64,000 bases of DNA, from contig NZ_SNXR01000015.1 of NCBI RefSeq assembly GCF_004362665.1, forward strand, positions 124,001 through 188,000, read 5' to 3'. Positions 1-64,000 of this stretch are shown here, piece by piece. The DNA is from Flavobacterium dankookense. GTDB taxonomy: Bacteria > Bacteroidota > Bacteroidia > Flavobacteriales > Flavobacteriaceae. Below the pieces are notes generated by a model, which saw only the letters and a program-made list of their open reading frames with translations, ran no database searches and had not been told where the DNA came from. Made by a program: the position numbers and the translations under genes. Position 1 is the first letter of the stretch. The number at the start of each line of letters is the position of its first letter.

Positions 1-2
1 GA

Positions 3-86
3 GGAATAGAAATTGATTTAAGAGAAATGCTAGGCGAAAAAGAAATACCAAAACCTATTACTGCAGAAAATGGATTTTTAATGTAA
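3..86 (+). CDS. 3' end of an unidentified protein (partial)
   Basis: An open frame enters from the left edge and stops with TAA at 84-86, 11 bases before the carbonic anhydrase start. Only about 27 residues are visible, ending in the short tail ENGFLM, with no recognisable motif. The tight spacing suggests co-transcription with the carbonic anhydrase. Anion transporters often neighbour such genes, but nothing here shows that this is one. Confidence 0.6.
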   Translation, partial: GIEIDLREMLGEKEIPKPITAENGFLM

Positions 87-97
87 AAAATAAGATT

Positions 98-724
98 ATG
101 GAATTTGAAAAAATATTTAAAAACAACGAGAAATGGGTTGCTGATAAGTTAGCTTTAGATTCTAATTATTTCACTGAATTAGCAAAAGGTCAAGCTCCAG
201 AAATATTGTATATTGGTTGTGCGGATAGCCGTGTTACTGCTGAAGACTTGATGGGTTTACAACCAGGTGAATTGTTTGTTCATAGAAATGTTGCCAATAT
301 GGTCGTTTCTGTTGATTTGAATGTAATGAGTGTAATAAATTATGCTATTAATCATTTAAAAGTAAAACACGTAGTAGTTTGTGGACATTATGAATGTGGT
401 GGTGTAAAAGCGTCTTTACAGCCTGTTGACTTGGGCATTTTAAATCCTTGGCTAAGAAATATTAGAGATGTTTATAGAATGTATCAACAAGAATTAGATG
501 CAATTACTGATGAAAAACTACGTTTTGATAGATTGGTAGAGCTTAATGTGCAAGAACAATGCATTAATGTTATAAAAACGGCTGCAGTTCAAAAAGCCTA
601 CAAAGAACGTGGACTTACTGTTCAAGGTTGGGTTTTTGATGTTAGAACAGGTAAATTAATTGATTTGAAAATAAATTTCAAAGAGATTTTAGCTAACATA
701 ATGAAAATCTACAATTTAGAATAA
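98..724 (+). CDS. beta-class carbonic anhydrase
   Basis: This cytoplasmic zinc enzyme interconverts CO2 and bicarbonate. The 208-residue protein has the beta-class signature: Cys41-Ala-Asp43-Ser-Arg45 supplies one zinc cysteine and the Asp-Arg dyad, and His97 with Cys100 in the GHYECGG motif completes the zinc site. The length matches the family and there is no signal peptide. It starts 11 bases after the preceding gene, so it is probably the last gene of an operon. Transcription then runs into the hairpin array at 748-1088. The family call is secure; the physiological role (anaplerosis or pH control) is not shown. Confidence 0.95.
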   Translation: MEFEKIFKNNEKWVADKLALDSNYFTELAKGQAPEILYIGCADSRVTAEDLMGLQPGELFVHRNVANMVVSVDLNVMSVINYAINHLKVKHVVVCGHYECGGVKASLQPVDLGILNPWLRNIRDVYRMYQQELDAITDEKLRFDRLVELNVQEQCINVIKTAAVQKAYKERGLTVQGWVFDVRTGKLIDLKINFKEILANIMKIYNLE

Positions 725-747
725 ATATACTTCATCTTAATTAAAAA

Positions 748-1088
748 TAAAACTCCGGAAACTCGACCTCGTTTTTTTTAACGAGCGAACAGACTGGAGT
801 TTTATTTGCCGTGCAAAAAATAAAACTCTGGAAACCCGAGCGAAGCGAACAGACTGGAGTTTTATTTGCCGTGCAAAAAATAAAACTCTGGAAACCCGAG
901 CGAAGCGAACAGACTGGAGTTTTATTTGCCGTGCAAAAAATAAAACTCTGGAAACCCGAGCGAAGCGAACAGACTGGAGTTTTATTTGCCGTGCAAAAAA
1001 TAAAACTCTGGAAACCCGAGCGAAGCGAACAGACTGGAGTTTTATTTGCCGTGCAAAAAATAAAACTCCGGTAATCAGCCGGAGTTTC
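748..1088. repeat. 60-bp tandem array of terminator-like inverted repeats
   Basis: A 60-bp unit is repeated with almost no change from 821 to about 1060 (units at 821, 881, 941 and 1001). A variant 73-bp unit (748-820) precedes it and a closing half unit (1061-1088) follows. Each unit has a left arm TAAAACTCTGG and a right arm CTGGAGTTTTA that pair with two G-U wobbles. The right arm can instead pair with the next unit's left arm across a short loop containing GCCGTGC. The last hairpin is a perfect 9-bp AAACTCCGG/CCGGAGTTT stem. T-rich flanks exist on both strands. The array separates convergent genes (carbonic anhydrase and rpoD), which fits bidirectional termination. Open frames through it exist only because 60 is a multiple of three. 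Confidence 0.9.
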
Positions 1089-1143
1089 AATCATCAATCA
1101 AAAAACGAACAGTTAATCAGACTGTTGTTACGTTCATAGGTGA

Positions 1144-2007
1144 TTAGCCTAAATAAGTTTTCAAGATTTTACTTCTTGAAGTATGTTTTAATCTGCGAAT
1201 TGCTTTTTCTTTAATTTGACGAACACGTTCGCGAGTTAAGTCAAAAGTTTCTCCAATTTCTTCCAATGTCATAGGATGTTGATCGCCTAAACCAAAATAC
1301 AAGCGAACTACATCTGCTTCTCTTGGAGTTAGGGTTTCTAATGAACGCTCAATTTCTGTACGTAAAGATTCGTGAATTAATTCTCTATCTGGATTTGGAG
1401 ATTCACCTGAACGTAATACGTCATAAAGGTTAGAATCTTCTCCTTCCACAAGCGGTGCATCCATTGATAAGTGACGACCAGAATTTTTCATAGATTCTTT
1501 TACGTCATTGACAGTCATATCAAGTTCTTTTGCAATTTCTTCAGCACTTGGCGGACGTTCATTAGATTGCTCTAATAAAGCGTACATCTTGTTGATTTTA
1601 TTGATAGAACCAATTTTGTTTAATGGTAAACGAACGATACGAGATTGTTCTGCTAAAGCTTGCAAAATCGATTGACGAATCCACCAAACAGCATACGAAA
1701 TGAATTTAAAACCACGAGTTTCATCAAAACGTTGCGCTGCTTTAATCAAACCTAAGTTTCCTTCGTTAATCAAATCGGGAAGTGTTAAACCTTGGTTTTG
1801 GTATTGCTTGGCAACAGAAACTACGAAACGTAAATTAGCTTTAGTCAGTTTTTCCAAAGCACGTTGATCACCAGCTTTAATTTTCTGCGCTAACTCTACT
1901 TCTTCATCAGCAGTTATTAAATCTACTTTTCCAATTTCTTGTAAATATTTGTCTAAAGATGCAGTTTCACGATTTGTTACCTGCTTGGTGATTTTTAGCT
2001 GTCTCAT
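1144..2007 (-). CDS. rpoD: primary RNA polymerase sigma factor (sigma-70 family)
   Basis: This is the housekeeping sigma factor directing RNA polymerase to Bacteroidota-type promoters. The 287-residue protein is short because it lacks region 1.1 and the long non-conserved region, as is normal for the primary sigma of this phylum. Region 1.2 is near residues 18-50 and region 2 near 55-125, including the [11 protein letters not shown] and [10 protein letters not shown] core motifs. Region 3 follows, and region 4 with its helix-turn-helix ([18 protein letters not shown]) lies near 250-275. The ATG start is preceded by an unusually good Shine-Dalgarno sequence. It converges on carbonic anhydrase through the hairpin array. 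Confidence 0.97.
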
Positions 2008-2016
2008 GTATATTTT

Positions 2017-2023
2017 CTCCTTT
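2017..2023 (-). promoter_or_regulatory. strong Shine-Dalgarno sequence of rpoD
   Basis: Read on the minus strand, AAAGGAG lies nine bases upstream of the rpoD ATG and is complementary to seven consecutive bases of the usual 16S rRNA tail. Neighbouring genes such as groS, rpsO and pnp show no such sequence. Flavobacterial ribosomes normally keep the anti-SD hidden, so this site is an exception that may carry regulation. Confidence 0.75.
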
Positions 2024-2088
2024 ACTTTAAAGTGTTCAGGTGATTATACGTTATAGGTTATGAAAAAGTTACAAAATGATGAAAAAAA

Positions 2089-3051
2089 TTAAAATAACAA
2101 ATCAACTTGATTATTTAATTGCTCTAAATAATACTCAATTTTTCGGTTTGCTCTATTAAAAAACAAGTTTTGGTCTTTAATTCCTGATTGATTTAATGGC
2201 TTAGAATTAATAATTTGTTGATTAAAAAAGGCATGAACATTGTGGCAACTTTCTTTGTTATCAATTATAAAATAGCCTAATAAAGTATAAGGAATAAACA
2301 TTGTGAGTTTTTCATTTGTTTCAATCAGCATATTGTTGTTTAGCAAAATCAACTCATTATAATAGATGGAAAAATTTGAATTGGGTTGGTTTGACTTGTC
2401 TTTTATTAATTTTAAAATCCGCTTCAAGTCTAAATATAAAGCAGTTGCGCTTTTAAAAGAGAGCAAGCCTGATTCGTAGAAATATAAAATTTGTTGTAAA
2501 CTACTATTGATTGTCGTGTCGTTCCAAACTTCTTTCACAATAGCTTTTTCATAGATTTTTTTAAGTTTTTGAGTATGTTCCATAAACGAATCGTCAACTA
2601 CAAAGTTCTCAAACGATACATTTATTTGTTCTGAATTCAATAACGTTAACCAAACATAAGCTTTGAATTTTGATATAATTGTGTTGTCCATAAAGTAAAA
2701 TAACGGAATGTCTTTAGCCGAATAATATAATGTTGGCTTTCCTGTTATTGTTAGTTGCTCAATTCGTTCTGCCGATTTTTTAAAATAAGATAACATGTCT
2801 TTCAAAGACTTGATTTCGATGGTTTTTTCCACAATTACTTTGTCGTTTTTTAAAAACAATTTGTCTAAAGAAATATTGAAATGATTGGCTAACAGCAATG
2901 TTTCATCAATAGAAAATTTGCTTTTTCCAGAAACTCGTCGGTGTGCGGCATCATAACTACAATTTAAAATGTTAGCAATTTCATCGTTTAATGAAGTAGA
3001 TGTTGACAGTAGTTTTCTGATTTCTTTTAAAAGTAATTCTTGATTGCTCAT
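2089..3051 (-). CDS. helix-turn-helix transcriptional regulator, unknown function
   Basis: The N-terminal 65 residues look like a cytoplasmic DNA-binding helix-turn-helix domain (segments IANILNCSYDAAHRRVSGKS and FSIDETLLLANHF). The remaining roughly 250 residues are helical and Leu/Asn-rich, with no domain I recognise. It is divergent from the outer-membrane protein gene at 3159, with a palindrome between them, so it may control that gene and itself. No typical effector domain is visible. A phage-type repressor is less likely because the C-terminal part is long and no phage genes are nearby. Confidence 0.7.
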   Translation of the reverse strand: MSNQELLLKEIRKLLSTSTSLNDEIANILNCSYDAAHRRVSGKSKFSIDETLLLANHFNISLDKLFLKNDKVIVEKTIEIKSLKDMLSYFKKSAERIEQLTITGKPTLYYSAKDIPLFYFMDNTIISKFKAYVWLTLLNSEQINVSFENFVVDDSFMEHTQKLKKIYEKAIVKEVWNDTTINSSLQQILYFYESGLLSFKSATALYLDLKRILKLIKDKSNQPNSNFSIYYNELILLNNNMLIETNEKLTMFIPYTLLGYFIIDNKESCHNVHAFFNQQIINSKPLNQSGIKDQNLFFNRANRKIEYYLEQLNNQVDLLF

Positions 3052-3070
3052 AATTATTTTGCGATAATCA

Positions 3071-3105
3071 CAAATATAATAATTTAATTAATTGATTTTA
3101 TCAAA
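3071..3105 (-). promoter_or_regulatory. promoter of the HTH regulator
   Basis: On the minus strand TATATTTG (3078 to 3071) matches the Bacteroidota -7 element TAnnTTTG, and TTTG (3105 to 3102) lies 23 bases upstream. The regulator's ATG is about 20 bases downstream. The palindrome TTGATTTTATCAA (3092-3104) overlaps the spacer and could be an operator. Confidence 0.5.
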
Positions 3106-3125
3106 TTATAATGCATTAATCGCAA

Positions 3126-3133
3126 TAATTTTG
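3126..3133 (+). promoter_or_regulatory. -7 promoter element for the gene at 3159
   Basis: TAATTTTG matches TAnnTTTG exactly, 25 bases before the ATG at 3159. No convincing -33 element is seen at the usual spacing, so the promoter may depend on an activator or be weak. Confidence 0.4.
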
Positions 3134-3158
3134 GATTATAATTTTAAATCAAGTTATA

Positions 3159-3884
3159 ATGAAAACAAAAATTTTATTGCTTCTAGTTTCGGTATCAAGT
3201 TTTGTTTCAGCACAAGACACAATTCCTTTTCCAAAAATTGACTCAATTAAAACGCATTCGCAAGTATTTAGCTTATCACCAATTTCAAAAAAGGTTGATA
3301 AAGTAAACGGATTAGTTTTTGGTGTTGGTCATTATCAGAATAAACATATTGAAAAGCAAACCATAAACGGAGTTAATGTAGATTTAAATCCTGTCGGTTT
3401 AGCAATTCCGATGATTATCGTTTTTATTCCTGAAATGATTCAAAAAGGCTCATTTTTAAAAGAAGTTAAATCAGATACTATTGTTAAAGTTGATATTAAA
3501 TTCCCACGGATTCAAGTAAATGGTTTACATCTAAGTACTGGATGCTTTTTTACCAATGTTAGTATGAATGGATTGAATATCTCGTTGCTAAATCGATTTA
3601 CAAAAATGAATGGTGTTTCCATCTCGCCAATTGGCACTCAAGCTAAAGTCATGAATGGATTTTCTTTTGGAATTTACAATGGTTTTAATGAAAATAATGG
3701 ATTAAGTATAGGATTGGTCAACGAATCAATGAATTTAAAAGGTATCCAATTTGGAATATATAATTCCGCTAATACAGTGAAAGGAATTCAGATAGGAATA
3801 TTTAATATATCTAAAAAAAATGGTTTTCAAATTGGAATTTGGAATGTAAATAACAAAAGGTCTATGCCTTTTATTAATTGGTAA
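3159..3884 (+). CDS. surface repeat protein of the LA_2272 type
   Basis: The 241-residue protein begins with a signal peptide (hydrophobic stretch ending FVSAQ, about residue 19), so it is exported. From about residue 120 it repeats a pattern of roughly 20 residues of the form NG(L/I/V)xIG(I/L)xN, for example near residues 165-235. This is typical of repeats seen in surface proteins of Bacteroidota and spirochaetes, probably beta-strand hairpins. It is followed after four bases by another exported protein, so the two are likely co-expressed. No enzymatic motif is present and the function is unknown. Confidence 0.65.
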   Translation: MKTKILLLLVSVSSFVSAQDTIPFPKIDSIKTHSQVFSLSPISKKVDKVNGLVFGVGHYQNKHIEKQTINGVNVDLNPVGLAIPMIIVFIPEMIQKGSFLKEVKSDTIVKVDIKFPRIQVNGLHLSTGCFFTNVSMNGLNISLLNRFTKMNGVSISPIGTQAKVMNGFSFGIYNGFNENNGLSIGLVNESMNLKGIQFGIYNSANTVKGIQIGIFNISKKNGFQIGIWNVNNKRSMPFINW

Positions 3885-3888
3885 AAAG

Positions 3889-4491
3889 ATGAAGAAGTAT
3901 ATTTTAGCATTGATTGGACTTATGTTTAATATCATGCAATCTCAAACTAATAAGCCAGAATACGAAAGGGTTTATATTGAAATTGGATATTTAAAACCAT
4001 TGGACAAATTATCTAATAAATTTGATATTTCTCCGTCTTTTGGATTTTGGTTTCGAAATCGAATTCAAAAAAATGATTATGTGGATTTAGGATTTAATTT
4101 CTTTATTCCTAATAATCCATCCAATATAAACTTTAAATTTCAAGACACTATTTTGAGTTACAAGTCAAGATATTTTGCTATTAATATTGGCGCTCGATTT
4201 GCAAAAGTTTTACCATTGTCTTTGCAAACAAATAATTTTAATTTTGAATGGAATTCAGGCGTTGGATTAGCACTAAATACTTATAAAGCACCTGATGAAA
4301 TTGATTTTGGTGATGATCATAGTGGTGAGATTTTGACAACATTTTATATTTCGCAGGGAATAAAGGTAAATTATAAAAATGTTGGTTTTCAATGTCATTA
4401 TCAATGGTTGCCATATGGTTTTTTTTCAGAAAGACTAGAGAAAAATTTTGGTTCACAAAGTTTGATGTTTGGTATGGTTTACAGACAATAG
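3889..4491 (+). CDS. exported protein, probable outer-membrane beta-barrel
   Basis: A 200-residue protein with an N-terminal signal sequence (ending near MQSQ, residue 18). Alternating hydrophobic/polar strands rich in Phe, Tyr, Asn and Gly fit a small outer-membrane barrel, and the chain ends in Tyr-Arg-Gln after a barrel-like strand. It follows the repeat protein by four bases and precedes a strong terminator, so the two form a short operon divergent from the HTH regulator. I do not recognise a specific family. Confidence 0.6.
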   Translation: MKKYILALIGLMFNIMQSQTNKPEYERVYIEIGYLKPLDKLSNKFDISPSFGFWFRNRIQKNDYVDLGFNFFIPNNPSNINFKFQDTILSYKSRYFAINIGARFAKVLPLSLQTNNFNFEWNSGVGLALNTYKAPDEIDFGDDHSGEILTTFYISQGIKVNYKNVGFQCHYQWLPYGFFSERLEKNFGSQSLMFGMVYRQ

Positions 4492-4499
4492 CTAACTAA

Positions 4500-4533
4500 A
4501 AAACCCCAATTCAACTAAATGAATTGGGGTTTT
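4500..4533. terminator. bidirectional rho-independent terminator
   Basis: A perfect 14-bp stem (AAAACCCCAATTCA paired with its complement) has a six-base loop and T/A tracts on both sides. It lies between the convergent barrel-protein gene and pnp and can end both transcripts. Confidence 0.9.
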
Positions 4534-4553
4534 ATATATTTGAAAAATTTAAT

Positions 4554-6713
4554 TTATTCCGATTTTGGAGTAATTTTATTTTCTTCTCTTGGAGGTCTTG
4601 GTAAAAGTGCTTTTCTAGAAACTTTTTCTTTTCTAGTTTTAGGATCAACACCTAAATATTTCACCATGAACACATCACCCATGTTTACAACATCAGTAAC
4701 ATTTTCTGTTCTTTCCCAAGCTAATTCAGATACGTGTAATAAAACTTCGTTTCCTGGAGCTGCAGTATATTCTACAACTGCACCAAAATCTAACATTTTA
4801 ATTACTTTCACTTCATAAGCTTCTCCCATTGCTGGCTTGAAAATGATAGAATCAATTTTAGCTAAAACTGCTGCAATTCCATCTGGATCTGTACCAAGAA
4901 TTTCAACAACACCTTGCTCGTCAACTTCGTTGATTACAATTGTAGTTCCAGTAGCTTTTTGTAATTCCTGAATTACTTTTCCACCTGGTCCAATCAAAGC
5001 ACCAATGAAGTTTCCTGGAATGGTTCTCATGATAATTTTTGGAGCATGAACTTTAACATCCGCTCTTGGAGTAGCAATTGTTTCAGTTAATTTTCCTAAA
5101 ATATGTAAACGACCATCACGAGCTTGGTTTAAAGCTTGCTCCATAATGTCATAACGCAAGCCCTCAATTTTGATGTCCATTTGACAAGCTGTTATGCCAT
5201 CGGTAGTTCCAGTTACTTTGAAATCCATATCACCTAAATGATCTTCATCTCCTAAAATATCTGAAAGAACAGCAAATTTTTGACCGTCTGTAATTAATCC
5301 CATAGCAATTCCTGAAACTGGTTTTACCATTTGAACTCCAGCATCCATTAAAGCCATTGTTCCAGCACAAACGGTTGCCATAGAAGACGAACCGTTAGAT
5401 TCTAATACTTCAGAAACAATACGGATAGTGTAAGGACAATCAGCAGGAATCATGTTTTTTAAAGCTCTTTGAGCCAAGTTTCCATGACCAACTTCTCTTC
5501 TTGAAGTTCCTCTTAAAGGTTTAGCTTCTCCAGTTGAAAATGGTGGGAAATTATAATGTAAGTAGAATTTTTCTTCTCCTTGTTCTGATGGTGAATCGAT
5601 TTGGTTTGCTTCTCTTGAAGTTCCAAGAGTTACTGTTGCCAATGCTTGAGTTTCTCCACGAGTAAATAAAGACGAACCGTGAACCGAAGGCAAATAGTCA
5701 ATTTCACACCAGATTGGTCTGATTTCGGTTGTTTTTCTTCCATCTAAACGGATTCCTTTTTCAAGGATTACATTACGAACAGCTTCTTTGTTTGTTTTAT
5801 AGAAATATTTTCCAACTAAACCTGCTAAGTCGCTATTTTCAGCATATTCTTCTTCAGTAAATAAAGCTTTGCATTCTTCTTTTACGGCAGCAAATTTTTC
5901 GCCTCTTTCACTTTTTCCTGAAGCTTCTTGAGCGATTGCATAACATTTGTCATAAGCAGCTGCTTTTACTTTAGCATAAACAGTTTCGTCTTCAACTTCA
6001 CCTTCGTATGTACGGATTTCTTTTTTTCCAAAAGCTTCTTGCAGACGTAGTTGTGCGTGAATTTGAACTTTAATAGCTTCATGAGCAAATTTGATGGCTT
6101 CAACCATTTCTGCTTCTGAGATTTCTTTCATTTCACCTTCAACCATCGCAACCGAGTCTAATGAAGCTCCAATCATCATGTCAATATCAGACAATTCTAA
6201 TTGTGCTCTACTTGGATTGATTACAAATTTTCCGTCGATACGTGCAACACGAACTTCTGAAATTAAGTTGTAAAAAGGAATGTCTGAAACTGCTAACGCC
6301 GCCGATGCTGCTAAACCTGCTAATGCATCTGGCATAACGTTTTCGTCATGAGACATTAATTGAATCATCACTTGCGTTTCTGCATGATAATCATCTGGGA
6401 AAAGTGGACGTAAAACACGGTCAACTAATCGCATTGTTAGTACTTCGCTGTCGCTTGGACGAGCTTCTCTTTTGAAAAATCCACCAGGAAAACGTCCTGC
6501 TGCTGCAAATTTTTCACGGTAATCTACCGTTAAAGGTAAAAAATCAACATTTGGGTTGGCTGTTCTTGCAGATACTGCTGTTGCTAAAAGCATGCAATCA
6601 CCTAGTCTTACAACAACCGAACCATCGGCTTGTTTTGCTAATTTACCTGTCTCGATTGTGATGCTTCTTCCATCACCTAAATCGATTGTTTCTTGGGTTA
6701 CTTTTGGAATCAT
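4554..6713 (-). CDS. pnp: polynucleotide phosphorylase
   Basis: This is a 3'-to-5' phosphorolytic exoribonuclease of RNA turnover. The 719-residue chain shows the full family order: a first RNase PH domain, an all-helical linker, the second (catalytic) RNase PH domain with [20 protein letters not shown] and later the [19 protein letters not shown] segment, a KH domain with the IGPGGK loop, and a C-terminal S1 domain ([20 protein letters not shown]). Length is normal. It lies downstream of rpsO on the same strand, a widely conserved order, with a terminator-like hairpin between them. Its own transcript ends at the 4500-4533 hairpin. Confidence 0.98.
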
Positions 6714-6821
6714 AAAATTTAATTCGTTTAAACTATTAGGTTAGTTGTGTTGTTGTTGTGTGCTAGTAGTTGTTTGTAACCCAATGAAAAACCGAAACTT
6801 TCTTCTTTATTTTTAAAACAA

Positions 6822-6845
6822 AAAGAGGCGCGAAAGCACCTCTTT
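6822..6845 (-). terminator. rpsO terminator-like hairpin
   Basis: AAAGAGGCGC and GCACCTCTTT pair around a four-base loop with one C-A mismatch. Read on the minus strand the stem is followed by a T-run, directly after the rpsO stop. It could separate rpsO from pnp, or act as a partial terminator or processing site between them. Confidence 0.75.
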
Positions 6846-6852
6846 ATATGTA

Positions 6853-7122
6853 TTATTTTCTAATACCTAATTCTTTAATAATCTCACGATATCTGTTGAT
6901 ATCTTTTTTCTTTAAATAGTCAAGAAGACTTCTTCTTTTACCTACCAAAAGAACTAACGAACGCTCAGTATTATAATCGTGACGATTTTTTTTCAAGTGC
7001 TCAGTCAAGTGAGAGATTCTAAATGTAAACAATGCGATTTGACCTTCAGCCGAACCAGTGTTTTCAGCTTTTCCTCCGTGTTTAGCGAAGATTTCAGCTT
7101 TTGTTTCTTTACTTAAATACAT
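6853..7122 (-). CDS. rpsO: 30S ribosomal protein S15 (uS15)
   Basis: The 89-residue protein has the standard S15 length and motifs: the IFAKHGGKAENTGSAEGQIA start, the RISHLTEHLKKNRHDY 16S-rRNA-binding segment, and the VGKRRSLLDYLKKKD segment near the end. It binds 16S rRNA early in assembly of the small-subunit platform. The ATG start has no Shine-Dalgarno sequence, as usual here. It sits upstream of pnp on the same strand with a hairpin between. Confidence 0.99.
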   Translation of the reverse strand: MYLSKETKAEIFAKHGGKAENTGSAEGQIALFTFRISHLTEHLKKNRHDYNTERSLVLLVGKRRSLLDYLKKKDINRYREIIKELGIRK

Positions 7123-7228
7123 TCCAATATTATTTTAAATGATTATTATGTATGAAAAGAGGTTTTCTCAATTCGTGTGCAAAGGTAGAAATAATTGTTA
7201 ATTCTGAATTATAAATTATAAATTATTT

Positions 7229-7684
7229 TTAAAATAATTTCGCAACCTCTTGATTTACAAATTCTAAAAATCTCTCATCAGCTTCGGTGAAAGGATCAAT
7301 AACATGACTATCAATGTCTATTTGTCCTATGTTTTGACCATTTACAAAGAGCGGAACTACGATTTCTGACTTAACGGTAAAGCTACAAGCGATATAATTA
7401 TCTTGTGCCGAAACATCAGGAACAACAAAATTAGCATTGGATTCGGCAACTTGTCCGCAAATTCCTTTTCCGAAAGGAATTACTGTGTGATCGGTTTCCG
7501 CACCAACATATGGTCCGAGATGTAATGTTTTGTTTTCGTGATTAGCAAAATAAAAGCCAACCCAATTGTAATAGTCAACATTGTCTGATAGGAATTGACA
7601 AAGATTTTTCAATTTTATTTCTCTCTCTAAACTTACTTCAGACAGAATTTGGCTAACCTGTGGTTTTAGTTCTTCTAAATTCAT
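7229..7684 (-). CDS. free methionine-(R)-sulfoxide reductase (GAF domain)
   Basis: This cytoplasmic enzyme reduces free L-methionine-(R)-sulfoxide. The roughly 151-residue chain is one GAF domain, as in the family, with FGKGICG (Cys76) and DNYIACSFTVKSEIVVP (Cys100, at the position of the usual catalytic Cys) plus a DIDSH motif. The E. coli enzyme has a third cysteine nearby that is absent here. I place the start at the ATG at 7684; a frame from a TTG two codons upstream is less likely, because a -7 element ends only 15 bases before the ATG. It is divergent from xrtF. Confidence 0.9.
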   Translation of the reverse strand: MNLEELKPQVSQILSEVSLEREIKLKNLCQFLSDNVDYYNWVGFYFANHENKTLHLGPYVGAETDHTVIPFGKGICGQVAESNANFVVPDVSAQDNYIACSFTVKSEIVVPLFVNGQNIGQIDIDSHVIDPFTEADERFLEFVNQEVAKLF

Positions 7685-7698
7685 TTTCAATTTTTATG

Positions 7699-7739
7699 CA
7701 AAAGTAATGACTGTGCTTTTTTTATTTTATATAAATTTG
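7699..7739. promoter_or_regulatory. divergent promoters for the GAF reductase and xrtF
   Basis: On the minus strand TACTTTTG (7706 to 7699) and on the plus strand TAAATTTG (7732-7739) both match TAnnTTTG. They serve the reductase (ATG 7684) and xrtF (TTG 7763) respectively. No clear -33 elements were found. Confidence 0.5.
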
Positions 7740-7762
7740 TTAAAAATTATAATTTTAAAAAT

Positions 7763-8311
7763 TTGCTAAAGCAATACAAACCCTTTTTGATTTTTCTGAG
7801 TAAATTTTTGTTGACCTATTTGGTGTTGACAATTATTTATCAATTCTATTTAAATCGCTTTGATGTTAAAAAAAACGAAGTTGATACGTTCACAGGAATA
7901 GTTGCCAATCAATCTGAAGCAGTTTTATCACTTTTTGATGAGCAGTCTTATTCAATGCCGCATTTACAAGAGCCAAGTATAAAATTGTTTTATAAAGGCA
8001 AGTACATTTCTCGAATTATTGAAGGTTGCAATGCTTTAAGTGTTATTATTCTATTTATTTCTTTTGTTATAGCTTTTACTGGAAAGTTGAAGCAAACTAT
8101 TTTTTTCATCATTATTGGTAGTTTCATAATTCATATTCTAAACATAGGTCGAATAGCTTTATTGTGTATTGCTTTGTACAGTTATCCTGAGTATGAACAC
8201 TTTCTACACGGTGTAGTTTTTCCATTGATTATTTATGGAGTTGTTTTTTTATTGTGGGTTGTTTGGGTAAATAAATTTTCAATTTATGTTAGAGAAACTA
8301 AAGAAGAATAA
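7763..8311 (+). CDS. xrtF: exosortase family protein XrtF
   Basis: An integral membrane cysteine protease/transpeptidase-like protein of the exosortase family. The 182 residues hold about five hydrophobic helices and the conserved residues: Cys89 in IIEGCNALS, Arg130 in NIGRIALL, and His146/His149 in EHFLHGVVFP. The start is TTG, supported by a -7 element at 7732-7739 that leaves no room for an upstream start. It overlaps the next gene by 26 bases. The two match the XrtF pair found in Flavobacteriia. The sorted substrate is unknown, and no sorting-signal protein was noticed in this window. Confidence 0.85.
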   Translation: MLKQYKPFLIFLSKFLLTYLVLTIIYQFYLNRFDVKKNEVDTFTGIVANQSEAVLSLFDEQSYSMPHLQEPSIKLFYKGKYISRIIEGCNALSVIILFISFVIAFTGKLKQTIFFIIIGSFIIHILNIGRIALLCIALYSYPEYEHFLHGVVFPLIIYGVVFLLWVVWVNKFSIYVRETKEE

Positions 8312-8735
8312 AGGAAAAATAATTTGGTCAGCATTGCTTATTTTGCTTTTGATTTGTGTTAGAGCATTCGAAAGCAAATTGTTTTACGATCCGTTTTTGG
8401 ATTATTACAGAAGAGAGTTTACTCATTTGCCATTTCCCGAAATAAATCCTGTGAAGTTGTTTTTGAGTTATGGTTTTCGGTTTTACATCAACTCGGTTTT
8501 GTCACTAGGATTGTTGTACGTGCTTTTCAAAGACACTAAAATAGTGAAGTTCTCTATTTTTTTATACATGGTTTTAGCCACTGTTTTAATGATAAGTTTC
8601 TTCTTTGTATTAACTTTTTTTGGAGAAGAAAATAAAATGACTTTATTCTACATCCGAAGATTTATTATTCAACCCATATTTATTTTGCTTTTTATTCCAG
8701 CTTTTTATTATCAGAATAGAATAAGAAAATCTTAA
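8286..8735 (+). CDS. exosortase F system-associated membrane protein
   Basis: The 149-residue protein has four predicted membrane helices, near residues 11-27, 57-80, 85-115 and 125-142. Its start lies inside xrtF (26-bp overlap), so the two are translationally coupled. Small membrane proteins at this position are the standard partner of XrtF in Flavobacteriia. There are no catalytic motifs. The role is inferred from position: a partner or accessory subunit in the inner membrane. Confidence 0.75.
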   Translation: MLEKLKKNKGKIIWSALLILLLICVRAFESKLFYDPFLDYYRREFTHLPFPEINPVKLFLSYGFRFYINSVLSLGLLYVLFKDTKIVKFSIFLYMVLATVLMISFFFVLTFFGEENKMTLFYIRRFIIQPIFILLFIPAFYYQNRIRKS

Positions 8736-8769
8736 GAAAATTATATTTTTCTTTGTATATCTTTGCAAC

Positions 8770-9189
8770 ATGATTTTGAAGAAACAGCTAAGTGTTTTAA
8801 TTGCATTTTTCGTTTTGGTTTCCAATTCGGGATTGGCATTTAACGTGCATTTTTGTGAAGGTAAAATAGCTTCCATAACTTCTGTTTTTTCCGATGCTGA
8901 AGTTTGTGCAATGCCGATAGAAGTTGAAAAAACATGTTATGCAAAAGCGGAGCCAACTCACGAGAAATGTTGTTCAGACAAAGAAGTTAATCTAAAAAAC
9001 AAAACAGAAAAAATCATTATCAAAACGATTGCTTTTGATATGGATACTGTTTTTTATTTCAACGAATACAAAACACTTCAATTTGGTTTTTATCAAGACC
9101 AATTTCAAACTCCAATTGTAGCGTATTATTGCGATGCTAATGCGCCGCCATTGTATAAGCTACATTGCCAATTTACTTTTTACGCTTAA
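8770..9189 (+). CDS. HYC_CC_PP family exported protein
   Basis: A 139-residue exported protein with a signal peptide (to about residue 23). It carries the three features that name the family: a VHFC element near residue 26-29 (in place of HYC), a Cys-Cys pair in HEKCCSDKE, and NAPPLYKL near the C terminus. It has six or more cysteines, suggesting metal binding or disulfides. It lies upstream of a TonB receptor and an HMA-domain protein, a combination that points to metal (probably copper) handling. TATCTTTG at 8758-8765 gives a promoter almost at the ATG, so the mRNA may be nearly leaderless. Confidence 0.75.
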   Translation: MILKKQLSVLIAFFVLVSNSGLAFNVHFCEGKIASITSVFSDAEVCAMPIEVEKTCYAKAEPTHEKCCSDKEVNLKNKTEKIIIKTIAFDMDTVFYFNEYKTLQFGFYQDQFQTPIVAYYCDANAPPLYKLHCQFTFYA

Positions 9190-9245
9190 TTTAATTATTT
9201 GATTTTCAATATTTTTTGAATTTTTAATAATTAAATTATAAACTA

Positions 9246-11252
9246 ATGAAAAACATTTTATGGTTCTTGTTAGTGTTGTTTTCTTCCAATGTTTTTGGAC
9301 AAGAAGAATTGGAAGAAGTCAAAGTAAAAGCAACACAAAAAGGACTAAAAAAATCACTAAAAGGCACAGCCAATACGACATTGGTTACCAGTAAAGAATT
9401 ACTCAAAGCGGCATGTTGTAATTTGGCAGAAAGTTTTGAGACCAATCCTTCCATCGATGTGAATTTTTCCGATGCTTTGACAGGAACAAAGCAAATAAAA
9501 ATGCTTGGATTAACTTCGCCTTACATTATGATTACGGAAGAAAATGTACCTTCGGTTCGTGGTGCTTCACAAGCTTTTGGATTGTCGTTTACACCTGGAA
9601 CTTGGGTTGATAATATCCAAATTACAAAAGGTGCAGGAAGTGTTGTAAACGGTTACGAAAGTATTTCGGGACAAATCAATACCGAATTGTTGAAACCAAT
9701 GAACGACATTCCTTTTTTCTTGAATGCTTATGGTTCAACCGATTCGCGTTTTGAATTAAATACGCATTTCAATAAAAAAATTAATGACAAATGGGCAACA
9801 AGTTTGTTCGTTCATGGAAATGCGCGAGTTTCTAAAAACGATATGAATAATGATGGTTTCCTAGATAATCCGTTGGGAAAACAAATCAATGTGGCTAATC
9901 GATGGCAATACGCAAATGCAGAAACTGGTTGGGTTTCGTTTTTTAACTTCCGTTTTATGAAAGATGAAAAACAAACTGGAGAACTCGATTTTGATAAAGA
10001 CAAACATAAACAAACAACCACTTTTTGGGGTTCAGAAATTAACTCCGAGCGATTTGATTTTACCTCAAAAGTAGGTTATGTTTGGAAGGAAATGCCTTTT
10101 CAAAGTATTGGTTTTCAAAACGCATTTACTAATCATAATCAACAATCGTATTTTGGTTTAAATCAATACGATATCAAGCAGCAAAGCTATTATTCGAACC
10201 TGATTTTCAACTCGATTATTAGCAATACGATGCATAAATTTTCTACCGGTTTGAATTTTATGTATGACAAATATTCGGAATATATCAACACGTTTGATGT
10301 AAGTAGAATTGACAATTCGGTTGGTGCATTTTTCGAATATACTTTTGATAATAATGATAAATTGAGCTATGTTCTTGGCGGACGAATGGATTATCACAAT
10401 AGGTTAGGAGCATTTTTTACACCAAGATTTCATTTGAAATACAATGCTTTTGAAAATTCAGTTTTTAGAATTTCTGCCGGAAGAGGAAAACGCGCCGCGA
10501 ATATTTTTGCAGAAAATCAAAATCTTTTTGCTAGTTCAAGAACCATTTCAATTATGGGAACAAAAGGCGAAATTTATGGTTTAAGTCCAGAAATCGCTTG
10601 GAATTATGGAGTAAGTTTTACTCAAAAATTCAAGTTGTTTTCAAAAAATGCTGATATTACAGTAGATTTTTATCGAACCGATTTTCAAAACCAAGTTGTG
10701 GTTGATATCATGCAAAGTCCACAAGAATTGTTGTTTTATGATTTAAAAGGAAAATCATTTGCCAATAGTTTACAAATTGATTTCAACGTGGAACTTATCA
10801 AGCATTTGAATTTAAGAACAGCTTATAAATATTTCGATATTTCAACTGATTATTTATCGGGAAGTTATCAAAGACCTTTGCAGGCAAAACATCGTTTTTT
10901 TGCTAATGTAGAATATGAAACGCATATCAAAGATAAAGGGCAACAATGGAAATTTGATTATACCTTCAATTGGTTAGGAAAACAACAATTGCCCAACACA
11001 GCAACCAACCCAGAACAAGACAGATTACCTAATTTTTCACCTTCATTTGGAGTGATGAATGCACAAATTACTCGAACATTTTCAAGCACATTTGAAATGT
11101 ATGTTGGTGGCGAAAACATTGGAAATTACCGTCAAAGCAAAGCGGTTTTAGGAAGCGATAATCCTTTTGGACCAAATTTTGATACCTCAATTGTGTATGC
11201 GCCAGTTTTTGGACAAATGTATTACGCAGGATTGCGATTTAAAATTAAATAA
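9246..11252 (+). CDS. TonB-dependent outer-membrane receptor, probably for a metal
   Basis: A 668-residue outer-membrane receptor. It has a signal peptide (about 19 residues, ending VFGQ), a plug domain near residues 40-150 with the typical ITKGAGSVVNGYESISGQINTEL pattern split over residues 133-156, and a C-terminal barrel ending in ...AGLRFKIK. It lacks the carboxypeptidase-like extension of SusC proteins, so it is a simple ligand receptor. The neighbours (HYC_CC_PP protein upstream, HMA protein downstream) suggest copper or another soft metal. The ligand is an inference. Confidence 0.85.
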   Translation: MKNILWFLLVLFSSNVFGQEELEEVKVKATQKGLKKSLKGTANTTLVTSKELLKAACCNLAESFETNPSIDVNFSDALTGTKQIKMLGLTSPYIMITEENVPSVRGASQAFGLSFTPGTWVDNIQITKGAGSVVNGYESISGQINTELLKPMNDIPFFLNAYGSTDSRFELNTHFNKKINDKWATSLFVHGNARVSKNDMNNDGFLDNPLGKQINVANRWQYANAETGWVSFFNFRFMKDEKQTGELDFDKDKHKQTTTFWGSEINSERFDFTSKVGYVWKEMPFQSIGFQNAFTNHNQQSYFGLNQYDIKQQSYYSNLIFNSIISNTMHKFSTGLNFMYDKYSEYINTFDVSRIDNSVGAFFEYTFDNNDKLSYVLGGRMDYHNRLGAFFTPRFHLKYNAFENSVFRISAGRGKRAANIFAENQNLFASSRTISIMGTKGEIYGLSPEIAWNYGVSFTQKFKLFSKNADITVDFYRTDFQNQVVVDIMQSPQELLFYDLKGKSFANSLQIDFNVELIKHLNLRTAYKYFDISTDYLSGSYQRPLQAKHRFFANVEYETHIKDKGQQWKFDYTFNWLGKQQLPNTATNPEQDRLPNFSPSFGVMNAQITRTFSSTFEMYVGGENIGNYRQSKAVLGSDNPFGPNFDTSIVYAPVFGQMYYAGLRFKIK

Positions 11253-11267
11253 TTAGAAACCGATATT

Positions 11268-11292
11268 TGTCACCCTGAGCGCAGTCGAAGGG
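11268..11292. repeat. dispersed CCCTGAGCG...GAAGGG repeat
   Basis: TGTCACCCTGAGCGCAGTCG followed by AAGGG contains short complementary ends (CCCT/AGGG). From memory, this sequence recurs in intergenic regions of many Bacteroidota. It lies between the TonB receptor and HMA genes. Its role is unknown. Confidence 0.6.
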
Positions 11293-11328
11293 CAATTTCA
11301 ATAGCAAATTCAAAAAATCAATGACAAA

Positions 11329-11670
11329 ATGAAAAACATAATTTTAGGAATGATGTTGCTTTTTGTAACACTTTCAACACAAGCACAAGAAAAAAAGAAG
11401 AAAAATGCTAAATACGATATCGAAGTTAATGGTAATTGCGAAATGTGCAAAAAGCGAATTGAGCAAGCTGCATTTTCAGTAAAAGGAGTAAAAAGTGCGG
11501 AATGGCATTCGGATGATACTACATTACATTTGATAATCAATGAAGAAAAATGTTCGCTTATCGATGTGAAAAATGCGATTGCTAAAGTTGGTCATGATAC
11601 CGATGAAGTAAAAGCAACTGATGACGATTATGAAAGGCTTCACGGATGTTGTATGTATGAAAGAAAGTAG
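11329..11670 (+). CDS. exported heavy-metal-associated (HMA) domain protein
   Basis: A 113-residue secreted or periplasmic protein. The signal peptide ends near residue 19 (STQAQ), followed by a Lys-rich stretch. A single ferredoxin-like HMA domain (about residues 28-95) carries the metal-binding Cys37-x-x-Cys40 in GNCEMCKKRIE. A second Cys-Cys pair lies in the tail HGCCMYERK. It probably binds Cu(I) or a similar ion passed from the TonB receptor encoded upstream. A hairpin terminator follows the stop. The metal is not proven by sequence. Confidence 0.85.
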   Translation: MKNIILGMMLLFVTLSTQAQEKKKKNAKYDIEVNGNCEMCKKRIEQAAFSVKGVKSAEWHSDDTTLHLIINEEKCSLIDVKNAIAKVGHDTDEVKATDDDYERLHGCCMYERK

Positions 11671-11673
11671 TTT

Positions 11674-11700
11674 AAACTCCTTATCTTTGATGAGGAGTTT
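11674..11700 (+). terminator. terminator after the HMA gene, with an embedded -7 element
   Basis: AAACTCCT and AGGAGTTT form a stem followed by a T-rich run. The loop contains TATCTTTG (11682-11689), an exact TAnnTTTG match, so the promoter of the DUF2490 gene at 11721 may overlap the terminator. Confidence 0.75.
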
Positions 11701-11720
11701 TTATTTTAAAAATAGTTATT

Positions 11721-12464
11721 TTGAAAAAATTAGCTTTGTTGTTTATTTTGTTTTTTGGCGAAATTATAGCTCAAAAAACCGTGCAAGACCAATCTGTATG
11801 GTTTGCTTATGTAGGTCAATACAAAGTTTCTCCAAAATGGGGTTATCATGCTGAAGCTCAGTTTCGAATGGATAATGAACTGGAGCAAAGTTTGCAGAAT
11901 TTATATCGAGTTGGAGCAATTTATTATTTGCCAAAAAATCAGAGTGTAACGGCTGGATATGCTTTAGTAAAAACTTTAAATCGTTCTGTTGATGATTATT
12001 TTTCAGAGAATAGAATTTGGCAACAATATCAAGTAAATAAAAAGTGGCATTCTGACAAGAACAATATGACACATCGTTTTCGATTGGAACAACGCTGGGT
12101 TGATCAAATTGGTTTAGTAGAAGACGAAGTGGTAAAATTAGCAACAAATTATCAAAATAGGTTGCGCTATTTGAATAGAAATTTATTTCAAATTAGTAAG
12201 TTCAATTCAGACGATAAAGAAGTGTATGGTATTTTGCAAAGTGAGGTTTTTTTAAATCTTGGCAACAATAAAGTAAATTCAAAATTCTTTGATCAAAATC
12301 GATTTTTGGTTGGTTTTGGTTTAAATTTTGAAAACAAAACGAGGTTCGAATTGGGATATATGAACCATTTTATTACTTCGAGTTCATCTTCAAATTTAAT
12401 GCGCCACACAGTATCTATTTCATTACTACATAATTTAGATTTTTCAAAAACAATTAATCCTTAG
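11721..12464 (+). CDS. DUF2490 family outer-membrane protein
   Basis: A 247-residue protein starting at TTG; the signal peptide (MKKLALLFILFFGEIIAQ) begins right there, which supports this start. The rest is strand-rich with the DUF2490 pattern: WFAYVGQYKVSPKWGYHAE, a central RFRLEQRWVDQ, an RYLNR strand, and a final strand near HTVSISLLHNL. It is predicted to be an outer-membrane barrel of unknown function. It is transcribed independently of the metal genes, because a terminator lies between. Confidence 0.75.
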   Translation: MKKLALLFILFFGEIIAQKTVQDQSVWFAYVGQYKVSPKWGYHAEAQFRMDNELEQSLQNLYRVGAIYYLPKNQSVTAGYALVKTLNRSVDDYFSENRIWQQYQVNKKWHSDKNNMTHRFRLEQRWVDQIGLVEDEVVKLATNYQNRLRYLNRNLFQISKFNSDDKEVYGILQSEVFLNLGNNKVNSKFFDQNRFLVGFGLNFENKTRFELGYMNHFITSSSSSNLMRHTVSISLLHNLDFSKTINP

Positions 12465-12544
12465 ATTTACGTTAAAACCAACTATTATAACAAAAAATAT
12501 CACTAATTTCACGCTCGAATTTTTTACCATAAAAATAAATAGTA

Positions 12545-13225
12545 ATGAGTGATTTTGATTGGATGCAGTTACTAAATCCTGAGTTTTATATAACCATGAC
12601 AGTTGGTGGTGTAAAGGTTGGGTTGTGGATTGTTTTATTTATAGTATTTGCTGAAACTGGACTTTTTGCAGGTTTCTTTTTGCCAGGTGACAGTTTACTT
12701 TTTTTAGCTGGAATTTACAGTAGAAGTTTAGTTGAAAATTTTGTTTTTATTCAAAATGATTTTACAAATGTGCTTTTACTTTCTACATTAGTTGCTGTAG
12801 CTGGAATTATTGGAAATATGGTTGGATACTGGTTTGGAAGCAAAAGCGGTTATTATTTGTATAAAAAAGAAGATAGTTTTTGGTTCAAGAAAAAATACTT
12901 AATTCAGTCAAAAGATTTCTTCGAAAGATATGGTGGGAAAGCAATCATTTTTGCACGTTTCCTTCCCATTTTTAGGACTTTTGCACCAATTGTTGCTGGA
13001 ATTGTTTTCATGGACAAAAAGAAATTTATGTTTTATAACATTTTAAGTTCTTTTCTTTGGTCGTTTACTTTGATTTTTGCCGGACATTATTTGTATGGAT
13101 TGTTTCTAGAAAAATTTGACATCGATTTAAAACATCACATAGAAAAAATCATTATTTTGATTATCTTGATTTCAACTTTTCCTGTAATTATGAAGTTAAT
13201 AAAGAAACCAAGAGCAACTGAATAA
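12545..13225 (+). CDS. DedA family inner-membrane protein
   Basis: A 226-residue membrane protein of the DedA/VTT superfamily, which includes lipid scramblases and flippases, some acting on undecaprenyl phosphate. Visible signature elements are ETGLFAGFFLPGDSLLFLAG near residue 38-57, GNMVGYWFG, and FARFLPIFRTFAPIVAG near 137-153 with the conserved arginines. It has four or more hydrophobic helices. Length is typical. It stands alone before a strong terminator. The substrate cannot be assigned from sequence. Confidence 0.9.
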   Translation: MSDFDWMQLLNPEFYITMTVGGVKVGLWIVLFIVFAETGLFAGFFLPGDSLLFLAGIYSRSLVENFVFIQNDFTNVLLLSTLVAVAGIIGNMVGYWFGSKSGYYLYKKEDSFWFKKKYLIQSKDFFERYGGKAIIFARFLPIFRTFAPIVAGIVFMDKKKFMFYNILSSFLWSFTLIFAGHYLYGLFLEKFDIDLKHHIEKIIILIILISTFPVIMKLIKKPRATE

Positions 13226-13242
13226 TTAAAGAATAAAATAAT

Positions 13243-13277
13243 AAAAAATCCGTCATTTGTAAAGTGACGGATTTTTT
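13243..13277. terminator. bidirectional terminator between dedA-type gene and groL
   Basis: A 13-bp stem (AAAAAATCCGTCA with its complement) has a nine-base loop and flanking A/T tracts. It lies between convergent genes and suits both. Confidence 0.9.
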
Positions 13278-13312
13278 AGTTTTAACCAATTGTAGTTTTA
13301 GGATATTTGATT

Positions 13313-14944
<1,632 letters not shown>

Positions 14945-15038
14945 TTAATTAATTTTTGAATTTAGATTTATGAATTTAGAACTTTGTGCTTAGAAAATTA
15001 AAATTCATTTTCTGAATTCTAATTTCTAAATTCTAATT

Positions 15039-15314
15039 TTAGATGATTGCAAGAATATCGTCTTCTCTCATAATTAAATAATCTTTTCCATCCAATTTTA
15101 AATCGGTTCCTGCGTATTTACCATAAAGAACGGTGTCGCCAACTTTTACAGTCATTGGTTCGTCTTTTTTACCATTTCCTACAGCAAGAACAGTTCCTTT
15201 TTGTGGTTTTTCTTTAGCTGTATCGGGAATGATAATTCCAGAAGCAGTTTGTGTTTCGGCTGCTGCTGGTTCCACAATTACGCGGTCTGAAAGCGGTTTA
15301 ATGTTTAATGCCAT
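15039..15314 (-). CDS. groS: co-chaperonin GroES
   Basis: The 91-residue lid protein of the GroEL chamber. Motifs include [30 protein letters not shown], and the C-terminal [13 protein letters not shown]. It is cytoplasmic and functions as a heptamer. It is first in the operon with groL. The upstream region has an unusual -24/-12-like sequence rather than the common Bacteroidota promoter, described separately. Confidence 0.99.
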
Positions 15315-15363
15315 AATGTGTATATTTTTATGATTTATTAAAATTTTGTTGTTGCTTTTTATT

Positions 15364-15381
15364 AGTCAGAAACTGTGCCAA
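15364..15381 (-). promoter_or_regulatory. sigma-54-like element upstream of groS
   Basis: On the minus strand TTGGCAC (15381 to 15375) is followed after five bases by CTGA where a sigma-54 promoter has TTGC. The -24 half is perfect; the -12 half lacks the GC. Just upstream is an inverted repeat CTGA-N7-TCAG (about 15392-15406). The site is about 50-65 bases before the groS ATG. A true sigma-54 promoter is uncertain. Confidence 0.35.
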
Positions 15382-15450
15382 TTGGGTAAAACTGACAATT
15401 TTTCAGCGAAGATAGGCAAAGTTGACAAAAGGGTAAGTTGTTTATCAATT

Positions 15451-15522
15451 AGCCCTTGCTGAAATGGCATCCTTTTTCTTGGAAAGAAAAAGATAGAATG
15501 GAAGCAAGGAAAATGGATGCCA
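15451..15522 (+). repeat. candidate pseudoknot element, copy 1
   Basis: On the plus strand, CCTTGCT (15454-15460) pairs with AGCAAGG (15503-15509). TGGCATCC (15465-15472) pairs with GGATGCCA (15515-15522). The two stems interlock as an H-type pseudoknot, with an A/T hairpin (15473-15480 with 15484-15491) between. A second copy with compensating changes lies at 20311-20419 on the other strand. Here it sits between secG and groS, antisense to both. It may be a structured RNA or a mobile DNA repeat. Confidence 0.55.
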
Positions 15523-15560
15523 AAAATACCCAAGCAATTCGCTCCAAATTTTTCATAAAA

Positions 15561-15586
15561 AAAGTCCCGATTTTGGTCGAGACTTT
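15561..15586 (-). terminator. terminator after secG
   Basis: AAAGTCCCGA and TCGAGACTTT pair with one C-A mismatch around a six-base loop. Read on the minus strand it ends in a run of seven or more T, just after the secG stop. Confidence 0.8.
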
Positions 15587-15607
15587 CTTTATGAGTTTAT
15601 CTAACTC

Positions 15608-15952
15608 TTATTTTTTTTCTTCAGCAGGTTTTGCTGGAGTTGTTGTAGCTGGAGTTTCAGCAGGTTTTGCTGGAGTTGAAATGGATGATTCGTCAATAAT
15701 TTTTGAATTAGAATCGCTCAAAGTTCCAGTAAAACTTAAACTTGAAGCTAATATTAACATTATTAATACTGCTGCTAATGTCCAAGTGCTTTTATCTAAA
15801 AAGTCAGTTGTTTTCTGAACGCCACCAAGTTGTGATGAGCTACCAAAAGTTGAAGAAAGTCCGCCACCTTTTGGATTTTGAACCATAATCACAATGATTA
15901 ATAGGAAACAAACAATTGTTATTAATACTAAAAAGATTGAAAATGTACTCAT
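15608..15952 (-). CDS. secG: preprotein translocase subunit SecG
   Basis: A small inner-membrane subunit of the Sec translocon. The 114-residue protein has two hydrophobic helices (residues about 3-22 and 51-75) flanking the conserved MVQNPKGGGLSSTFGSS segment. The C-terminal tail is extended by alanine-, proline- and threonine-rich repeats (KPAETPATTTPAKPAEEKK), common in Bacteroidota SecG. It starts two bases after the stop of the TPR gene, so the two are co-transcribed. A terminator follows. Confidence 0.95.
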   Translation of the reverse strand: MSTFSIFLVLITIVCFLLIIVIMVQNPKGGGLSSTFGSSSQLGGVQKTTDFLDKSTWTLAAVLIMLILASSLSFTGTLSDSNSKIIDESSISTPAKPAETPATTTPAKPAEEKK

Positions 15953-15954
15953 TA

Positions 15955-16782
15955 TTATTTATTATTTTGTTGTAAAATCTTTATATCCGAAATTCGGTCT
16001 GCAAAGAAACTACTTTTTTCTGGATATTTCAAAATTAATATTTCATATGCTTGAATTGCTTTTGAATATTTTTTTTGTTCCAAATAAACTCGCGCTAAAG
16101 TTTCGGTCATTAAATAGGTAGTGTCTTCTGTTTTTTGTTCAATTACGATGTTTTGAGCATCTTTTGAAATAGGTGTAATTTTCGGATTGTTCTCTATGAA
16201 CTTATCAATCAACTCTATTTTTTTCTGTTTTTCAACGCTGATTTCAATTTCGGTGACTGATTTTTCTGCTTCTCTAATAATCGGTTTGAAACGTGCTAAT
16301 TGCAACCATTCTTGGAAGGAATGTTTTTCGTCTTTGGTGAATTCTAATGGTTTGCCAATAGCTAGTTTTTCGGTTGCTTTTTCTTCCTCTGTTGTTGCTT
16401 CTTTGATGGAATTCTTAATCGAATTTTCTAGCGTGTTTTGGTTTTCAAGTAAAGCGGGTTCGGCCAACACGATTTCGCTTTCATAAACATGCATGTTCAT
16501 CAATTCCTCTAATTTTTTTTCATACAATCCTTTTTGAACTGCTACAAAATTATCAGAAGTGATAAAATCAAAAAGCATGCTTCTATCTGTGGTGTAAGCT
16601 GCGGCAACTTTTAACGCATAATTGTATTTATAACTGTCTTGGTTGTAAAGATGCTTTAATCGCATTACTCGTGCGCTTTGAAAATAGGGAAATTCCTCGA
16701 TTACATTTTCTAGGGTTTCTGCCTGTTTCTCGCTTATAGCGTCAGGTTTGTTGAGAAGATATGTATAATCGGTTAGGTTCAA
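15955..16782 (-). CDS. tetratricopeptide-repeat-like protein, unknown function
   Basis: A 275-residue protein without signal peptide, probably cytoplasmic. The N-terminal 95 residues hold a conserved-looking helical region (LENVIEEFPYFQSARVMRLKHL, split at residues 24-45). The middle is Glu/Lys-rich and probably disordered. The C terminus has one clear TPR-like helical hairpin (ARVYLEQKKYSKAIQAYEIL). The start codon is TTG. It sits between lptE and secG, suggesting a link to envelope biogenesis, but its function is not known. Confidence 0.75.
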   Translation of the reverse strand: MNLTDYTYLLNKPDAISEKQAETLENVIEEFPYFQSARVMRLKHLYNQDSYKYNYALKVAAAYTTDRSMLFDFITSDNFVAVQKGLYEKKLEELMNMHVYESEIVLAEPALLENQNTLENSIKNSIKEATTEEEKATEKLAIGKPLEFTKDEKHSFQEWLQLARFKPIIREAEKSVTEIEISVEKQKKIELIDKFIENNPKITPISKDAQNIVIEQKTEDTTYLMTETLARVYLEQKKYSKAIQAYEILILKYPEKSSFFADRISDIKILQQNNK

Positions 16783-16873
16783 TTTTTGTTATTTGTTATT
16801 GTTTGTCCGTTGTTATGTTAGTCATCAAATTGCAAAAAAAACTATAAACTGTCATTTCCAACTTGATTGGAAA

Positions 16874-17377
16874 TTACCATTTTGCTAACGATTCATTAAA
16901 GATATCTTGTGTGATTCGCTCAAAAATAACTTCTAATGATCGGTTTAGTTGTTCTCCAGTTAATGGTGTGTTTGCTGGAAAATCATCAAAAAACGAAAAG
17001 CTTTTTTCAAAATTATCCTCTTCTTTATTTTTGTTTGTAAATCGAACATTGACTGCTATTGTCAAACGGTTTTGTGCCGCTCTAATATCCGCAGTTGCTG
17101 TCATTGGAGTTACATTAAATCGAGTAATTTCTCCTTCATACATTAAATCACCGTTGGAAGTCGTTAAATTCAAATTGGTTTGATTTTGAATTAAATCTTG
17201 CAGTCGCAACGTAAATGTTCTTTCAATTCCAGGCTCAATCAAGTCGGCATTATTTTGAAAATAATTCACTTGAAAAGTTTTGGCATCAATTTTTCCTGTT
17301 CCAGTAAAGTTATAAACGGAACAACTGCTGATGCAAAAAGCAACAAATAATAATAGAATGTATTTTATGTTTTTCAT
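16874..17377 (-). CDS. lptE: LptE family lipoprotein (LPS assembly)
   Basis: A 167-residue lipoprotein with lipobox Cys19 (CISSC), predicted to be outer-membrane anchored. The Bacteroidota LptE pattern is visible: a short strand with KTFQVNYFQNNADLIEPGIE, then FTLRLQDLIQNQTNLNL and MYEGEITRFNVTPM. LptE plugs the LptD barrel for lipopolysaccharide export. It lies between the sigma-54 activator and the TPR/secG genes in a minus-strand cluster, an order I recall from other Flavobacteriia. Confidence 0.88.
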   Translation of the reverse strand: MKNIKYILLLFVAFCISSCSVYNFTGTGKIDAKTFQVNYFQNNADLIEPGIERTFTLRLQDLIQNQTNLNLTTSNGDLMYEGEITRFNVTPMTATADIRAAQNRLTIAVNVRFTNKNKEEDNFEKSFSFFDDFPANTPLTGEQLNRSLEVIFERITQDIFNESLAKW

Positions 17378-17423
17378 AGAAGTTTCAAAGATATATTTTT
17401 CTAATTGTTAATTATCAATTAAA

Positions 17424-18689
17424 TTACAAATCAAATTGTTTAATTTTTCGATAAAGTGTTCTTTCAGAAATTCCCAATTCATCGGCTGCGGCTTTGCGTT
17501 TTCCTTTGTGGCGTTCCAAAGATTTCTTTATCAATTCAATTTCTTTTTGTTCCAATTTTAAAACTTCTTCCTCTTCAATAGTTTCTGCTACAAGATAATG
17601 ATTATCATCATCTTCATCGTCAAATTCTTCTTGATGCGTTTCATTATGTTTCGGAATTACATTCATTCGTGGTTCTTCTTCAAAATGAATTTCGCTTTCG
17701 GTTGTTGTTGAACCATATACTTTTTGAATTAAACTTGGATTGATGTCTTGTACTTTGGCACCATTTTTCATCAATTCCATGGTTAATTTTTTCAAATCAT
17801 TCAAATCGCTTTTCATGTCAAAAAGCACTTTATATAAAATATCTCTTTCGGTAGAAAAATCACCATCCGATTTTTTTCCGCCAACTACCGATGGTAAATT
17901 ACTGCCTTCAATCGGCAAATACGATTGCAATGTCGCTAACGTAATGTCTCGGTTGGTTTCTAATACTGAAATCTGTTCGGCAACGTTTCGCAACTGACGA
18001 ATGTTTCCACTCCAACGGTATTTTTGTAAAAACTGAATGGCATCGTCACTCAATTTAATCGGTGGCATTTTATATTTATGAGCAAAATCAGCTGCGAATT
18101 TTCTAAACAACAAATGAATATCGTCTTTCCTGTCGCGCAATGGCGGCAACGGAATATCAACCGTACTCAAACGATAATATAAATCTTCACGGAATTTTCC
18201 TTTTTCAATCGCGTCAAACATATTAACGTTCGTTGCAGCAACAATGCGAACATTCGTTTTTTGAACTTGTGACGAACCAACTTTTATAAATTCGCCGTTT
18301 TCCAAAACACGAAGCAAACGAACTTGGGTTGTTAACGGTAATTCTCCAACTTCGTCCAAGAAAATCGTTCCGCCATCGGCAACTTCAAAATACCCTTCAC
18401 GCGTATTTGTTGCCCCAGTAAAAGCGCCTTTTTCGTGACCAAAAAGCTCACTGTCAATTGTTCCTTCTGGAATAGCACCACAGTTTACAGCAATGTATTT
18501 TCCATGTTTTCTGTGCGAAAGTGAATGAATAATTCTCGGAATGCTTTCTTTTCCAACACCACTTTCTCCAACAACCAATACCGAAATATCGGTTGGCGCA
18601 ACCTGAATTGCTTTCTCGATAGCACGATTCAATTTTGGGTCATTCCCAATAATTTCAAATCGTTGTTTTATACTTTGAACTGATTCCAT
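17424..18689 (-). CDS. sigma-54-dependent transcriptional activator without receiver domain
   Basis: An AAA+ activator of sigma-54 RNA polymerase. The 421-residue protein starts almost directly with the AAA+ domain: Walker A GESGVGKE (41-48), the GAFTGA sigma-54 contact loop (88-93), and Walker B GGTIFLDEVGE (106-115). An acidic linker near 335-380 follows, then a Fis-type helix-turn-helix at the C terminus (RKAAADELGISERTLYRKIK). It has no response-regulator or sensory domain, so its input is unclear and expression level or a partner may control it. A CATTGCGA repeat lies immediately upstream of its start. Confidence 0.93.
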   Translation of the reverse strand: MESVQSIKQRFEIIGNDPKLNRAIEKAIQVAPTDISVLVVGESGVGKESIPRIIHSLSHRKHGKYIAVNCGAIPEGTIDSELFGHEKGAFTGATNTREGYFEVADGGTIFLDEVGELPLTTQVRLLRVLENGEFIKVGSSQVQKTNVRIVAATNVNMFDAIEKGKFREDLYYRLSTVDIPLPPLRDRKDDIHLLFRKFAADFAHKYKMPPIKLSDDAIQFLQKYRWSGNIRQLRNVAEQISVLETNRDITLATLQSYLPIEGSNLPSVVGGKKSDGDFSTERDILYKVLFDMKSDLNDLKKLTMELMKNGAKVQDINPSLIQKVYGSTTTESEIHFEEEPRMNVIPKHNETHQEEFDDEDDDNHYLVAETIEEEEVLKLEQKEIELIKKSLERHKGKRKAAADELGISERTLYRKIKQFDL

Positions 18690-18690
18690 A

Positions 18691-18717
18691 TGTCATTGCG
18701 AGGCACGAAGCAATCTC
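18691..18717. repeat. dispersed CATTGCGAGG...GAAGCAATCTC repeat
   Basis: TGTCATTGCGAGGCACGAAG continuing with CAATCTC is a dispersed repeat that I recall from intergenic regions of many bacteria. The halves ATTGCGAGG and the GCAAT part are weakly complementary. It lies between miaB and the sigma-54 activator. Its 5' half also forms the apical stem of the element at 20311-20419. Confidence 0.65.
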
Positions 18718-18744
18718 TTTTTGAATTTATTTCAGTATTTATAA

Positions 18745-20199
18745 TCAATTAGTTTGCATTGGACCATACCCAACCGCTTCACCAATCAATGTCGCCGTTG
18801 TACAATCACTAATTTTCACCATTACAAAATCCCCAACTTTATAATCACCTTTCGGGAAAACGGCTACTACATTCTCAGAATTTCTTCCACTCCAATGTTG
18901 GTCTGACTTCTTCGATTCTTTTTCAATCAAAATTTCTACTGTTTGACCTAAGAAACGTTTTGTTCTTTTTTCGCTTAAAATCTGTTGTAAATCAACCACT
19001 TCTTGCAAACGACGTTTTTTTGTTTCTTCTGGAACATCATCTTCCATCTTTCTCGCTGCCAAAGTTCCTGGACGTTCAGAGTAAGCAAACATATAACCAA
19101 AGTCATATTCTACATATTCCATTAAACTCAACGTATCTTGATGATCTTCCTCTGTTTCTGTTGGAAAACCCGTAATCATATCTTGCGAAATCGAACAATC
19201 TGGAATAATACGCTTGATTTTATCCACCAATTCCATATATTCTTCACGAGTGTGCTGACGATTCATCTCTTTTAATATACGAGTGCTTCCGCTTTGAACG
19301 GGTAAGTGAATGTAATTACAAACATTATCGTATTTAGCAATCACATGAAGCACTTCTTCATGCATATCCTGCGGATTAGAAGTCGAAAAGCGAAAACGCA
19401 TTTTTGGGAAAGCAATCGAACATTGTTCCAATAGTTGAGCAAAATCAGTAGCCGTAGCTTTTTGCATATCGGTAGCTTTTACAAAATCTTTCTTCAAACC
19501 GCCGCCATACCAAAGGTAACTGTCCACGTTTTGACCTAAAAGACAAACTTCTTTAAAACCTCTATTCCACAAATCCTGAATTTCTTCTATAATACTTTGT
19601 GGTTCACGACTGCGCTCACGTCCGCGAGTAAACGGAACCACACAAAACGTACACATATTATCACAACCACGAGTAATAGAAACAAACGCATTCACACCGT
19701 TACTATTCAAACGAACCGGAGCAATATCGCCATACGTTTCGTCTTTTGAAAGAATAACATTTATCGCATCGCGTCCTTCTTCCACTTCTTTCAAAAGATT
19801 AGGCAAATCCTTGTAAGCATCAGGACCAACAACCATATCAACGATTTTTTCTTGCTCCAAAAACTGGTCTTTCAATCGTTCCGCCATACAGCCTAAAACG
19901 CCAACTTTCATACCCGGATTTATACTGCGTTTCACCGCATTATATTTCTCCAAACGCTTTCTCACCGTCATTTCCGCCTTGTCGCGGATAGAACATGTAT
20001 TAACCAAAACCAAATCGGCTTCTTCCAAATTTTGTGTCGTGTTATAACCTTGCTCCGTCAAGATAGAAGCTACAATCTCACTGTCCGAAAAATTCATCGC
20101 ACAGCCATAACTTTCTATAAAAAGCTTTTTTGTATTACCTTCTTTATTCTCTAAAACAAGCGATGTGCCTTGTTTTTTCTCATCAATTTCTTTTTCCAT
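18745..20199 (-). CDS. miaB: tRNA-2-methylthio-N6-dimethylallyladenosine synthase
   Basis: A radical-SAM methylthiotransferase that modifies A37 of tRNAs reading U-starting codons. The 484-residue protein has the N-terminal MTTase domain with cluster cysteines Cys33, Cys69 and Cys104, the radical-SAM CxxxCxxC motif (Cys179, Cys183, Cys186), and a C-terminal TRAM domain ([20 protein letters not shown] onward). An N-terminal extension of about 25 charged residues precedes the core, common in this phylum. It heads the miaB-activator-lptE-TPR-secG cluster. The pseudoknot-like element copy 2 lies on the same strand about 110 bases upstream. Confidence 0.96.
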
Positions 20200-20310
20200 A
20201 AAATATTCTTCGCTAAATCGGGAAGCAAAGATAATACTAAATTATAAAATATGACAAGATGGCAGATAACGTTTAACAAAAGTTTTTGAAGCGACCCGTT
20301 CTGGCTTTTT

Positions 20311-20419
20311 TGGAAACCATTTTCCCGCTTTCCGTTACAATCTGTCATTGCGAGGAAGAAAGCAGTAACATCTAACAATTCAAAATCGCAATGACAGGAT
20401 TTCCACTTCAATCGGGGCT
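20311..20419 (-). repeat. candidate pseudoknot element, copy 2, with a CATTGCGA hairpin
   Basis: On the minus strand the order matches copy 1. P1 is formed by 20416-20410 with 20330-20324 (CCCGATT/AAGCGGG, one mismatch). P2 is formed by 20405-20397 with 20318-20311 (TGGAAATCC/GGTTTCCA, one bulge). P1 and P2 interlock. The apical hairpin is an 11-bp stem TGTCATTGCGA (20343-20353 with 20386-20396) and looks like an insertion of the dispersed CATTGCGA repeat. It lies upstream of miaB and in its orientation, so it may be in the miaB leader. Confidence 0.55.
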
Positions 20420-20489
20420 AAATGACAATCAATTATAATTTCAGTAAAGTTTCAAAAACTAGTAGAGTGTGGAGGTAGTATTTTCTCTA

Positions 20490-20594
20490 AAACACGGCGC
20501 AAACCTTTCCAAACACGGCGCAGAGCTTTCCAAACACGGCGCAAAGCATCTCAAACATGGCGCAGAGCGTTCCAAACATGGCGCAAACCATTTC
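20490..20594. repeat. five 21-bp tandem repeats upstream of topA
   Basis: Five units of the form AAACAYGGCGCARASCNTYYC, each exactly 21 bp, start at 20490, 20511, 20532, 20553 and 20574. The core AAACACGGCGCA is nearly invariant. GC content is well above the surroundings. Frames stay open on both strands because 21 is a multiple of three, but there is no start or context for a gene. In the 20200-20698 gap I otherwise see only the element at 20311-20419 and the topA promoter. Confidence 0.9.
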
Positions 20595-20670
20595 AACTCT
20601 TTTTTTAGTTTCCAAAAAATCATTTCCCCGTTAAAAAACAACACTAAATCGGTAATTTAAAAAAAACAAT

Positions 20671-20678
20671 TACATTTG
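20671..20678 (+). promoter_or_regulatory. -7 promoter element of topA
   Basis: TACATTTG matches TAnnTTTG and lies 20 bases before the topA ATG. No clear -33 element was seen. Confidence 0.5.
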
Positions 20679-20698
20679 TCCGCACAAACAATCGTGAT

Positions 20699-23200
20699 AT
20701 GGCAAAGAATTTAGTTATCGTAGAGTCACCAGCTAAGGCTAAAACAATCGAAAAATTTCTAGGAACAGACTACCAAGTTGAATCAAGTTACGGACACATT
20801 GCCGACTTGCCTTCCAAGGAAATAGGAGTAGATGTAGCCAATGGTTTTAAACCAAAGTATGAAGTCTCCGCCGATAAAAAAGCATTAGTTACCAAACTTA
20901 AAGGTCTAGCCAAAACCGCCGATATAGTCTGGCTTGCTTCCGATGAAGACCGCGAAGGAGAAGCCATTTCTTGGCACTTAGCGGAAGAACTAAAATTAGA
21001 CAAAGCCAAAACCAAAAGAATTGTTTTTCACGAAATCACTAAAAACGCCATCCTAAAAGCCATCGATAATCCTCGCGAAATCGATTATAACTTAGTAAAT
21101 GCACAGCAAGCTCGTAGAGTATTGGACCGTTTAGTAGGATACGAATTGTCACCTGTATTGTGGAAAAAAGTAAAAGGCGGACTTTCTGCTGGTCGTGTAC
21201 AATCCGTTTCGGTGCGTTTAATAGTAGAACGCGAAAGAGAAATCCAAGAATTCAAAGCAGTAGCATCTTATTCAGTTACAGCCGAATTTACAAACGAAGC
21301 TGGAAAAGTGGTGAAAGCCAAATTACCAAAAAACTTCGCTACTAAAAAAGAAGCCGAAGATTTTCTAAACAAAAACATCGGTTCTACCTATAAAGTAGCC
21401 GATTTAGAAACCAAACCAACAAAAAAATCACCTGCTGCACCGTTTACAACTTCTACATTACAACAAGAAGCAGCACGTAAGTTATACCTTCCTGTCGGAA
21501 TCACCATGCAATTAGCACAACGATTATACGAATCTGGATTGATAACCTACATGAGAACAGACAGCGTGAATCTTTCCAAAGAAGCATCAGAAGCGGCACA
21601 AGCCGAAATCACAAAATCATACGGTAGCCAATATTCTAAACCAAGAACATTTGCAACCAAAAGTAAAGGCGCACAAGAAGCACACGAAGCCATTCGTCCA
21701 ACAGACATGTCACGCCATACAGTTAATATAGATAGAGACCAAGCGCGTCTTTATGATTTAATCTGGAAAAGAACACTGGCTTCGCAAATGAGCGATGCGG
21801 AATTAGAAAGAACCAACGTAAAAATTGAAGCCAATAACCATAGCGAAGTTTTTCAAGCTACAGGAGAAGTTATCAAATTCGAAGGTTTTCTAAAAGTTTA
21901 TCTCGAAGGTAACGATGACGATGATGAAGAGCAAGAAGGTATGTTGCCAGCCTTAAAAGTCAACGAAAAATTATTGAATACTGTAATTACGTCAAGAGAA
22001 CGTTTTACGCAACCACCAAGTCGCTACACCGAAGCAGCTTTAGTAAAAAAGCTAGAAGAACTAGGCATTGGTCGTCCTTCTACTTATGCGCCAACCATTT
22101 CAACTATCATCGCAAGAACGTATATTGAAAAAGGAAGTTTTGAAGGTGCTGAACGAAAGTACAATCAAATGATACTAAAAGGTGGCGAAGTTAAAAGTCA
22201 AGTTTTAACCGAAATGACAGGTTCAGATAAAGGAAAGTTAGTACCAACAGACATTGGAACCATTGTAAACGACTTTTTAGTAAAAAATTTCGAAGCCATT
22301 CTAGATTATAATTTCACTGCCAAAGTGGAGCAAGACTTTGACGAAATAGCCGAAGGAAACATCGACTGGGCAAAAATGATGCAAGACTTCTACAATAAGT
22401 TCCATCCAAATGTAATTGAAGTAGAGAAAAATGCAGATAGAGAAAGTGGAGAAAGAATATTAGGAAAACATCCAGAATCTGGTAAAACAGTTTTAGTTCG
22501 TCTCGGAAAGTTTGGTGCAATGGCTCAAATAGGCGATGCAGATGATGAAGAAAAACAGTTTGCAAGCTTACGTCCAGAGCAAAATATGGGTAACATTTCC
22601 CTTGAAGAAGCATTGAAGTTGTTTTTATTACCAAAATCACTTGGGGAATATAAAGGTGAAGAAGTAGAAGTGAGCAATGGACGATTTGGTCCTTATGTTC
22701 GCTTTGGAAAACAATTCATTTCATTGCCAAAAGGAGAAGAGCCATTGGATGTAACAATGGAAAGAGCGAAAGAGTTAATAGATGAAAAAGTAAAAGCCGA
22801 TGCGCCAATAGCAACCTATAAAAATATGGATGTTCAAAAAGGCGTTGGGCGTTTTGGACCTTTCCTTAAATGGAACGGTATCTTTATTAATGTAAATAAA
22901 AAATACAACTTCGATAATCTATCACAATCTGATGTAGCTGAATTAATCGAAGAAAAATTGCAAAAAGATATAGACAAAGTAATCCATGACTGGAGCGAAG
23001 AAGGTATTTTGGTTCAAAAAGCACGTTGGGGAAGATCAGAAATTACCAAAGGGAAAATTAAAATCGAATTGAGTAAAGATATTGATGCTTCAAAATTGAC
23101 TTTAGAGCAAGTAAAAGAAATGATTGCTAAAAAAACGCCTGAGAAAAAGACAGCGGCAAAAAAGTCCGCAACTAAAAAAGCACCAGCAAAAAAGAAATAA
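20699..23200 (+). CDS. topA: DNA topoisomerase I
   Basis: A type IA topoisomerase relaxing negative supercoils. The 833-residue protein begins with the Toprim domain (VESPAKAKTIEKFLG; acidic triad D82-x-D84-x-E86). The active-site tyrosine is Tyr284 in GLITYMRTDS. The C-terminal part carries repeat domains (HPESGKTVLVRLGKFG, NGRFGPYVRFGKQ, GRFGPFLKWNG) in place of zinc-ribbon cysteines. It ends in a lysine/alanine-rich tail likely to bind DNA. The next gene starts three bases after the stop, so the two are co-transcribed. Confidence 0.98.
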   Translation: MAKNLVIVESPAKAKTIEKFLGTDYQVESSYGHIADLPSKEIGVDVANGFKPKYEVSADKKALVTKLKGLAKTADIVWLASDEDREGEAISWHLAEELKLDKAKTKRIVFHEITKNAILKAIDNPREIDYNLVNAQQARRVLDRLVGYELSPVLWKKVKGGLSAGRVQSVSVRLIVEREREIQEFKAVASYSVTAEFTNEAGKVVKAKLPKNFATKKEAEDFLNKNIGSTYKVADLETKPTKKSPAAPFTTSTLQQEAARKLYLPVGITMQLAQRLYESGLITYMRTDSVNLSKEASEAAQAEITKSYGSQYSKPRTFATKSKGAQEAHEAIRPTDMSRHTVNIDRDQARLYDLIWKRTLASQMSDAELERTNVKIEANNHSEVFQATGEVIKFEGFLKVYLEGNDDDDEEQEGMLPALKVNEKLLNTVITSRERFTQPPSRYTEAALVKKLEELGIGRPSTYAPTISTIIARTYIEKGSFEGAERKYNQMILKGGEVKSQVLTEMTGSDKGKLVPTDIGTIVNDFLVKNFEAILDYNFTAKVEQDFDEIAEGNIDWAKMMQDFYNKFHPNVIEVEKNADRESGERILGKHPESGKTVLVRLGKFGAMAQIGDADDEEKQFASLRPEQNMGNISLEEALKLFLLPKSLGEYKGEEVEVSNGRFGPYVRFGKQFISLPKGEEPLDVTMERAKELIDEKVKADAPIATYKNMDVQKGVGRFGPFLKWNGIFINVNKKYNFDNLSQSDVAELIEEKLQKDIDKVIHDWSEEGILVQKARWGRSEITKGKIKIELSKDIDASKLTLEQVKEMIAKKTPEKKTAAKKSATKKAPAKKK

Positions 23201-23203
23201 GCT

Positions 23204-24355
23204 ATGGAATTTGATTTTTTATCACCAGTTGATAATGAAATTTTAGAATATACAAATGGATTGTCTTCTCAACATATGGGAAGCAAAATAGCTTTTCATA
23301 CAGATAGAGATTTTCCAGATTTAGATAAAATAAAAATTGCTATAATCGGAGTTCCAGAAAACAGAGGTGATAGTTTCTCTTTTGAAGAAGCCAATTTAGA
23401 TTTCATCCGAAAGGAGTTTTATGGATTATTTCCCGGTAATTGGCAAAGTAGTATTGCTGATTTAGGTGATATCCTTCCAGGAAATTCAATTGAAGATACG
23501 TTCTTTGCATTGCAAAAGGTTGTTTCGAGATTATTAAAAAAAGAAATTATACCTATTATAATAGGAGGAAGTCAAGATTTGATTTATCCATTATATAGAG
23601 CATACGACACTTTAGAGCAAATGGTCAACTTAGTTTCTATTGACTCAAAATTTGATTTTGGAAAGCAAGAAGACCGTTTTTCAACAAATTCTTATATGTC
23701 GAAGATTATTGTAGATGAACCAAATAATCTTTTCAACTATTGTAATATCGGTTATCAAACTTATTACAACTCACAAGAAGAGATAGATTTGATTGAAAAA
23801 TTATATTTTGATTGCTACAGATTAGGAGAAATAAGCAATAATATTGCGTTAGCGGAACCCGTTTTAAGAGATGCAGATTTAGTTAATATAGATTTAAATT
23901 CAGTAAAGTCTTCAGATTCAGGAAATTTCACTAACTTTATACCGAACGGATTTAATGGAAAAGAAATATGTAGTTTGGCAAGATATGCTGGAATAAGTGA
24001 TAAGGTAAGTTGTTTTGCAGTGTTTAATCATACTAATTCAAAACAAGAGTCAGTGTTAATAGCACAAATTATTTGGTATTTTATTGAAGGAGTAAATTTC
24101 CGCTCAAACGAATATCCTTTTGGGGCTAAAGATTTGTATTCTAAGTATATAGTTCCTTTAGAGGAGCAAGAGTTAGTGTTTTATAAAAGCAATAAAACAG
24201 AAAGATGGTGGATAGAAATACCTTTTTTTTCAACAACACACAATAAAATGAAAAAAAATACGTTATTACCATGTTCACATGATGAATATTTAATTGCTTG
24301 CAATCAAGAGATACCAGAACGATGGTGGAAAGCGCAGCGAAAGAATATTGTTTAA
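23204..24355 (+). CDS. arginase/formimidoylglutamase-fold protein with degraded metal site
   Basis: A 383-residue protein with the ureohydrolase fold, usually labelled formimidoylglutamase. The metal-binding motifs are altered: GGDH is GGSQ (Gln124), DAHxD is DSKFD (Lys149), and the SxDxD motif is NIDLN (Asp230, Asn232). Both ligand histidines are gone, so metal-dependent hydrolysis is unlikely; this is probably a pseudoenzyme. It lies between topA (three-base gap) and the gldKLMN genes, an arrangement I recall from other Flavobacteriia, hinting at a role near gliding or type IX secretion. That link is inference. Confidence 0.8.
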   Translation: MEFDFLSPVDNEILEYTNGLSSQHMGSKIAFHTDRDFPDLDKIKIAIIGVPENRGDSFSFEEANLDFIRKEFYGLFPGNWQSSIADLGDILPGNSIEDTFFALQKVVSRLLKKEIIPIIIGGSQDLIYPLYRAYDTLEQMVNLVSIDSKFDFGKQEDRFSTNSYMSKIIVDEPNNLFNYCNIGYQTYYNSQEEIDLIEKLYFDCYRLGEISNNIALAEPVLRDADLVNIDLNSVKSSDSGNFTNFIPNGFNGKEICSLARYAGISDKVSCFAVFNHTNSKQESVLIAQIIWYFIEGVNFRSNEYPFGAKDLYSKYIVPLEEQELVFYKSNKTERWWIEIPFFSTTHNKMKKNTLLPCSHDEYLIACNQEIPERWWKAQRKNIV

Positions 24356-24535
24356 TAAAAAATAAGAAAAAGTTTAAATAAAAATTGAATTATTAAATTA
24401 AAATAATAAATAGATTACAAATGACATTAAATATTGCACTTTATCGATTATTTTTTGCTTTTTAACGATAAAAAATTTTTTTGTTTGAAAAATTAATTTT
24501 AGTTTTGGCATGTTAATTAATTTTTAAGTTAATAA

Positions 24536-24566
24536 TTGTTTTTTTCAAAAATTATAAATAGGTTTA
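24536..24566 (+). promoter_or_regulatory. probable promoter of gldKLMN
   Basis: TTG (24536-24538), a 20-base spacer and TAGGTTTA (24559-24566) resemble the Bacteroidota promoter with one mismatch at the last base. It lies 40 bases before the gldK ATG, in a very AT-rich 250-base gap with nothing else recognisable. Confidence 0.45.
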
Positions 24567-24605
24567 CGCCCTAAAAAATTGAGTATTCTAATAACCCCAA
24601 TTTAT

Positions 24606-26003
24606 ATGAAGAAGTTCATCGCATTTGCATCAGTTTTAGCTTTATTAACAAGTTGTGGAGGTTCCAGCGACAAAGGTGAGTTAGTAGGAGTTAAAGGAAA
24701 AAAATGGCATCCCGAAAAACCATACGGAATGGCTTTAGTTCCAGGTGGAGCATTTATCATGGGTAAATCAGATGATGATTTAGCTAATGTTCAAGACGCA
24801 CCAACCAAAACAGTTACAGTTCGTTCATTCTATATGGATGAAACTGAAATTACTAATAGTGAGTACCGTCAATTTGTTGAATGGGTTAAAGATTCTATTA
24901 CTAGAGTTAGATTAGCTATTCTTGCCGATGAAGTTGGTCAAACAGCTGGCTCGGGAGGAAAAGGTGGTAAAACTGGAAGCATTGGGGATTTTGCTTTCAA
25001 TGATACTGATCCTGCTAAAATGACTCCTTATGACAAATACATGTATGAGAACTACTATAGTGTAGGAACAGATGATGATCCGTATGCTGGTAGAAAACTT
25101 AACAAAAAAGTGAAATTAATCAAGGAAACTAGCAAGTATCCAGATGAATATTACTCAGAAGTTATGGATACTATGTATCTGCCAGTTGCAGAGTCTTTCA
25201 ATGGACTAAGAACAATTGATGTTAGAAAATTAAAATTTAGATATTCTTACATGGATATACAAGCTGCGGCAAAAGCTAAAGTTGGTAAAAGAAGTTCATT
25301 TATAAAAACTGAACAAGTGCAAATTTATCCTGACACAACAGTTTGGATTAAAGATTTCGCTTACTCGTACAATGAGCCAATGCACAATGATTATTTTTGG
25401 CACCAAGCTTATGGAGATTATCCTGTAGTTGGAGTAAGTTGGAAGCAGTCTAAAGCATTTTGTGCATGGAGAACATTGAATAAAAATGCCTATATCAAAT
25501 CAAAAAAGAAGAAGAAAGATTTAATCAATACATTTAGATTACCTACTGAAGCTGAATGGGAATATGCTGCTCGCGGTGGTCTAGAGTCTGGAGCTTTCCC
25601 TTGGGGTGGACCATATGCCAAAAATGACAGAGGTTGTTTCTTAGCTAACTTTAAACCAAATAGAGGTGATTATGCTGCTGACCAAGCTTTGTATACTGTT
25701 GAAGCTAAATCATATGAGCCAAACGGATATAATTTATACAACATGGCAGGTAACGTAGCAGAATGGACAGACTCGTCTTATGATGCTGCTTCTTACGAGT
25801 ATGTTTCTTCAATGAACCCTAATGTACCTGATACTAAGAACATGCGTAAAGTTGTTCGTGGTGGTTCATGGAAAGATGTGTCTTACTTCTTGCAAGTAAG
25901 TACAAGAGATTTTGAATATGCAGATACTGCTAGAAGTTATGTAGGATTCAGAACGGTTCAAGATTACATGGGAACACAAGTAACTGGGAACACAAGAAAA
26001 TAG
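24606..26003 (+). CDS. gldK: gliding motility / type IX secretion lipoprotein GldK
   Basis: An outer-membrane lipoprotein forming, with GldN, the periplasmic ring of the type IX secretion system (PorK in Porphyromonas). From this ATG the signal peptide has lipobox Cys17 (LLTSC); an in-frame upstream start at 24579 would add nine residues before it and is less likely. The rest is a formylglycine-generating-enzyme-like domain: GMALVPGGAFIMG near the start, FRLPTEAEWEYAARGG in the middle, and VVRGGSWKDVSY near the end. The catalytic role of that fold is not expected here. First gene of gldKLMN. Confidence 0.96.
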   Translation: MKKFIAFASVLALLTSCGGSSDKGELVGVKGKKWHPEKPYGMALVPGGAFIMGKSDDDLANVQDAPTKTVTVRSFYMDETEITNSEYRQFVEWVKDSITRVRLAILADEVGQTAGSGGKGGKTGSIGDFAFNDTDPAKMTPYDKYMYENYYSVGTDDDPYAGRKLNKKVKLIKETSKYPDEYYSEVMDTMYLPVAESFNGLRTIDVRKLKFRYSYMDIQAAAKAKVGKRSSFIKTEQVQIYPDTTVWIKDFAYSYNEPMHNDYFWHQAYGDYPVVGVSWKQSKAFCAWRTLNKNAYIKSKKKKKDLINTFRLPTEAEWEYAARGGLESGAFPWGGPYAKNDRGCFLANFKPNRGDYAADQALYTVEAKSYEPNGYNLYNMAGNVAEWTDSSYDAASYEYVSSMNPNVPDTKNMRKVVRGGSWKDVSYFLQVSTRDFEYADTARSYVGFRTVQDYMGTQVTGNTRK

Positions 26004-26055
26004 TATTTAAACCAACTTAATTATATAAACTTAAACTAACAAAAAAATTATTATT

Positions 26056-26688
26056 ATGGCATTATTAAGCAAAAAAACAATGAATTTCGCTTACGGTATG
26101 GGAGCGGCAGTTGTAATTATTGGAGCATTATTCAAATTAATGCACTGGCCAGGTGCAAGTGCGATGCTTATTATAGGACTAGGAACTGAAGCATTAATTT
26201 TTGGATTATCAGCATTTGACCCAGTTGATAAAGAACTTGATTGGGCATTAGTTTACCCAGAATTAGCTGGTGGTGAAGCTAAAGCAAAAGACAAGAAAAA
26301 AGAAGATCCAACAGAAGCACAAGGTTTATTGTCTCAAAAATTAGACAACATGCTTAAAGAAGCTAAAATTGATGGTCAATTAATGGAAAGCTTAGGTAGC
26401 AGTATCAGAAATTTTGAAGGTGCAGCAAAAGCAATTTCTCCAACTGTAGACTCAGTTGCTTCAACAAAAAAATATGCTGAAGAAATGACTAAAGCAGCTA
26501 CACAATTAGAAACTTTAAATGGTTTATACCAAGTTCAGTTACAAAGTGCTGAAAGAAATGCACAAATCAACAATGAAGTTGCTGAAAACAATTTAAAATT
26601 AAAAGATCAAATGCAATCGTTAACATCAAACTTGTCATCTTTGAACAACGTTTATGGTGGAATGCTTTCTGCAATGAGTAATAGATAA
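26056..26688 (+). CDS. gldL: type IX secretion motor protein GldL
   Basis: An inner-membrane protein that with GldM converts the proton gradient into motion and secretion. The 210-residue chain has two N-terminal membrane helices (about 10-27 and 35-52). Glu45 in the second helix (LGTEALIFG) sits at the position of the glutamate known to matter in GldL. A cytoplasmic coiled region follows. The SKKTMNFAYGMGAA start matches the family closely. It lies between gldK and gldM with short gaps. Confidence 0.97.
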   Translation: MALLSKKTMNFAYGMGAAVVIIGALFKLMHWPGASAMLIIGLGTEALIFGLSAFDPVDKELDWALVYPELAGGEAKAKDKKKEDPTEAQGLLSQKLDNMLKEAKIDGQLMESLGSSIRNFEGAAKAISPTVDSVASTKKYAEEMTKAATQLETLNGLYQVQLQSAERNAQINNEVAENNLKLKDQMQSLTSNLSSLNNVYGGMLSAMSNR

Positions 26689-26744
26689 TTAGTTTTTTAA
26701 CTATATTTTTCAAACAAAATAATAATATAAACTAATTAGAAAAA

Positions 26745-28283
26745 ATGGCAGGAGGAAAATTAACCCCTAGACAGAAGATGATTAACCTGATGTACTTGGT
26801 ATTCATCGCAATGTTGGCACTTAACATGTCAAAAGAAGTATTATCTGCTTTTGGATTGATGAACGAAAAATTTGACGCATCAAATCAAAGTGCAGTTAAA
26901 ACAAATGCTGATATGTTAGCAGCACTTGAGAAAAAAGGTTCTGAAGATGCAAACTTTACTCAAGCAGCAGCAGAATCTAAAAAGGTTGCTACTATAACAA
27001 AAGGTTTTTATGAATATCTTGATGCGCTTAAGGCTGATGCTGTAGGTGAGACACAAGTTGATGAAGAAACTGGAAAATTACCTTACGAGGCTATGGATAA
27101 AGGTGACTTGATCGATGAAAGATGGTTCGAAGGTGATGGTTATTCACCTAAAGGTAAGGAAATCGAAGCTAAGTTCACTCAATACGTTGCTGATATTAAA
27201 TCAGTAATTGGGAACAACTCAAAATTAAAAGGAGTTTTAGCTGAGGTTACTTCAAAATTTAATATGGCTGATGTAAAAGATGGTGATGGAGTTACAAAAA
27301 AATATCTTGATTATCATTTCAAAGGTTTTCCTTCAATTTCATCTTTGACAAAGATTACTTCTTTCCAAAATGACGTAAAAAAGGCTGAAGCTGATATTTA
27401 CAGTATTTTATTAGGAAAAGCTGCTGTTGAAGCATCTTCTATGAGTAAATATACTGCTTTGGTTGTTTTAGAAAAGAGTGCTTATTTCCAAGGTGAAGAA
27501 GTTAAAGGTAAAGTAGTTTTAGGTCGTTATGACGAAAATACTAAACCAACTTCATTCCAAGGTCCAGGTAAAATTGTTAATGGTCAAGCTGTTATTTCGA
27601 TGACTGCTGGTGCTGTTGGTGAGCAAAATATTAGTGGTAAATTTACATTCCTTGAAGATGGAAAAACAATCCCACTACCATTCGAAGGTAAATACGTGGT
27701 TGTTCCTCGTCCTAATTCTGCAAATATCTCTGCTGATAAAATGAACGTTGTTTATAGAGGTTTACCAAATCCTATGACTATTTCATTTGCAGGTATCGGT
27801 GATAACTTTGTAAATGCTTCTGCACCAGGTTTATCAAAAGCTGGTGGAAATGGGAAATATAACTTAAATCCTGGCGCTGGTACTGAAGTAACAGTATCTG
27901 TTACGGGTAAAATGAATGATGGTAAAACAGTTTCTGATAAAAAAGTATTTAGAATTAAAAATATTCCTGCGCCTGCTGGAGCTATTGGAGGTGGAACCGG
28001 AGTTCAGAAAGGAGCTAAGTCTCGTTTAGAAGTTTCACAAGTATCTGCTAAATTAAATGACTTTTTATATGATTTGAATTTCCAAGTAACTCAGTTTACA
28101 TTTAAAGTTCCAGGTCAACCTGCAATTGTTGTAAATGGTGATAGAGTTGATGGAAGATGTAAAGCTGCACTTGCTAGAGTTACAAGAGGTGATCAGGTTA
28201 CCATTTCTGATATAAAAACTAAGGTTGTTGGAGCTAGTATAATTGTTCCTACTGCTGCACCAGTAATTTACGAAATACAATAA
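26745..28283 (+). CDS. gldM: type IX secretion motor protein GldM
   Basis: A 512-residue inner-membrane protein: one N-terminal helix (about residues 10-30, in MAGGKLTPRQKMINLMYLVF) that sits in the GldL ring, then a long periplasmic part of helical and beta domains reaching the GldK/GldN ring. A Gly/Pro-rich hinge lies near 405-425 (IPAPAGAIGGGTGVQKG). It couples the motor to the outer-membrane ring. Length is normal and neighbours are in standard order. Confidence 0.97.
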   Translation: MAGGKLTPRQKMINLMYLVFIAMLALNMSKEVLSAFGLMNEKFDASNQSAVKTNADMLAALEKKGSEDANFTQAAAESKKVATITKGFYEYLDALKADAVGETQVDEETGKLPYEAMDKGDLIDERWFEGDGYSPKGKEIEAKFTQYVADIKSVIGNNSKLKGVLAEVTSKFNMADVKDGDGVTKKYLDYHFKGFPSISSLTKITSFQNDVKKAEADIYSILLGKAAVEASSMSKYTALVVLEKSAYFQGEEVKGKVVLGRYDENTKPTSFQGPGKIVNGQAVISMTAGAVGEQNISGKFTFLEDGKTIPLPFEGKYVVVPRPNSANISADKMNVVYRGLPNPMTISFAGIGDNFVNASAPGLSKAGGNGKYNLNPGAGTEVTVSVTGKMNDGKTVSDKKVFRIKNIPAPAGAIGGGTGVQKGAKSRLEVSQVSAKLNDFLYDLNFQVTQFTFKVPGQPAIVVNGDRVDGRCKAALARVTRGDQVTISDIKTKVVGASIIVPTAAPVIYEIQ

Positions 28284-28329
28284 TAATTTGAGTTAGAATT
28301 ACCTACTTAAATAACTTATAATTAAAATT

Positions 28330-29244
28330 ATGAAAATTAAAAATCTTTTATTCGTTGTATTGGCTACAGTTGGTTCTTTTACAGTATCAGCGCAGTCGAA
28401 TCTGTTGAATGCCAAAACTCCTGAGGAAATTGGTAAGAAGACAGCAGCTCAATTAAACTCTGACAATGATAAACCATTACCTTATGGATATGTGCATGAT
28501 AGAGATGTCTTAATGGGTAAAACGATTTGGGAATTTATTGATATTGATGAGAGAATTAATTTTCCTCTTTATTATCCAATAGATACAGCCTTTGTGGGAA
28601 AAGAAAGAAGATCTTTATTTGATGTTTTAGTTAAAAATATTAAGAATGGTAAGATAACTGAAGTATATGCTGACGATTATTTCAACACGAAAAAAACGTT
28701 AAGTGATATGAGTTCATCTTTCAGATATACTGATACTATCCAAGCTGGATTTGATGAAATCAATAATTTTTATGATGATTATAAGTCTGGAAGAAAAGTT
28801 TTAGATAAGCAGTTTATCAATCAACAAGATTTAACAGCTCAAGATATTTCTGGATACAAAATTAAAGGATATTGGTATTTTGACAAGCGTCAAGGTGAGC
28901 TAAAGTACCGACTATTAGCTATTTGTCCTGTTACTCCTGAAGCTCGTGATATTGGAAAAGATAATCCAGATGTTATTGATTTGTTCTGGGTTTATTTCCC
29001 AGCAATCAGAGATGTATTGCACGAAGCCAAAGCTTTTAATGATAAAAACTCTGCAATGCCAATTACTTTTGATCACTTGTTGAATTCACGACGATTTAAT
29101 GGTTCTATTTACAAAGAAGAAAATGTATATGGCGATAGAGAAATCCAACAATACATGAAGGAGAACTCTCAAAACCAATTATTAGAGTCAGAACGTATAA
29201 AAGAAAAGATTCGTAGTTTTGAATCGGATATGTGGAATTACTAA
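28330..29244 (+). CDS. gldN: type IX secretion / gliding protein GldN
   Basis: A periplasmic ring component (PorN family) that partners GldK. The 304-residue protein has a signal peptide ending near residue 22 (TVSAQ). Family-typical segments include DRDVLMGKTIWEFIDIDERIN and the C-terminal TFDHLLNSRRFNGSIYKEEN. It ends the operon, followed by a strong terminator. No paralogue such as gldO is next to it. Confidence 0.96.
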   Translation: MKIKNLLFVVLATVGSFTVSAQSNLLNAKTPEEIGKKTAAQLNSDNDKPLPYGYVHDRDVLMGKTIWEFIDIDERINFPLYYPIDTAFVGKERRSLFDVLVKNIKNGKITEVYADDYFNTKKTLSDMSSSFRYTDTIQAGFDEINNFYDDYKSGRKVLDKQFINQQDLTAQDISGYKIKGYWYFDKRQGELKYRLLAICPVTPEARDIGKDNPDVIDLFWVYFPAIRDVLHEAKAFNDKNSAMPITFDHLLNSRRFNGSIYKEENVYGDREIQQYMKENSQNQLLESERIKEKIRSFESDMWNY

Positions 29245-29266
29245 TTCAGATTTTAATTTAAAATAT

Positions 29267-29303
29267 AAAACTCTTCTCGTTGAAAAACGGTGAAGAGTTT
29301 TTT
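29267..29303 (+). terminator. terminator of the gldKLMN operon
   Basis: AAACTCTTC pairs with GAAGAGTTT, and an inner CGTT/AACG pairing leaves a small loop. A run of T follows. It separates gldN from the oxidoreductase gene. Confidence 0.85.
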
Positions 29304-29317
29304 TTAGTTTATAACTT

Positions 29318-30394
29318 ATGCTTGATTATATTATTGTTGGTTCAGGTTTGGCTGGAATTGCTTTTGCAGAAACACTCTTGCAAAACAATAAAACATTTGT
29401 TGTTTTTGATGATCACTCTCAAAATTCAACAACGATTGCTGGCGGTTTGTATAATCCAGTTATCTTGAAACGTTTTAGTGAAGTATGGAATGCAAAAGAA
29501 CAAATTCACATTGCTGATATTTTTTATAAAGCTTTAGAAGTCAAATTGAATTGTAAGTTGGATTATAAACTTCCAATTTATAGAAAATTTTTCTCTGTTG
29601 AAGAGCAGAATAATTGGTTTTCAGCTTCTGATAAGCCTAATTTATCACCATTTCTTTCGACCGATATTGTTCACAAAAAATATAATGCAATTGATTCGCC
29701 ATTTGGTTATGGTGAAGTTTTGCAAACGGGTTATGTTGACACAAAACTCTTATTTCGGATTTACCAAAGTTATCTTCAAAGTTTAAATCTACTTATTGAG
29801 GAAAATTTTGATTATGATTTACTCAATATTAATGAAGATGGAATAAACTACAAGAACTATAAAGCCAAAAACATTGTCTTTGCCGAAGGTTTTGGGATGC
29901 ATTCTAACCCATTTTTTAATTATTTGCCATTGGATGGAACAAAAGGAGAATTGTTTATTATTAAAGCGCCTAATTTGAATTTGGATGTAATTATAAACAC
30001 AAGTGTTTTTATTTTGCCTCTTGGCAATGATTTATTCAAAATTGGTGCTACGTATCATTGGGAAGATAAAACCAATAATCCAACTGAAGCAGGAAAGCTA
30101 GAACTTCTCGAAAGGATTAGAGAAATTTTAAATTGTGATTTTGAAATTGTGGAACATGTTGCAGGTGTTCGTCCTACAGTTAGAGATAGAAGACCACTAT
30201 TAGGTTCTAATCCACAACACAAAAATCTTCACATATTAAACGGACTTGGAACTCGTGGAGTAATGCTTGCTCCATCAATGGCTTTGGATTTATTTAATTT
30301 TATCGAAAATAACAAACCACTTGATAAGTCAATTGATGTAAAAAGATATGCTACTTTATTCCAGCATTTTTATCATAATGCACGAAAATATTAA
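29318..30394 (+). CDS. FAD-dependent oxidoreductase (D-amino-acid oxidase fold)
   Basis: A 358-residue cytoplasmic flavoprotein. The N-terminal dinucleotide-binding motif VGSGLAGIAFAETL is at residues 7-20, and a C-terminal FAD-contact segment (GVRPTVRDRRPLLG) is followed by LNGLGTRGVMLAPSMA. This layout fits the DAO/ThiO group; the substrate is unknown. The 3' end overlaps the convergent DUF983 gene by 44 bases. I recall a similar gene after gldN in other Flavobacteriia, but no functional link to gliding is shown. Confidence 0.88.
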   Translation: MLDYIIVGSGLAGIAFAETLLQNNKTFVVFDDHSQNSTTIAGGLYNPVILKRFSEVWNAKEQIHIADIFYKALEVKLNCKLDYKLPIYRKFFSVEEQNNWFSASDKPNLSPFLSTDIVHKKYNAIDSPFGYGEVLQTGYVDTKLLFRIYQSYLQSLNLLIEENFDYDLLNINEDGINYKNYKAKNIVFAEGFGMHSNPFFNYLPLDGTKGELFIIKAPNLNLDVIINTSVFILPLGNDLFKIGATYHWEDKTNNPTEAGKLELLERIREILNCDFEIVEHVAGVRPTVRDRRPLLGSNPQHKNLHILNGLGTRGVMLAPSMALDLFNFIENNKPLDKSIDVKRYATLFQHFYHNARKY

Positions 30395-30734
30395 TATAAA
30401 TATTTCTGGCTAGTCTTGCGGTTATTGGTGCCAAACCAAGTAGTGAAATTATAATTGCAATAAAGGACTGAACTAAATTTAATCCAAAAAAAACATTTGA
30501 AACGATAAAAGCTGCAACGCCTATGGCAACCGTTAATCCATAGCTAACATACATTGCACCATAAAAAAACGAAGGTTCTATGCTGTATTGCAGTCCACAA
30601 TGGCTACAATTATCATGCATTTGGTACAGTTTTGAAATTTTGTATGGATTTTTTTCAACATACATCGATTCATTTTGACATCGTGGACAACTTCCTGTTA
30701 AAATGCTATTTAATTTGGATCCTTTTTTTAACAT
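30351..30734 (-). CDS. DUF983 family membrane protein
   Basis: A protein of about 127 residues. It has a zinc-ribbon-like N terminus with two Cys-x2-Cys pairs (CPRCQNE and CSHCGLQ), then two membrane helices (about residues 68-90 and 93-112). This is the DUF983 layout. I use the ATG at 30734 rather than a TTG two codons upstream. Its last 44 bases overlap the oxidoreductase gene on the opposite strand. The function is unknown. Confidence 0.85.
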   Translation of the reverse strand: MLKKGSKLNSILTGSCPRCQNESMYVEKNPYKISKLYQMHDNCSHCGLQYSIEPSFFYGAMYVSYGLTVAIGVAAFIVSNVFFGLNLVQSFIAIIISLLGLAPITARLARNIYINIFVHYDKNAGIK

Positions 30735-30844
30735 TTGCAAAATAGTATTTCACCATTATTTGGTGTTGCAAATTTACGGTTAATAAGGTGATTTGAATTG
30801 TCTTTTTGTCTTAAAAATCAAAATCTTTTAATAATTTACGGTTA

Positions 30845-32749
30845 ATGTTAAATATTCACAATTTGTCGGTTTCGTTTGGTGGAGAATATCTTTTTGAAGA
30901 AGTAACTTTTCGCATGGGGTCAGGCGATAGAGTTGGTCTTGTTGGAAAAAATGGTGCGGGAAAATCAACGATGTTAAAAATTCTAGCAGGTGATTTTAAA
31001 CCCGATTCTGGACAAATTGCAACAGAAAAAGAAGTTAGAATTGGTTTTTTACGTCAAGATATTGATTTTGAACAAGGCAGAACAGTGCTTGAAGAAGCTT
31101 ATCAAGCTTTTACAGATATTCAAGAAGTTGAACGTAAATTAGAACAAATCAATCATCAATTGGTTACTAGAACCGATTATGAAAGTGAAGAATACAGCCA
31201 AATCATTGAAGATTTATCCGATTACACTCATCGATTTGAGTTGTTAGGCGGTTATAATTATGTTGGCGATACCGAAAAAATTCTTTTGGGATTGGGTTTT
31301 AAAAGAGAAGTTTTTAATAATCAAACGGAAACTTTTTCTGGCGGATGGAGAATGCGTATTGAATTAGCGAAATTATTATTGCAAGCCAACGATATTTTGC
31401 TACTTGATGAGCCAACCAATCACTTGGATATTGAAAGTATAATTTGGCTCGAAAGTTTTTTAAGAAATTATCAAGGTGTTGTTGTGATTGTTTCACACGA
31501 TAAGATGTTTTTGGATAACGTTACCAATAGAACGATAGAAATTTCTCTTGGAAAAGCTTATGATTTCAACAAACCCTATTCGCAATATTTGGAGTTACGT
31601 CATGAAATCAGAGAGAAGCAATTGGCAACACAAAAAAATCAAGCCAAGAAAATTGAAGAAACAGAAAAATTAATCGAAAAGTTTAGAGCAAAAGCATCAA
31701 AAGCTTCGATGGCACAATCACTTATTAAAAAGTTAGACAAAGTTGAACGAATTGAAGTTGATGAAGATGATAATTCGGTTATGAATATTTCGTTTCCAGT
31801 TTCAAAAGTGCCTGGAAAAGTGGTTATCGAAGCTGTAAATGTCACAAAAAAATATGGTGACAACACTATTTTAAAAGACATTAATTTACTTGTTGAACGC
31901 GGAAGTAAAATTGCTTTCGTTGGTCAAAACGGTCAAGGAAAATCTACTTTTATTAAAGCATTGGTTAACGAATTTGAATATCAAGGTGATATAAAATTGG
32001 GACATAATGTACAAGTGGGTTATTTTGCTCAAAATCAAGCCGAATATTTAGATGGTGAAATTACTTTATTACGAACTATGGAAGATGCGGCTACGGATAT
32101 GAATCGTTCAAAAGTGCGAGATATGTTGGGTTCATTCTTATTTCGTGGTGATGATGTAGAGAAAAAAGTAAAAGTACTTTCGGGTGGCGAACGTAATCGT
32201 TTGGCATTGTGTAAATTATTGTTGCAACCTATCAATGTTTTGTTGATGGATGAGCCAACTAATCACTTGGACATTAAATCAAAAAATGTATTGAAAGCGG
32301 CATTGCAAAAATTTGAAGGAACATTGCTTTTAGTTTCTCACGATAGGGATTTTTTGCAAGGAATGTCAAACATTGTTTATGAATTTAAAGATCAAAAAAT
32401 AAAAGAATATCTTGGCGATATTAATTATTTCTTAGAACAACGAAACGCAATGAATATGCGTGAAATTGAAAAGAAAGATACGGTGAAACAAGAGGTAAAG
32501 GTTGAAAAGAAAAACCTCTCTTTTGAAGAACAAAAGTCGCAAAAAGCCTTGCAAAATAAATTATCAAAAATTGAAAGTCAAATTCAACAATTAGAGAAAG
32601 ACATTCAACATGATGACAAAGCGTTGGCTTCAAATTATAATAAGCACATTGAAGATGCCCATTTTTTTGCAGCATACGAAAAGAAAAAAGTTGAACTAGA
32701 AAAACTTCTTGAAGATTGGGAAGCAGTTCAACTGGAATTAGAAGGTTAG
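30845..32749 (+). CDS. ABC-F family ATPase
   Basis: A 634-residue cytoplasmic protein with two ABC domains and no membrane part. Walker A motifs are GKNGAGKST (near 35) and GQNGQGKST (near 360), signatures are SGGWRMR and SGGERNR, and both Walker B motifs read DEPTNHLD. The charged linker between domains and a C-terminal coiled coil (about 545-632) fit the Uup/YdiF-type ABC-F group, which act on ribosomes or DNA. An antibiotic-resistance role is possible for the family but not indicated here. Confidence 0.95.
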   Translation: MLNIHNLSVSFGGEYLFEEVTFRMGSGDRVGLVGKNGAGKSTMLKILAGDFKPDSGQIATEKEVRIGFLRQDIDFEQGRTVLEEAYQAFTDIQEVERKLEQINHQLVTRTDYESEEYSQIIEDLSDYTHRFELLGGYNYVGDTEKILLGLGFKREVFNNQTETFSGGWRMRIELAKLLLQANDILLLDEPTNHLDIESIIWLESFLRNYQGVVVIVSHDKMFLDNVTNRTIEISLGKAYDFNKPYSQYLELRHEIREKQLATQKNQAKKIEETEKLIEKFRAKASKASMAQSLIKKLDKVERIEVDEDDNSVMNISFPVSKVPGKVVIEAVNVTKKYGDNTILKDINLLVERGSKIAFVGQNGQGKSTFIKALVNEFEYQGDIKLGHNVQVGYFAQNQAEYLDGEITLLRTMEDAATDMNRSKVRDMLGSFLFRGDDVEKKVKVLSGGERNRLALCKLLLQPINVLLMDEPTNHLDIKSKNVLKAALQKFEGTLLLVSHDRDFLQGMSNIVYEFKDQKIKEYLGDINYFLEQRNAMNMREIEKKDTVKQEVKVEKKNLSFEEQKSQKALQNKLSKIESQIQQLEKDIQHDDKALASNYNKHIEDAHFFAAYEKKKVELEKLLEDWEAVQLELEG

Positions 32750-32775
32750 TTTATTACTTATTTTTTACATTTTAA

Positions 32776-33147
32776 ATGAAAAATTTGCACCTCGTTATTT
32801 CGATTATCATTGTAATTCCTGTTGCATTTTTTTATGGAATTAAACCCGATTATCTTTTTGAGGTAAGTTTGAATTCTACCGATGAATTGAATATTTTCAA
32901 AGCCATCATGGGATTGTATTTAGGGTTTGCAACTCTTTGGATTTACGGAATTCTGAAACCTACTTTTTGGAAAACAGCCACAATTTCCAATATGATTTTT
33001 ATGTTGGGCTTAGCTTTTGGAAGAATTTGCAGCATCACAGTCGACGGAATTCCAACAACAATTTTTCTTTTAGGAACTATTGGTGAATTGATTTTAGGAA
33101 TTTTTGCTTGGTATCAGTTGAAAAAACAAAAGGCTTTTTCATCATAA
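32776..33147 (+). CDS. DUF4345 family membrane protein
   Basis: A 123-residue protein of four hydrophobic helices. Typical DUF4345 features are visible: PDYLFEVSLNSTDELNIFKAI-type segment (split near residues 27-46), MGLYLGFATLWIYGI and GLAFGRICSITVDGIP. It follows the ABC-F gene by 26 bases and may be co-transcribed. The function is unknown. Confidence 0.8.
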   Translation: MKNLHLVISIIIVIPVAFFYGIKPDYLFEVSLNSTDELNIFKAIMGLYLGFATLWIYGILKPTFWKTATISNMIFMLGLAFGRICSITVDGIPTTIFLLGTIGELILGIFAWYQLKKQKAFSS

Positions 33148-33166
33148 TACTAACAATTCAACTTTT

Positions 33167-34312
33167 TTATTTAAAAGGATGTCGCTGTTGCCAAACTAAT
33201 GTTGGTTCTAATTTTGGAAAAATTTTATCAATAAATCTATTTATGAATTTATTATTGTGGTAAATAAATCCACTCATTAAAATTGGTGCTGCTCCAATCG
33301 AACTTTTTATTTCTAATGCCGTTCTGCCAAATAGTATTTTTTCAAATTGGTTTTCAATTCCAAATTTAGTCATGTTGTACAACATGTTCAGATAAAGCAT
33401 TTTCTCCTTTTGAATTTGCTCATCATAACCTAAAAAATAAGTTTCTAAAACGTTTCCGTTCAAAAGTAAAGTATGAAAGCCAACCAATTGGTTTTCGATA
33501 AAATAACCACACAAAATAAATCGGTTTCCGCATTGTTTCTTAAAAGTAGAAAAATGTTTTTTATCCAAAAAGAAAGTGTTGAATGGAGCATTTTTAGCTA
33601 CATAATAATACAATTGATAAATGCGTTCTTCGTTAAAAATGATTTCTTCAAGCGATAATTCTTTGACGATAACACCATCACTTTTTTTCAAAGCACGTTT
33701 GTATTGGTCTCGATATTTTTTTGAAAAAGCCGCTACATAATCATCGTTGGTTTTCCAATGGTTTGGGAGTTCAAAAATCATGTTGGGTTGGGCTGTAAAC
33801 TCATACATTGATGCAAACTCATTTTTTTTGAGTTCTTTTGCGCCATTTTCATAAAAATCTTTAAATGAAACAATGTGAATAGTTGTTCCTTCATTCCTAA
33901 AATAGCTGATGATTTCGTTGGCACAATCTAAAAGAAGTTTGCTTATTTCTTTATAGCTTATTTTTTTTTTGAATGTATAACCGTTTTGTCCAGTTATCAT
34001 ATTGTTGCCGAGAAACAAAACATGAGAAGCGAAATTTTTAAAAATAAAATTCCGAATAAACGTTTTTAAACATTTATCGCGTTCGCCAAACGATTCAAGT
34101 TTGTTTAAATTTAAATATTGTGCTAAGGCAACACCAATTAATTGTGTTTCTTCAAAAATTCCAATGTAAAAACATTGCATATTGGTTGGTGCCGAACTTT
34201 CTAAAACTTCTAAATAAGCTTTTTGGAGAAAAGCATTATCAATAGCAACATCATCCCATGAATTAGGAAGTGAAGCAATTGAGGTGTAAATTTTTAGAGA
34301 ATAAGTATTCAA
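33167..34312 (-). CDS. GNAT/FemAB-like acyltransferase family protein
   Basis: A 381-residue cytoplasmic protein. The C-terminal half resembles the FemAB-like part of the acetyltransferase superfamily: RDQYKRALKKSDGVIVKEL, then FILCGYFIENQLVGFHTLLL, and LYLNMLYNMTKFGIENQFEK. Such proteins transfer amino acids or acyl groups. The start is TTG; the N terminus (NTYSLKIYTSIASLP) reads as genuine protein and no ATG is close. The substrate is unknown. It stands alone between two other genes. Confidence 0.7.
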   Translation of the reverse strand: MNTYSLKIYTSIASLPNSWDDVAIDNAFLQKAYLEVLESSAPTNMQCFYIGIFEETQLIGVALAQYLNLNKLESFGERDKCLKTFIRNFIFKNFASHVLFLGNNMITGQNGYTFKKKISYKEISKLLLDCANEIISYFRNEGTTIHIVSFKDFYENGAKELKKNEFASMYEFTAQPNMIFELPNHWKTNDDYVAAFSKKYRDQYKRALKKSDGVIVKELSLEEIIFNEERIYQLYYYVAKNAPFNTFFLDKKHFSTFKKQCGNRFILCGYFIENQLVGFHTLLLNGNVLETYFLGYDEQIQKEKMLYLNMLYNMTKFGIENQFEKILFGRTALEIKSSIGAAPILMSGFIYHNNKFINRFIDKIFPKLEPTLVWQQRHPFK

Positions 34313-34320
34313 AGTAAAAA

Positions 34321-34348
34321 AAATCGCTCCACAAATGTAGAGCGATTT
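34321..34348 (-). terminator. terminator after the DUF1761 gene
   Basis: AAATCGCTC pairs with GAGCGATTT around a ten-base loop, with A/T tracts either side. It follows the stop of the minus-strand DUF1761 gene. Confidence 0.8.
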
Positions 34349-34367
34349 GTATTAAAAAAAATGTTAA

Positions 34368-34856
34368 TTATTTCCAACCACAGATAATTGCACCCATAAT
34401 CGTTAGAGAAACCATCCAATATCCTGAAGTAATTAGAATGTATTTCCAAGATTTTTGTTCAAAAAGGCTATTAATTGCGGTTATTGGCAGCACAAAAAAT
34501 AATCCAGTCATAAATCCATGTAAAGCGCCATGTTGAAAAGTTCGGAATGCATCACCATAGTCTGCTAAGAAAGCTGCATATGATGGTTTAGCTGTTGCTA
34601 CAAATTCTGGACCACCAATCATTCCTAATGCGCCAAACTGATGTATAACTAATACTGGCAACAAAAAAGACAACATCAATGAATAAAAAATAGTCAGTCC
34701 AAAAACCTTTATCATATTTGATTTTTGAGCTTTTTCTTCTGTCATTCCGGTTTCTTTCATCCAAATTGTTCCAAAAACTTTTGGATTGTACCAGATTGCT
34801 CCAACTAAAAGTGTCACTAAAGAAGACACTAAAACTGCGTAAAAATTAAATGGCAT
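34368..34856 (-). CDS. DUF1761 family membrane protein
   Basis: About 162 residues with four membrane helices. The DUF1761 hallmark GAIWYNPKVFGTIWMKETG follows the first helix. I place the start at the ATG at 34856 (MPFNFYAVL), where the first helix begins; the ten-residue upstream extension looks unlike protein. The function is unknown. Confidence 0.82.
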   Translation of the reverse strand: MPFNFYAVLVSSLVTLLVGAIWYNPKVFGTIWMKETGMTEEKAQKSNMIKVFGLTIFYSLMLSFLLPVLVIHQFGALGMIGGPEFVATAKPSYAAFLADYGDAFRTFQHGALHGFMTGLFFVLPITAINSLFEQKSWKYILITSGYWMVSLTIMGAIICGWK

Positions 34857-34992
34857 AATGTTTATTTTTAATTGATTAGTAATCAAATGTAGAAAAATAA
34901 TTAAAAAAAACTTTATTTCGAATGGAATTTTAGTATTAATAATAAGAAAAATATGTAATTATATCTTAAAATAACGCATTTCATCGATAATA

Positions 34993-35024
34993 TTTGTATT
35001 TAAACGAATATCGTCTTATGTTTG
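34993..35024 (+). promoter_or_regulatory. promoter of the leucine-rich-repeat gene
   Basis: TTTG (34993-34996), a 20-base spacer and TATGTTTG (35017-35024) match the Bacteroidota consensus at both elements. It places the start of transcription near 35030, which rules out a gene start at 35022 and supports the ATG at 35055. Confidence 0.75.
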
Positions 35025-35054
35025 TACTGTCATAAACCCCAAAATAAAACTTTT

Positions 35055-35909
35055 ATGAAAACTATTTTTACCTACATCTCATTATTATTCATTTCAGTAA
35101 ATTCTTTTGCTGAGATTTCTTCAGCTGAAAAATCGGCACTTACTAAGCTTTATAAAGCAACCAATGGTTCAAAGTGGACAAAAACATGGGATTTGAAATC
35201 ACCAGTTTCAACTTGGTTTGGTGTGGAAGTGCAAAACGATAAAGTTGTTTCAATAAAATTAATAAATAACAATCTTGTTGGAGAATTACCTGCAGAGATT
35301 GGAAACTTAACTTCATTGAAAGAATTGAATTTATTTAGAAACGATTTGTCTGGAAAATTACCGGAAACATTAGGGAATTTAAAAAGTTTGTCAATTTTAA
35401 ATATCTCTTTCAATAAAATTTCAGGTCAATTGCCTGCATCATTAGCAAATGCAACACAATTGAAATCTATTGAATTACACATGAATAGACTAACAGGAGA
35501 ATTGCCTGCTAGTTATGGAAGTTTGGCGAATTTAGAAACACTTTCATTATTCAACAACGAAATTGAAGGACAAATTCCTGCAACATATTATGAGTTAAAA
35601 GCATTGAAAGTAATGTTATTGAATAGTAATAAGTTAACCGGTAAATTAGAGCCAGAAGTGGCTAATTTATCTTCACTAGAAACACTAAGTTTATTTGAAA
35701 ATAAAATGGAAGGTCAAGTTCCTTTTGATTTAGAAAAATTAGGAAATTTAAAAGAAATGAACATTTCATACAATATGTTCAATGGATTAGTTTCTAGAAA
35801 TTTATCTAAATTAGATACATTAAACATGACAATGATAAATGAACAAGGAGTTGCTACAACTCTAAAGGTTAGTATCGATAAAAATTCTGCTTATGCAGCT
35901 GATGAATAA
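35055..35909 (+). CDS. exported leucine-rich-repeat protein
   Basis: A 284-residue exported protein. The signal peptide ends near residue 18 (NSFAE). Then comes an N-terminal cap (SALTKLYKATNGSKWTKTW), typical of plant-like LRR proteins in bacteria. About eight 24-residue repeats follow, of the form LxxLxxLxLxxNxLxGxLP (GELPAEIGNLTSLKELNLF, then GKLPETLGNLKSLSILNIS). No type IX C-terminal sorting domain or membrane anchor is visible. It probably binds protein or glycan; the partner is unknown. Confidence 0.88.
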   Translation: MKTIFTYISLLFISVNSFAEISSAEKSALTKLYKATNGSKWTKTWDLKSPVSTWFGVEVQNDKVVSIKLINNNLVGELPAEIGNLTSLKELNLFRNDLSGKLPETLGNLKSLSILNISFNKISGQLPASLANATQLKSIELHMNRLTGELPASYGSLANLETLSLFNNEIEGQIPATYYELKALKVMLLNSNKLTGKLEPEVANLSSLETLSLFENKMEGQVPFDLEKLGNLKEMNISYNMFNGLVSRNLSKLDTLNMTMINEQGVATTLKVSIDKNSAYAADE

Positions 35910-35947
35910 ATACATATTTTGTTTGATTAGATTAATAGAAAGTAAAG

Positions 35948-35969
35948 AAGTCTCGAGAAATCGGGACTT
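35948..35969 (+). terminator. terminator of the leucine-rich-repeat gene
   Basis: AAGTCTCGA and TCGGGACTT form a 9-bp stem with one wobble and a GAAA loop, followed by eight T. Confidence 0.9.
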
Positions 35970-36070
35970 TTTTTTGTTTGTAGAATGTTTTTTTATCATT
36001 CTTTGATAGAATTGTATCAATGTTTTTATCGTAAATGGTCTATTTTTACAAGTACTAATTTTGAAAAACA

Positions 36071-37174
36071 ATGAAATTAAAAACAATTTTAATTTTTTAT
36101 ACATTACTAATAGTTCAATTAGCTTTTTCTATTGAGAATGAATTTAATACAGATAAATCAAAGAACAACTTTATTTTCAGAGGAAGAGTTGAGCAAGTTT
36201 CAATTAATAGTGCTTTCTTAATTTCCTCAGCTTCATCAGTAACTTTTTCATTCAAAGGAACATCAACCGATTATTATTTAAGCACTAATGATTCTTTTGA
36301 ACATGATAATTATTTTGTTCTAGAACTTGACGGTCAATATAAAGGCAGATATATCATTAAACCCGGAAACGCACAAAAATTTTCAGTAGAAAGTAGCGAT
36401 GCAAATGTTCATGTAGTTACCATTTATAAAGCAACCGAAGCTGCAAATGGAACTATTTTTTTTGATGGAACAAAGACTAAAAATATCGTTCCAACATCTA
36501 TTCAAACGAAAAGGAAAATTGAATTTATTGGCGATTCCATCACTTGCGGAATGGGAAATGATTTGTCAATTCCGTGTCATACTAATCACTGGTTTGACCA
36601 ACACAATGCTTATTTGGCTTACGGTCCAGTTTTGAGTAGAAAATTAGGTGTAGATTTTCTTCTAAGTTCTATTTCTGGAAACGGAATGTACCGCAACTGG
36701 AATTCAGAAAATAGCGAAGAAACTGTTTTGCCAGATGTTTATAATAATTTGTACCAAAACAAAGACAATTCAAAACCGTTTTCAACTGATTTTCAGCCCA
36801 ATTTAGTAAGTATTTGTCTCGGAACAAATGACCTTTCTGATGGAGATGGAAAAAAGCCAAGATTGCCTTTCAACAAGGAAAAATACATTTCAAACTATAT
36901 TGATTTTGTTAAAAACATCTATAAGCGTTATCCAAATACTAGAATTGTTTTGCTCAATAGTCCGATGGTTTCTGGCGAAAAAAATACACTTTTAGTTTCT
37001 TGTTTAAAAGAAGTGATTGCTGCTTTTAAAGACGATAAAGCACATAAACCAATTGGACTTTTTGAGTTTAAAGAAATGAAACCAAAAGGATGTGATTATC
37101 ATCCTGATGCTGAAGATCATAAAGTGATTGCAGCTCAAATGGTAGACTATTTTAAACAATTATTAAATGAATAA
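36071..37174 (+). CDS. CE2-like acetyl esterase (SGNH hydrolase)
   Basis: An exported esterase predicted to remove acetyl groups from mannan. The signal peptide ends near residue 20. The N-terminal half (about 30-140) is a beta-jelly-roll, and the C-terminal half is an SGNH hydrolase with the nucleophile Ser156 in FIGDSITCGMG, CLGTNDLSDGDG in the middle, and His344 in DYHPDAEDH. This two-domain order is that of carbohydrate esterase family 2. It overlaps the next esterase gene by eight bases, so the two are co-translated. TAATTTTG at 36056-36063 is a possible -7 element that would give a nearly leaderless mRNA. Confidence 0.85.
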   Translation: MKLKTILIFYTLLIVQLAFSIENEFNTDKSKNNFIFRGRVEQVSINSAFLISSASSVTFSFKGTSTDYYLSTNDSFEHDNYFVLELDGQYKGRYIIKPGNAQKFSVESSDANVHVVTIYKATEAANGTIFFDGTKTKNIVPTSIQTKRKIEFIGDSITCGMGNDLSIPCHTNHWFDQHNAYLAYGPVLSRKLGVDFLLSSISGNGMYRNWNSENSEETVLPDVYNNLYQNKDNSKPFSTDFQPNLVSICLGTNDLSDGDGKKPRLPFNKEKYISNYIDFVKNIYKRYPNTRIVLLNSPMVSGEKNTLLVSCLKEVIAAFKDDKAHKPIGLFEFKEMKPKGCDYHPDAEDHKVIAAQMVDYFKQLLNE

Positions 37175-38540
37175 GAACTTACTTTTTATACTAGTAATGA
37201 TTTTTTCCAATGCAATTTGGGCAAATGTCTCGTTACCAAATATTTTTTCAGACAATATGGTTTTACAGCGAAACTCCGAAATAAAAATTTGGGGTTGGGG
37301 AAATCCAAAAGAAGAAATAAAAATTACACCAAGTTGGAACAATCAAGAATATAAAGTAACAACAGATAGTTATGCTAATTGGCAAATTACAATTCCAACA
37401 CCAAAAGAAGGCGGACCATTTTCTGTAACATTCAAAGGTTATAATGAAGTAGTTCTAAAAAATATTTTAATTGGAGAAGTTTGGCTTTGTTCAGGTCAAT
37501 CCAATATGGAAATGTCAGCCAGTTGGGGAATTGAAAACGGTGACGAAGAAGTAAAAAATGCCAATTTTCCTAACATCCGATTTTTTACTGTTCCAAAACT
37601 TACAGCTACAACGCCACAAAATAATCTGCTTGGAAATTGGACAGAATGTACATCTGAAACAATGAAAAATTTCAGTGCTGTAGCATATTTTTTTGCCAAG
37701 CGATTGCAAAATGATTTAAAAAATGTTCCAATCGGATTGATTTCTTCCAATTGGGGTGGAACTTCTGCGGAAGTTTGGATGCCAGAAAGTGTTTTTAAAA
37801 AAGAACCAGAATTATTAAATGCTATTTCAGATAAAAAGCCTAATGAATATTGTCCTATCGAAGCATCAATTGCTTTTAATGCCATGATACATCCGTTTGT
37901 AGGTTATAAAATCGCAGGAACGATTTGGTATCAAGGTGAAAGCAATGTAGGTTCGACTATTTATGATAAAACTTTTGCAAGTTTAATTTCTTCTTGGAGA
38001 ACACTTTGGAAAGAAGATTTTCCTTTTTATTATGTACAAATTGCACCATATCAATATGGCGAAAATCATTTTGGTGGAGCAGAAGTTAGAGATTTTCAAA
38101 GACGAACGTTGCAACTTCCAAAAACAGCAATGGTTGTAACTTCTGATATTTCGCCTACAGATGATATTCATCCTAAAGATAAAAAATCGGTTGGAATACG
38201 TTTAGCTAATTTAGCATTGAACAATCATTACAAAATAAGAAATGAATTAGTAAACGGTCCACTTTTTAAAGATTTTAAAATTGAAAAAAATATAGTTTTA
38301 GTAAATTTTGATTATTCAGACGGATTGTATTTTAAAGATAAAAAAAATAATCAATTTGAAATTGCTGGAGCTGATGGTGTTTTTTTTCAAGCCAAAGCTG
38401 TAATCAAAAATAATCAAGTTATTTTGCAATCAAGTAAAGTAAAAAATCCAACAAAAGTGCGTTTCGCTTGGGCAAACACAGCGCAATCGCAACTTTTTAA
38501 TAAAGCCAATTTGCCAGCATCAACATTCATTTTAGAATAA
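37167..38540 (+). CDS. SASA-family acetyl esterase (sialate O-acetylesterase-like)
   Basis: A 457-residue exported esterase with a signal peptide ending near residue 20 (IWANV). SASA family motifs are WLCSGQSNMEM (nucleophile Ser in GQSN), GGTSAEVWMP, and IWYQGESN. The C-terminal part carries DIHPKDKKSVGIRLA with the His of the catalytic pair. In plant-polysaccharide loci these enzymes deacetylate glycans such as acetylated mannan rather than sialic acid. It is coupled to the CE2-like gene upstream and GH3 seven bases downstream. Confidence 0.85.
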   Translation: MNKNLLFILVMIFSNAIWANVSLPNIFSDNMVLQRNSEIKIWGWGNPKEEIKITPSWNNQEYKVTTDSYANWQITIPTPKEGGPFSVTFKGYNEVVLKNILIGEVWLCSGQSNMEMSASWGIENGDEEVKNANFPNIRFFTVPKLTATTPQNNLLGNWTECTSETMKNFSAVAYFFAKRLQNDLKNVPIGLISSNWGGTSAEVWMPESVFKKEPELLNAISDKKPNEYCPIEASIAFNAMIHPFVGYKIAGTIWYQGESNVGSTIYDKTFASLISSWRTLWKEDFPFYYVQIAPYQYGENHFGGAEVRDFQRRTLQLPKTAMVVTSDISPTDDIHPKDKKSVGIRLANLALNNHYKIRNELVNGPLFKDFKIEKNIVLVNFDYSDGLYFKDKKNNQFEIAGADGVFFQAKAVIKNNQVILQSSKVKNPTKVRFAWANTAQSQLFNKANLPASTFILE

Positions 38541-38547
38541 AACAATT

Positions 38548-40833
38548 ATGAAAATAAAAACAATTTCAATACTTACGCTTTTTGCAATCACAACTATGAA
38601 CGCACAAAATAAAGCCCATTTAGATAAAACAAAGCCAATAGAAGAACGCATTGATTTGTTGATGAAACAAATGACTTTGGAAGAAAAAGTGGGACAAATG
38701 AACCAATACAACGGTTTTTGGGAAGTAACTGGTCCTGCGCCAAAAGGTGGAACAGCCGAATTAAAATATGAACATTTAAGAAAAGGTTGGGTTGGTTCAA
38801 TGTTGACCGTTCGTGGTGTTAATCAAGTTCGTGCTGTGCAAAAAATAGCGGTAGAACAAACGCGATTGGGAATTCCATTAATTATTGGTTTTGACGTTAT
38901 TCACGGTTATAAAACATTAAGTCCAATTCCTTTGGCGGAAGCGGCAAGTTGGGATTTAGCAGCCATAAAAAAATCGGCACAAGTAGCAGCAGCCGAAGCA
39001 TCAGCATCAGGAATTAACTGGACATTTGGACCAATGGTTGACATTTCTCGCGAAGCACGCTGGGGAAGAGTTATGGAAGGCGCTGGCGAAGATCCATTTC
39101 TTGGAAGCAAAATCGCAGAGGCTAGAGTGAGAGGTTTTCAAGGCGATTCTTTTGGAGATTTAGCAAAAGTGAATACGATTGCAGCTTGCGCCAAACATTT
39201 TGCAGCTTACGGTTTCTCAGAATCGGGAAAAGAATATAATACAGTTGATATTGGAAATGCAACGCTTTACAACACGGTTTTGCCACCATTTAAAGCCGCA
39301 AAAGATGCTGGAGTTCGAACGTTCATGAATTCATTTAACATTTTGAATGGAATTCCGGCAACGGGAAATAAATTTTTACAACGCGATATTTTAAAAGGAA
39401 AATGGAATTTCAACGGTTATGTTATTACGGATTGGGCTTCGATTAGAGAAATGATCAATCACGGTTTTGCAGCTGATGGAAAAGAAGCATCACAACGAGC
39501 TGTTGAAGCTGGAGCTGATATGGATATGGAATCGCATCTTTATGTAGCCGAATTAGTGAATTTGGTCAAAGAAGGAAAAGTTGATATAAAATTAATTGAC
39601 GACTCTGTTCGAAGAATTCTTAGAGTAAAATTTGAGTTAGGACTTTTCGACAATCCATTTTTATATTGTGACGAAAAAAGAGAAAAAGAAACTGTTGGAA
39701 GCAAAGCCAATAATGATGCCGTTTTAGACATGGCAAAAAAATCAATTGTCTTGTTGAAAAATGAAAGAAATCTACTTCCGTTGAAAAAATCGGGACAAAA
39801 AATCGCACTCATTGGTGCCTTGGCAAAAGATAAAACAAGTCCTTTAGGAAGTTGGCGAATTGCTGCTGAAGATAATTCGGCAGTATCAGTTTTGGAAGGA
39901 ATGCAGCAATATAAAGACAATCAATTAACCTATGAAAAAGGAGCAGATTTGACTGTTGGACCAACGACTTTTACAGCGGAATTGGTTTTCAACACAACCG
40001 ACAAATCGGGTTTTGAAGCAGCCAAAAAAGCTGCAGCTTCTGCTGATGTTGTGGTAATGGTTTTGGGCGAACATGGTTTTCAAAGTGGAGAAGCAAGAAG
40101 CAGAACAAGTCTTGATTTGCCTGGAGTTCAACAAGAATTATTAGAAGAAATTTATAAAGTAAATCCAAATATTGTATTGGTTTTAAATAATGGTCGTCCG
40201 TTGGCTTTGCCTTGGGCAGCTGAAAAAATTCCAGCCATTGTTGAAGCATGGCAATTGGGAACACAAACTGGAAATGCATTAGCTCAAGTACTTTATGGAG
40301 ATTATAACCCAAGTGGAAAATTGCCAATGAGTTTTCCGAGAAATGTTGGTCAATGTCCAATTTATTATAATTTTCACAACACTGGAAGACCAACAAATTC
40401 TGAAGGAAATGTCTTTTGGTCACATTACACCGATGTTGAAAAAACACCACAGTTTCCTTTTGGATTTGGCTTGAGTTACACCACTTTTGAATACAAAAAT
40501 TTGAAATTGGATAAAGCAACTTATGCAAAAGGCGAAAAAGTAAATGTTTCGGTTGAACTTACTAATACTGGAAATTTTGAAGGAAAAGAAGTCGTTCAGC
40601 TTTATATCAGAGATATTACAGCAAGTTTATCGCGACCTGTGAAAGAATTAAAAGGATTTGAATTAGTAGAATTGAAAAAAGGAGAAACCAAAACCATTCG
40701 TTTTACATTAACCGAAAATGAACTTGGATTTTTTGATAATGAAGGAAACTATTTGGTTGAACCTGGAACTTTTAAAGTCTTTGTTGGAACAAATTCTGAT
40801 GAAGTAAAAGAAACAGCATTTGTTTTAAAGTAA
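38548..40833 (+). CDS. GH3 beta-glucosidase (BglX-like)
   Basis: A 761-residue periplasmic enzyme. The signal peptide ends near residue 19 (MNAQN). The GH3 N-terminal TIM barrel has the nucleophile Asp295 in NGYVITDWASI, then a C-terminal sandwich domain and a fibronectin-III-like end (about 665-755). The GAGEDPFLGSKIA and KHFAAYG motifs are typical of BglX-type enzymes. In this locus it likely trims beta-1,4-glucosyl units from glucomannan oligosaccharides. Last gene of the block; a terminator follows. Confidence 0.92.
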   Translation: MKIKTISILTLFAITTMNAQNKAHLDKTKPIEERIDLLMKQMTLEEKVGQMNQYNGFWEVTGPAPKGGTAELKYEHLRKGWVGSMLTVRGVNQVRAVQKIAVEQTRLGIPLIIGFDVIHGYKTLSPIPLAEAASWDLAAIKKSAQVAAAEASASGINWTFGPMVDISREARWGRVMEGAGEDPFLGSKIAEARVRGFQGDSFGDLAKVNTIAACAKHFAAYGFSESGKEYNTVDIGNATLYNTVLPPFKAAKDAGVRTFMNSFNILNGIPATGNKFLQRDILKGKWNFNGYVITDWASIREMINHGFAADGKEASQRAVEAGADMDMESHLYVAELVNLVKEGKVDIKLIDDSVRRILRVKFELGLFDNPFLYCDEKREKETVGSKANNDAVLDMAKKSIVLLKNERNLLPLKKSGQKIALIGALAKDKTSPLGSWRIAAEDNSAVSVLEGMQQYKDNQLTYEKGADLTVGPTTFTAELVFNTTDKSGFEAAKKAAASADVVVMVLGEHGFQSGEARSRTSLDLPGVQQELLEEIYKVNPNIVLVLNNGRPLALPWAAEKIPAIVEAWQLGTQTGNALAQVLYGDYNPSGKLPMSFPRNVGQCPIYYNFHNTGRPTNSEGNVFWSHYTDVEKTPQFPFGFGLSYTTFEYKNLKLDKATYAKGEKVNVSVELTNTGNFEGKEVVQLYIRDITASLSRPVKELKGFELVELKKGETKTIRFTLTENELGFFDNEGNYLVEPGTFKVFVGTNSDEVKETAFVLK

Positions 40834-40850
40834 TATTGTTTGTTTTTAGT

Positions 40851-40885
40851 AAAAAGGGTTGGGGATTTTATTTTCAACCCTTTTT
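40851..40885. terminator. bidirectional terminator between GH3 and the barrel gene
   Basis: AAAAAGGGTTG pairs with CAACCCTTTTT around a 13-base loop. It serves both convergent transcription units of the mannan locus. Confidence 0.9.
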
Positions 40886-41434
40886 TTATTTTTCTAAATG
40901 TATTTGGAAACCAATTCCAACTGTTAAATTATTAGATTTTACATCTGAATTAAATTTTGATGAATCATAATTAAGCGAGAGTTCGAGAGCAACGCTACTA
41001 TTAAAAAAAATTGCTGAACCTCCTTTAATAGTATATCCGGTACTATTATTTGATCCTCCTGAATCGCTTTTACCTTTACTAAAACTATAATTCGTTTGTA
41101 AAAAAGGGTTAATCATTTTATCAGTTTTTCTAAAGTAATATCTAATAAAAGGTGATAAACTATAACCTTGACTATTATTGTTACTACCAGAAGGATTTGA
41201 AAAACTAAAACTCACACTAGTTCCAACTGTAAGATTATTTGCAATAAAATAGCCTAAATTTGGAGAAATAGTTAATGCACTACCTGTTTGAGTTATTTCT
41301 GTATTATTGTTTTCAAATGTACTTTTGTAATTTGTAAAGTTTCCACTTCCACCAACCATCCAATTTCCTTTGGTTATTTGTGCATTGGTAGTTAAAGTTA
41401 TTAATAGTATCAAAAATTGGATTAAATATTTCAT
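40886..41434 (-). CDS. small outer-membrane beta-barrel protein
   Basis: A 182-residue exported protein. The signal peptide ends near residue 19 (TTNAQ). The rest alternates strands rich in Ser, Asn and Gly, with an ending IGFQIHLEK typical of OmpW/OmpA-like eight-strand barrels. It begins six bases after the GH5 stop and is the last gene of the minus-strand mannan operon. Its role there is unknown; it may stabilise the envelope or act as a small pore. Confidence 0.65.
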   Translation of the reverse strand: MKYLIQFLILLITLTTNAQITKGNWMVGGSGNFTNYKSTFENNNTEITQTGSALTISPNLGYFIANNLTVGTSVSFSFSNPSGSNNNSQGYSLSPFIRYYFRKTDKMINPFLQTNYSFSKGKSDSGGSNNSTGYTIKGGSAIFFNSSVALELSLNYDSSKFNSDVKSNNLTVGIGFQIHLEK

Positions 41435-41440
41435 AAAGTA

Positions 41441-42715
41441 TTATTTATTCCACTTTTGATTATACTTTTTCATCATGTCTAAAGTTTCTTTTTCACTAGA
41501 AAAAACAGAGTTTAAACCTTGTGGTTCTTGTGGCGGATCAGTTGTGTAATCATCGCCTTTTTTCCATTTTCCGTCTTTTGGATTGTTTTTTCCAATTCCA
41601 GCATAACCCCAAAAATTCAAGGCAACAAACGGTTCGTTATTGGTGATTGCATCATCCAACCGTTTAAAAACGGCATTGTAAAATTGATTTCTAAATTCGG
41701 AGGAAGCGTTTCTATCCAAACTTTCGTGATTTCTTGGATAACCAAACTCCTCTAGAACAATAGGTTTGTTCAATTCTTTGGCTACAATGATGTGCTCATT
41801 GATGTATTCAATTGTTTTTTGAATGGCAATTGGTGTTGAACCTTTTTCGTCTTCCATTTTATACCAACCCCAATTTTTTGGCCAAATGTGCATTGTTACA
41901 TAATCAATGTTTTTGTTGGTATGTGTTCTTTTAAAAGCTGCCAAATCATCGTTTGAACCTGCTTTTCCTTCGGAACCAGTTGTAATTAAATGGTTTTTGT
42001 CTAAATTATCCATATAATCCACAACATCGTTTAACCAAATGGTAAATGCCTTTTCATTTTCTTTAGTGAAAATTCTCGGTTCGTTAGCAACTTCCCAAGC
42101 CATAATGGTTGTATCGTTGGTATATTTTTCGTTGGTAATTGAATTAGTACGGTTTATAATAAATTGAATGTGTTTTTTGAACGAATCCATACACGGTTTA
42201 CAACTATGAAACTGCGATGTATAACTCATGAATTGTGGCCAAGTATTTGGAGCGATATTCGGGTTTGGAACTTCACCATAACCATTCCATTCCAGATATT
42301 TTGCCATTCCGCCAGACCATTCCCAATTGTTATTCAAATATAAAATAGCAGTTAAGTCGCGCTTTTTCATCTCTGATAAAAGAAAATCCAAACCTTCAAG
42401 AAGTTCTAGATTGTATTTTCCTTGTTCGGTTTGCAATGCTTCTCTAACGGTAAAATCTTGATTTCCACCTTCGGCACCAACAAGCACTCTGAGGTTCGAA
42501 ATTCCATTAGATTGTAATTCGTCAAGTTCTCTTAGTAAACGTTCTCGATTGCCACTTTTTGCTCCCAAAAGCGCACCATACCAATAGTTGGTTCCAACAA
42601 AATGATACGGTTTTCCCTCTTTAATGAATTTATTGTCTTTTACCGAAATGTATTTTTGTGAACTGCAAGAAGTTGTAAAAGCAATTATGAAAGCTAAAAG
42701 AATTGTTTTTTTCAT
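41441..42715 (-). CDS. GH5 beta-mannanase (GH5_7-like) lipoprotein
   Basis: An endo- or exo-acting mannan hydrolase anchored by lipobox Cys17 (AFTTSC). I choose the ATG at 42715; an upstream frame from 42739 would overlap the preceding gene and spoil the signal peptide. The GH5 barrel shows the acid/base Glu212 in MAWEVANEPRIF and the nucleophile Glu323 in PIVLEEFGYPR. An early FVGTNYWYG and HIWPKNWGWY fit subfamily 7, which contains plant and bacterial mannanases. It probably acts at the surface or in the periplasm. Confidence 0.85.
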   Translation of the reverse strand: MKKTILLAFIIAFTTSCSSQKYISVKDNKFIKEGKPYHFVGTNYWYGALLGAKSGNRERLLRELDELQSNGISNLRVLVGAEGGNQDFTVREALQTEQGKYNLELLEGLDFLLSEMKKRDLTAILYLNNNWEWSGGMAKYLEWNGYGEVPNPNIAPNTWPQFMSYTSQFHSCKPCMDSFKKHIQFIINRTNSITNEKYTNDTTIMAWEVANEPRIFTKENEKAFTIWLNDVVDYMDNLDKNHLITTGSEGKAGSNDDLAAFKRTHTNKNIDYVTMHIWPKNWGWYKMEDEKGSTPIAIQKTIEYINEHIIVAKELNKPIVLEEFGYPRNHESLDRNASSEFRNQFYNAVFKRLDDAITNNEPFVALNFWGYAGIGKNNPKDGKWKKGDDYTTDPPQEPQGLNSVFSSEKETLDMMKKYNQKWNK

Positions 42716-42722
42716 ATTAAAA

Positions 42723-43940
42723 TTAATTAGGTAAAGCATACATGTTTGGTAATGTGTTTTGCAAAACAGATTTAGGCTTGATTACAAAACTATTGAAATC
42801 AGCAGCATTCGGCGATGAAGGTGTAGGCACATAATAACCACCATTTCCGTTTGCCCAAAACATGACAAATGCCATTTGAACATTATTTTTGGTTAATGCA
42901 TCGTATAAATAAGTTGAAAACCAATTTTGAATAGCAGGTGTAGTATTGGTTACACGATATCCAGTTTCGGTTAAAGCCGCTATTTTCTTTTTTGAAATTG
43001 CTAAATCTGATAAATATTTGAGCTTATTATTAGCATTATTAGAACCATTTGCTCCTTGATTATTAAAATCACCATAATTATCCATGCCCAATACATCAAC
43101 ATATTCATCACCTGGATATCGGCTTAAATAACCTGCAGAACTCGTATAGGTATTATCTGGAGAAAATGAATATAAAATATTGTGTACATTTTTTGTGTTT
43201 TTCAAATAATCAACTGTAAATCTGTATACAGTTTTGTATTCTTCGGGAGAACAATAATTTGCACCCCACCAAAACCAGCTTCCATCGAATTCATGAAAAG
43301 GACGAAAAATGATTGGAATTAATTTATTATTGGCATCTTTTAGATTTGAAACTACCGATGCTACTTTGTCTAATTTTGTTTTATACCAATCATGTTTTGC
43401 TCCACCAGGCATAATGCTTCTAAATGCAGTGCTTTTTTGTTCGTCAGTCATGTCTTCTGCATAAAAACTATTTTCGTTATTCGGTTCGCGTAAATGCCAA
43501 CAAAAGATATTAATCATTCCTTTACTGTAGGCATCTTTAGTGTCTTGAATAATTTTATTTTCTTGACCTACAAACCAATTATTTGATGGATTGTCTTTGT
43601 CTGTAATAAACATAAAATCTGAACCTAGCAGTGCAGGATCATTTCCAGTAGTTTTTTTAATATCCGAATTACCACTCGCTCCATAAAAAGCATTAAAAGC
43701 ATCTTGGTGACCAATTGCAAACTTAGTTTGAGATAATTTTCTCAAATTATAGAACAAAGCAACGGTTTCATTTGTTGCATTTTGGTCAACCATAAAACTT
43801 CTAACATTTTGTGGTGTAACAGGATCGACAACAATTCCTGGAGTAACAACATCTGGTTCGTCATTAGTAGCATTGTCTTTTGAGCACGAAATCAGCACTA
43901 AAATCGCTGACATGAGAATAGGAATAAAAATTTTTTTCAT
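42723..43940 (-). CDS. GH26 beta-mannanase, lipoprotein
   Basis: A 405-residue endo-1,4-beta-mannanase with lipobox Cys19 (VLISC) and an Asp-rich stretch after it, in keeping with surface display in Bacteroidota. Catalytic residues are visible: acid/base Glu217 in RPFHEFDGSWFWWG and nucleophile Glu325 in ALTETGYR. An N-terminal linker of about 30 residues precedes the barrel. It lies seven bases upstream of the GH5 gene. The locus has a second GH26 (at 49365) that is only moderately similar, suggesting a division between surface and periplasm. Confidence 0.93.
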   Translation of the reverse strand: MKKIFIPILMSAILVLISCSKDNATNDEPDVVTPGIVVDPVTPQNVRSFMVDQNATNETVALFYNLRKLSQTKFAIGHQDAFNAFYGASGNSDIKKTTGNDPALLGSDFMFITDKDNPSNNWFVGQENKIIQDTKDAYSKGMINIFCWHLREPNNENSFYAEDMTDEQKSTAFRSIMPGGAKHDWYKTKLDKVASVVSNLKDANNKLIPIIFRPFHEFDGSWFWWGANYCSPEEYKTVYRFTVDYLKNTKNVHNILYSFSPDNTYTSSAGYLSRYPGDEYVDVLGMDNYGDFNNQGANGSNNANNKLKYLSDLAISKKKIAALTETGYRVTNTTPAIQNWFSTYLYDALTKNNVQMAFVMFWANGNGGYYVPTPSSPNAADFNSFVIKPKSVLQNTLPNMYALPN

Positions 43941-43966
43941 AGCATTTTTATTTTTTTTTTAGATAT

Positions 43967-45004
43967 CTAGTCGAAATTCACCTTAACATCATCAGCATAT
44001 AATATTCCAGATGCAAAACCGAGCGCAATCATTATGCGGTATTTTTTTGTGTCTTTTGGCAACGGAAATGTTTTGGTGTAAAATGTCCAGTCGGTAGTTC
44101 CAGTTACAAATGTGACACTTTGATCATTTCCAGTTTTATCAGTTCCGTTGGAAGTGAATTCAACGTTAAGTAATCCGTTGTTCCAACTATCTTTTCCTTG
44201 AACAATGTTATCTGATTTTAACCAACCTGAAATGGTTATTGAAGTTACATTTTCTGGAACATCGGCAATTTGATCCATTCCATTCCAATCAAAAGTGGTA
44301 GATTTTAATACTAATGCTGATTTTCCTTCTTTGAAAATTTCGGTTGAAACAGTTGTATTTCCTCGCCATGAAGTAACTCCGTTTTCAAAATTTCCGTTCG
44401 TTAATTCGATAGGTTTTGCTTGATAACTTCCTGAAATTACTGTAGGCATTCGTTTGGCATTTTCTGCTTCTTGAATTTTGTTTAATTCTTCCTGAGTGAT
44501 TGCAATTGCTTTAATTTCGTCAAATAAAATCGTTCCATTGGTTTGACCAAGTGCTAACATAATTCTCAATTTTGAAACTGAAGCAGGAACTTTAATTGTT
44601 TTTTGATAAAAAATCCAAGGTGTTGTTCCTAAAACTGCAGCAATATTTTCATTCTGAAAACCTTTTCCACCAGCGTTTAAAAATTCGATGTCAAATTTTC
44701 CTGTGTTCCAATCATTTTGACCTTTTTCAATAGCATCCGATTTTATCCAACCGCTTAATTCTATAGCAGCAGTATTTTTTGGAATATTGAAAACTTGATC
44801 AATTGCTTGCCACTCGGCTCCGACATATTGTGTGATTATGGCGCTGTTTTTTCCAGATTTTTTATCAAAAGTTGATAATTTGGCAACATCGCCACGCCAA
44901 TTATTTAATTCCATTTCAAATCCACCGTTAAGAACAAGATTTTTTTGAGCAAACGAATTAATGCTCAATATTGCTACTAGTAATGGAATTATTTTTTTCA
45001 TCAT
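43967..45004 (-). CDS. exported protein with two CBM-like jelly-roll domains, no catalytic domain
   Basis: About 345 residues with a signal peptide ending near AQKNL. Two homologous domains of about 150 residues follow, each starting NG(G/N)FE and WRG, then SGW(I/L)KSD and DWN/SWN, FxIEF/NVEF, and ending KLRIMLALG or KYRIMIALG then DE/DDVK. They resemble the CBM4/9-type jelly-roll. No hydrolase motif was found. Placed between GH26 and the epimerase, it may hold mannan at the cell surface or bind oligosaccharides in the periplasm. Its ATG overlaps the epimerase stop by one base. Confidence 0.75.
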   Translation of the reverse strand: MMKKIIPLLVAILSINSFAQKNLVLNGGFEMELNNWRGDVAKLSTFDKKSGKNSAIITQYVGAEWQAIDQVFNIPKNTAAIELSGWIKSDAIEKGQNDWNTGKFDIEFLNAGGKGFQNENIAAVLGTTPWIFYQKTIKVPASVSKLRIMLALGQTNGTILFDEIKAIAITQEELNKIQEAENAKRMPTVISGSYQAKPIELTNGNFENGVTSWRGNTTVSTEIFKEGKSALVLKSTTFDWNGMDQIADVPENVTSITISGWLKSDNIVQGKDSWNNGLLNVEFTSNGTDKTGNDQSVTFVTGTTDWTFYTKTFPLPKDTKKYRIMIALGFASGILYADDVKVNFD

Positions 45005-46188
45005 TATAATCTTTTGATTAATTCGATACAAGCACGAGAATTATGATAGGGACATTTCCAAAAGCCAGCTTTGTCTTTTTTAATTGGAGAATAATCTTGA
45101 TTAATTCCCCAAATCCATTCGCCATTTTCTTTGTCTAAAATATATTTTTCGATGAATTCAAAGTTCTTTTCGGCTATTTCGAGAAACTCTTGTTCTTGAG
45201 TAAGTTGATAAGCATTAACCATTCCAATTAAAAGTTCCGATTGTGGCCACCAATGTTTTTCGGCAATTAATTTATTTTCTTTTGGATCAAATTCATACCA
45301 TAAACCACCATCAATATCAATTCCTACTTTTGTAACTTTTGCAATTTCTACAGCATATTTTTTATATTTTTCAATCAAATCGTTGTCTTCAATTACTTCG
45401 GCACACCATTGTAATAACCATGCGGCTTCAATATCATGACCATAGGAAATAACATCTGGTTTTTCGATCCAGTTTTCGTCAAAAAACAGTTTCAAATGCC
45501 AGGTTTTTTTGTCGATAAAATAAACATCGATAACGTGAAGAATTTTTGCAATTTTGAATTTTAAATCTACATTTTCCCATACACTGTAAAGATTTGCATA
45601 GGCTTCAGCAATGTGAAGATGCGTGTTCATGGTTTTTTTTTCGTTGGCATCTTTTTCGCTTAAACGCAAATCTTCGATAGGTTGCCAATCTCTTGTAAAG
45701 GCTTCAAAATAACCTTCTTTTAGATTGTCATAGCTGTGAAGTTCTATTTTTTTGTATAAATCAATAGCTAAGTCTAATGCTTTTTTGTCTTTACTAATTT
45801 TGTAATATTCGGTTAAACCATAAATGGTAAAGGCTATTGCATAAATTTGATTTTTGGTTTCTCGTGGACTTCCATCGGCATTTATACTCCAAAAAATTCC
45901 ACCAAATTGGCTATCGTAAAAATTAGAAACAATATAATCGAAAGCTCTTTTTGCTAAAGATTTATGCTTTTCATTATTGGTAATTTCATATGCAGCCGAA
46001 AACGACCATAATATTCTAGCATGAAGCACCGAACCTTTTGGGGCATCAAAATTTTTATAATTTTTATAATCAATTTCGCCGATAAATCCACCATTTTTAT
46101 TGTCAATGGTTTCAAAACTCCAATAGTTTAGAATTTCAAACAACTCTGATTTTGCAAGTGATTTTAAGGTGTCGATTTGGGTTTCCAC
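45004..46188 (-). CDS. AGE-family epimerase, probably cellobiose/mannobiose 2-epimerase
   Basis: A 394-residue cytoplasmic (alpha/alpha)6 barrel enzyme. Conserved histidines are visible: His251 in SYGHDIEAAWLL, His312 in KHWWPQSELL, and His382 in YHNSRACIEL, which match cellobiose 2-epimerase rather than GlcNAc epimerase. It would convert Man-Man to Man-Glc, the substrate of the GH130 enzyme encoded just upstream. The start is GTG. The coupled downstream gene overlaps the stop by one base (TAATG). Confidence 0.9.
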   Translation of the reverse strand: METQIDTLKSLAKSELFEILNYWSFETIDNKNGGFIGEIDYKNYKNFDAPKGSVLHARILWSFSAAYEITNNEKHKSLAKRAFDYIVSNFYDSQFGGIFWSINADGSPRETKNQIYAIAFTIYGLTEYYKISKDKKALDLAIDLYKKIELHSYDNLKEGYFEAFTRDWQPIEDLRLSEKDANEKKTMNTHLHIAEAYANLYSVWENVDLKFKIAKILHVIDVYFIDKKTWHLKLFFDENWIEKPDVISYGHDIEAAWLLQWCAEVIEDNDLIEKYKKYAVEIAKVTKVGIDIDGGLWYEFDPKENKLIAEKHWWPQSELLIGMVNAYQLTQEQEFLEIAEKNFEFIEKYILDKENGEWIWGINQDYSPIKKDKAGFWKCPYHNSRACIELIKRL

Positions 46189-46203
46189 TTTGTGTAATCT
46201 TGA

Positions 46204-47391
46204 TTATTTTATATTATTATTTTTGTCGATTAAGTCAATTATAGTTTGAACAGAACCAAATGAAGTAAACGAATCTTCGGGCGAATTACAAACGTAATCA
46301 ACTAATTTTTCAACAGACGAAACGGCAACATGCATTCGTGTATCTGAAGAAGCGTAATAAATAAAAACAGTTCCGTTTTCATCAGCAATCCAGCCGTTTG
46401 AGAACAAAACATTGGAAACATCGCCAATTCTTTCATCGTTTTCAGGAGCCATGAAATGTCCGGCAGGTTTGTGAGTTACTTTTGAAATATCATTCAAATC
46501 GGTCATGAACATATACAAAGTATAACGCAATCCTGCAGCAGTATTTCTAACGCCATGAGCAAGATGTAGCCAACCTTTTGCTGTTTTTATTGGCGCTGGG
46601 CCAAGACCATTTTTTAATTCATAAACAGTATGATAGGTTTTTCCATAGATGATTTTTTCGTTTTCAACTAACGGATTTTCCATATTTGTAATGTATCCTA
46701 ATCCAATTCCGCCTCCATTTCCAACATCGATAAAACCATCTTGTGGACGTGTGTAAACGGCATATTTTCCGTTAACAAACTCTGGATGAATCACTACATT
46801 TCGTTGTTGTCCTGTGTTTGAAATTAAATCAGGAAGACGTTCAAAATGGATTAAATCTTTGGTTCTAACTATTCCAGCATTAGCTATTGCTGAACTCGTG
46901 TCGCCTTTTGGAGCGTTTGGATCTTTTCTTTCGGTACAAAAAATTCCATAAATCCATCCATCTTCATGCTTAACCAAGCGCATATCATAAACATTAGTAT
47001 CGGGATTGTTTTCAATCTGTGGAATAATACAAGGTTTGTCCCAAAATTCGAAATTATCAATTCCATTTGGACTTTCCGCAATAGCAAAAAATGATTTTCT
47101 ATCGTTTCCTTCTACGCGTAGGCAAAGAATGTATTTGTTGTTCCATTTCATTGCGCCTGCATTAAATGTAGCATTGAAACCAATTCGTTCCAAACCATTA
47201 GGATTAGTATCAGCATTTAAATCGTATCGCCAGTGTAATGGAACGTGATTGCTGGTTACAACAGGATTTTGATAACGTTGATAAATGCCGTTATTTTCTG
47301 CTTTTGGTTCGTTTTTTGTTTGAATTAGCTTTTGATAAGATTGCAAAAGAGTATCATAATTGGCAATCTTTTTTACATTTTCAGTAATCAT
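46204..47391 (-). CDS. GH130 4-O-beta-D-mannosyl-D-glucose phosphorylase
   Basis: A 395-residue cytoplasmic five-bladed propeller enzyme. It splits Man-beta-1,4-Glc with phosphate into mannose-1-phosphate and glucose. The GH130 subfamily-1 motifs include HWRYDLNADTNPNGLERIG-type N terminus (residues 53-71), the catalytic Asp136 in NVYDMRLV, and GLGPAPIKTAKGWLHL. Length agrees with the Bacteroides fragilis enzyme. It sits between the symporter and the epimerase, as in the known mannan pathway order. It saves one ATP equivalent per disaccharide. Confidence 0.93.
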   Translation of the reverse strand: MITENVKKIANYDTLLQSYQKLIQTKNEPKAENNGIYQRYQNPVVTSNHVPLHWRYDLNADTNPNGLERIGFNATFNAGAMKWNNKYILCLRVEGNDRKSFFAIAESPNGIDNFEFWDKPCIIPQIENNPDTNVYDMRLVKHEDGWIYGIFCTERKDPNAPKGDTSSAIANAGIVRTKDLIHFERLPDLISNTGQQRNVVIHPEFVNGKYAVYTRPQDGFIDVGNGGGIGLGYITNMENPLVENEKIIYGKTYHTVYELKNGLGPAPIKTAKGWLHLAHGVRNTAAGLRYTLYMFMTDLNDISKVTHKPAGHFMAPENDERIGDVSNVLFSNGWIADENGTVFIYYASSDTRMHVAVSSVEKLVDYVCNSPEDSFTSFGSVQTIIDLIDKNNNIK

Positions 47392-47409
47392 ATTTCTATT
47401 TAAAAAAAT

Positions 47410-49335
47410 TTAATAATCAGTTAATCGTTTCCACCAAGTTTTTCTCATAATCAATACAATTACAAAGAATAAGGCTAATACAATTCCAAGTGAAGTCCAT
47501 TTTGAAAGGATCAAATACATTGGAAGTAGTGTCAGTAAGATTTGTCCAGAAATGCCTAAAAAGACATTCAGCATATTGGTTTTGAAATTTTTATTTTTCT
47601 CAATGGTTGGTTCTGTTAGTGCAATTTCGTCGTGAATAGGTTTCCAAAATCCCCAAGGTCTGACATCTTTGTAGAATTTGATTAAGGTTTCTTTGTTTGT
47701 AGCTGGTGCAGCATAAGAACCAAGAATACAAGCGATTAATTGGATAATTATGAAAACTGGGAAGAAATAAAGCATTCGAGTTCCGTCAAAATAATTAGTG
47801 ATTCCTGTAACTGAAAGTGTTGGCGGAATAGCACTGGCAATAATTCCAAACAGCATTCCATAGAAATATCCATTAGCATTAAATCGCCACCAATACCATT
47901 TTAGAACGTTGGCGCAAACAAATCCACCATACAAACCAGCGGTTATAATATTGAAAATCATGTTTACATCTTTTATCAAAAGACCTAAACCAATTCCTAG
48001 AATAACCATCACAATTCCAGAAAGATATCCCATGTTGATTACTTGTTTTCTATCAGCATTTGGGTTGAAATATTTTAGATAGATATCGTTAACAATATAC
48101 GCTTGACCGGCATTTAAAGTTCCTGAAAAGTTACTCATAAAAGCACCAAGAAATCCTGCTAAAACCAATCCAACTAAACCTGTTGGCAAGTATTTATTTA
48201 TTACTGCCGGCATGATGCTTTCAAAATTTATTCCGTCAGTATGATGTGAAAGTGCTAAATCTTTGAAAAATAAAATTCCTAAAACACACAATCCCATTAC
48301 CATGAAATAACGAATAGGTAATAAAATAATAGAGATAAAACCACTCATTTTACTGGCTTCTTCAGGCGATTTTGTACTTAATATTTTTTGACAATCATAG
48401 TTTGGTGCTGGACCAGCTAACGATTTTAGAACTCCAGAAAAGAACATCATGCTTACAATGGCTGAGAACAATTTGTAACCATCGCTTTCTAGTTTTTTGG
48501 TAGCTTCAGGTAAAATGGTATCCCAATTTAATCCTAATTCTTTACCGAATAATGGATTGTCCCAACCTAATGGCATTCGGTCCGTAATTATAATTCCAGA
48601 CTCAGCAAGATGTTGCATGGCAATGGTTCCAACGAATAATGAACAGATAATCATAATCATGTATTTGATGAAATCAGCCAATACAATTCCGTGCATTCCT
48701 CCAATGATACTGTAGAAAGTTGCCACAATACAAATACTTACACCATAGAATTGAGCAGTTGTGTTTTTTGCCTCAATCAAAGCCGTAGCATATTCGGGAG
48801 AATTTATTGGTAATGAATCTAGATTGTAATCAAGGAAAGGAATTACGTCTTTTACAACTTCGTAAGGAATAAAAATTTCTAAAAATTCACCGACACCAAC
48901 AAATGCATAAGCCATGTAGCCAACACAAAGCATTAATGCGAAAATAACAACAATAGCATGACTTTGTTTAACTCCTTTGTCCGACAATCCAAATCGGGTT
49001 CCAAGCCACTCAGCTCCTGTTGTAGCATTACTTCTTCGAAGCCATTTGCTTAAGAAAACCATTAGGAAAACTTGATTGAAAACTGGCCACATCCATGGAA
49101 TCCAAACACTTTTAAAGCCATACAGAAAAGCCATACTTACTAAAAGCATTGTTCCCGAAATGTCAAACATATCGCTGGCATCGCTTAATCCTAGCATATA
49201 CCAAGGTAGTTTTTTTCCACCCATTAAGTAATTGTCTTTGCTTCGTTTGGCTTTGTTTTTCATCACAATTCCAATGACAATCATCATTAAAAAATAGAGC
49301 GCAATAATGGTTAAATCTATAGCTGAAAGTCTCAT
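47410..49335 (-). CDS. sodium/solute symporter (SSS family)
   Basis: A 641-residue inner-membrane transporter with about 14 hydrophobic helices. The N-terminal MGGKKLPWYMLGLSDASDMFD region, MPLGWDN and GFLGAFMSNFSGTLNAGQAYIVND (split near 400-423) are typical of SSS sugar symporters. Between GH26 and GH130, it most likely imports mannobiose or Man-Glc for the phosphorylase. The corresponding B. fragilis operon also has a sodium/sugar transporter at this place. The substrate is inferred from context. Confidence 0.88.
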   Translation of the reverse strand: MRLSAIDLTIIALYFLMMIVIGIVMKNKAKRSKDNYLMGGKKLPWYMLGLSDASDMFDISGTMLLVSMAFLYGFKSVWIPWMWPVFNQVFLMVFLSKWLRRSNATTGAEWLGTRFGLSDKGVKQSHAIVVIFALMLCVGYMAYAFVGVGEFLEIFIPYEVVKDVIPFLDYNLDSLPINSPEYATALIEAKNTTAQFYGVSICIVATFYSIIGGMHGIVLADFIKYMIMIICSLFVGTIAMQHLAESGIIITDRMPLGWDNPLFGKELGLNWDTILPEATKKLESDGYKLFSAIVSMMFFSGVLKSLAGPAPNYDCQKILSTKSPEEASKMSGFISIILLPIRYFMVMGLCVLGILFFKDLALSHHTDGINFESIMPAVINKYLPTGLVGLVLAGFLGAFMSNFSGTLNAGQAYIVNDIYLKYFNPNADRKQVINMGYLSGIVMVILGIGLGLLIKDVNMIFNIITAGLYGGFVCANVLKWYWWRFNANGYFYGMLFGIIASAIPPTLSVTGITNYFDGTRMLYFFPVFIIIQLIACILGSYAAPATNKETLIKFYKDVRPWGFWKPIHDEIALTEPTIEKNKNFKTNMLNVFLGISGQILLTLLPMYLILSKWTSLGIVLALFFVIVLIMRKTWWKRLTDY

Positions 49336-49364
49336 TAATTATTATTTTGGTAAGTTTTTAATGT

Positions 49365-50501
49365 TTATTTGTATAAGTTAAATTTAGAAACGTCTTTCTG
49401 AAAAAGTGTTTTTTCTAGATTGTAAAAATCGATAAAATCTTTTTCGTTAGGATGACCTTTAAATGGAACATAGTAGTGCATTTTTTTTTCGCTTTCTTGC
49501 CAACCGTGGTTTCTCCATGCCAAAACAAAAGATATTTTGTAGTTTCCGATGGATTCTATTAAAGTTTTTGTCCAGAATTTGTCATAAGGAATTTGCTCAT
49601 AACCTGTTTCTGCGAAGGCAATTAACTTGTTTTGTTCTTTTGCGATTTCGTCCATAATTCCAAATAATTTAAAATTATTTTCTACAAACGAATTGTCTTT
49701 TGTTGGATCAGTATATAGGTAATTATCAAAACTTAATATATCAACATAGTCTTCGCCTGGATAATATTCAAGAAATTCTTCGCGAGATTTCACCATCGAT
49801 GTGTTGTAAACGTAAATCAAATTATGAACACCTTTTGACTTATAATAATCTACAGTAAATTTCCATACTTCTTTGAATTGCTCTGGCGTTCCGTTGTTTT
49901 TACACCACCAAAACCAATTTCCTGTAAGCTCGTGAAACGGTCTAAAAAGAATAGGAACTTTTTTGCCATCTTTCCCTTTTATTGAATTAAAAAAAACAAT
50001 TGAGTTGTCTAGCCATTTTTTATATAATTCATGTTTGGAACCATTTGGAAGAATGGATGCGAAAGAATTTGGAGTAATATCCCAAGCATTTTTACCAGTA
50101 AACGGATTGTCCATGTGCCAACTGATGGTGTTAACTCCATTCCTATCGTAGATTTCGCCAATCCATCTTTTCATTTTGTCAAATGGAACGCCGTCAATAT
50201 CATTTGGAGAATTGTGTTCAGTTCCACCTAAATCCCAACCATAAATTGCTGGATGATCGCCAGTAACGTCTTTTATATCACTTCTTCCTTCTTCATATTT
50301 CCAGTTGACACCATAAGCTAATACATCTTGCTGACCAAACATGACTCCTTTTTCTTGAAGAGTAAACAAATTTTTATAAAGATTGATTGTTTCTGCTGTT
50401 GCCTCTTTGTCGCATAAAAGTTTGTTATTCGATGAAATCTTTTGAGATTGACATGAAAAAATAGTTAGCAAACAAAAACTATATAATAGGTGTTTTTTCA
50501 T
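49365..50501 (-). CDS. GH26 beta-mannanase/mannobiohydrolase, lipoprotein
   Basis: A 378-residue hydrolase with lipobox Cys17 (TIFSC). Catalytic residues are acid/base Glu191 in RPFHELTGNWFWW and nucleophile Glu298 in IAFAETGYEQ. It is the first gene of the minus-strand operon, next to the symporter and GH130. This is the place of the periplasmic mannobiose-releasing GH26 in other Bacteroidota loci. I use the ATG at 50501; a GTG one codon upstream also exists. Exo- versus endo-action cannot be told from the sequence alone. Confidence 0.92.
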   Translation of the reverse strand: MKKHLLYSFCLLTIFSCQSQKISSNNKLLCDKEATAETINLYKNLFTLQEKGVMFGQQDVLAYGVNWKYEEGRSDIKDVTGDHPAIYGWDLGGTEHNSPNDIDGVPFDKMKRWIGEIYDRNGVNTISWHMDNPFTGKNAWDITPNSFASILPNGSKHELYKKWLDNSIVFFNSIKGKDGKKVPILFRPFHELTGNWFWWCKNNGTPEQFKEVWKFTVDYYKSKGVHNLIYVYNTSMVKSREEFLEYYPGEDYVDILSFDNYLYTDPTKDNSFVENNFKLFGIMDEIAKEQNKLIAFAETGYEQIPYDKFWTKTLIESIGNYKISFVLAWRNHGWQESEKKMHYYVPFKGHPNEKDFIDFYNLEKTLFQKDVSKFNLYK

Positions 50502-50627
50502 CACTATATGAATTGATTTTCAATTATTTCTGTTTTGATAATAAGTTGTTTTTTTGATAAGACTTGAATTTTATTTCGAAATAATTTACAATTTCATAAA
50601 AATACAATCTAAAAATTTAATATTCTT

Positions 50628-50641
50628 CAAATATACTTTTG
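50628..50641. promoter_or_regulatory. overlapping divergent -7 elements of the GH26 operon and araC-type gene
   Basis: On the minus strand TATATTTG (50635 to 50628) and on the plus strand TACTTTTG (50634-50641) both match TAnnTTTG and overlap by two bases. Neither has a good -33 element, as expected for activator-dependent promoters. Simultaneous use by two polymerases is hardly possible. Confidence 0.5.
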
Positions 50642-50660
50642 ATAATTTACTTGACATGAT

Positions 50661-50678
50661 ATTATTTTATCATTTTTA
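50661..50678 (+). promoter_or_regulatory. candidate operator, site 1
   Basis: ATTATTTTATCATTTTTA is repeated at 51633-51650 with 17 of 18 bases identical, and an overlapping stretch recurs inverted at 51693-51710. It lies just upstream of the AraC-type gene and downstream of the divergent -7 elements. Confidence 0.4.
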
Positions 50679-50711
50679 TATCTTATAATTGCATTAAAAT
50701 TAATTAAATTT

Positions 50712-51590
50712 ATGAAAAATATCTCTAAAATTCACAGAGAAATTACTCCATTATCAATGGAAGACAGTTTTTTGGTCTTCGATAGAGTAAAAGATAACTT
50801 TGATTTCCCAATTCATTATCATCCAGAATATGAAATAAATTTCATTCAAAATGGAAAAGGAGTTAAGCGAGTCGTTGGTGATCATATTGAAGAAATCGAT
50901 GATATTGAGTTGGTTTTAGTTGGTCCAAATTTATATCATGGTTGGGAATTGCATAAGTGTAAAAACAAAAAAATTCATGAAATAACGATTCAGTTCCATA
51001 ATGATTTGTTTACTGATTCTTTATTATCAAGAAGAATTATGGCTTCCATAAAAGATATGTTTAATAGGTCAATTCACGGTATATTATTTTCTAAAAAGAC
51101 CGCAAATGAGTTGGCTGAACGAATAATTAAACTTTCGAGATTGGATGGAATGGATTATTTTTTAGAGGTGATTTCTATTCTTCAAGATATGGCTAACTCC
51201 CGTAATCAGAGAATTTTATCAACATATACTGTAGATTATGATAAGTTCGAAGATGATGATAAAATGAAAGTTGTGTATGAGTATGTACAGAAAAATTTTT
51301 CGGAAAAAATAACTTTAGATGATGTTTCAAAAGTAGCATTGATGAGTCCGGTTTCATTTAATAGATTTATAAAAAAGCGAACAGGAAAAACATTTGTGAA
51401 TTACTTAAATGACATTCGAGTTGGTTATGCTGCAAGATGGTTGGTAGAAAAAGATTCTAGTATTTCTGAAATTGCTTTTAAGACCGGTTTTAATAATATA
51501 GCTAATTTTAATCGAATATTTAAAAGTTTAAAAAAGACTACACCAAGTCAATATAGGGATGAGTTTTATGGAATAAAAAGAATTCTGTAA
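50712..51590 (+). CDS. AraC-family transcriptional regulator
   Basis: A 292-residue regulator. The N-terminal sensor (about 20-150) has a cupin-like pattern (FPIHYHPEYEINFIQNGKG near 32-50). The C-terminal pair of helix-turn-helix motifs (about 190-288) carries LDDVSKVALMSPVSFNRFIKK and ISEIAFKTGFNNIANFNRIFK-type segments, each near the family norm. It stands between the divergent minus-strand operon and SusC, so it is the likely switch of the mannan locus, sensing an oligosaccharide. It is cytoplasmic with no membrane sensor. Confidence 0.92.
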   Translation: MKNISKIHREITPLSMEDSFLVFDRVKDNFDFPIHYHPEYEINFIQNGKGVKRVVGDHIEEIDDIELVLVGPNLYHGWELHKCKNKKIHEITIQFHNDLFTDSLLSRRIMASIKDMFNRSIHGILFSKKTANELAERIIKLSRLDGMDYFLEVISILQDMANSRNQRILSTYTVDYDKFEDDDKMKVVYEYVQKNFSEKITLDDVSKVALMSPVSFNRFIKKRTGKTFVNYLNDIRVGYAARWLVEKDSSISEIAFKTGFNNIANFNRIFKSLKKTTPSQYRDEFYGIKRIL

Positions 51591-51632
51591 AGTAGTTCTT
51601 CTCAATAATACTATAGTTAAACTCATGCTAAT

Positions 51633-51650
51633 ATAATTTTATCATTTTTA
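51633..51650 (+). promoter_or_regulatory. candidate operator, site 2
   Basis: ATAATTTTATCATTTTTA differs at one base from site 1 and lies about 185 bases before the susC ATG. The 243-base gap between the AraC-type gene and susC otherwise holds only site 3 and AT-rich sequence, with no clear promoter. Confidence 0.4.
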
Positions 51651-51692
51651 ATAAAAATAGTTACGAAATCGATAGAGAAAATAATAGTAACA

Positions 51693-51710
51693 TTTGATAA
51701 AATAATATTA
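51693..51710 (-). promoter_or_regulatory. candidate operator, site 3 (inverted)
   Basis: Read on the minus strand, TAATATTATTTTATCAAA shares 15 of 18 bases with 50657-50674. With site 2 it forms an inverted pair in the susC upstream region. Confidence 0.35.
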
Positions 51711-51833
51711 ACAAATACTTAACAACAAGTATAAATTTGTTATTGTCAAAAAATAAACAGTAAAAATAGTAATACTGAAAAATTAATGTTTATTTTTTAA
51801 ATTATTAACAATCTTAACTAACTAACAAAAATT

Positions 51834-54800
51834 ATGAGGGATTTACTTTTTTATCTCGATCGATTTGAGGGTAAGAGACATAAGTTTTTACTTTTGTTTT
51901 TTTTATGCTCAATTTCAATTTTAAATGCACAAACTAAGGTTTCAGGAGTTGTTTCAGATTCAAAGGGATTAACACTTCCGGGAGTTAACGTTACTGTAAA
52001 AGGTTCTAATGATGGTGTTTCTACAGATTTTGATGGAAAATACCAGATTGATATTCCTGCAAATTCTACCTTGGTATTCAGTTTTATTGGTTTTACTACT
52101 CAAGAAGTTGTTGTAGGTTCAAAAACTACCATTAATATTAAATTATCTGAAAGTTCAAATGAACTAGATGAAGTTGTAGTAATTGGGTATGGAACACAAA
52201 AGAAAGGTGATGTTAACGGTTCAATATCTTCTGTAAAAGCAAAAGATTTGCAGGATTTAAAGCAAGTTAATATTGACCAAATGTTACAAGGAAAAGCTGC
52301 GGGTGTTAGTGTTACTAGTAATAACGGACAGCCAGGAAGTGCCGTTTCTATTAGAGTTAGAGGTACAACTTCTATTAGTGGAACCAATGAACCTTTATAT
52401 ATAATTGATGGAGTTCCAGTTTCAGGTGATGCAACGGGAATAGCAACTGGTGGAAGACCAATTGCTGGAAATGATTTTTCTGCAAATGGTGGAAGTGGTA
52501 ATAATGCAGTAAGTCCATTATCAACTATTAATCCTAATGATGTTGAGTCTATAGATATTTTGAAAGATGCTTCTGCAACTGCTATTTATGGTTCAAGAGG
52601 TGCAAATGGTGTTATCATAATTACTACAAAATCAGGAAGAAAAGGTAATGGTAAAATTACATACGAAGGATTTACATCGGTTCAATCTATATATAAAGAT
52701 TTGGATGTAATGAACTTAAGACAATATGCTATTCATCAAAATGAGTTGGCCTCTTTATTCGGGACTGAGTTAAGACCAGAATTTGCACATCCAGAATTAT
52801 TAGGAAATGGAACAGATTGGCAAGATGCGGTATACAGAACAGCTGCAACCAATAGTCACCAAGTTTCTTTTTCTGCCGCAAAAGACGGTACAAACTATTA
52901 TTTATCGGGAGGTTTTCTTGATCAGGAAGGAATTCTTTTAGGTTCAGGTTTGAAAAGATATACAATGCGTTTGAATTTAGATTCTAAAGTTAAAGATTGG
53001 CTAAAGGTTGGAGCTAATTTAAATACTGGTATAACAAACGAAAATATTACAATTAATCAAAGTTTTACTGGTTTGATTTCTAATACTTTATTGCAAGCTC
53101 CAGATATTCCTGTTAGAAATATTGATGGATCATATGCAACAGCTCCATTGAATGCAAACTTTACAACTTATTTTAATCCAGTTGCAGAAGCTCTTACTAA
53201 AGATAGTAAATTGATAAGAAAAAACTTTTTAGGAAATGTATATGCTGAAATGAGTTTAGCAAAAGGATTAAAGTATAGAATTGAACTTGGAGCTAATACA
53301 GAGTTTTCTGAAAATACCGAGTTCAGACCTTCATCAGAGCCTTTGCGAAATGCTGTTGCAGATTTGAATGAAAGAAGACAGAACTGGTATTCAACGAATT
53401 TAAAAAACTTATTAACTTACGATTTTAGTTTAGGTGAGAAAAATAAGTTTACACTTTTAGCGGGACAAGAAGCTAATGATAGTCATTGGGAAGGAATTAT
53501 AGCTAGTGCACAAGGATTTCAAACCAATGATATTTATGGATTAAATTTATCTGATCCTGATAACAGAATTGTAGATAGCTATAAAGGTAGTCAATCAATT
53601 TCTTCGCTTTTTGGTCGTTTTATTTATGATTTTGATAATAAATACAACATCTCAGCTTCAATCAGACAAGACGTTTCTTCTAAATTTGATCCAACAACTG
53701 ATAACCAAAAAGGAGTATTTGGTGGAGTAGCTGCATCTTGGAAATTGTCTAGTGAGAAATTTATGGAAAATACGCGTAAATATATAGACAACATAAAACT
53801 TAGATTAGGTTACGGGGAAACTGGAAATCAACAAATTCCTAATAATGCCTATAGTGCTTTACTTGGTCAACAAAATTCTGGTCTTGGTGCTGGATTCTTA
53901 CCTTCAAATTTTCCAAATCCTGCTTTAACTTGGGAGTCGCTAAATCAAACCAATTTTGGACTTGATTTTACTCTACTAGACTCAAGGTTTTCATTTAGTT
54001 TGGATTTATATAAAAAAGTATCGGAAGGATTTTTATTTCAAGTACCATTGCCTTTATACTTAACAGGTGGCGGTGGACAATATGGTGGTATTTCTGCTCC
54101 ATTTTCAAATTTAGGAGAAATGGAAAACAGAGGTTATGATATTACAGTTGGATATACTACAAAAGGAGGTAAAGATTTTTCTTGGAATTCAACACTTGTA
54201 TTTTCACATTATAAAAATGAATTAACTGAACTTGTAAGTGGTTTATCATTAATCACAGAAATTAACACAAATGGATATTTACCTGTATCTGCAACAAATA
54301 CAGTAGTAGGAAATCCAATAGGTCTTTTCTATGGATACCAAACAGATGGTATTTTTAATAGTTTAGATGATTTGAATGCCGCTCCACTTCAATTTGGACA
54401 AACGGTTGGAACTGCTTCCGGACAAACTTATTTGGGAGATTACAAATATAAAGATGTTAATAATGACGGTGTTGTGGATACAAACGACAGAACTTTTATT
54501 GGTAACCCACATCCGGATTTCACATTTGGATTTACAAACAATTTTAAATACAAAAACTTTGATTTGTCAATATTTCTTCAAGGTTCTTATGGAAATGATA
54601 TTTTGAATTTAACAAGAAGAAGTGGTACAGCCAACTCAATATTAGGTCAAAATTTATTTGTTGAATCGGCAAACTATTGGACACCAACAAACACTAATAC
54701 TGATATTCCAAGACCTATAAATCTTGAAAACAACACTAACTATAACATTTCTGACCGATATGTTGAAGATGGTTCTTATTTAAGAGTTCAAAATCTAACT

Positions 54801-55016
54801 TTTGGTTATAATTTACCTCAAGATTTAATTTCTGTTATTAAAATGTCTCGTGTGAGATTATATGCTAGTGTACAAAATCTATACACTTTTACAAAATATT
54901 CAGGATATGATCCAGAAATAGGTTCTTTTAATCAAAGTCCACTTTTATCAGGAATTGATAATGGTAGATATCCATCACCAAGAACTTATTCTTTTGGAAT
55001 TAATGTAGAATTTTAA
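51834..55016 (+). CDS. SusC-like TonB-dependent oligosaccharide transporter
   Basis: A 1060-residue outer-membrane transporter. After a signal sequence (ending near residue 32, SILNAQ) it has a carboxypeptidase-like domain (35-105), the SusC hallmark DEVVVIGYG (112-120), a plug (about 125-235, with LQGKAAGVSV and LYIIDGVPV), and a large barrel. A charged N-terminal extension (MRDLLFYLDRFEGKRHK) precedes the signal core; the start is plausible but could be shorter. It pairs with the SusD gene six bases downstream to import mannan oligosaccharides. Confidence 0.96.
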   Translation: MRDLLFYLDRFEGKRHKFLLLFFLCSISILNAQTKVSGVVSDSKGLTLPGVNVTVKGSNDGVSTDFDGKYQIDIPANSTLVFSFIGFTTQEVVVGSKTTINIKLSESSNELDEVVVIGYGTQKKGDVNGSISSVKAKDLQDLKQVNIDQMLQGKAAGVSVTSNNGQPGSAVSIRVRGTTSISGTNEPLYIIDGVPVSGDATGIATGGRPIAGNDFSANGGSGNNAVSPLSTINPNDVESIDILKDASATAIYGSRGANGVIIITTKSGRKGNGKITYEGFTSVQSIYKDLDVMNLRQYAIHQNELASLFGTELRPEFAHPELLGNGTDWQDAVYRTAATNSHQVSFSAAKDGTNYYLSGGFLDQEGILLGSGLKRYTMRLNLDSKVKDWLKVGANLNTGITNENITINQSFTGLISNTLLQAPDIPVRNIDGSYATAPLNANFTTYFNPVAEALTKDSKLIRKNFLGNVYAEMSLAKGLKYRIELGANTEFSENTEFRPSSEPLRNAVADLNERRQNWYSTNLKNLLTYDFSLGEKNKFTLLAGQEANDSHWEGIIASAQGFQTNDIYGLNLSDPDNRIVDSYKGSQSISSLFGRFIYDFDNKYNISASIRQDVSSKFDPTTDNQKGVFGGVAASWKLSSEKFMENTRKYIDNIKLRLGYGETGNQQIPNNAYSALLGQQNSGLGAGFLPSNFPNPALTWESLNQTNFGLDFTLLDSRFSFSLDLYKKVSEGFLFQVPLPLYLTGGGGQYGGISAPFSNLGEMENRGYDITVGYTTKGGKDFSWNSTLVFSHYKNELTELVSGLSLITEINTNGYLPVSATNTVVGNPIGLFYGYQTDGIFNSLDDLNAAPLQFGQTVGTASGQTYLGDYKYKDVNNDGVVDTNDRTFIGNPHPDFTFGFTNNFKYKNFDLSIFLQGSYGNDILNLTRRSGTANSILGQNLFVESANYWTPTNTNTDIPRPINLENNTNYNISDRYVEDGSYLRVQNLTFGYNLPQDLISVIKMSRVRLYASVQNLYTFTKYSGYDPEIGSFNQSPLLSGIDNGRYPSPRTYSFGINVEF

Positions 55017-55022
55017 AAAAAA

Positions 55023-56618
55023 ATGAAAATGAAAAAAATTATTAACACTTACAAGTTGTTTTTAGTAGCAACTCTTTTCTTAACGCTGGGTTCATGTGAA
55101 GATGAATTTACAAACAGACCTCCAGAAGATGGAATAAGCTTAGATGCTTACTATAGTTCAAACGAACAAGTAGCAAGTGCTACTAATGGAATGTACAGTA
55201 GAACCTGGTTTCAATTTGAAAACAAATTTATGTGGGCAGTTTCTGAAGTTGGTTCGGGAAATATGTATACAGGTTCTGCTGATGTAAATGCAATGAGAAC
55301 ATTTGCTATAAACGGAAGCGATACCGAATTAGTGAATGGATGGAGTTCAATGTGGGCAAATGTTGCACAAGCTAATGCTATTATCAACTTTTTATCTTCA
55401 AGAGTTGGACCAGCAGTTGATGAAGACGTATTACAGAATACTATTGGACAAGCTTATTTCATGAGAGCAACAGCCTACTTTTATTTAGTTAGACTTTGGG
55501 GTCCAGTTCCGATTATAGAAAATAATCTTAATTACACTTCATCTCCAGTCATTAATACAAATAGAGTTGAAGATATTTATACCTTAATTGAAAGAGATTA
55601 TCTTGCTGCAATTGATCGTTTGTATGAAAAAAACAGAGGAACAAATTATGCTGAAAATGGTAGAATTTCCAAAGGTTCTGCTAAAGCAATGTTAGCTAAA
55701 GTATACCTGTATGGAAAAAAATATGCTGAAGCTAAACAAATGGCTGAAGAAGTAATCAGTAGTGGTGAATTCAAACTTTATGGCGGACCATCATTGCCTT
55801 CTAAAACCTATGCTGACATATTTACTTATGGTAACAACAACAATGAGGAGTCAATTTTTGCTTTTCAATGGAAAACGGATGGAAGATATGGTTCTGGAAA
55901 TAATTGTAATACACAATTCGGAATTAGTACTCCACAAATTACTACTTCAAATGCTTCATATGGAGGCGTTTTCGCTCCATCCCAAGATTTAATGGCAGCT
56001 TATGAACCAGGCGATTTAAGAAGAAAAGCGACAATAATGCTTCCGGGCGACTCTTATCCTGAGGTTAAAGTTCTATTGGCTGGCGGAGCATTTGGTACAT
56101 TAACTGTTCCTGCCGCAGATCAAATTGGAGGTCAAAATGCTGGAGCTGCCATAAAAAAATACTGTATTGGCATAGTAAACGGAGCAAATACTGGTCAAGT
56201 AGATGAATGGGGAATGATGGAAAATGTGACTTACATTATGCGTTATGCGGAATTATTACTTATACATGCAGAAGCAACACTAGCTGGTGGTGGAAGTACT
56301 TCTGATGCTGGAGCATTAGCATCATTTAATGCAGTTAGAAATAGAGCTGGATTATCTTCTCTTTCCTCAATAACTTTTAATGACATCTTCAAAGAAAGAA
56401 GATTAGAGTTAGCATTTGAAGGTGACTATTGGTTTGATTTGGGTAGATTGCCAAGAGCGCAAGCCATTTCAATTATGGCAGCACAAAACAGAGGAAATAG
56501 ATTTGCTGCCGAGTATTATACTCCTGAAGAGGGTGATTTCTTATTGCCTTATCCTGACAATGATGTTGCTAAAAACCCAAAATTATTGGAGCCTCCAGTT
56601 CCTTATGATTTTAATTAA
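55023..56618 (+). CDS. SusD-like (RagB/SusD) surface glycan-binding lipoprotein
   Basis: A 531-residue outer-membrane lipoprotein with lipobox Cys25 (TLGSC). It has the SusD helical TPR core, family segments QAYFMRATAYFYLVRLWGPVPI (split near 139-160), MAKVYLYGKKYAEAKQMAEEV and the C-terminal IFKERRLELAFEGDYWFDLGR. It forms the lid of the SusC channel and captures oligosaccharides. It lies between SusC and the TIG lipoprotein. Confidence 0.95.
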   Translation: MKMKKIINTYKLFLVATLFLTLGSCEDEFTNRPPEDGISLDAYYSSNEQVASATNGMYSRTWFQFENKFMWAVSEVGSGNMYTGSADVNAMRTFAINGSDTELVNGWSSMWANVAQANAIINFLSSRVGPAVDEDVLQNTIGQAYFMRATAYFYLVRLWGPVPIIENNLNYTSSPVINTNRVEDIYTLIERDYLAAIDRLYEKNRGTNYAENGRISKGSAKAMLAKVYLYGKKYAEAKQMAEEVISSGEFKLYGGPSLPSKTYADIFTYGNNNNEESIFAFQWKTDGRYGSGNNCNTQFGISTPQITTSNASYGGVFAPSQDLMAAYEPGDLRRKATIMLPGDSYPEVKVLLAGGAFGTLTVPAADQIGGQNAGAAIKKYCIGIVNGANTGQVDEWGMMENVTYIMRYAELLLIHAEATLAGGGSTSDAGALASFNAVRNRAGLSSLSSITFNDIFKERRLELAFEGDYWFDLGRLPRAQAISIMAAQNRGNRFAAEYYTPEEGDFLLPYPDNDVAKNPKLLEPPVPYDFN

Positions 56619-56633
56619 AAAAAACATATAGAT

Positions 56634-57689
56634 ATGAAAAATTTTAAAATTAAATATTTGTTTCACTTTTTACTATTAACATCAATAGTAACTAGTTTTA
56701 TTTCATGCTCTGATGATGATAACTCCTCTCAAGGTGCTGCTCCAGTTATTGAAAGCGTTAGCGCAGCGGTAGATATTGATGGAAATCCTGTAGAATTAAC
56801 TCCAACAACAATAGGTTTTGCAGACAATGTATATATCATTCAAGGTTCTGGATTTAAAACCGTTCAAAAAGTTTTCTTTAACGATACTGATACTTATTTT
56901 AATCCAACATTGGTTACTGATAATACAATTATTGTAACAATTGATAGAGACACACCTTATGCAAATGCTTCAAATGAATTACGTGTAGAAACATTAAACG
57001 GAATTGCAACTTTTGATTTTGTTGTTGCACCACCAGCACCATTAGTAACTAGTTTTAATTCTATAAATGCTAATGACGGTGATACTATAACTGTATATGG
57101 TTCTTTCTTTTTAGATCCAACGGTAACTTTTGGAACGACTCCAGCAACCGTAGTTTCTAATACGTTAACTGAAATTGAAGTCATTGTTCCAGCGGGTTCT
57201 TTTCATAAGTATGTTACAGTAACCACAATTTCAGGTTCTAGTACAAGTTCTCAAGCAGTTGGGACTGCAATTTATGATGATGTTGCCGCATCATTTGTAG
57301 AAAATTATTTAGGACCATGGGATGGAAGTGGTTTTGTTCCAAATACAGAATTTAAAGTACAAGGAGAGAGTTCTATTGAAGCAAATTATTCTGGTTATAC
57401 CGGATTTAAATTTCCTATGTATGGCGCATCTCCTTCAACAACAGGTTATAGAGGTATTCGCGTTTCGTTAAGAAGCACAAAAGAAACAGGGAAATTTAAA
57501 GTTGTCTTAAATAATAATTATGGCGCTGGGAAAGAAGTTTCTTTTACGAACCAATGGACTACTTTTGTTATACCTTTTTCCGAGTTAGGTGGAGCTCCAG
57601 CTACGATAAACGAAATTGTTTTTCAAGAATTTAACAATGGTGGTGGCGACAAACTTTACATTGATGATGTAGGTTTTGTATTAAATTAA
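56634..57689 (+). CDS. TIG/IPT-domain glycan-binding lipoprotein (SusE/F position)
   Basis: A 351-residue surface lipoprotein with lipobox Cys25 (SFISC) and a following Asp run (SDDDN). Two IPT/TIG immunoglobulin-like domains (about 35-125 and 128-210) precede a C-terminal domain of about 140 residues that looks like a jelly-roll (ending KLYIDDVGFVLN). This layout is found in surface mannan- and xyloglucan-binding proteins at the SusE position. No enzyme motif is present. A strong terminator follows. Confidence 0.85.
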   Translation: MKNFKIKYLFHFLLLTSIVTSFISCSDDDNSSQGAAPVIESVSAAVDIDGNPVELTPTTIGFADNVYIIQGSGFKTVQKVFFNDTDTYFNPTLVTDNTIIVTIDRDTPYANASNELRVETLNGIATFDFVVAPPAPLVTSFNSINANDGDTITVYGSFFLDPTVTFGTTPATVVSNTLTEIEVIVPAGSFHKYVTVTTISGSSTSSQAVGTAIYDDVAASFVENYLGPWDGSGFVPNTEFKVQGESSIEANYSGYTGFKFPMYGASPSTTGYRGIRVSLRSTKETGKFKVVLNNNYGAGKEVSFTNQWTTFVIPFSELGGAPATINEIVFQEFNNGGGDKLYIDDVGFVLN

Positions 57690-57718
57690 AAAATTGAGTT
57701 TGGTTATAATTTTTTTGC

Positions 57719-57748
57719 AGAAACCCTGAATGCTAAATCAGGGTTTCT
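57719..57748 (+). terminator. terminator or attenuator between the TIG gene and GH27
   Basis: A perfect 11-bp stem (AGAAACCCTGA with TCAGGGTTTCT) has an eight-base loop and a T-run. It separates susC-susD-TIG from GH27-GH5, which may be expressed at a lower level by read-through. Confidence 0.9.
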
Positions 57749-57763
57749 TTTTATCTTTTTTTT

Positions 57764-58996
57764 ATGAAAAAAATAACAATATCTATTACAGTTTTTTCCT
57801 TTTCTATAATTGCTTTTGGTCAAGGAAATACACACAAACAAGAAACTGGAAAGTTTGAAGGTTTAGCCAATACGCCGCCTATGGGTTGGAATTCTTGGAA
57901 CACTTTTGAAACTCATATCGATGAAAAATTGGTCAAAGAAACTGCCGATATTATGGTCGCTTCAGGCATGAAAGATGCGGGTTACTCTTATATTGTTCTT
58001 GATGATGGGTGGATGACAAGAGAACGCGATAAAAACGGAGATTTAGTTCCCGATCCAGTAAAATTTCCATCTGGAATGAAAGCTCTTGTTGATTATGTTC
58101 ACTCAAAAGGATTAAAATTTGGATTGTACAATTGTGCCGGAACAAAAACTTGCGCAGGTTATCCAGGATCGCGTGGTTATGAATATCAAGACGCTCGATT
58201 TTATGCTAGTTTAAATATTGATTTTTTAAAATATGATTGGTGTAATACCGAAGGAATTAATGCAAAAGAAGCCTATACAACCATGAGTAATGCCCTGAAA
58301 ACAGCTGGAAAACCAATTGTCTTTAGCTTATGCGAATGGGGTGACAATCAACCTTGGAATTGGGGGAAACCAATTGGAAATTTATGGAGAATTTCTGGAG
58401 ACATTAGTCCGTGTTTTGATTGTGAAGACAATCACGGAACATGGTCTTCTTGGGGTTTTATGAAAATTATTGACATGCGAAAAGACATCCGTAAATTTTC
58501 TGGACCTGATCATTGGAACGATTTTGACATGATGGAAGTTGGAAACGGAATGACTTTGGCCGAAGATAAATCGCATTTTGCCATGTGGGCAATGATGGCG
58601 TCACCGTTAATTGCTGGAAACGATTTTAGAAAAATGTCAAAAGAGACATTGTCAATTTTAACCAATAAAGAATTGATTGCAGTTAACCAGGATAAACTAG
58701 GAATTCAAGGATTTAAATATGCTGATGAAAATGGATTAGAAACTTGGGTAAAACCATTATCTGATGGTAACTGGACAATAACGTTCTTAAATAGAAGCAA
58801 TGTTGCAAAAAAAGTTAATTTCGATTGGAATAAAAATACAATTAAAGATGCCGATTTTGGACATGAATTAAATCCATCAAAAGAAGTTTATAAACTAAAA
58901 GACTTATGGAAAAATAAAGAAGTTGGAACAACAAAAAAAGCATTTATTTCAGATATTGCTCCACATGATGTCATTACTTTAAAAATCTATAAATAA
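57764..58996 (+). CDS. GH27 alpha-galactosidase
   Basis: A 410-residue exported enzyme removing alpha-1,6-galactose from galactomannan. The signal peptide ends near residue 20 (IAFGQ). The GH27 barrel shows TPPMGWNSWNTF (37-48), the nucleophile Asp158 in FLKYDWCNTEG, and the acid/base Asp in the WNDFDMMEVGNG motif (251 onward). A C-terminal beta-sandwich of about 90 residues follows. It is followed seven bases later by a GH5 gene. Confidence 0.95.
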   Translation: MKKITISITVFSFSIIAFGQGNTHKQETGKFEGLANTPPMGWNSWNTFETHIDEKLVKETADIMVASGMKDAGYSYIVLDDGWMTRERDKNGDLVPDPVKFPSGMKALVDYVHSKGLKFGLYNCAGTKTCAGYPGSRGYEYQDARFYASLNIDFLKYDWCNTEGINAKEAYTTMSNALKTAGKPIVFSLCEWGDNQPWNWGKPIGNLWRISGDISPCFDCEDNHGTWSSWGFMKIIDMRKDIRKFSGPDHWNDFDMMEVGNGMTLAEDKSHFAMWAMMASPLIAGNDFRKMSKETLSILTNKELIAVNQDKLGIQGFKYADENGLETWVKPLSDGNWTITFLNRSNVAKKVNFDWNKNTIKDADFGHELNPSKEVYKLKDLWKNKEVGTTKKAFISDIAPHDVITLKIYK

Positions 58997-59002
58997 ATCA
59001 TT

Positions 59003-59959
59003 ATGAAAATAAAAATTATCATTTTATCTCTACTGTTTTCAGTTTTTTCAAATGCGCAATTTGTTAAAAACCATGGACAGTTAAAAGTAGAAGGCACTCA
59101 ATTAGTTGACCAAAATAATAAGCCAATTATGCTTCGCGGTATGAGTTATGGTTGGCACACTTTCTGGCCAAGATTTTATAACAAAGAATCTGTTAAATGG
59201 TTAAAAAATGATTTTAAATGTAATGTGGTTCGTGCTGCAATGGGAATAGAACAAGGTGATAGCTGTTATATAAAGCAACCTGAATTTTCAAAGAGAAAAG
59301 TAAAAGCGGTTATTGATGGTGCAATTAAAAACGATATTTATGTAATCGTAGATTGGCACAGTCACAACATCAATTTAAAAGAAGCAAAAATATTTTTTGA
59401 TGAAATTTCAAAAGAATATGCCGGATTTCCAAATATTATTTATGAGATTTTCAATGAGCCTGATGATGAAACTTGGGAACAAGTAAAAGCTTATTCGGAG
59501 GAAATCATTAAAGTAATTCGAAAGAATGATAAAAAAAATATCATTTTAGTTGGTTGTCCAAGATGGGATCAAGACATTCATTTGCCAGCAGCAAATCCTA
59601 TAAAAGGTTTTGATAATTTGATGTATACGGTGCATTTTTATGCTGCAACTCACGAAAAATGGTTGCGAGACAAAACAGATGAAGCCTTAAAAACAGGTTT
59701 GCCAATTTTTGTTTCAGAATCAGCTGGAATGGAAGCAACAGGCGATGGTCCTCTGAACATGAAAGCTTGGCAGGAATATATCGATTGGATGGAAGAAAAA
59801 AAAATCAGTTGGATTACATGGTCTGTTTCCGATAAAGATGAAACGTGTTCAATTTTAAAAAAATCAGCTAGTTCATTTGGAAATTGGAAAGATGAAGATT
59901 TAAAAGAATCGGGTTTGAAAGTCAGAGAATTTCTTAAAAAGTATAACATAGAAAAATAA
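59003..59959 (+). CDS. GH5 endo-beta-1,4-glucanase-like enzyme
   Basis: A 318-residue exported GH5 barrel. The signal peptide ends near residue 18 (FSNAQ). The acid/base Glu152 is in IIYEIFNEPDDE and the nucleophile Glu239 in PIFVSESAG. The short single-domain layout, VDWHSH and early GMSYGWHTFWPRFYN resemble subfamily 2 cellulases rather than GH5_7 mannanases, so it probably cuts beta-1,4-glucosyl links in glucomannan. Last gene of the locus. Substrate preference is an inference. Confidence 0.82.
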   Translation: MKIKIIILSLLFSVFSNAQFVKNHGQLKVEGTQLVDQNNKPIMLRGMSYGWHTFWPRFYNKESVKWLKNDFKCNVVRAAMGIEQGDSCYIKQPEFSKRKVKAVIDGAIKNDIYVIVDWHSHNINLKEAKIFFDEISKEYAGFPNIIYEIFNEPDDETWEQVKAYSEEIIKVIRKNDKKNIILVGCPRWDQDIHLPAANPIKGFDNLMYTVHFYAATHEKWLRDKTDEALKTGLPIFVSESAGMEATGDGPLNMKAWQEYIDWMEEKKISWITWSVSDKDETCSILKKSASSFGNWKDEDLKESGLKVREFLKKYNIEK

Positions 59960-59975
59960 TATTTTGAAAAATAAC

Positions 59976-60005
59976 TTGTAGATATCAATATTCGTTGTAT
60001 ATTTG
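59976..60005 (+). promoter_or_regulatory. promoter of initiator tRNA
   Basis: TTG (59976-59978), a 19-base spacer and TATATTTG (59998-60005) match the Bacteroidota promoter. The tRNA begins 13 bases downstream. Confidence 0.75.
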
Positions 60006-60017
60006 CACCCGAAACAT

Positions 60018-60090
60018 CGCGGGATAGAGCAGTAGGCAGCTCGTCGGGCTCATAACCCGAAGGTCACAGGTTCGAGTCCTGTTCCCGCTA
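60018..60090 (+). tRNA. tRNA-Met (CAT), initiator type
   Basis: A complete cloverleaf without encoded CCA. The acceptor stem pairs 60018-60024 with 60083-60089; its first pair is an unpaired C-T, a mark of initiator tRNA. The anticodon stem TCGGG/CCCGA ends in three G-C pairs around the loop CTCATAA (anticodon CAT at 60051-60053), another initiator feature. The T arm is ACAGG-TTCGAGT-CCTGT. A hairpin terminator follows. The 3' half is duplicated 353 bases downstream. Confidence 0.96.
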
Positions 60091-60095
60091 CAAAA

Positions 60096-60121
60096 AAAGC
60101 CATTCAGAAATGAGTGGCTTT
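60096..60121 (+). terminator. terminator of the tRNA gene (copy A)
   Basis: AAAGCCATTCA and TGAGTGGCTTT form an 11-bp stem with one wobble and a GAAA loop; T-rich sequence follows. The same hairpin recurs at 60449-60474 after the truncated tRNA copy. Confidence 0.85.
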
Positions 60122-60133
60122 ATTTATATTGAA

Positions 60134-60388
60134 ATGGATGAGTTTGTTGTATATGTTTTATACTCAAAAGAACATGGTAAAACATACATAGGTTTTACTT
60201 CTAATTTGATTGAACGATTTAAATCTCATAATTTTTTGAGTAGTAAAGGTTACACAGTTAAATTTAGACCTTGGGTTGTAATACATTTGGAATATTTCTC
60301 ATCAAAAACTGAAGCTTTAAAAAGAGAAAGACTCTTAAAAACAGGAAAGGGCAGAGAGTTTGTAAAGGGAATTATTTCCAATTTATAA
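60134..60388 (+). CDS. GIY-YIG nuclease-like protein
   Basis: An 84-residue single-domain GIY-YIG protein from the ATG at 60134. A further ATG at 60110 lies inside the tRNA terminator hairpin and is unlikely to be used. The motif is VVYVLYSKEHGKTYIGFT, followed by NLIERFKSHN with the conserved Arg, and the EALKREKxLK-like ALKRERLLKTGKGREF end, so the fold looks complete and possibly active. It belongs with the small YhbQ/UvrC-N-like group. It lies between two copies of the tRNA-fMet 3' end, suggesting insertion or duplication at the tRNA. No promoter of its own was seen. Confidence 0.85.
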   Translation: MDEFVVYVLYSKEHGKTYIGFTSNLIERFKSHNFLSSKGYTVKFRPWVVIHLEYFSSKTEALKRERLLKTGKGREFVKGIISNL

Positions 60389-60403
60389 ATTTTTGGGCTC
60401 ATA

Positions 60404-60417
60404 TCCGCCGCGGCGGA
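60404..60417. repeat. perfect GC palindrome
   Basis: TCCGCCGCGGCGGA equals its own reverse complement, and it is 86% G+C in an AT-rich surrounding. It sits exactly where the tRNA copy departs from the original. Confidence 0.9.
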
Positions 60418-60448
60418 CACAGGTTCGAGTCCTGTTCCCGCTACAAAG

Positions 60449-60474
60449 AAAGTCATTCAGAAATGAGTGGCTTT
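60449..60474 (+). terminator. terminator copy B after the GIY-YIG gene
   Basis: AAAGTCATTCA and TGAGTGGCTTT form the same stem as copy A with two wobbles, followed by ATTTTTTT. It would end a GIY-YIG transcript. Confidence 0.8.
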
Positions 60475-60498
60475 ATTTTTTTACAATAAAACGAATTT

Positions 60499-60945
60499 AT
60501 GAAAAGAGTTATTGAGTACAGAAAGTTACTAGAAGTTGACAAAAACGTAACTTTAAAAGAGTTAAAAACCATTTACAGAAACTCGATGAAAGATAATCAT
60601 CCTGACAAGTTCGTAAATGATGAAGAAGGAAGAAAAAATGCAGAAGAAGTTAGTAAAAACATCATTGCAGCGTATCATTTTTTAGTAAGTATTTCAAATG
60701 AAACACTGGAAAAAAATCTACCAGAATATCAAGAAACAACAACAAAATTTAATATTCATGATTTTTATTATGAAAAGCAGACGTTGTTTGTTACCTATTT
60801 AAATGGAGTTTCATACGAATATATAGGTGTTCCAAAAAATATTTATGTAAAAATGGTCAATGCTGAATCGCCTAACCGATTTGCTAAAAGACACATTTAC
60901 GGAAATTTTATTTACAGAAAATCAGGCGAAGGAACTGAAGAGTAG
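60499..60945 (+). CDS. J-domain plus KTSC-domain protein
   Basis: A 148-residue cytoplasmic protein. Residues 1-65 form a DnaJ-like domain with the HPD motif at 34-36 (DNHPDKF). Residues about 88-140 match the KTSC domain, named after the C-terminal domain of some lysyl-tRNA synthetases (LFVTYLNGVSYEYIGVP, then IYGNFIYRK). J-domains stimulate Hsp70, so this may connect a KTSC-recognised target with DnaK. The exact role is unknown. Confidence 0.82.
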   Translation: MKRVIEYRKLLEVDKNVTLKELKTIYRNSMKDNHPDKFVNDEEGRKNAEEVSKNIIAAYHFLVSISNETLEKNLPEYQETTTKFNIHDFYYEKQTLFVTYLNGVSYEYIGVPKNIYVKMVNAESPNRFAKRHIYGNFIYRKSGEGTEE

Positions 60946-61008
60946 ACGATTAACCTTTTTTTAAATAGAAACTTACACTTAGTTAATTAACTTTGTAAAA
61001 AAAATAAA

Positions 61009-61893
61009 ATGTCACACAAAGCAGGTTTTGTTAATATAATTGGTAACCCAAATGTCGGGAAATCAACGCTAATGAATGCATTTGTTGGCGAAAGATTATC
61101 TATAATTACTTCAAAAGCACAAACAACTCGTCACCGAATCTTAGGAATTGTAAATGGTGATGACTTTCAAGTTGTTTTGTCCGATACGCCAGGAATTATA
61201 AAGCCTGCGTATGAAATGCAAAAATCTATGATGGATTTTGTAAAATCTGCCTTTGAAGATGCTGATGTTTTGATTTATATGGTTGAAATAGGTGAAAAAG
61301 AATTGAAAGATGAAGATTTTTTTAATAAAATAATTCATTCTAAAATTCCAGTTTTATTGCTTTTGAATAAAATTGATAAATCAAATCAAATCGAATTAGA
61401 AGAGCAGATTGATTTGTGGGCAACTAAAGTCCCAAATGCGGAGATTTTTCCAATTTCGGCTCTAGAAAATTTCAACGTAAAAGAGGTTTTTGCCCGAATC
61501 TTAGACTTACTTCCTTTATCTGAACCATATTATCCAAAAGATGCGTTGACGGATAAACCAGAGCGTTTTTTTGTAAACGAAACCATTCGTGAAAAAATTC
61601 TTTTAAATTATGATAAAGAAATTCCATATGCTGTAGAAATTGAAACAGAAGAATTTCTTGAAGACGAAAAAATCATCCGAATTCGTTCGGTAATTATGGT
61701 AGAACGCGATACCCAAAAAGGGATTATTATTGGTCACAAAGGTGCTGCATTGAAAAAAGTGGGAATGCAATCTCGTGAAGATTTAGAAAAGTTTTTTGGA
61801 AAACAAATTCACATCGAGTTGTATGTAAAAGTCAATAAAGATTGGAGAAGTAATGCCTATCAACTTAGACGATTTGGGTACAACCAAAAATAA
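61009..61893 (+). CDS. era: GTPase Era
   Basis: An essential GTPase of 16S rRNA maturation and 30S assembly. The 294-residue protein has G1 GNPNVGKST near residue 11-19, DTPG, and NKID motifs, and a C-terminal KH domain ([20 protein letters not shown]) that binds the 16S 3' end. Length is normal. TAACTTTG at 60988-60995 is a -7 element 13 bases before the ATG. It is followed by the related GTPase gene der. Confidence 0.98.
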
Positions 61894-61947
61894 TTTACCC
61901 AAAAAATTATTTTAAACATTTAAATCTGAAACCTTTAAACAAAAGGT

Positions 61948-61955
61948 TACCTTTG
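61948..61955 (+). promoter_or_regulatory. -7 promoter element of der
   Basis: TACCTTTG matches TAnnTTTG. It overlaps the 5' end of the longer open frame at 61953, so translation must begin downstream, at the ATG at 62046. Confidence 0.55.
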
Positions 61956-62045
61956 CAAAAAATTAAAAATAAAAAAGATAGCGATAATTACTTTTATGCT
62001 CTATTTCCTAAATCTAATATCTTAAATCTAATAGTTAATATCAAA

Positions 62046-63356
62046 ATGAACAATATTGTAGCCATCGTAGGAAGACCAAACGTAGGGAAATCAACCTTTT
62101 TTAATCGATTAATCAAAAGAAGAGAGGCGATTGTTGACTCAGTTAGCGGTGTAACTCGTGACCGAAATTATGGAAAAAGTGAATGGAACGGAAAAGAATT
62201 TTCAGTTATTGACACTGGTGGTTATATTAAAGGTTCAGAAGATATTTTTGAAGCAGAAATTCGTCGTCAAGTTGAATTAGCTATAGATGAAGCTGATGCA
62301 ATTATTTTTGTAGTTGATGTTGAAGAAGGAATAACTCCTATGGATGCTGAGGTTGCAAAACTATTACGAAAAGTAACGAAGCCAATTCTACTTGCGGTTA
62401 ATAAAGTCGATAATGCCATGCGTGAAAAAGACGCTATCGAATTTTATAATTTAGGTCTTGGCGAATATTTTACCATTGCCAGCATTAGCGGAAGCGGAAC
62501 AGGTGAACTTTTAGATAAATTGGTTGAAGTTTTACCAGAATTGCCAGAAGTTACAGAAGAAGAAAATCCATTGCCAAGATTTTGTGTCGTTGGAAGACCA
62601 AATGCTGGAAAATCATCTTTTATCAATGCTTTGATTGGCGAAGATCGATTTGTTGTAACTGATATTGCTGGAACAACTCGTGACTCAATTGATACAAAAT
62701 ACAATCGTTTTGGTTTTGAATTCAACCTTGTTGATACTGCTGGAATTCGTAGAAAAGCAAAAGTAAAAGAGGATTTAGAATTTTATTCAGTAATGCGTTC
62801 GGTTCGTGCTATCGAGCATTCTGATGTTTGTATTCTCTTAATTGATGCTACACGTGGTTTTGAAGGGCAAGATCAAAGTATTTTTTGGTTAGCTGAAAAG
62901 AACCGAAAAGGCGTAATTATTTTGGTAAACAAATGGGATTTAGTAGAAAAAGATACTATGTCAACTCGAGATTATGAAAACAAAATCAAAGAAGAATTAC
63001 AACCTTTTACAGATGTGCCGATTTTGTTTATTTCTGCATTAACCAAACAACGTTTACTAAAATCATTAGAAGAAACGGTTAAAGTTTTTGAAAACAGAAA
63101 ACAACGTATTCCAACTTCAAAATTCAATGATTACATGTTGAAAGTCATTGAACACATGCCACCGCCAGCATTAAAAGGGAAATATGTAAAAATTAAATAT
63201 TGTATGCAGTTACCAACACCAACACCTCAGTTTGTGTTTTTTGCTAATTTGCCACAATATGTAAAAGAACCATACAAACGTTTTCTTGAGAATAAAATTC
63301 GTGAAAACTGGGATTTTTCAGGAGTTCCGATAGATATTTACATCCGTGAAAAATAA
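62046..63356 (+). CDS. der: ribosome-biogenesis GTPase Der (EngA)
   Basis: A 436-residue GTPase with two tandem G domains: [12 protein letters not shown] near residue 9 and [12 protein letters not shown] near 183, each followed by DTxG and NK.D motifs. A C-terminal KH-like domain (about 355-436) follows. It acts in 50S subunit assembly. The start is set at 62046 because the GTPase core begins there ([11 protein letters not shown]) and an upstream extension of 31 residues overlaps a promoter element and looks non-coding. Confidence 0.97.
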
Positions 63357-63457
63357 ATAAATGTTAAATTTTCGTAAGATTTTTTAACATTACACAATAA
63401 AATTATTATTTAGCCGTTATTTAGTTTTTAAACTAACCTAACAGCTAAATTTTTTTT

Positions 63458-64000
63458 ATGCCTAAACCATTTTATTTATTTTGTACATTACTTTTTAGTT
63501 CTTTTCTTTTTTCCCAAAACACAATTACTCTTAAAGGGAAAGTTATTGACCCAACAACCAAAATGCCTATCGAATCGGCTACGGTTTATTTAACTTCGGT
63601 GAAAGACTCATCCGTCGTAGATTACACTATCACTAATAAAACGGGTAACTTTGATATTAAAGTTCGGAAAAGTGATAAACCAATCAATCTTAAAGTATCA
63701 TTTGTTAGTTACCAAGATTTTGTTGAAACCATTGCCAATTTATCAACAGATAAAGATTTTGGAACAATTGAATTGAAAGAAATCACCAATCAGTTGAATG
63801 AAGTGATTATTAAATCAGAAATTCCGCCAATTCGAATTAAAAAAGACACACTAGAATTTAATGCAGCTTCTTTTAAAGTTGGGGCAGATGCTAACGTGGA
63901 AGCTTTATTAAAACAATTACCTGGAGTTGAAATTACACCAGAAGGAAAAATAACTGTCAATGGAAAAGAAGTAAACAATATTTTGGTCAATGGAAAACCA
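63458..64000 (+). CDS. TonB-type outer-membrane beta-barrel protein (partial, N-terminal part)
   Basis: The first 181 residues are in the window. A signal peptide ends near residue 20 (SFLFSQ). A carboxypeptidase-like regulatory domain (about 22-110; LKGKVIDPTTKMPIESATVYL) follows, then the start of a plug: LEFNAASFKVGADANVEALL and LPGVEITPEGKITVNGKEV. This pattern is typical of the outer-membrane beta-barrel group often annotated as TonB-dependent receptor without SusD partner. The rest lies beyond the right edge; ligand unknown. Confidence 0.85.
   Translation, partial: MPKPFYLFCTLLFSSFLFSQNTITLKGKVIDPTTKMPIESATVYLTSVKDSSVVDYTITNKTGNFDIKVRKSDKPINLKVSFVSYQDFVETIANLSTDKDFGTIELKEITNQLNEVIIKSEIPPIRIKKDTLEFNAASFKVGADANVEALLKQLPGVEITPEGKITVNGKEVNNILVNGKP

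Follow-up and report, generated by a model that had tools for sequence, protein, structure and literature searches.

Elements that carry a tyrosine integrase insert in tRNA genes, restore the 3' end of the gene and leave a displaced copy of that 3' end at the far side. For GIY-YIG nucleases, the nearest functional parallel to the locus described here is SegB of the T-even phages, whose gene is frequently found near tRNA genes and which is needed for tandem amplification, proposed to proceed via microhomology between the tRNA gene and the nuclease gene (PMC13096335). The prokaryotic members of the SLX1 family were described as a minimal GIY-YIG variant, and the portion of that paper that was available contains no tRNA-linked mobile role for UPF0213/SLX1 proteins (PMC1564403). 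Moreover, CGTC REPs were reported to be without a dedicated transposase (PMC3733652).

Here, we describe a locus in a 64,000-nt stretch of the Flavobacterium dankookense genome (the whole stretch is referred to as the window and the genome as G000), which we read, with a probability of roughly 70%, as a minimal mobile element that is resident in tRNA genes and would move through the action of an SLX1-like nuclease on a hairpin together with host recombination. The unit of about 350-390 bp consists of a solo SLX1-like GIY-YIG gene, a palindrome that is linked to the protein clade, and sequence derived from tRNA. Relatives differ in whether a given tRNA locus contains the unit, which also forms tandem arrays and decays. 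No description of such tRNA-linked GIY-YIG elements was found in searches of an open-access library, and none of the known systems compared here combines all of the tested features.

Organisation of the locus

ARAGORN found a single tRNA in the window, tRNA-Met(CAT), which Rfam placed identically (Table 1), and a whole-genome DNA search of the 19-contig assembly returned one full-length fMet match and the partial copy. The unit runs in the order intact tRNA, terminator T1, GIY-YIG ORF, tRNA-derived fragment with a palindrome, and terminator T2. A repeat search of the window revealed a 64-nt direct repeat (60062-60125 versus 60415-60478; 95% identical, 3 mismatches), which contains the recurrence of 60065-60125 at 60418-60478 that had been recorded in a preliminary description of this DNA (59 of 61 bases identical). 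The anticodon-arm piece GGGCTCATA, also recorded there as recurring, lies within a 12-nt repeat at 60046 and 60395 (11/12 identical). Overlooked in that description was a perfect 14-nt palindrome, TCCGCCGCGGCGGA, which separates GGGCTCATA from the T-arm copy and is the one occurrence of TCCGCCn(1-3)GGCGGA in the whole window genome. In the occupied allele, the upstream tRNA gene is intact and the displaced copy is the one altered by the palindrome.

The small GIY-YIG gene that had been reported between the repeats was confirmed (PF01541, E 6e-16) and is the only plus-strand ORF of at least 50 aa there, with a 68-aa ORF overlapping it on the minus strand, which is in agreement with the earlier proposal of an insertion without an integrase. 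The Bacteroidetes promoter consensus is TTG/TAnnTTTG, and the likely promoter of the tRNA is given in Table 1; only 8 nt lie between the T1 tail and the ATG, which leaves little space for a separate GIY-YIG promoter. T1 and T2 are nearly the same at this locus, so the direction of the exchange is unreadable in the window lineage. The layout is not a product of chance, since the identical plan occurs dozens of times among relatives. A group I intron or another known RNA at the locus was considered and rejected, as Rfam at gathering thresholds gave only the tRNA there. Elsewhere in the window, Rfam placed two Flavo-1 RNAs (20317-20423, minus strand, and 15447-15516, plus strand) and an S15-Flavobacteria ribosomal leader (7120-7187, minus strand).

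Table 1. Features of the tRNA locus (window positions) and gene-bearing REP-like units in two relatives.
Feature	Position	Strand	Basis
Probable tRNA promoter, which would also serve the element by read-through; TTG ... TATATTTG	59976..60005	+	read from the sequence
Initiator tRNA-Met(CAT), intact, sole full-length copy found in the genome	60018..60091	+	ARAGORN, Rfam, whole-genome DNA search
Terminator T1, hairpin 60098-60119 and T-rich tail	60098..60125	+	sequence; first copy of the direct repeat
GIY-YIG nuclease gene, 84 aa, predicted SLX1-like	60134..60388	+	PF01541, alignments, structure model, Foldseek, dN/dS
Partial tRNA copy, anticodon-arm piece GGGCTCATA	60395..60403	+	repeat with 60046-60057
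Palindrome TCCGCCGCGGCGGA, in place of the anticodon stem 3' side and variable loop of the copy	60404..60417	.	sequence
Displaced copy of the tRNA T arm and acceptor 3' strand	60418..60444	+	direct repeat of 60065-60091
Terminator T2, copy of T1	60451..60478	+	direct repeat
Host flanking gene with DnaJ-like and KTSC domains; indicates the downstream flank of the insertion	60499..60945	+	Pfam; orthologues in relatives
Host flanking gene, taken to be era	61009..61893	+	tblastn in relatives' fMet loci
Gene-bearing REP-like unit (L060)	G006:C11:628479-628958		
Gene-bearing REP-like unit (L093)	G015:C9:314563-315065		

The GIY-YIG protein

PF01541 was the only Pfam match of the ORF and covers residues 13-79 of the 92-aa reading. 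Translation likely begins at the ATG at 60134 (84 aa) rather than at 60110, because the majority of relatives start there. The residues Y7, Y18, R28 and E65, which we take to be catalytic, were invariant in the alignments. The AlphaFold model of the 84 residues is one compact domain (mean pLDDT 96), for which the best Foldseek match was SLX1 (6seh; E 1.6e-4, TMq 0.69, 37% identity), with further matches to the UPF0213 structures 1zg2 and 1ywl and with the I-TevI catalytic domain at an E of only 1.3. Kinship with SLX1/UPF0213 was also obtained in the sequence search, and neither Pfam nor the structure model gave a separate sequence-specific DNA-binding region in the 84-aa protein. As judged from the model, the protein is SLX1-like, a structure-specific type of nuclease, in the form of a stand-alone domain. 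The median dN/dS of 0.13 (638 pairs with dS 0.1 to 1.5 among 58 ungapped ORFs) signifies strong purifying selection, i.e., a protein that is selected to work.

These features bear on the main rival explanation, classical free-standing homing, in which the GIY-YIG protein would cut the uninterrupted tRNA gene of a recipient and the break would be repaired from the occupied allele. We consider it unlikely on the whole, even though the free-standing SegB, often located by tRNA genes, was implicated in breaks in tRNA-containing sequence and is needed for tandem amplification (PMC13096335). A catalytic domain of 84 aa alone that is closer to SLX1 than to I-TevI is not what homing would suggest, and, with the tRNA intact in the occupied allele, a tRNA-cutting enzyme would cut its own copy. 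According to the same source, self-cutting by such homing enzymes is typically inefficient (PMC13096335).

Copies in the genome, in relatives and in the phylum

Seven PF01541 matches were found in the window genome, five of them directly 3' of a tRNA gene (fMet, Val-TAC with two units in tandem, Leu-TAA and Phe-GAA) and the remaining two in long proteins (610- and 456-aa frames). All five follow the same plan, with the tRNA or a preceding unit, a terminator, the GIY-YIG gene, a partial tRNA copy with a palindrome and a terminator copy; the Phe copy has an internal stop. Across 40 genomes (G000 included, 24 of the others from the same genus), there were 0 to 17 PF01541 matches per genome, UvrC and other long proteins counted, and the relatives' loci that we examined were a part of these matches (automatically fetched loci and 40 further regions). 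Among the matches listed, tRNA-linked units of the relatives were located at fMet, Val, Pro, Ala, Asp and His. Copy number was patchy, and head-to-tail arrays with a period of about 350-390 bp occurred, such as five units at Pro-TGG in G022, six Pro-type units in G007, one of which was broken, and three at Val in G017. The site of the palindrome differs among tRNA types. In the relatives' units at Val, Ala and Pro it stands in place of the anticodon arm, in the fMet and Asp copies it takes the 3' side of that arm, and in the Leu, Phe and Val copies of the window genome it lies in the T arm or loop.

A scan for Met-type loci, run with the Met-type protein on one genome per species, confirmed 115 stretches, of which 79 loci were retained, mostly from Flavobacterium and also from Chryseobacterium, Cloacibacterium, Kaistella, Algoriphagus, Aquimarina and Flavisolibacter. 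ARAGORN called a tRNA-Met upstream in 51 of the 79; among the other 28, 21 begin close to the end of a contig or are preceded by another unit or a palindrome copy, five come after a bare tRNA 3' end, and two (L174 and L205) have neither a tRNA 3' end nor a preceding unit or contig end upstream. A Flavobacterium-type fMet-era locus with the element was also met in a Rhizobium MAG (L194), which is probably a mislabelled or contaminated bin.

In the phylum, the tRNA-clade profile matched 195 of 296 genomes, with up to at least 18 matches per genome (18 candidates were scored in each). A sample of 70 loci, one per genome and our own included, was examined, 30 fetched automatically and 40 chosen down the list. 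In 55 of them a same-strand tRNA gene ends within 250 nt upstream, and 14 anticodons for 11 amino acids were represented (Val, Met, Asp, Asn, Ala, Gly, Pro, Lys, Arg, Ser and Thr). The remaining 15, without an upstream tRNA, include some at contig ends and some with a tRNA directly downstream; in L282 and L308, a complete-looking tRNA stands directly downstream of the GIY-YIG gene and none was called upstream. Carriage by phages or plasmids was rejected, as 0 of the 121 viral-contig stretches that matched the peptide patterns encoded a relative and just two distant matches were obtained in 72,556 plasmid records.

Empty sites and the direction of the proposed insertion

The fMet gene adjoins era in many relatives. 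A tblastn search of the fMet loci showed the order fMet, single terminator and era without a GIY-YIG gene in G002 and G003, and the empty locus of G012 aligns with the occupied one of G023, in which the insert extends from behind the first terminator to the end of the second; orthologues of the DnaJ-like/KTSC gene also adjoin this pair. In addition, 13 occupied loci and 10 loci without an intact gene, the latter from among the relatives' fMet loci, formed 20 pairs that matched in blastn at E 1e-10 or better on both flanks. In some relatives the intact gene is gone and decayed traces are left, as in L108 and L127, which retain the palindrome and a T-arm remnant. At any one locus taken alone, an apparently empty site could also have arisen by deletion of a simple tandem duplication. 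A separate observation concerns L041:142-263, where partial fMet copies, one with a palindrome, lie upstream of an intact fMet with no GIY-YIG gene seen between; in the sister genome G012, the place of these partial copies is taken by another intact fMet, its second.

Both terminators were readable in 53 Met-type loci, and the ACACCACT type was found as T1 in 20 and as T2 in 3 of them. The same type was found in 0 of 28 tRNA-Met loci of relatives without an intact gene, a few of which keep decayed traces and one of which was read at elongator tRNA-Met. Occupied and empty loci were compared side by side in nine pairs, three of which were clean: in L171, L180 and L210 (the latter with a broken ORF) versus L124, T2 agrees with the empty-site terminator and T1 is of the foreign type. 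Two pairs, L198/L121 and L218/L107, point in the same direction in part, as T1 could be a diverged copy there. Three were uninformative (L168 and L172 versus L111, and L194 versus L112), with T1, T2 and the empty site alike or of one type, and in one (L184 versus L121) the empty site was matched by neither terminator. Thirty loci have a T1 and a T2 that differ; the one closer to some empty-site terminator was T2 at 18 of these and T1 at 12, and in eight of the ACACCACT-type loci neither was a good empty-site match. At the loci of the three clean pairs, the terminator types indicate that a new tRNA 3' end and terminator came in with the element and that the host's own were displaced.

These comparisons also bear on the possibility of a domesticated locus, in which ordinary tandem duplication would have set tRNA ends round a resident gene that is inherited vertically, perhaps with a role as a tRNA-like RNA. 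The alike T1 and T2 of the window, the often well preserved tRNA-like fragment and the Flavobacterium solisilvae locus L167 (protein 89% identical), which keeps the same arrangement and the same downstream gene start, would suit such a history. The foreign T1 beside a T2 of the empty-site type, the patchy presence, the decayed remnants and arrays, and the 14 anticodons of the phylum sample all argue against it, and we regard it as very improbable.

The preliminary description had proposed an insertion into the tRNA gene with rebuilding of its 3' end and had reasoned that an empty site with a single tRNA end would speak for this. Such sites exist in relatives (G002, G003 and G012) and favour an insertion; the terminator-bearing rebuilding was read elsewhere in the clade and not at the locus of the window, whose T1 and T2 are alike. 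Other tRNAs followed by a GIY-YIG gene and a partial tRNA copy, for which a search had been suggested, proved to be common in the genome, the relatives and the phylum sample. The idea of a minimal element that targets tRNA-fMet stood as far as the minimal element is concerned; the family is not confined to fMet, and its clades largely follow the tRNA type. The protein clade of the window is restricted to initiator and elongator tRNA-Met.

Association of the palindrome with the protein

TCCGCCn(1-3)GGCGGA was found at most 260 nt after the ORF in 53 of the 79 Met-type loci and in 0 simple shuffles, the exact motif being missing from the other 26. When, less strictly, any GC-rich palindrome within the first 60 nt was accepted, 51 of 74 loci were positive (five loci with short or cut ORFs omitted), compared with a mean of 4.4 in dinucleotide shuffles. 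Four loci (L176, L206, L208 and L217) combine a protein of the Met clade and a T1 of the ACACCACT type with the elongator tRNA-Met; their tRNA-derived parts are of elongator sequence, and the TCCGCC-type palindrome is exact in L176 and imperfect in the other three. Conversely, proteins of three clades, with palindromes of three types, are found at Val-TAC.

On a tree of 214 proteins, the TCCGCC label required one change and marked one clade of 80 rows (38.1 changes when shuffled). Six palindrome types required 10 changes (least possible 5, shuffled 43.8), in a crude typing that omitted, of 216 units, 52 without a GC-rich palindrome and 36 that fitted no type. The tRNA labels required 18 changes for nine types (least 8, shuffled 57.9), with Asp and Pro-CGG scattered. 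A second tree was built from 77 proteins of the window genome and relatives, pieces shorter than 70 aa and two duplicate readings having been dropped; its alignment is short and many forks are unresolved, and it split the tRNA-linked proteins (36) from the others (41) by one change with a branch support of 94. The tRNA-target labels, which were taken from the flanks and in several cases from the partial copy where ARAGORN gave no whole tRNA, required 9 changes on this tree (least 8, shuffled 33.6).

Homing would explain that the proteins cluster by tRNA target; what stays with the protein across these comparisons appears to be the palindrome and not the tRNA, in the sense of an association rather than binding, and this speaks against homing. 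The designation as a homing enzyme in the preliminary description was not substantiated, given that the protein is SLX1-like and has no DNA-binding domain, that the occupied allele retains an intact tRNA and that the enzyme is accompanied by a palindrome. The same association is relevant to movement in trans, in which Xer, a tyrosine integrase or an IS200/RAYT transposase would act on the hairpin and the GIY-YIG gene would be a passenger or accessory. Elements with a tyrosine integrase typically rebuild the 3' end of the tRNA. REPs are also thought to be mobilised by RAYTs (PMC3733652). We nevertheless consider movement in trans quite improbable, because units of 350-390 bp leave no space for a further sizeable gene, the palindrome type changes with the GIY-YIG clade and the GIY-YIG protein is under strong purifying selection.

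The palindrome spacer ranges from 0 to 5 nt, and this variable length suggests a hairpin rather than a rigid duplex dyad. Folded as single-strand DNA, the window copy gave a weak result, with a z of -1.55 and a best fold without the palindrome hairpin. With respect to a possible spread of the palindrome by itself, TCCGCCn(1-3)GGCGGA was missing from 17 of the 24 same-genus relatives and present in G004, G017, G023 and four others; the three named, all of which have Met-type elements, contain 4, 12 and 5 copies, respectively. In the 20 regions examined, the extra copies lay in other repeats, terminators or unrelated sequence. In L170, L172, L175, L192, L194, L196, L204 and L218, the displaced copy contains, in its T-arm/acceptor sequence, a further palindrome-like insert that resembles the first palindrome or is identical to it, as if palindromes had been copied into new positions.

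A sister clade among REP-like repeats

In the sister clade of GIY-YIG proteins, some genes lie inside REP-like inverted repeats; most of the 41 non-tRNA proteins are found among such repeats, and some of the 41 showed no clear flanking repeat. The sequence GTCATTTCGACGAAGGAGAAATC forms inverted pairs in G006 and G015, with 11 and 13 pairs less than 600 bp apart, of which 10 and 12 are spaced 63-78 bp. One pair per genome, 457 or 480 bp apart, encloses a sister-clade GIY-YIG gene (Table 1), and the gene-less pairs are units of about 98 bp (10 in G006 and 12 in G015). The 16 short units examined out of these 22 (L336-L351) have terminal sequence in common with the gene-bearing units, and several also match these in further inner sequence. 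The REP-like pair with its gene looks like an autonomous element, of which the short units would be miniature derivatives. The GTCATTTCGACGAAGGAGAAATC REP sequence is also present at 15 places in the window genome, where the repeats may be orphaned, as its seven PF01541 matches are five tRNA-linked units and two long proteins.

Tagged hairpins (CGTC or TGTC with a 7-9 bp stem) occurred upstream of 3 and downstream of 4 of 44 genes of the non-tRNA clade. For the tRNA clade the counts were 2 and 1 among 41 genes, and shuffles gave about 0.8 and 1.1 per 44; an identity of the sister-clade repeats with CGTC REPs is a lead only. We tentatively propose, at slightly less than even odds, that small SLX1-like GIY-YIG nucleases are palindrome-directed mobilisers that found an unrecognised class of transposable elements in Bacteroidetes, one branch of which parasitises and rebuilds tRNA genes, while the sister branch moves REP/REPIN-like repeats and may provide the enzyme that is missing for, e.g., the CGTC REPs.

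Discussion

In the preferred reading, the element would be expressed and moved as follows. Read-through from the tRNA promoter would express the GIY-YIG gene, and the nuclease would cut its palindrome once this is extruded as a hairpin or cruciform. The tRNA-bearing ends would then recombine, by host repair, with an intact gene for the same or a similar tRNA, by which the unit would be inserted. On insertion, the left end would supply a replacement tRNA 3' part together with its own terminator, which would keep the tRNA whole, and the 3' part and terminator that the host's tRNA gene had before would come to lie behind the palindrome; both steps were read in one sublineage and are presumed for the rest. 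The same break between direct repeats would yield arrays and losses.

If this is right, one 84-codon gene, a hairpin and borrowed tRNA sequence would make up a mobile element that is remarkably small and looks autonomous. The gene that it occupies is essential, here the sole full-length initiator tRNA gene found, and the tRNA is left intact. SLX1-type nucleases, which are known for repair, would gain a role in transposition, and there would be an explanation for the partial tRNA genes that precede small GIY-YIG genes in Bacteroidetes. Together with the sister clade, a published open question, i.e., which enzyme moves the REPs that lack a transposase, becomes testable.

Compared with SegB, which is a phage homing enzyme, the gene described here is chromosomal and encodes an 84-aa, SLX1-like catalytic domain only, and it is accompanied by rebuilding of the tRNA 3' end, by its own terminator in one sublineage and by a protein-linked palindrome. 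As in free-standing GIY-YIG homing endonucleases, the GIY-YIG domain with its conserved residues is present. The restored tRNA 3' end with a displaced copy at the far side resembles the tyrosine-integrase elements (genomic islands and integrative plasmids); unlike these, the unit has no integrase, is about 350 bp long, has a palindrome at the junction and forms tandem arrays. As in the REP/RAYT system (REPtron), small hairpin repeats are linked, by association, to an enzyme gene, but the enzyme is a GIY-YIG protein with an SLX1 fold and not an HUH tyrosine transposase, and the palindrome of the tRNA branch is not dispersed, with one copy in the window genome. With the UPF0213/SLX1 GIY-YIG family, the protein shares its fold, its sequence and its stand-alone minimal domain.
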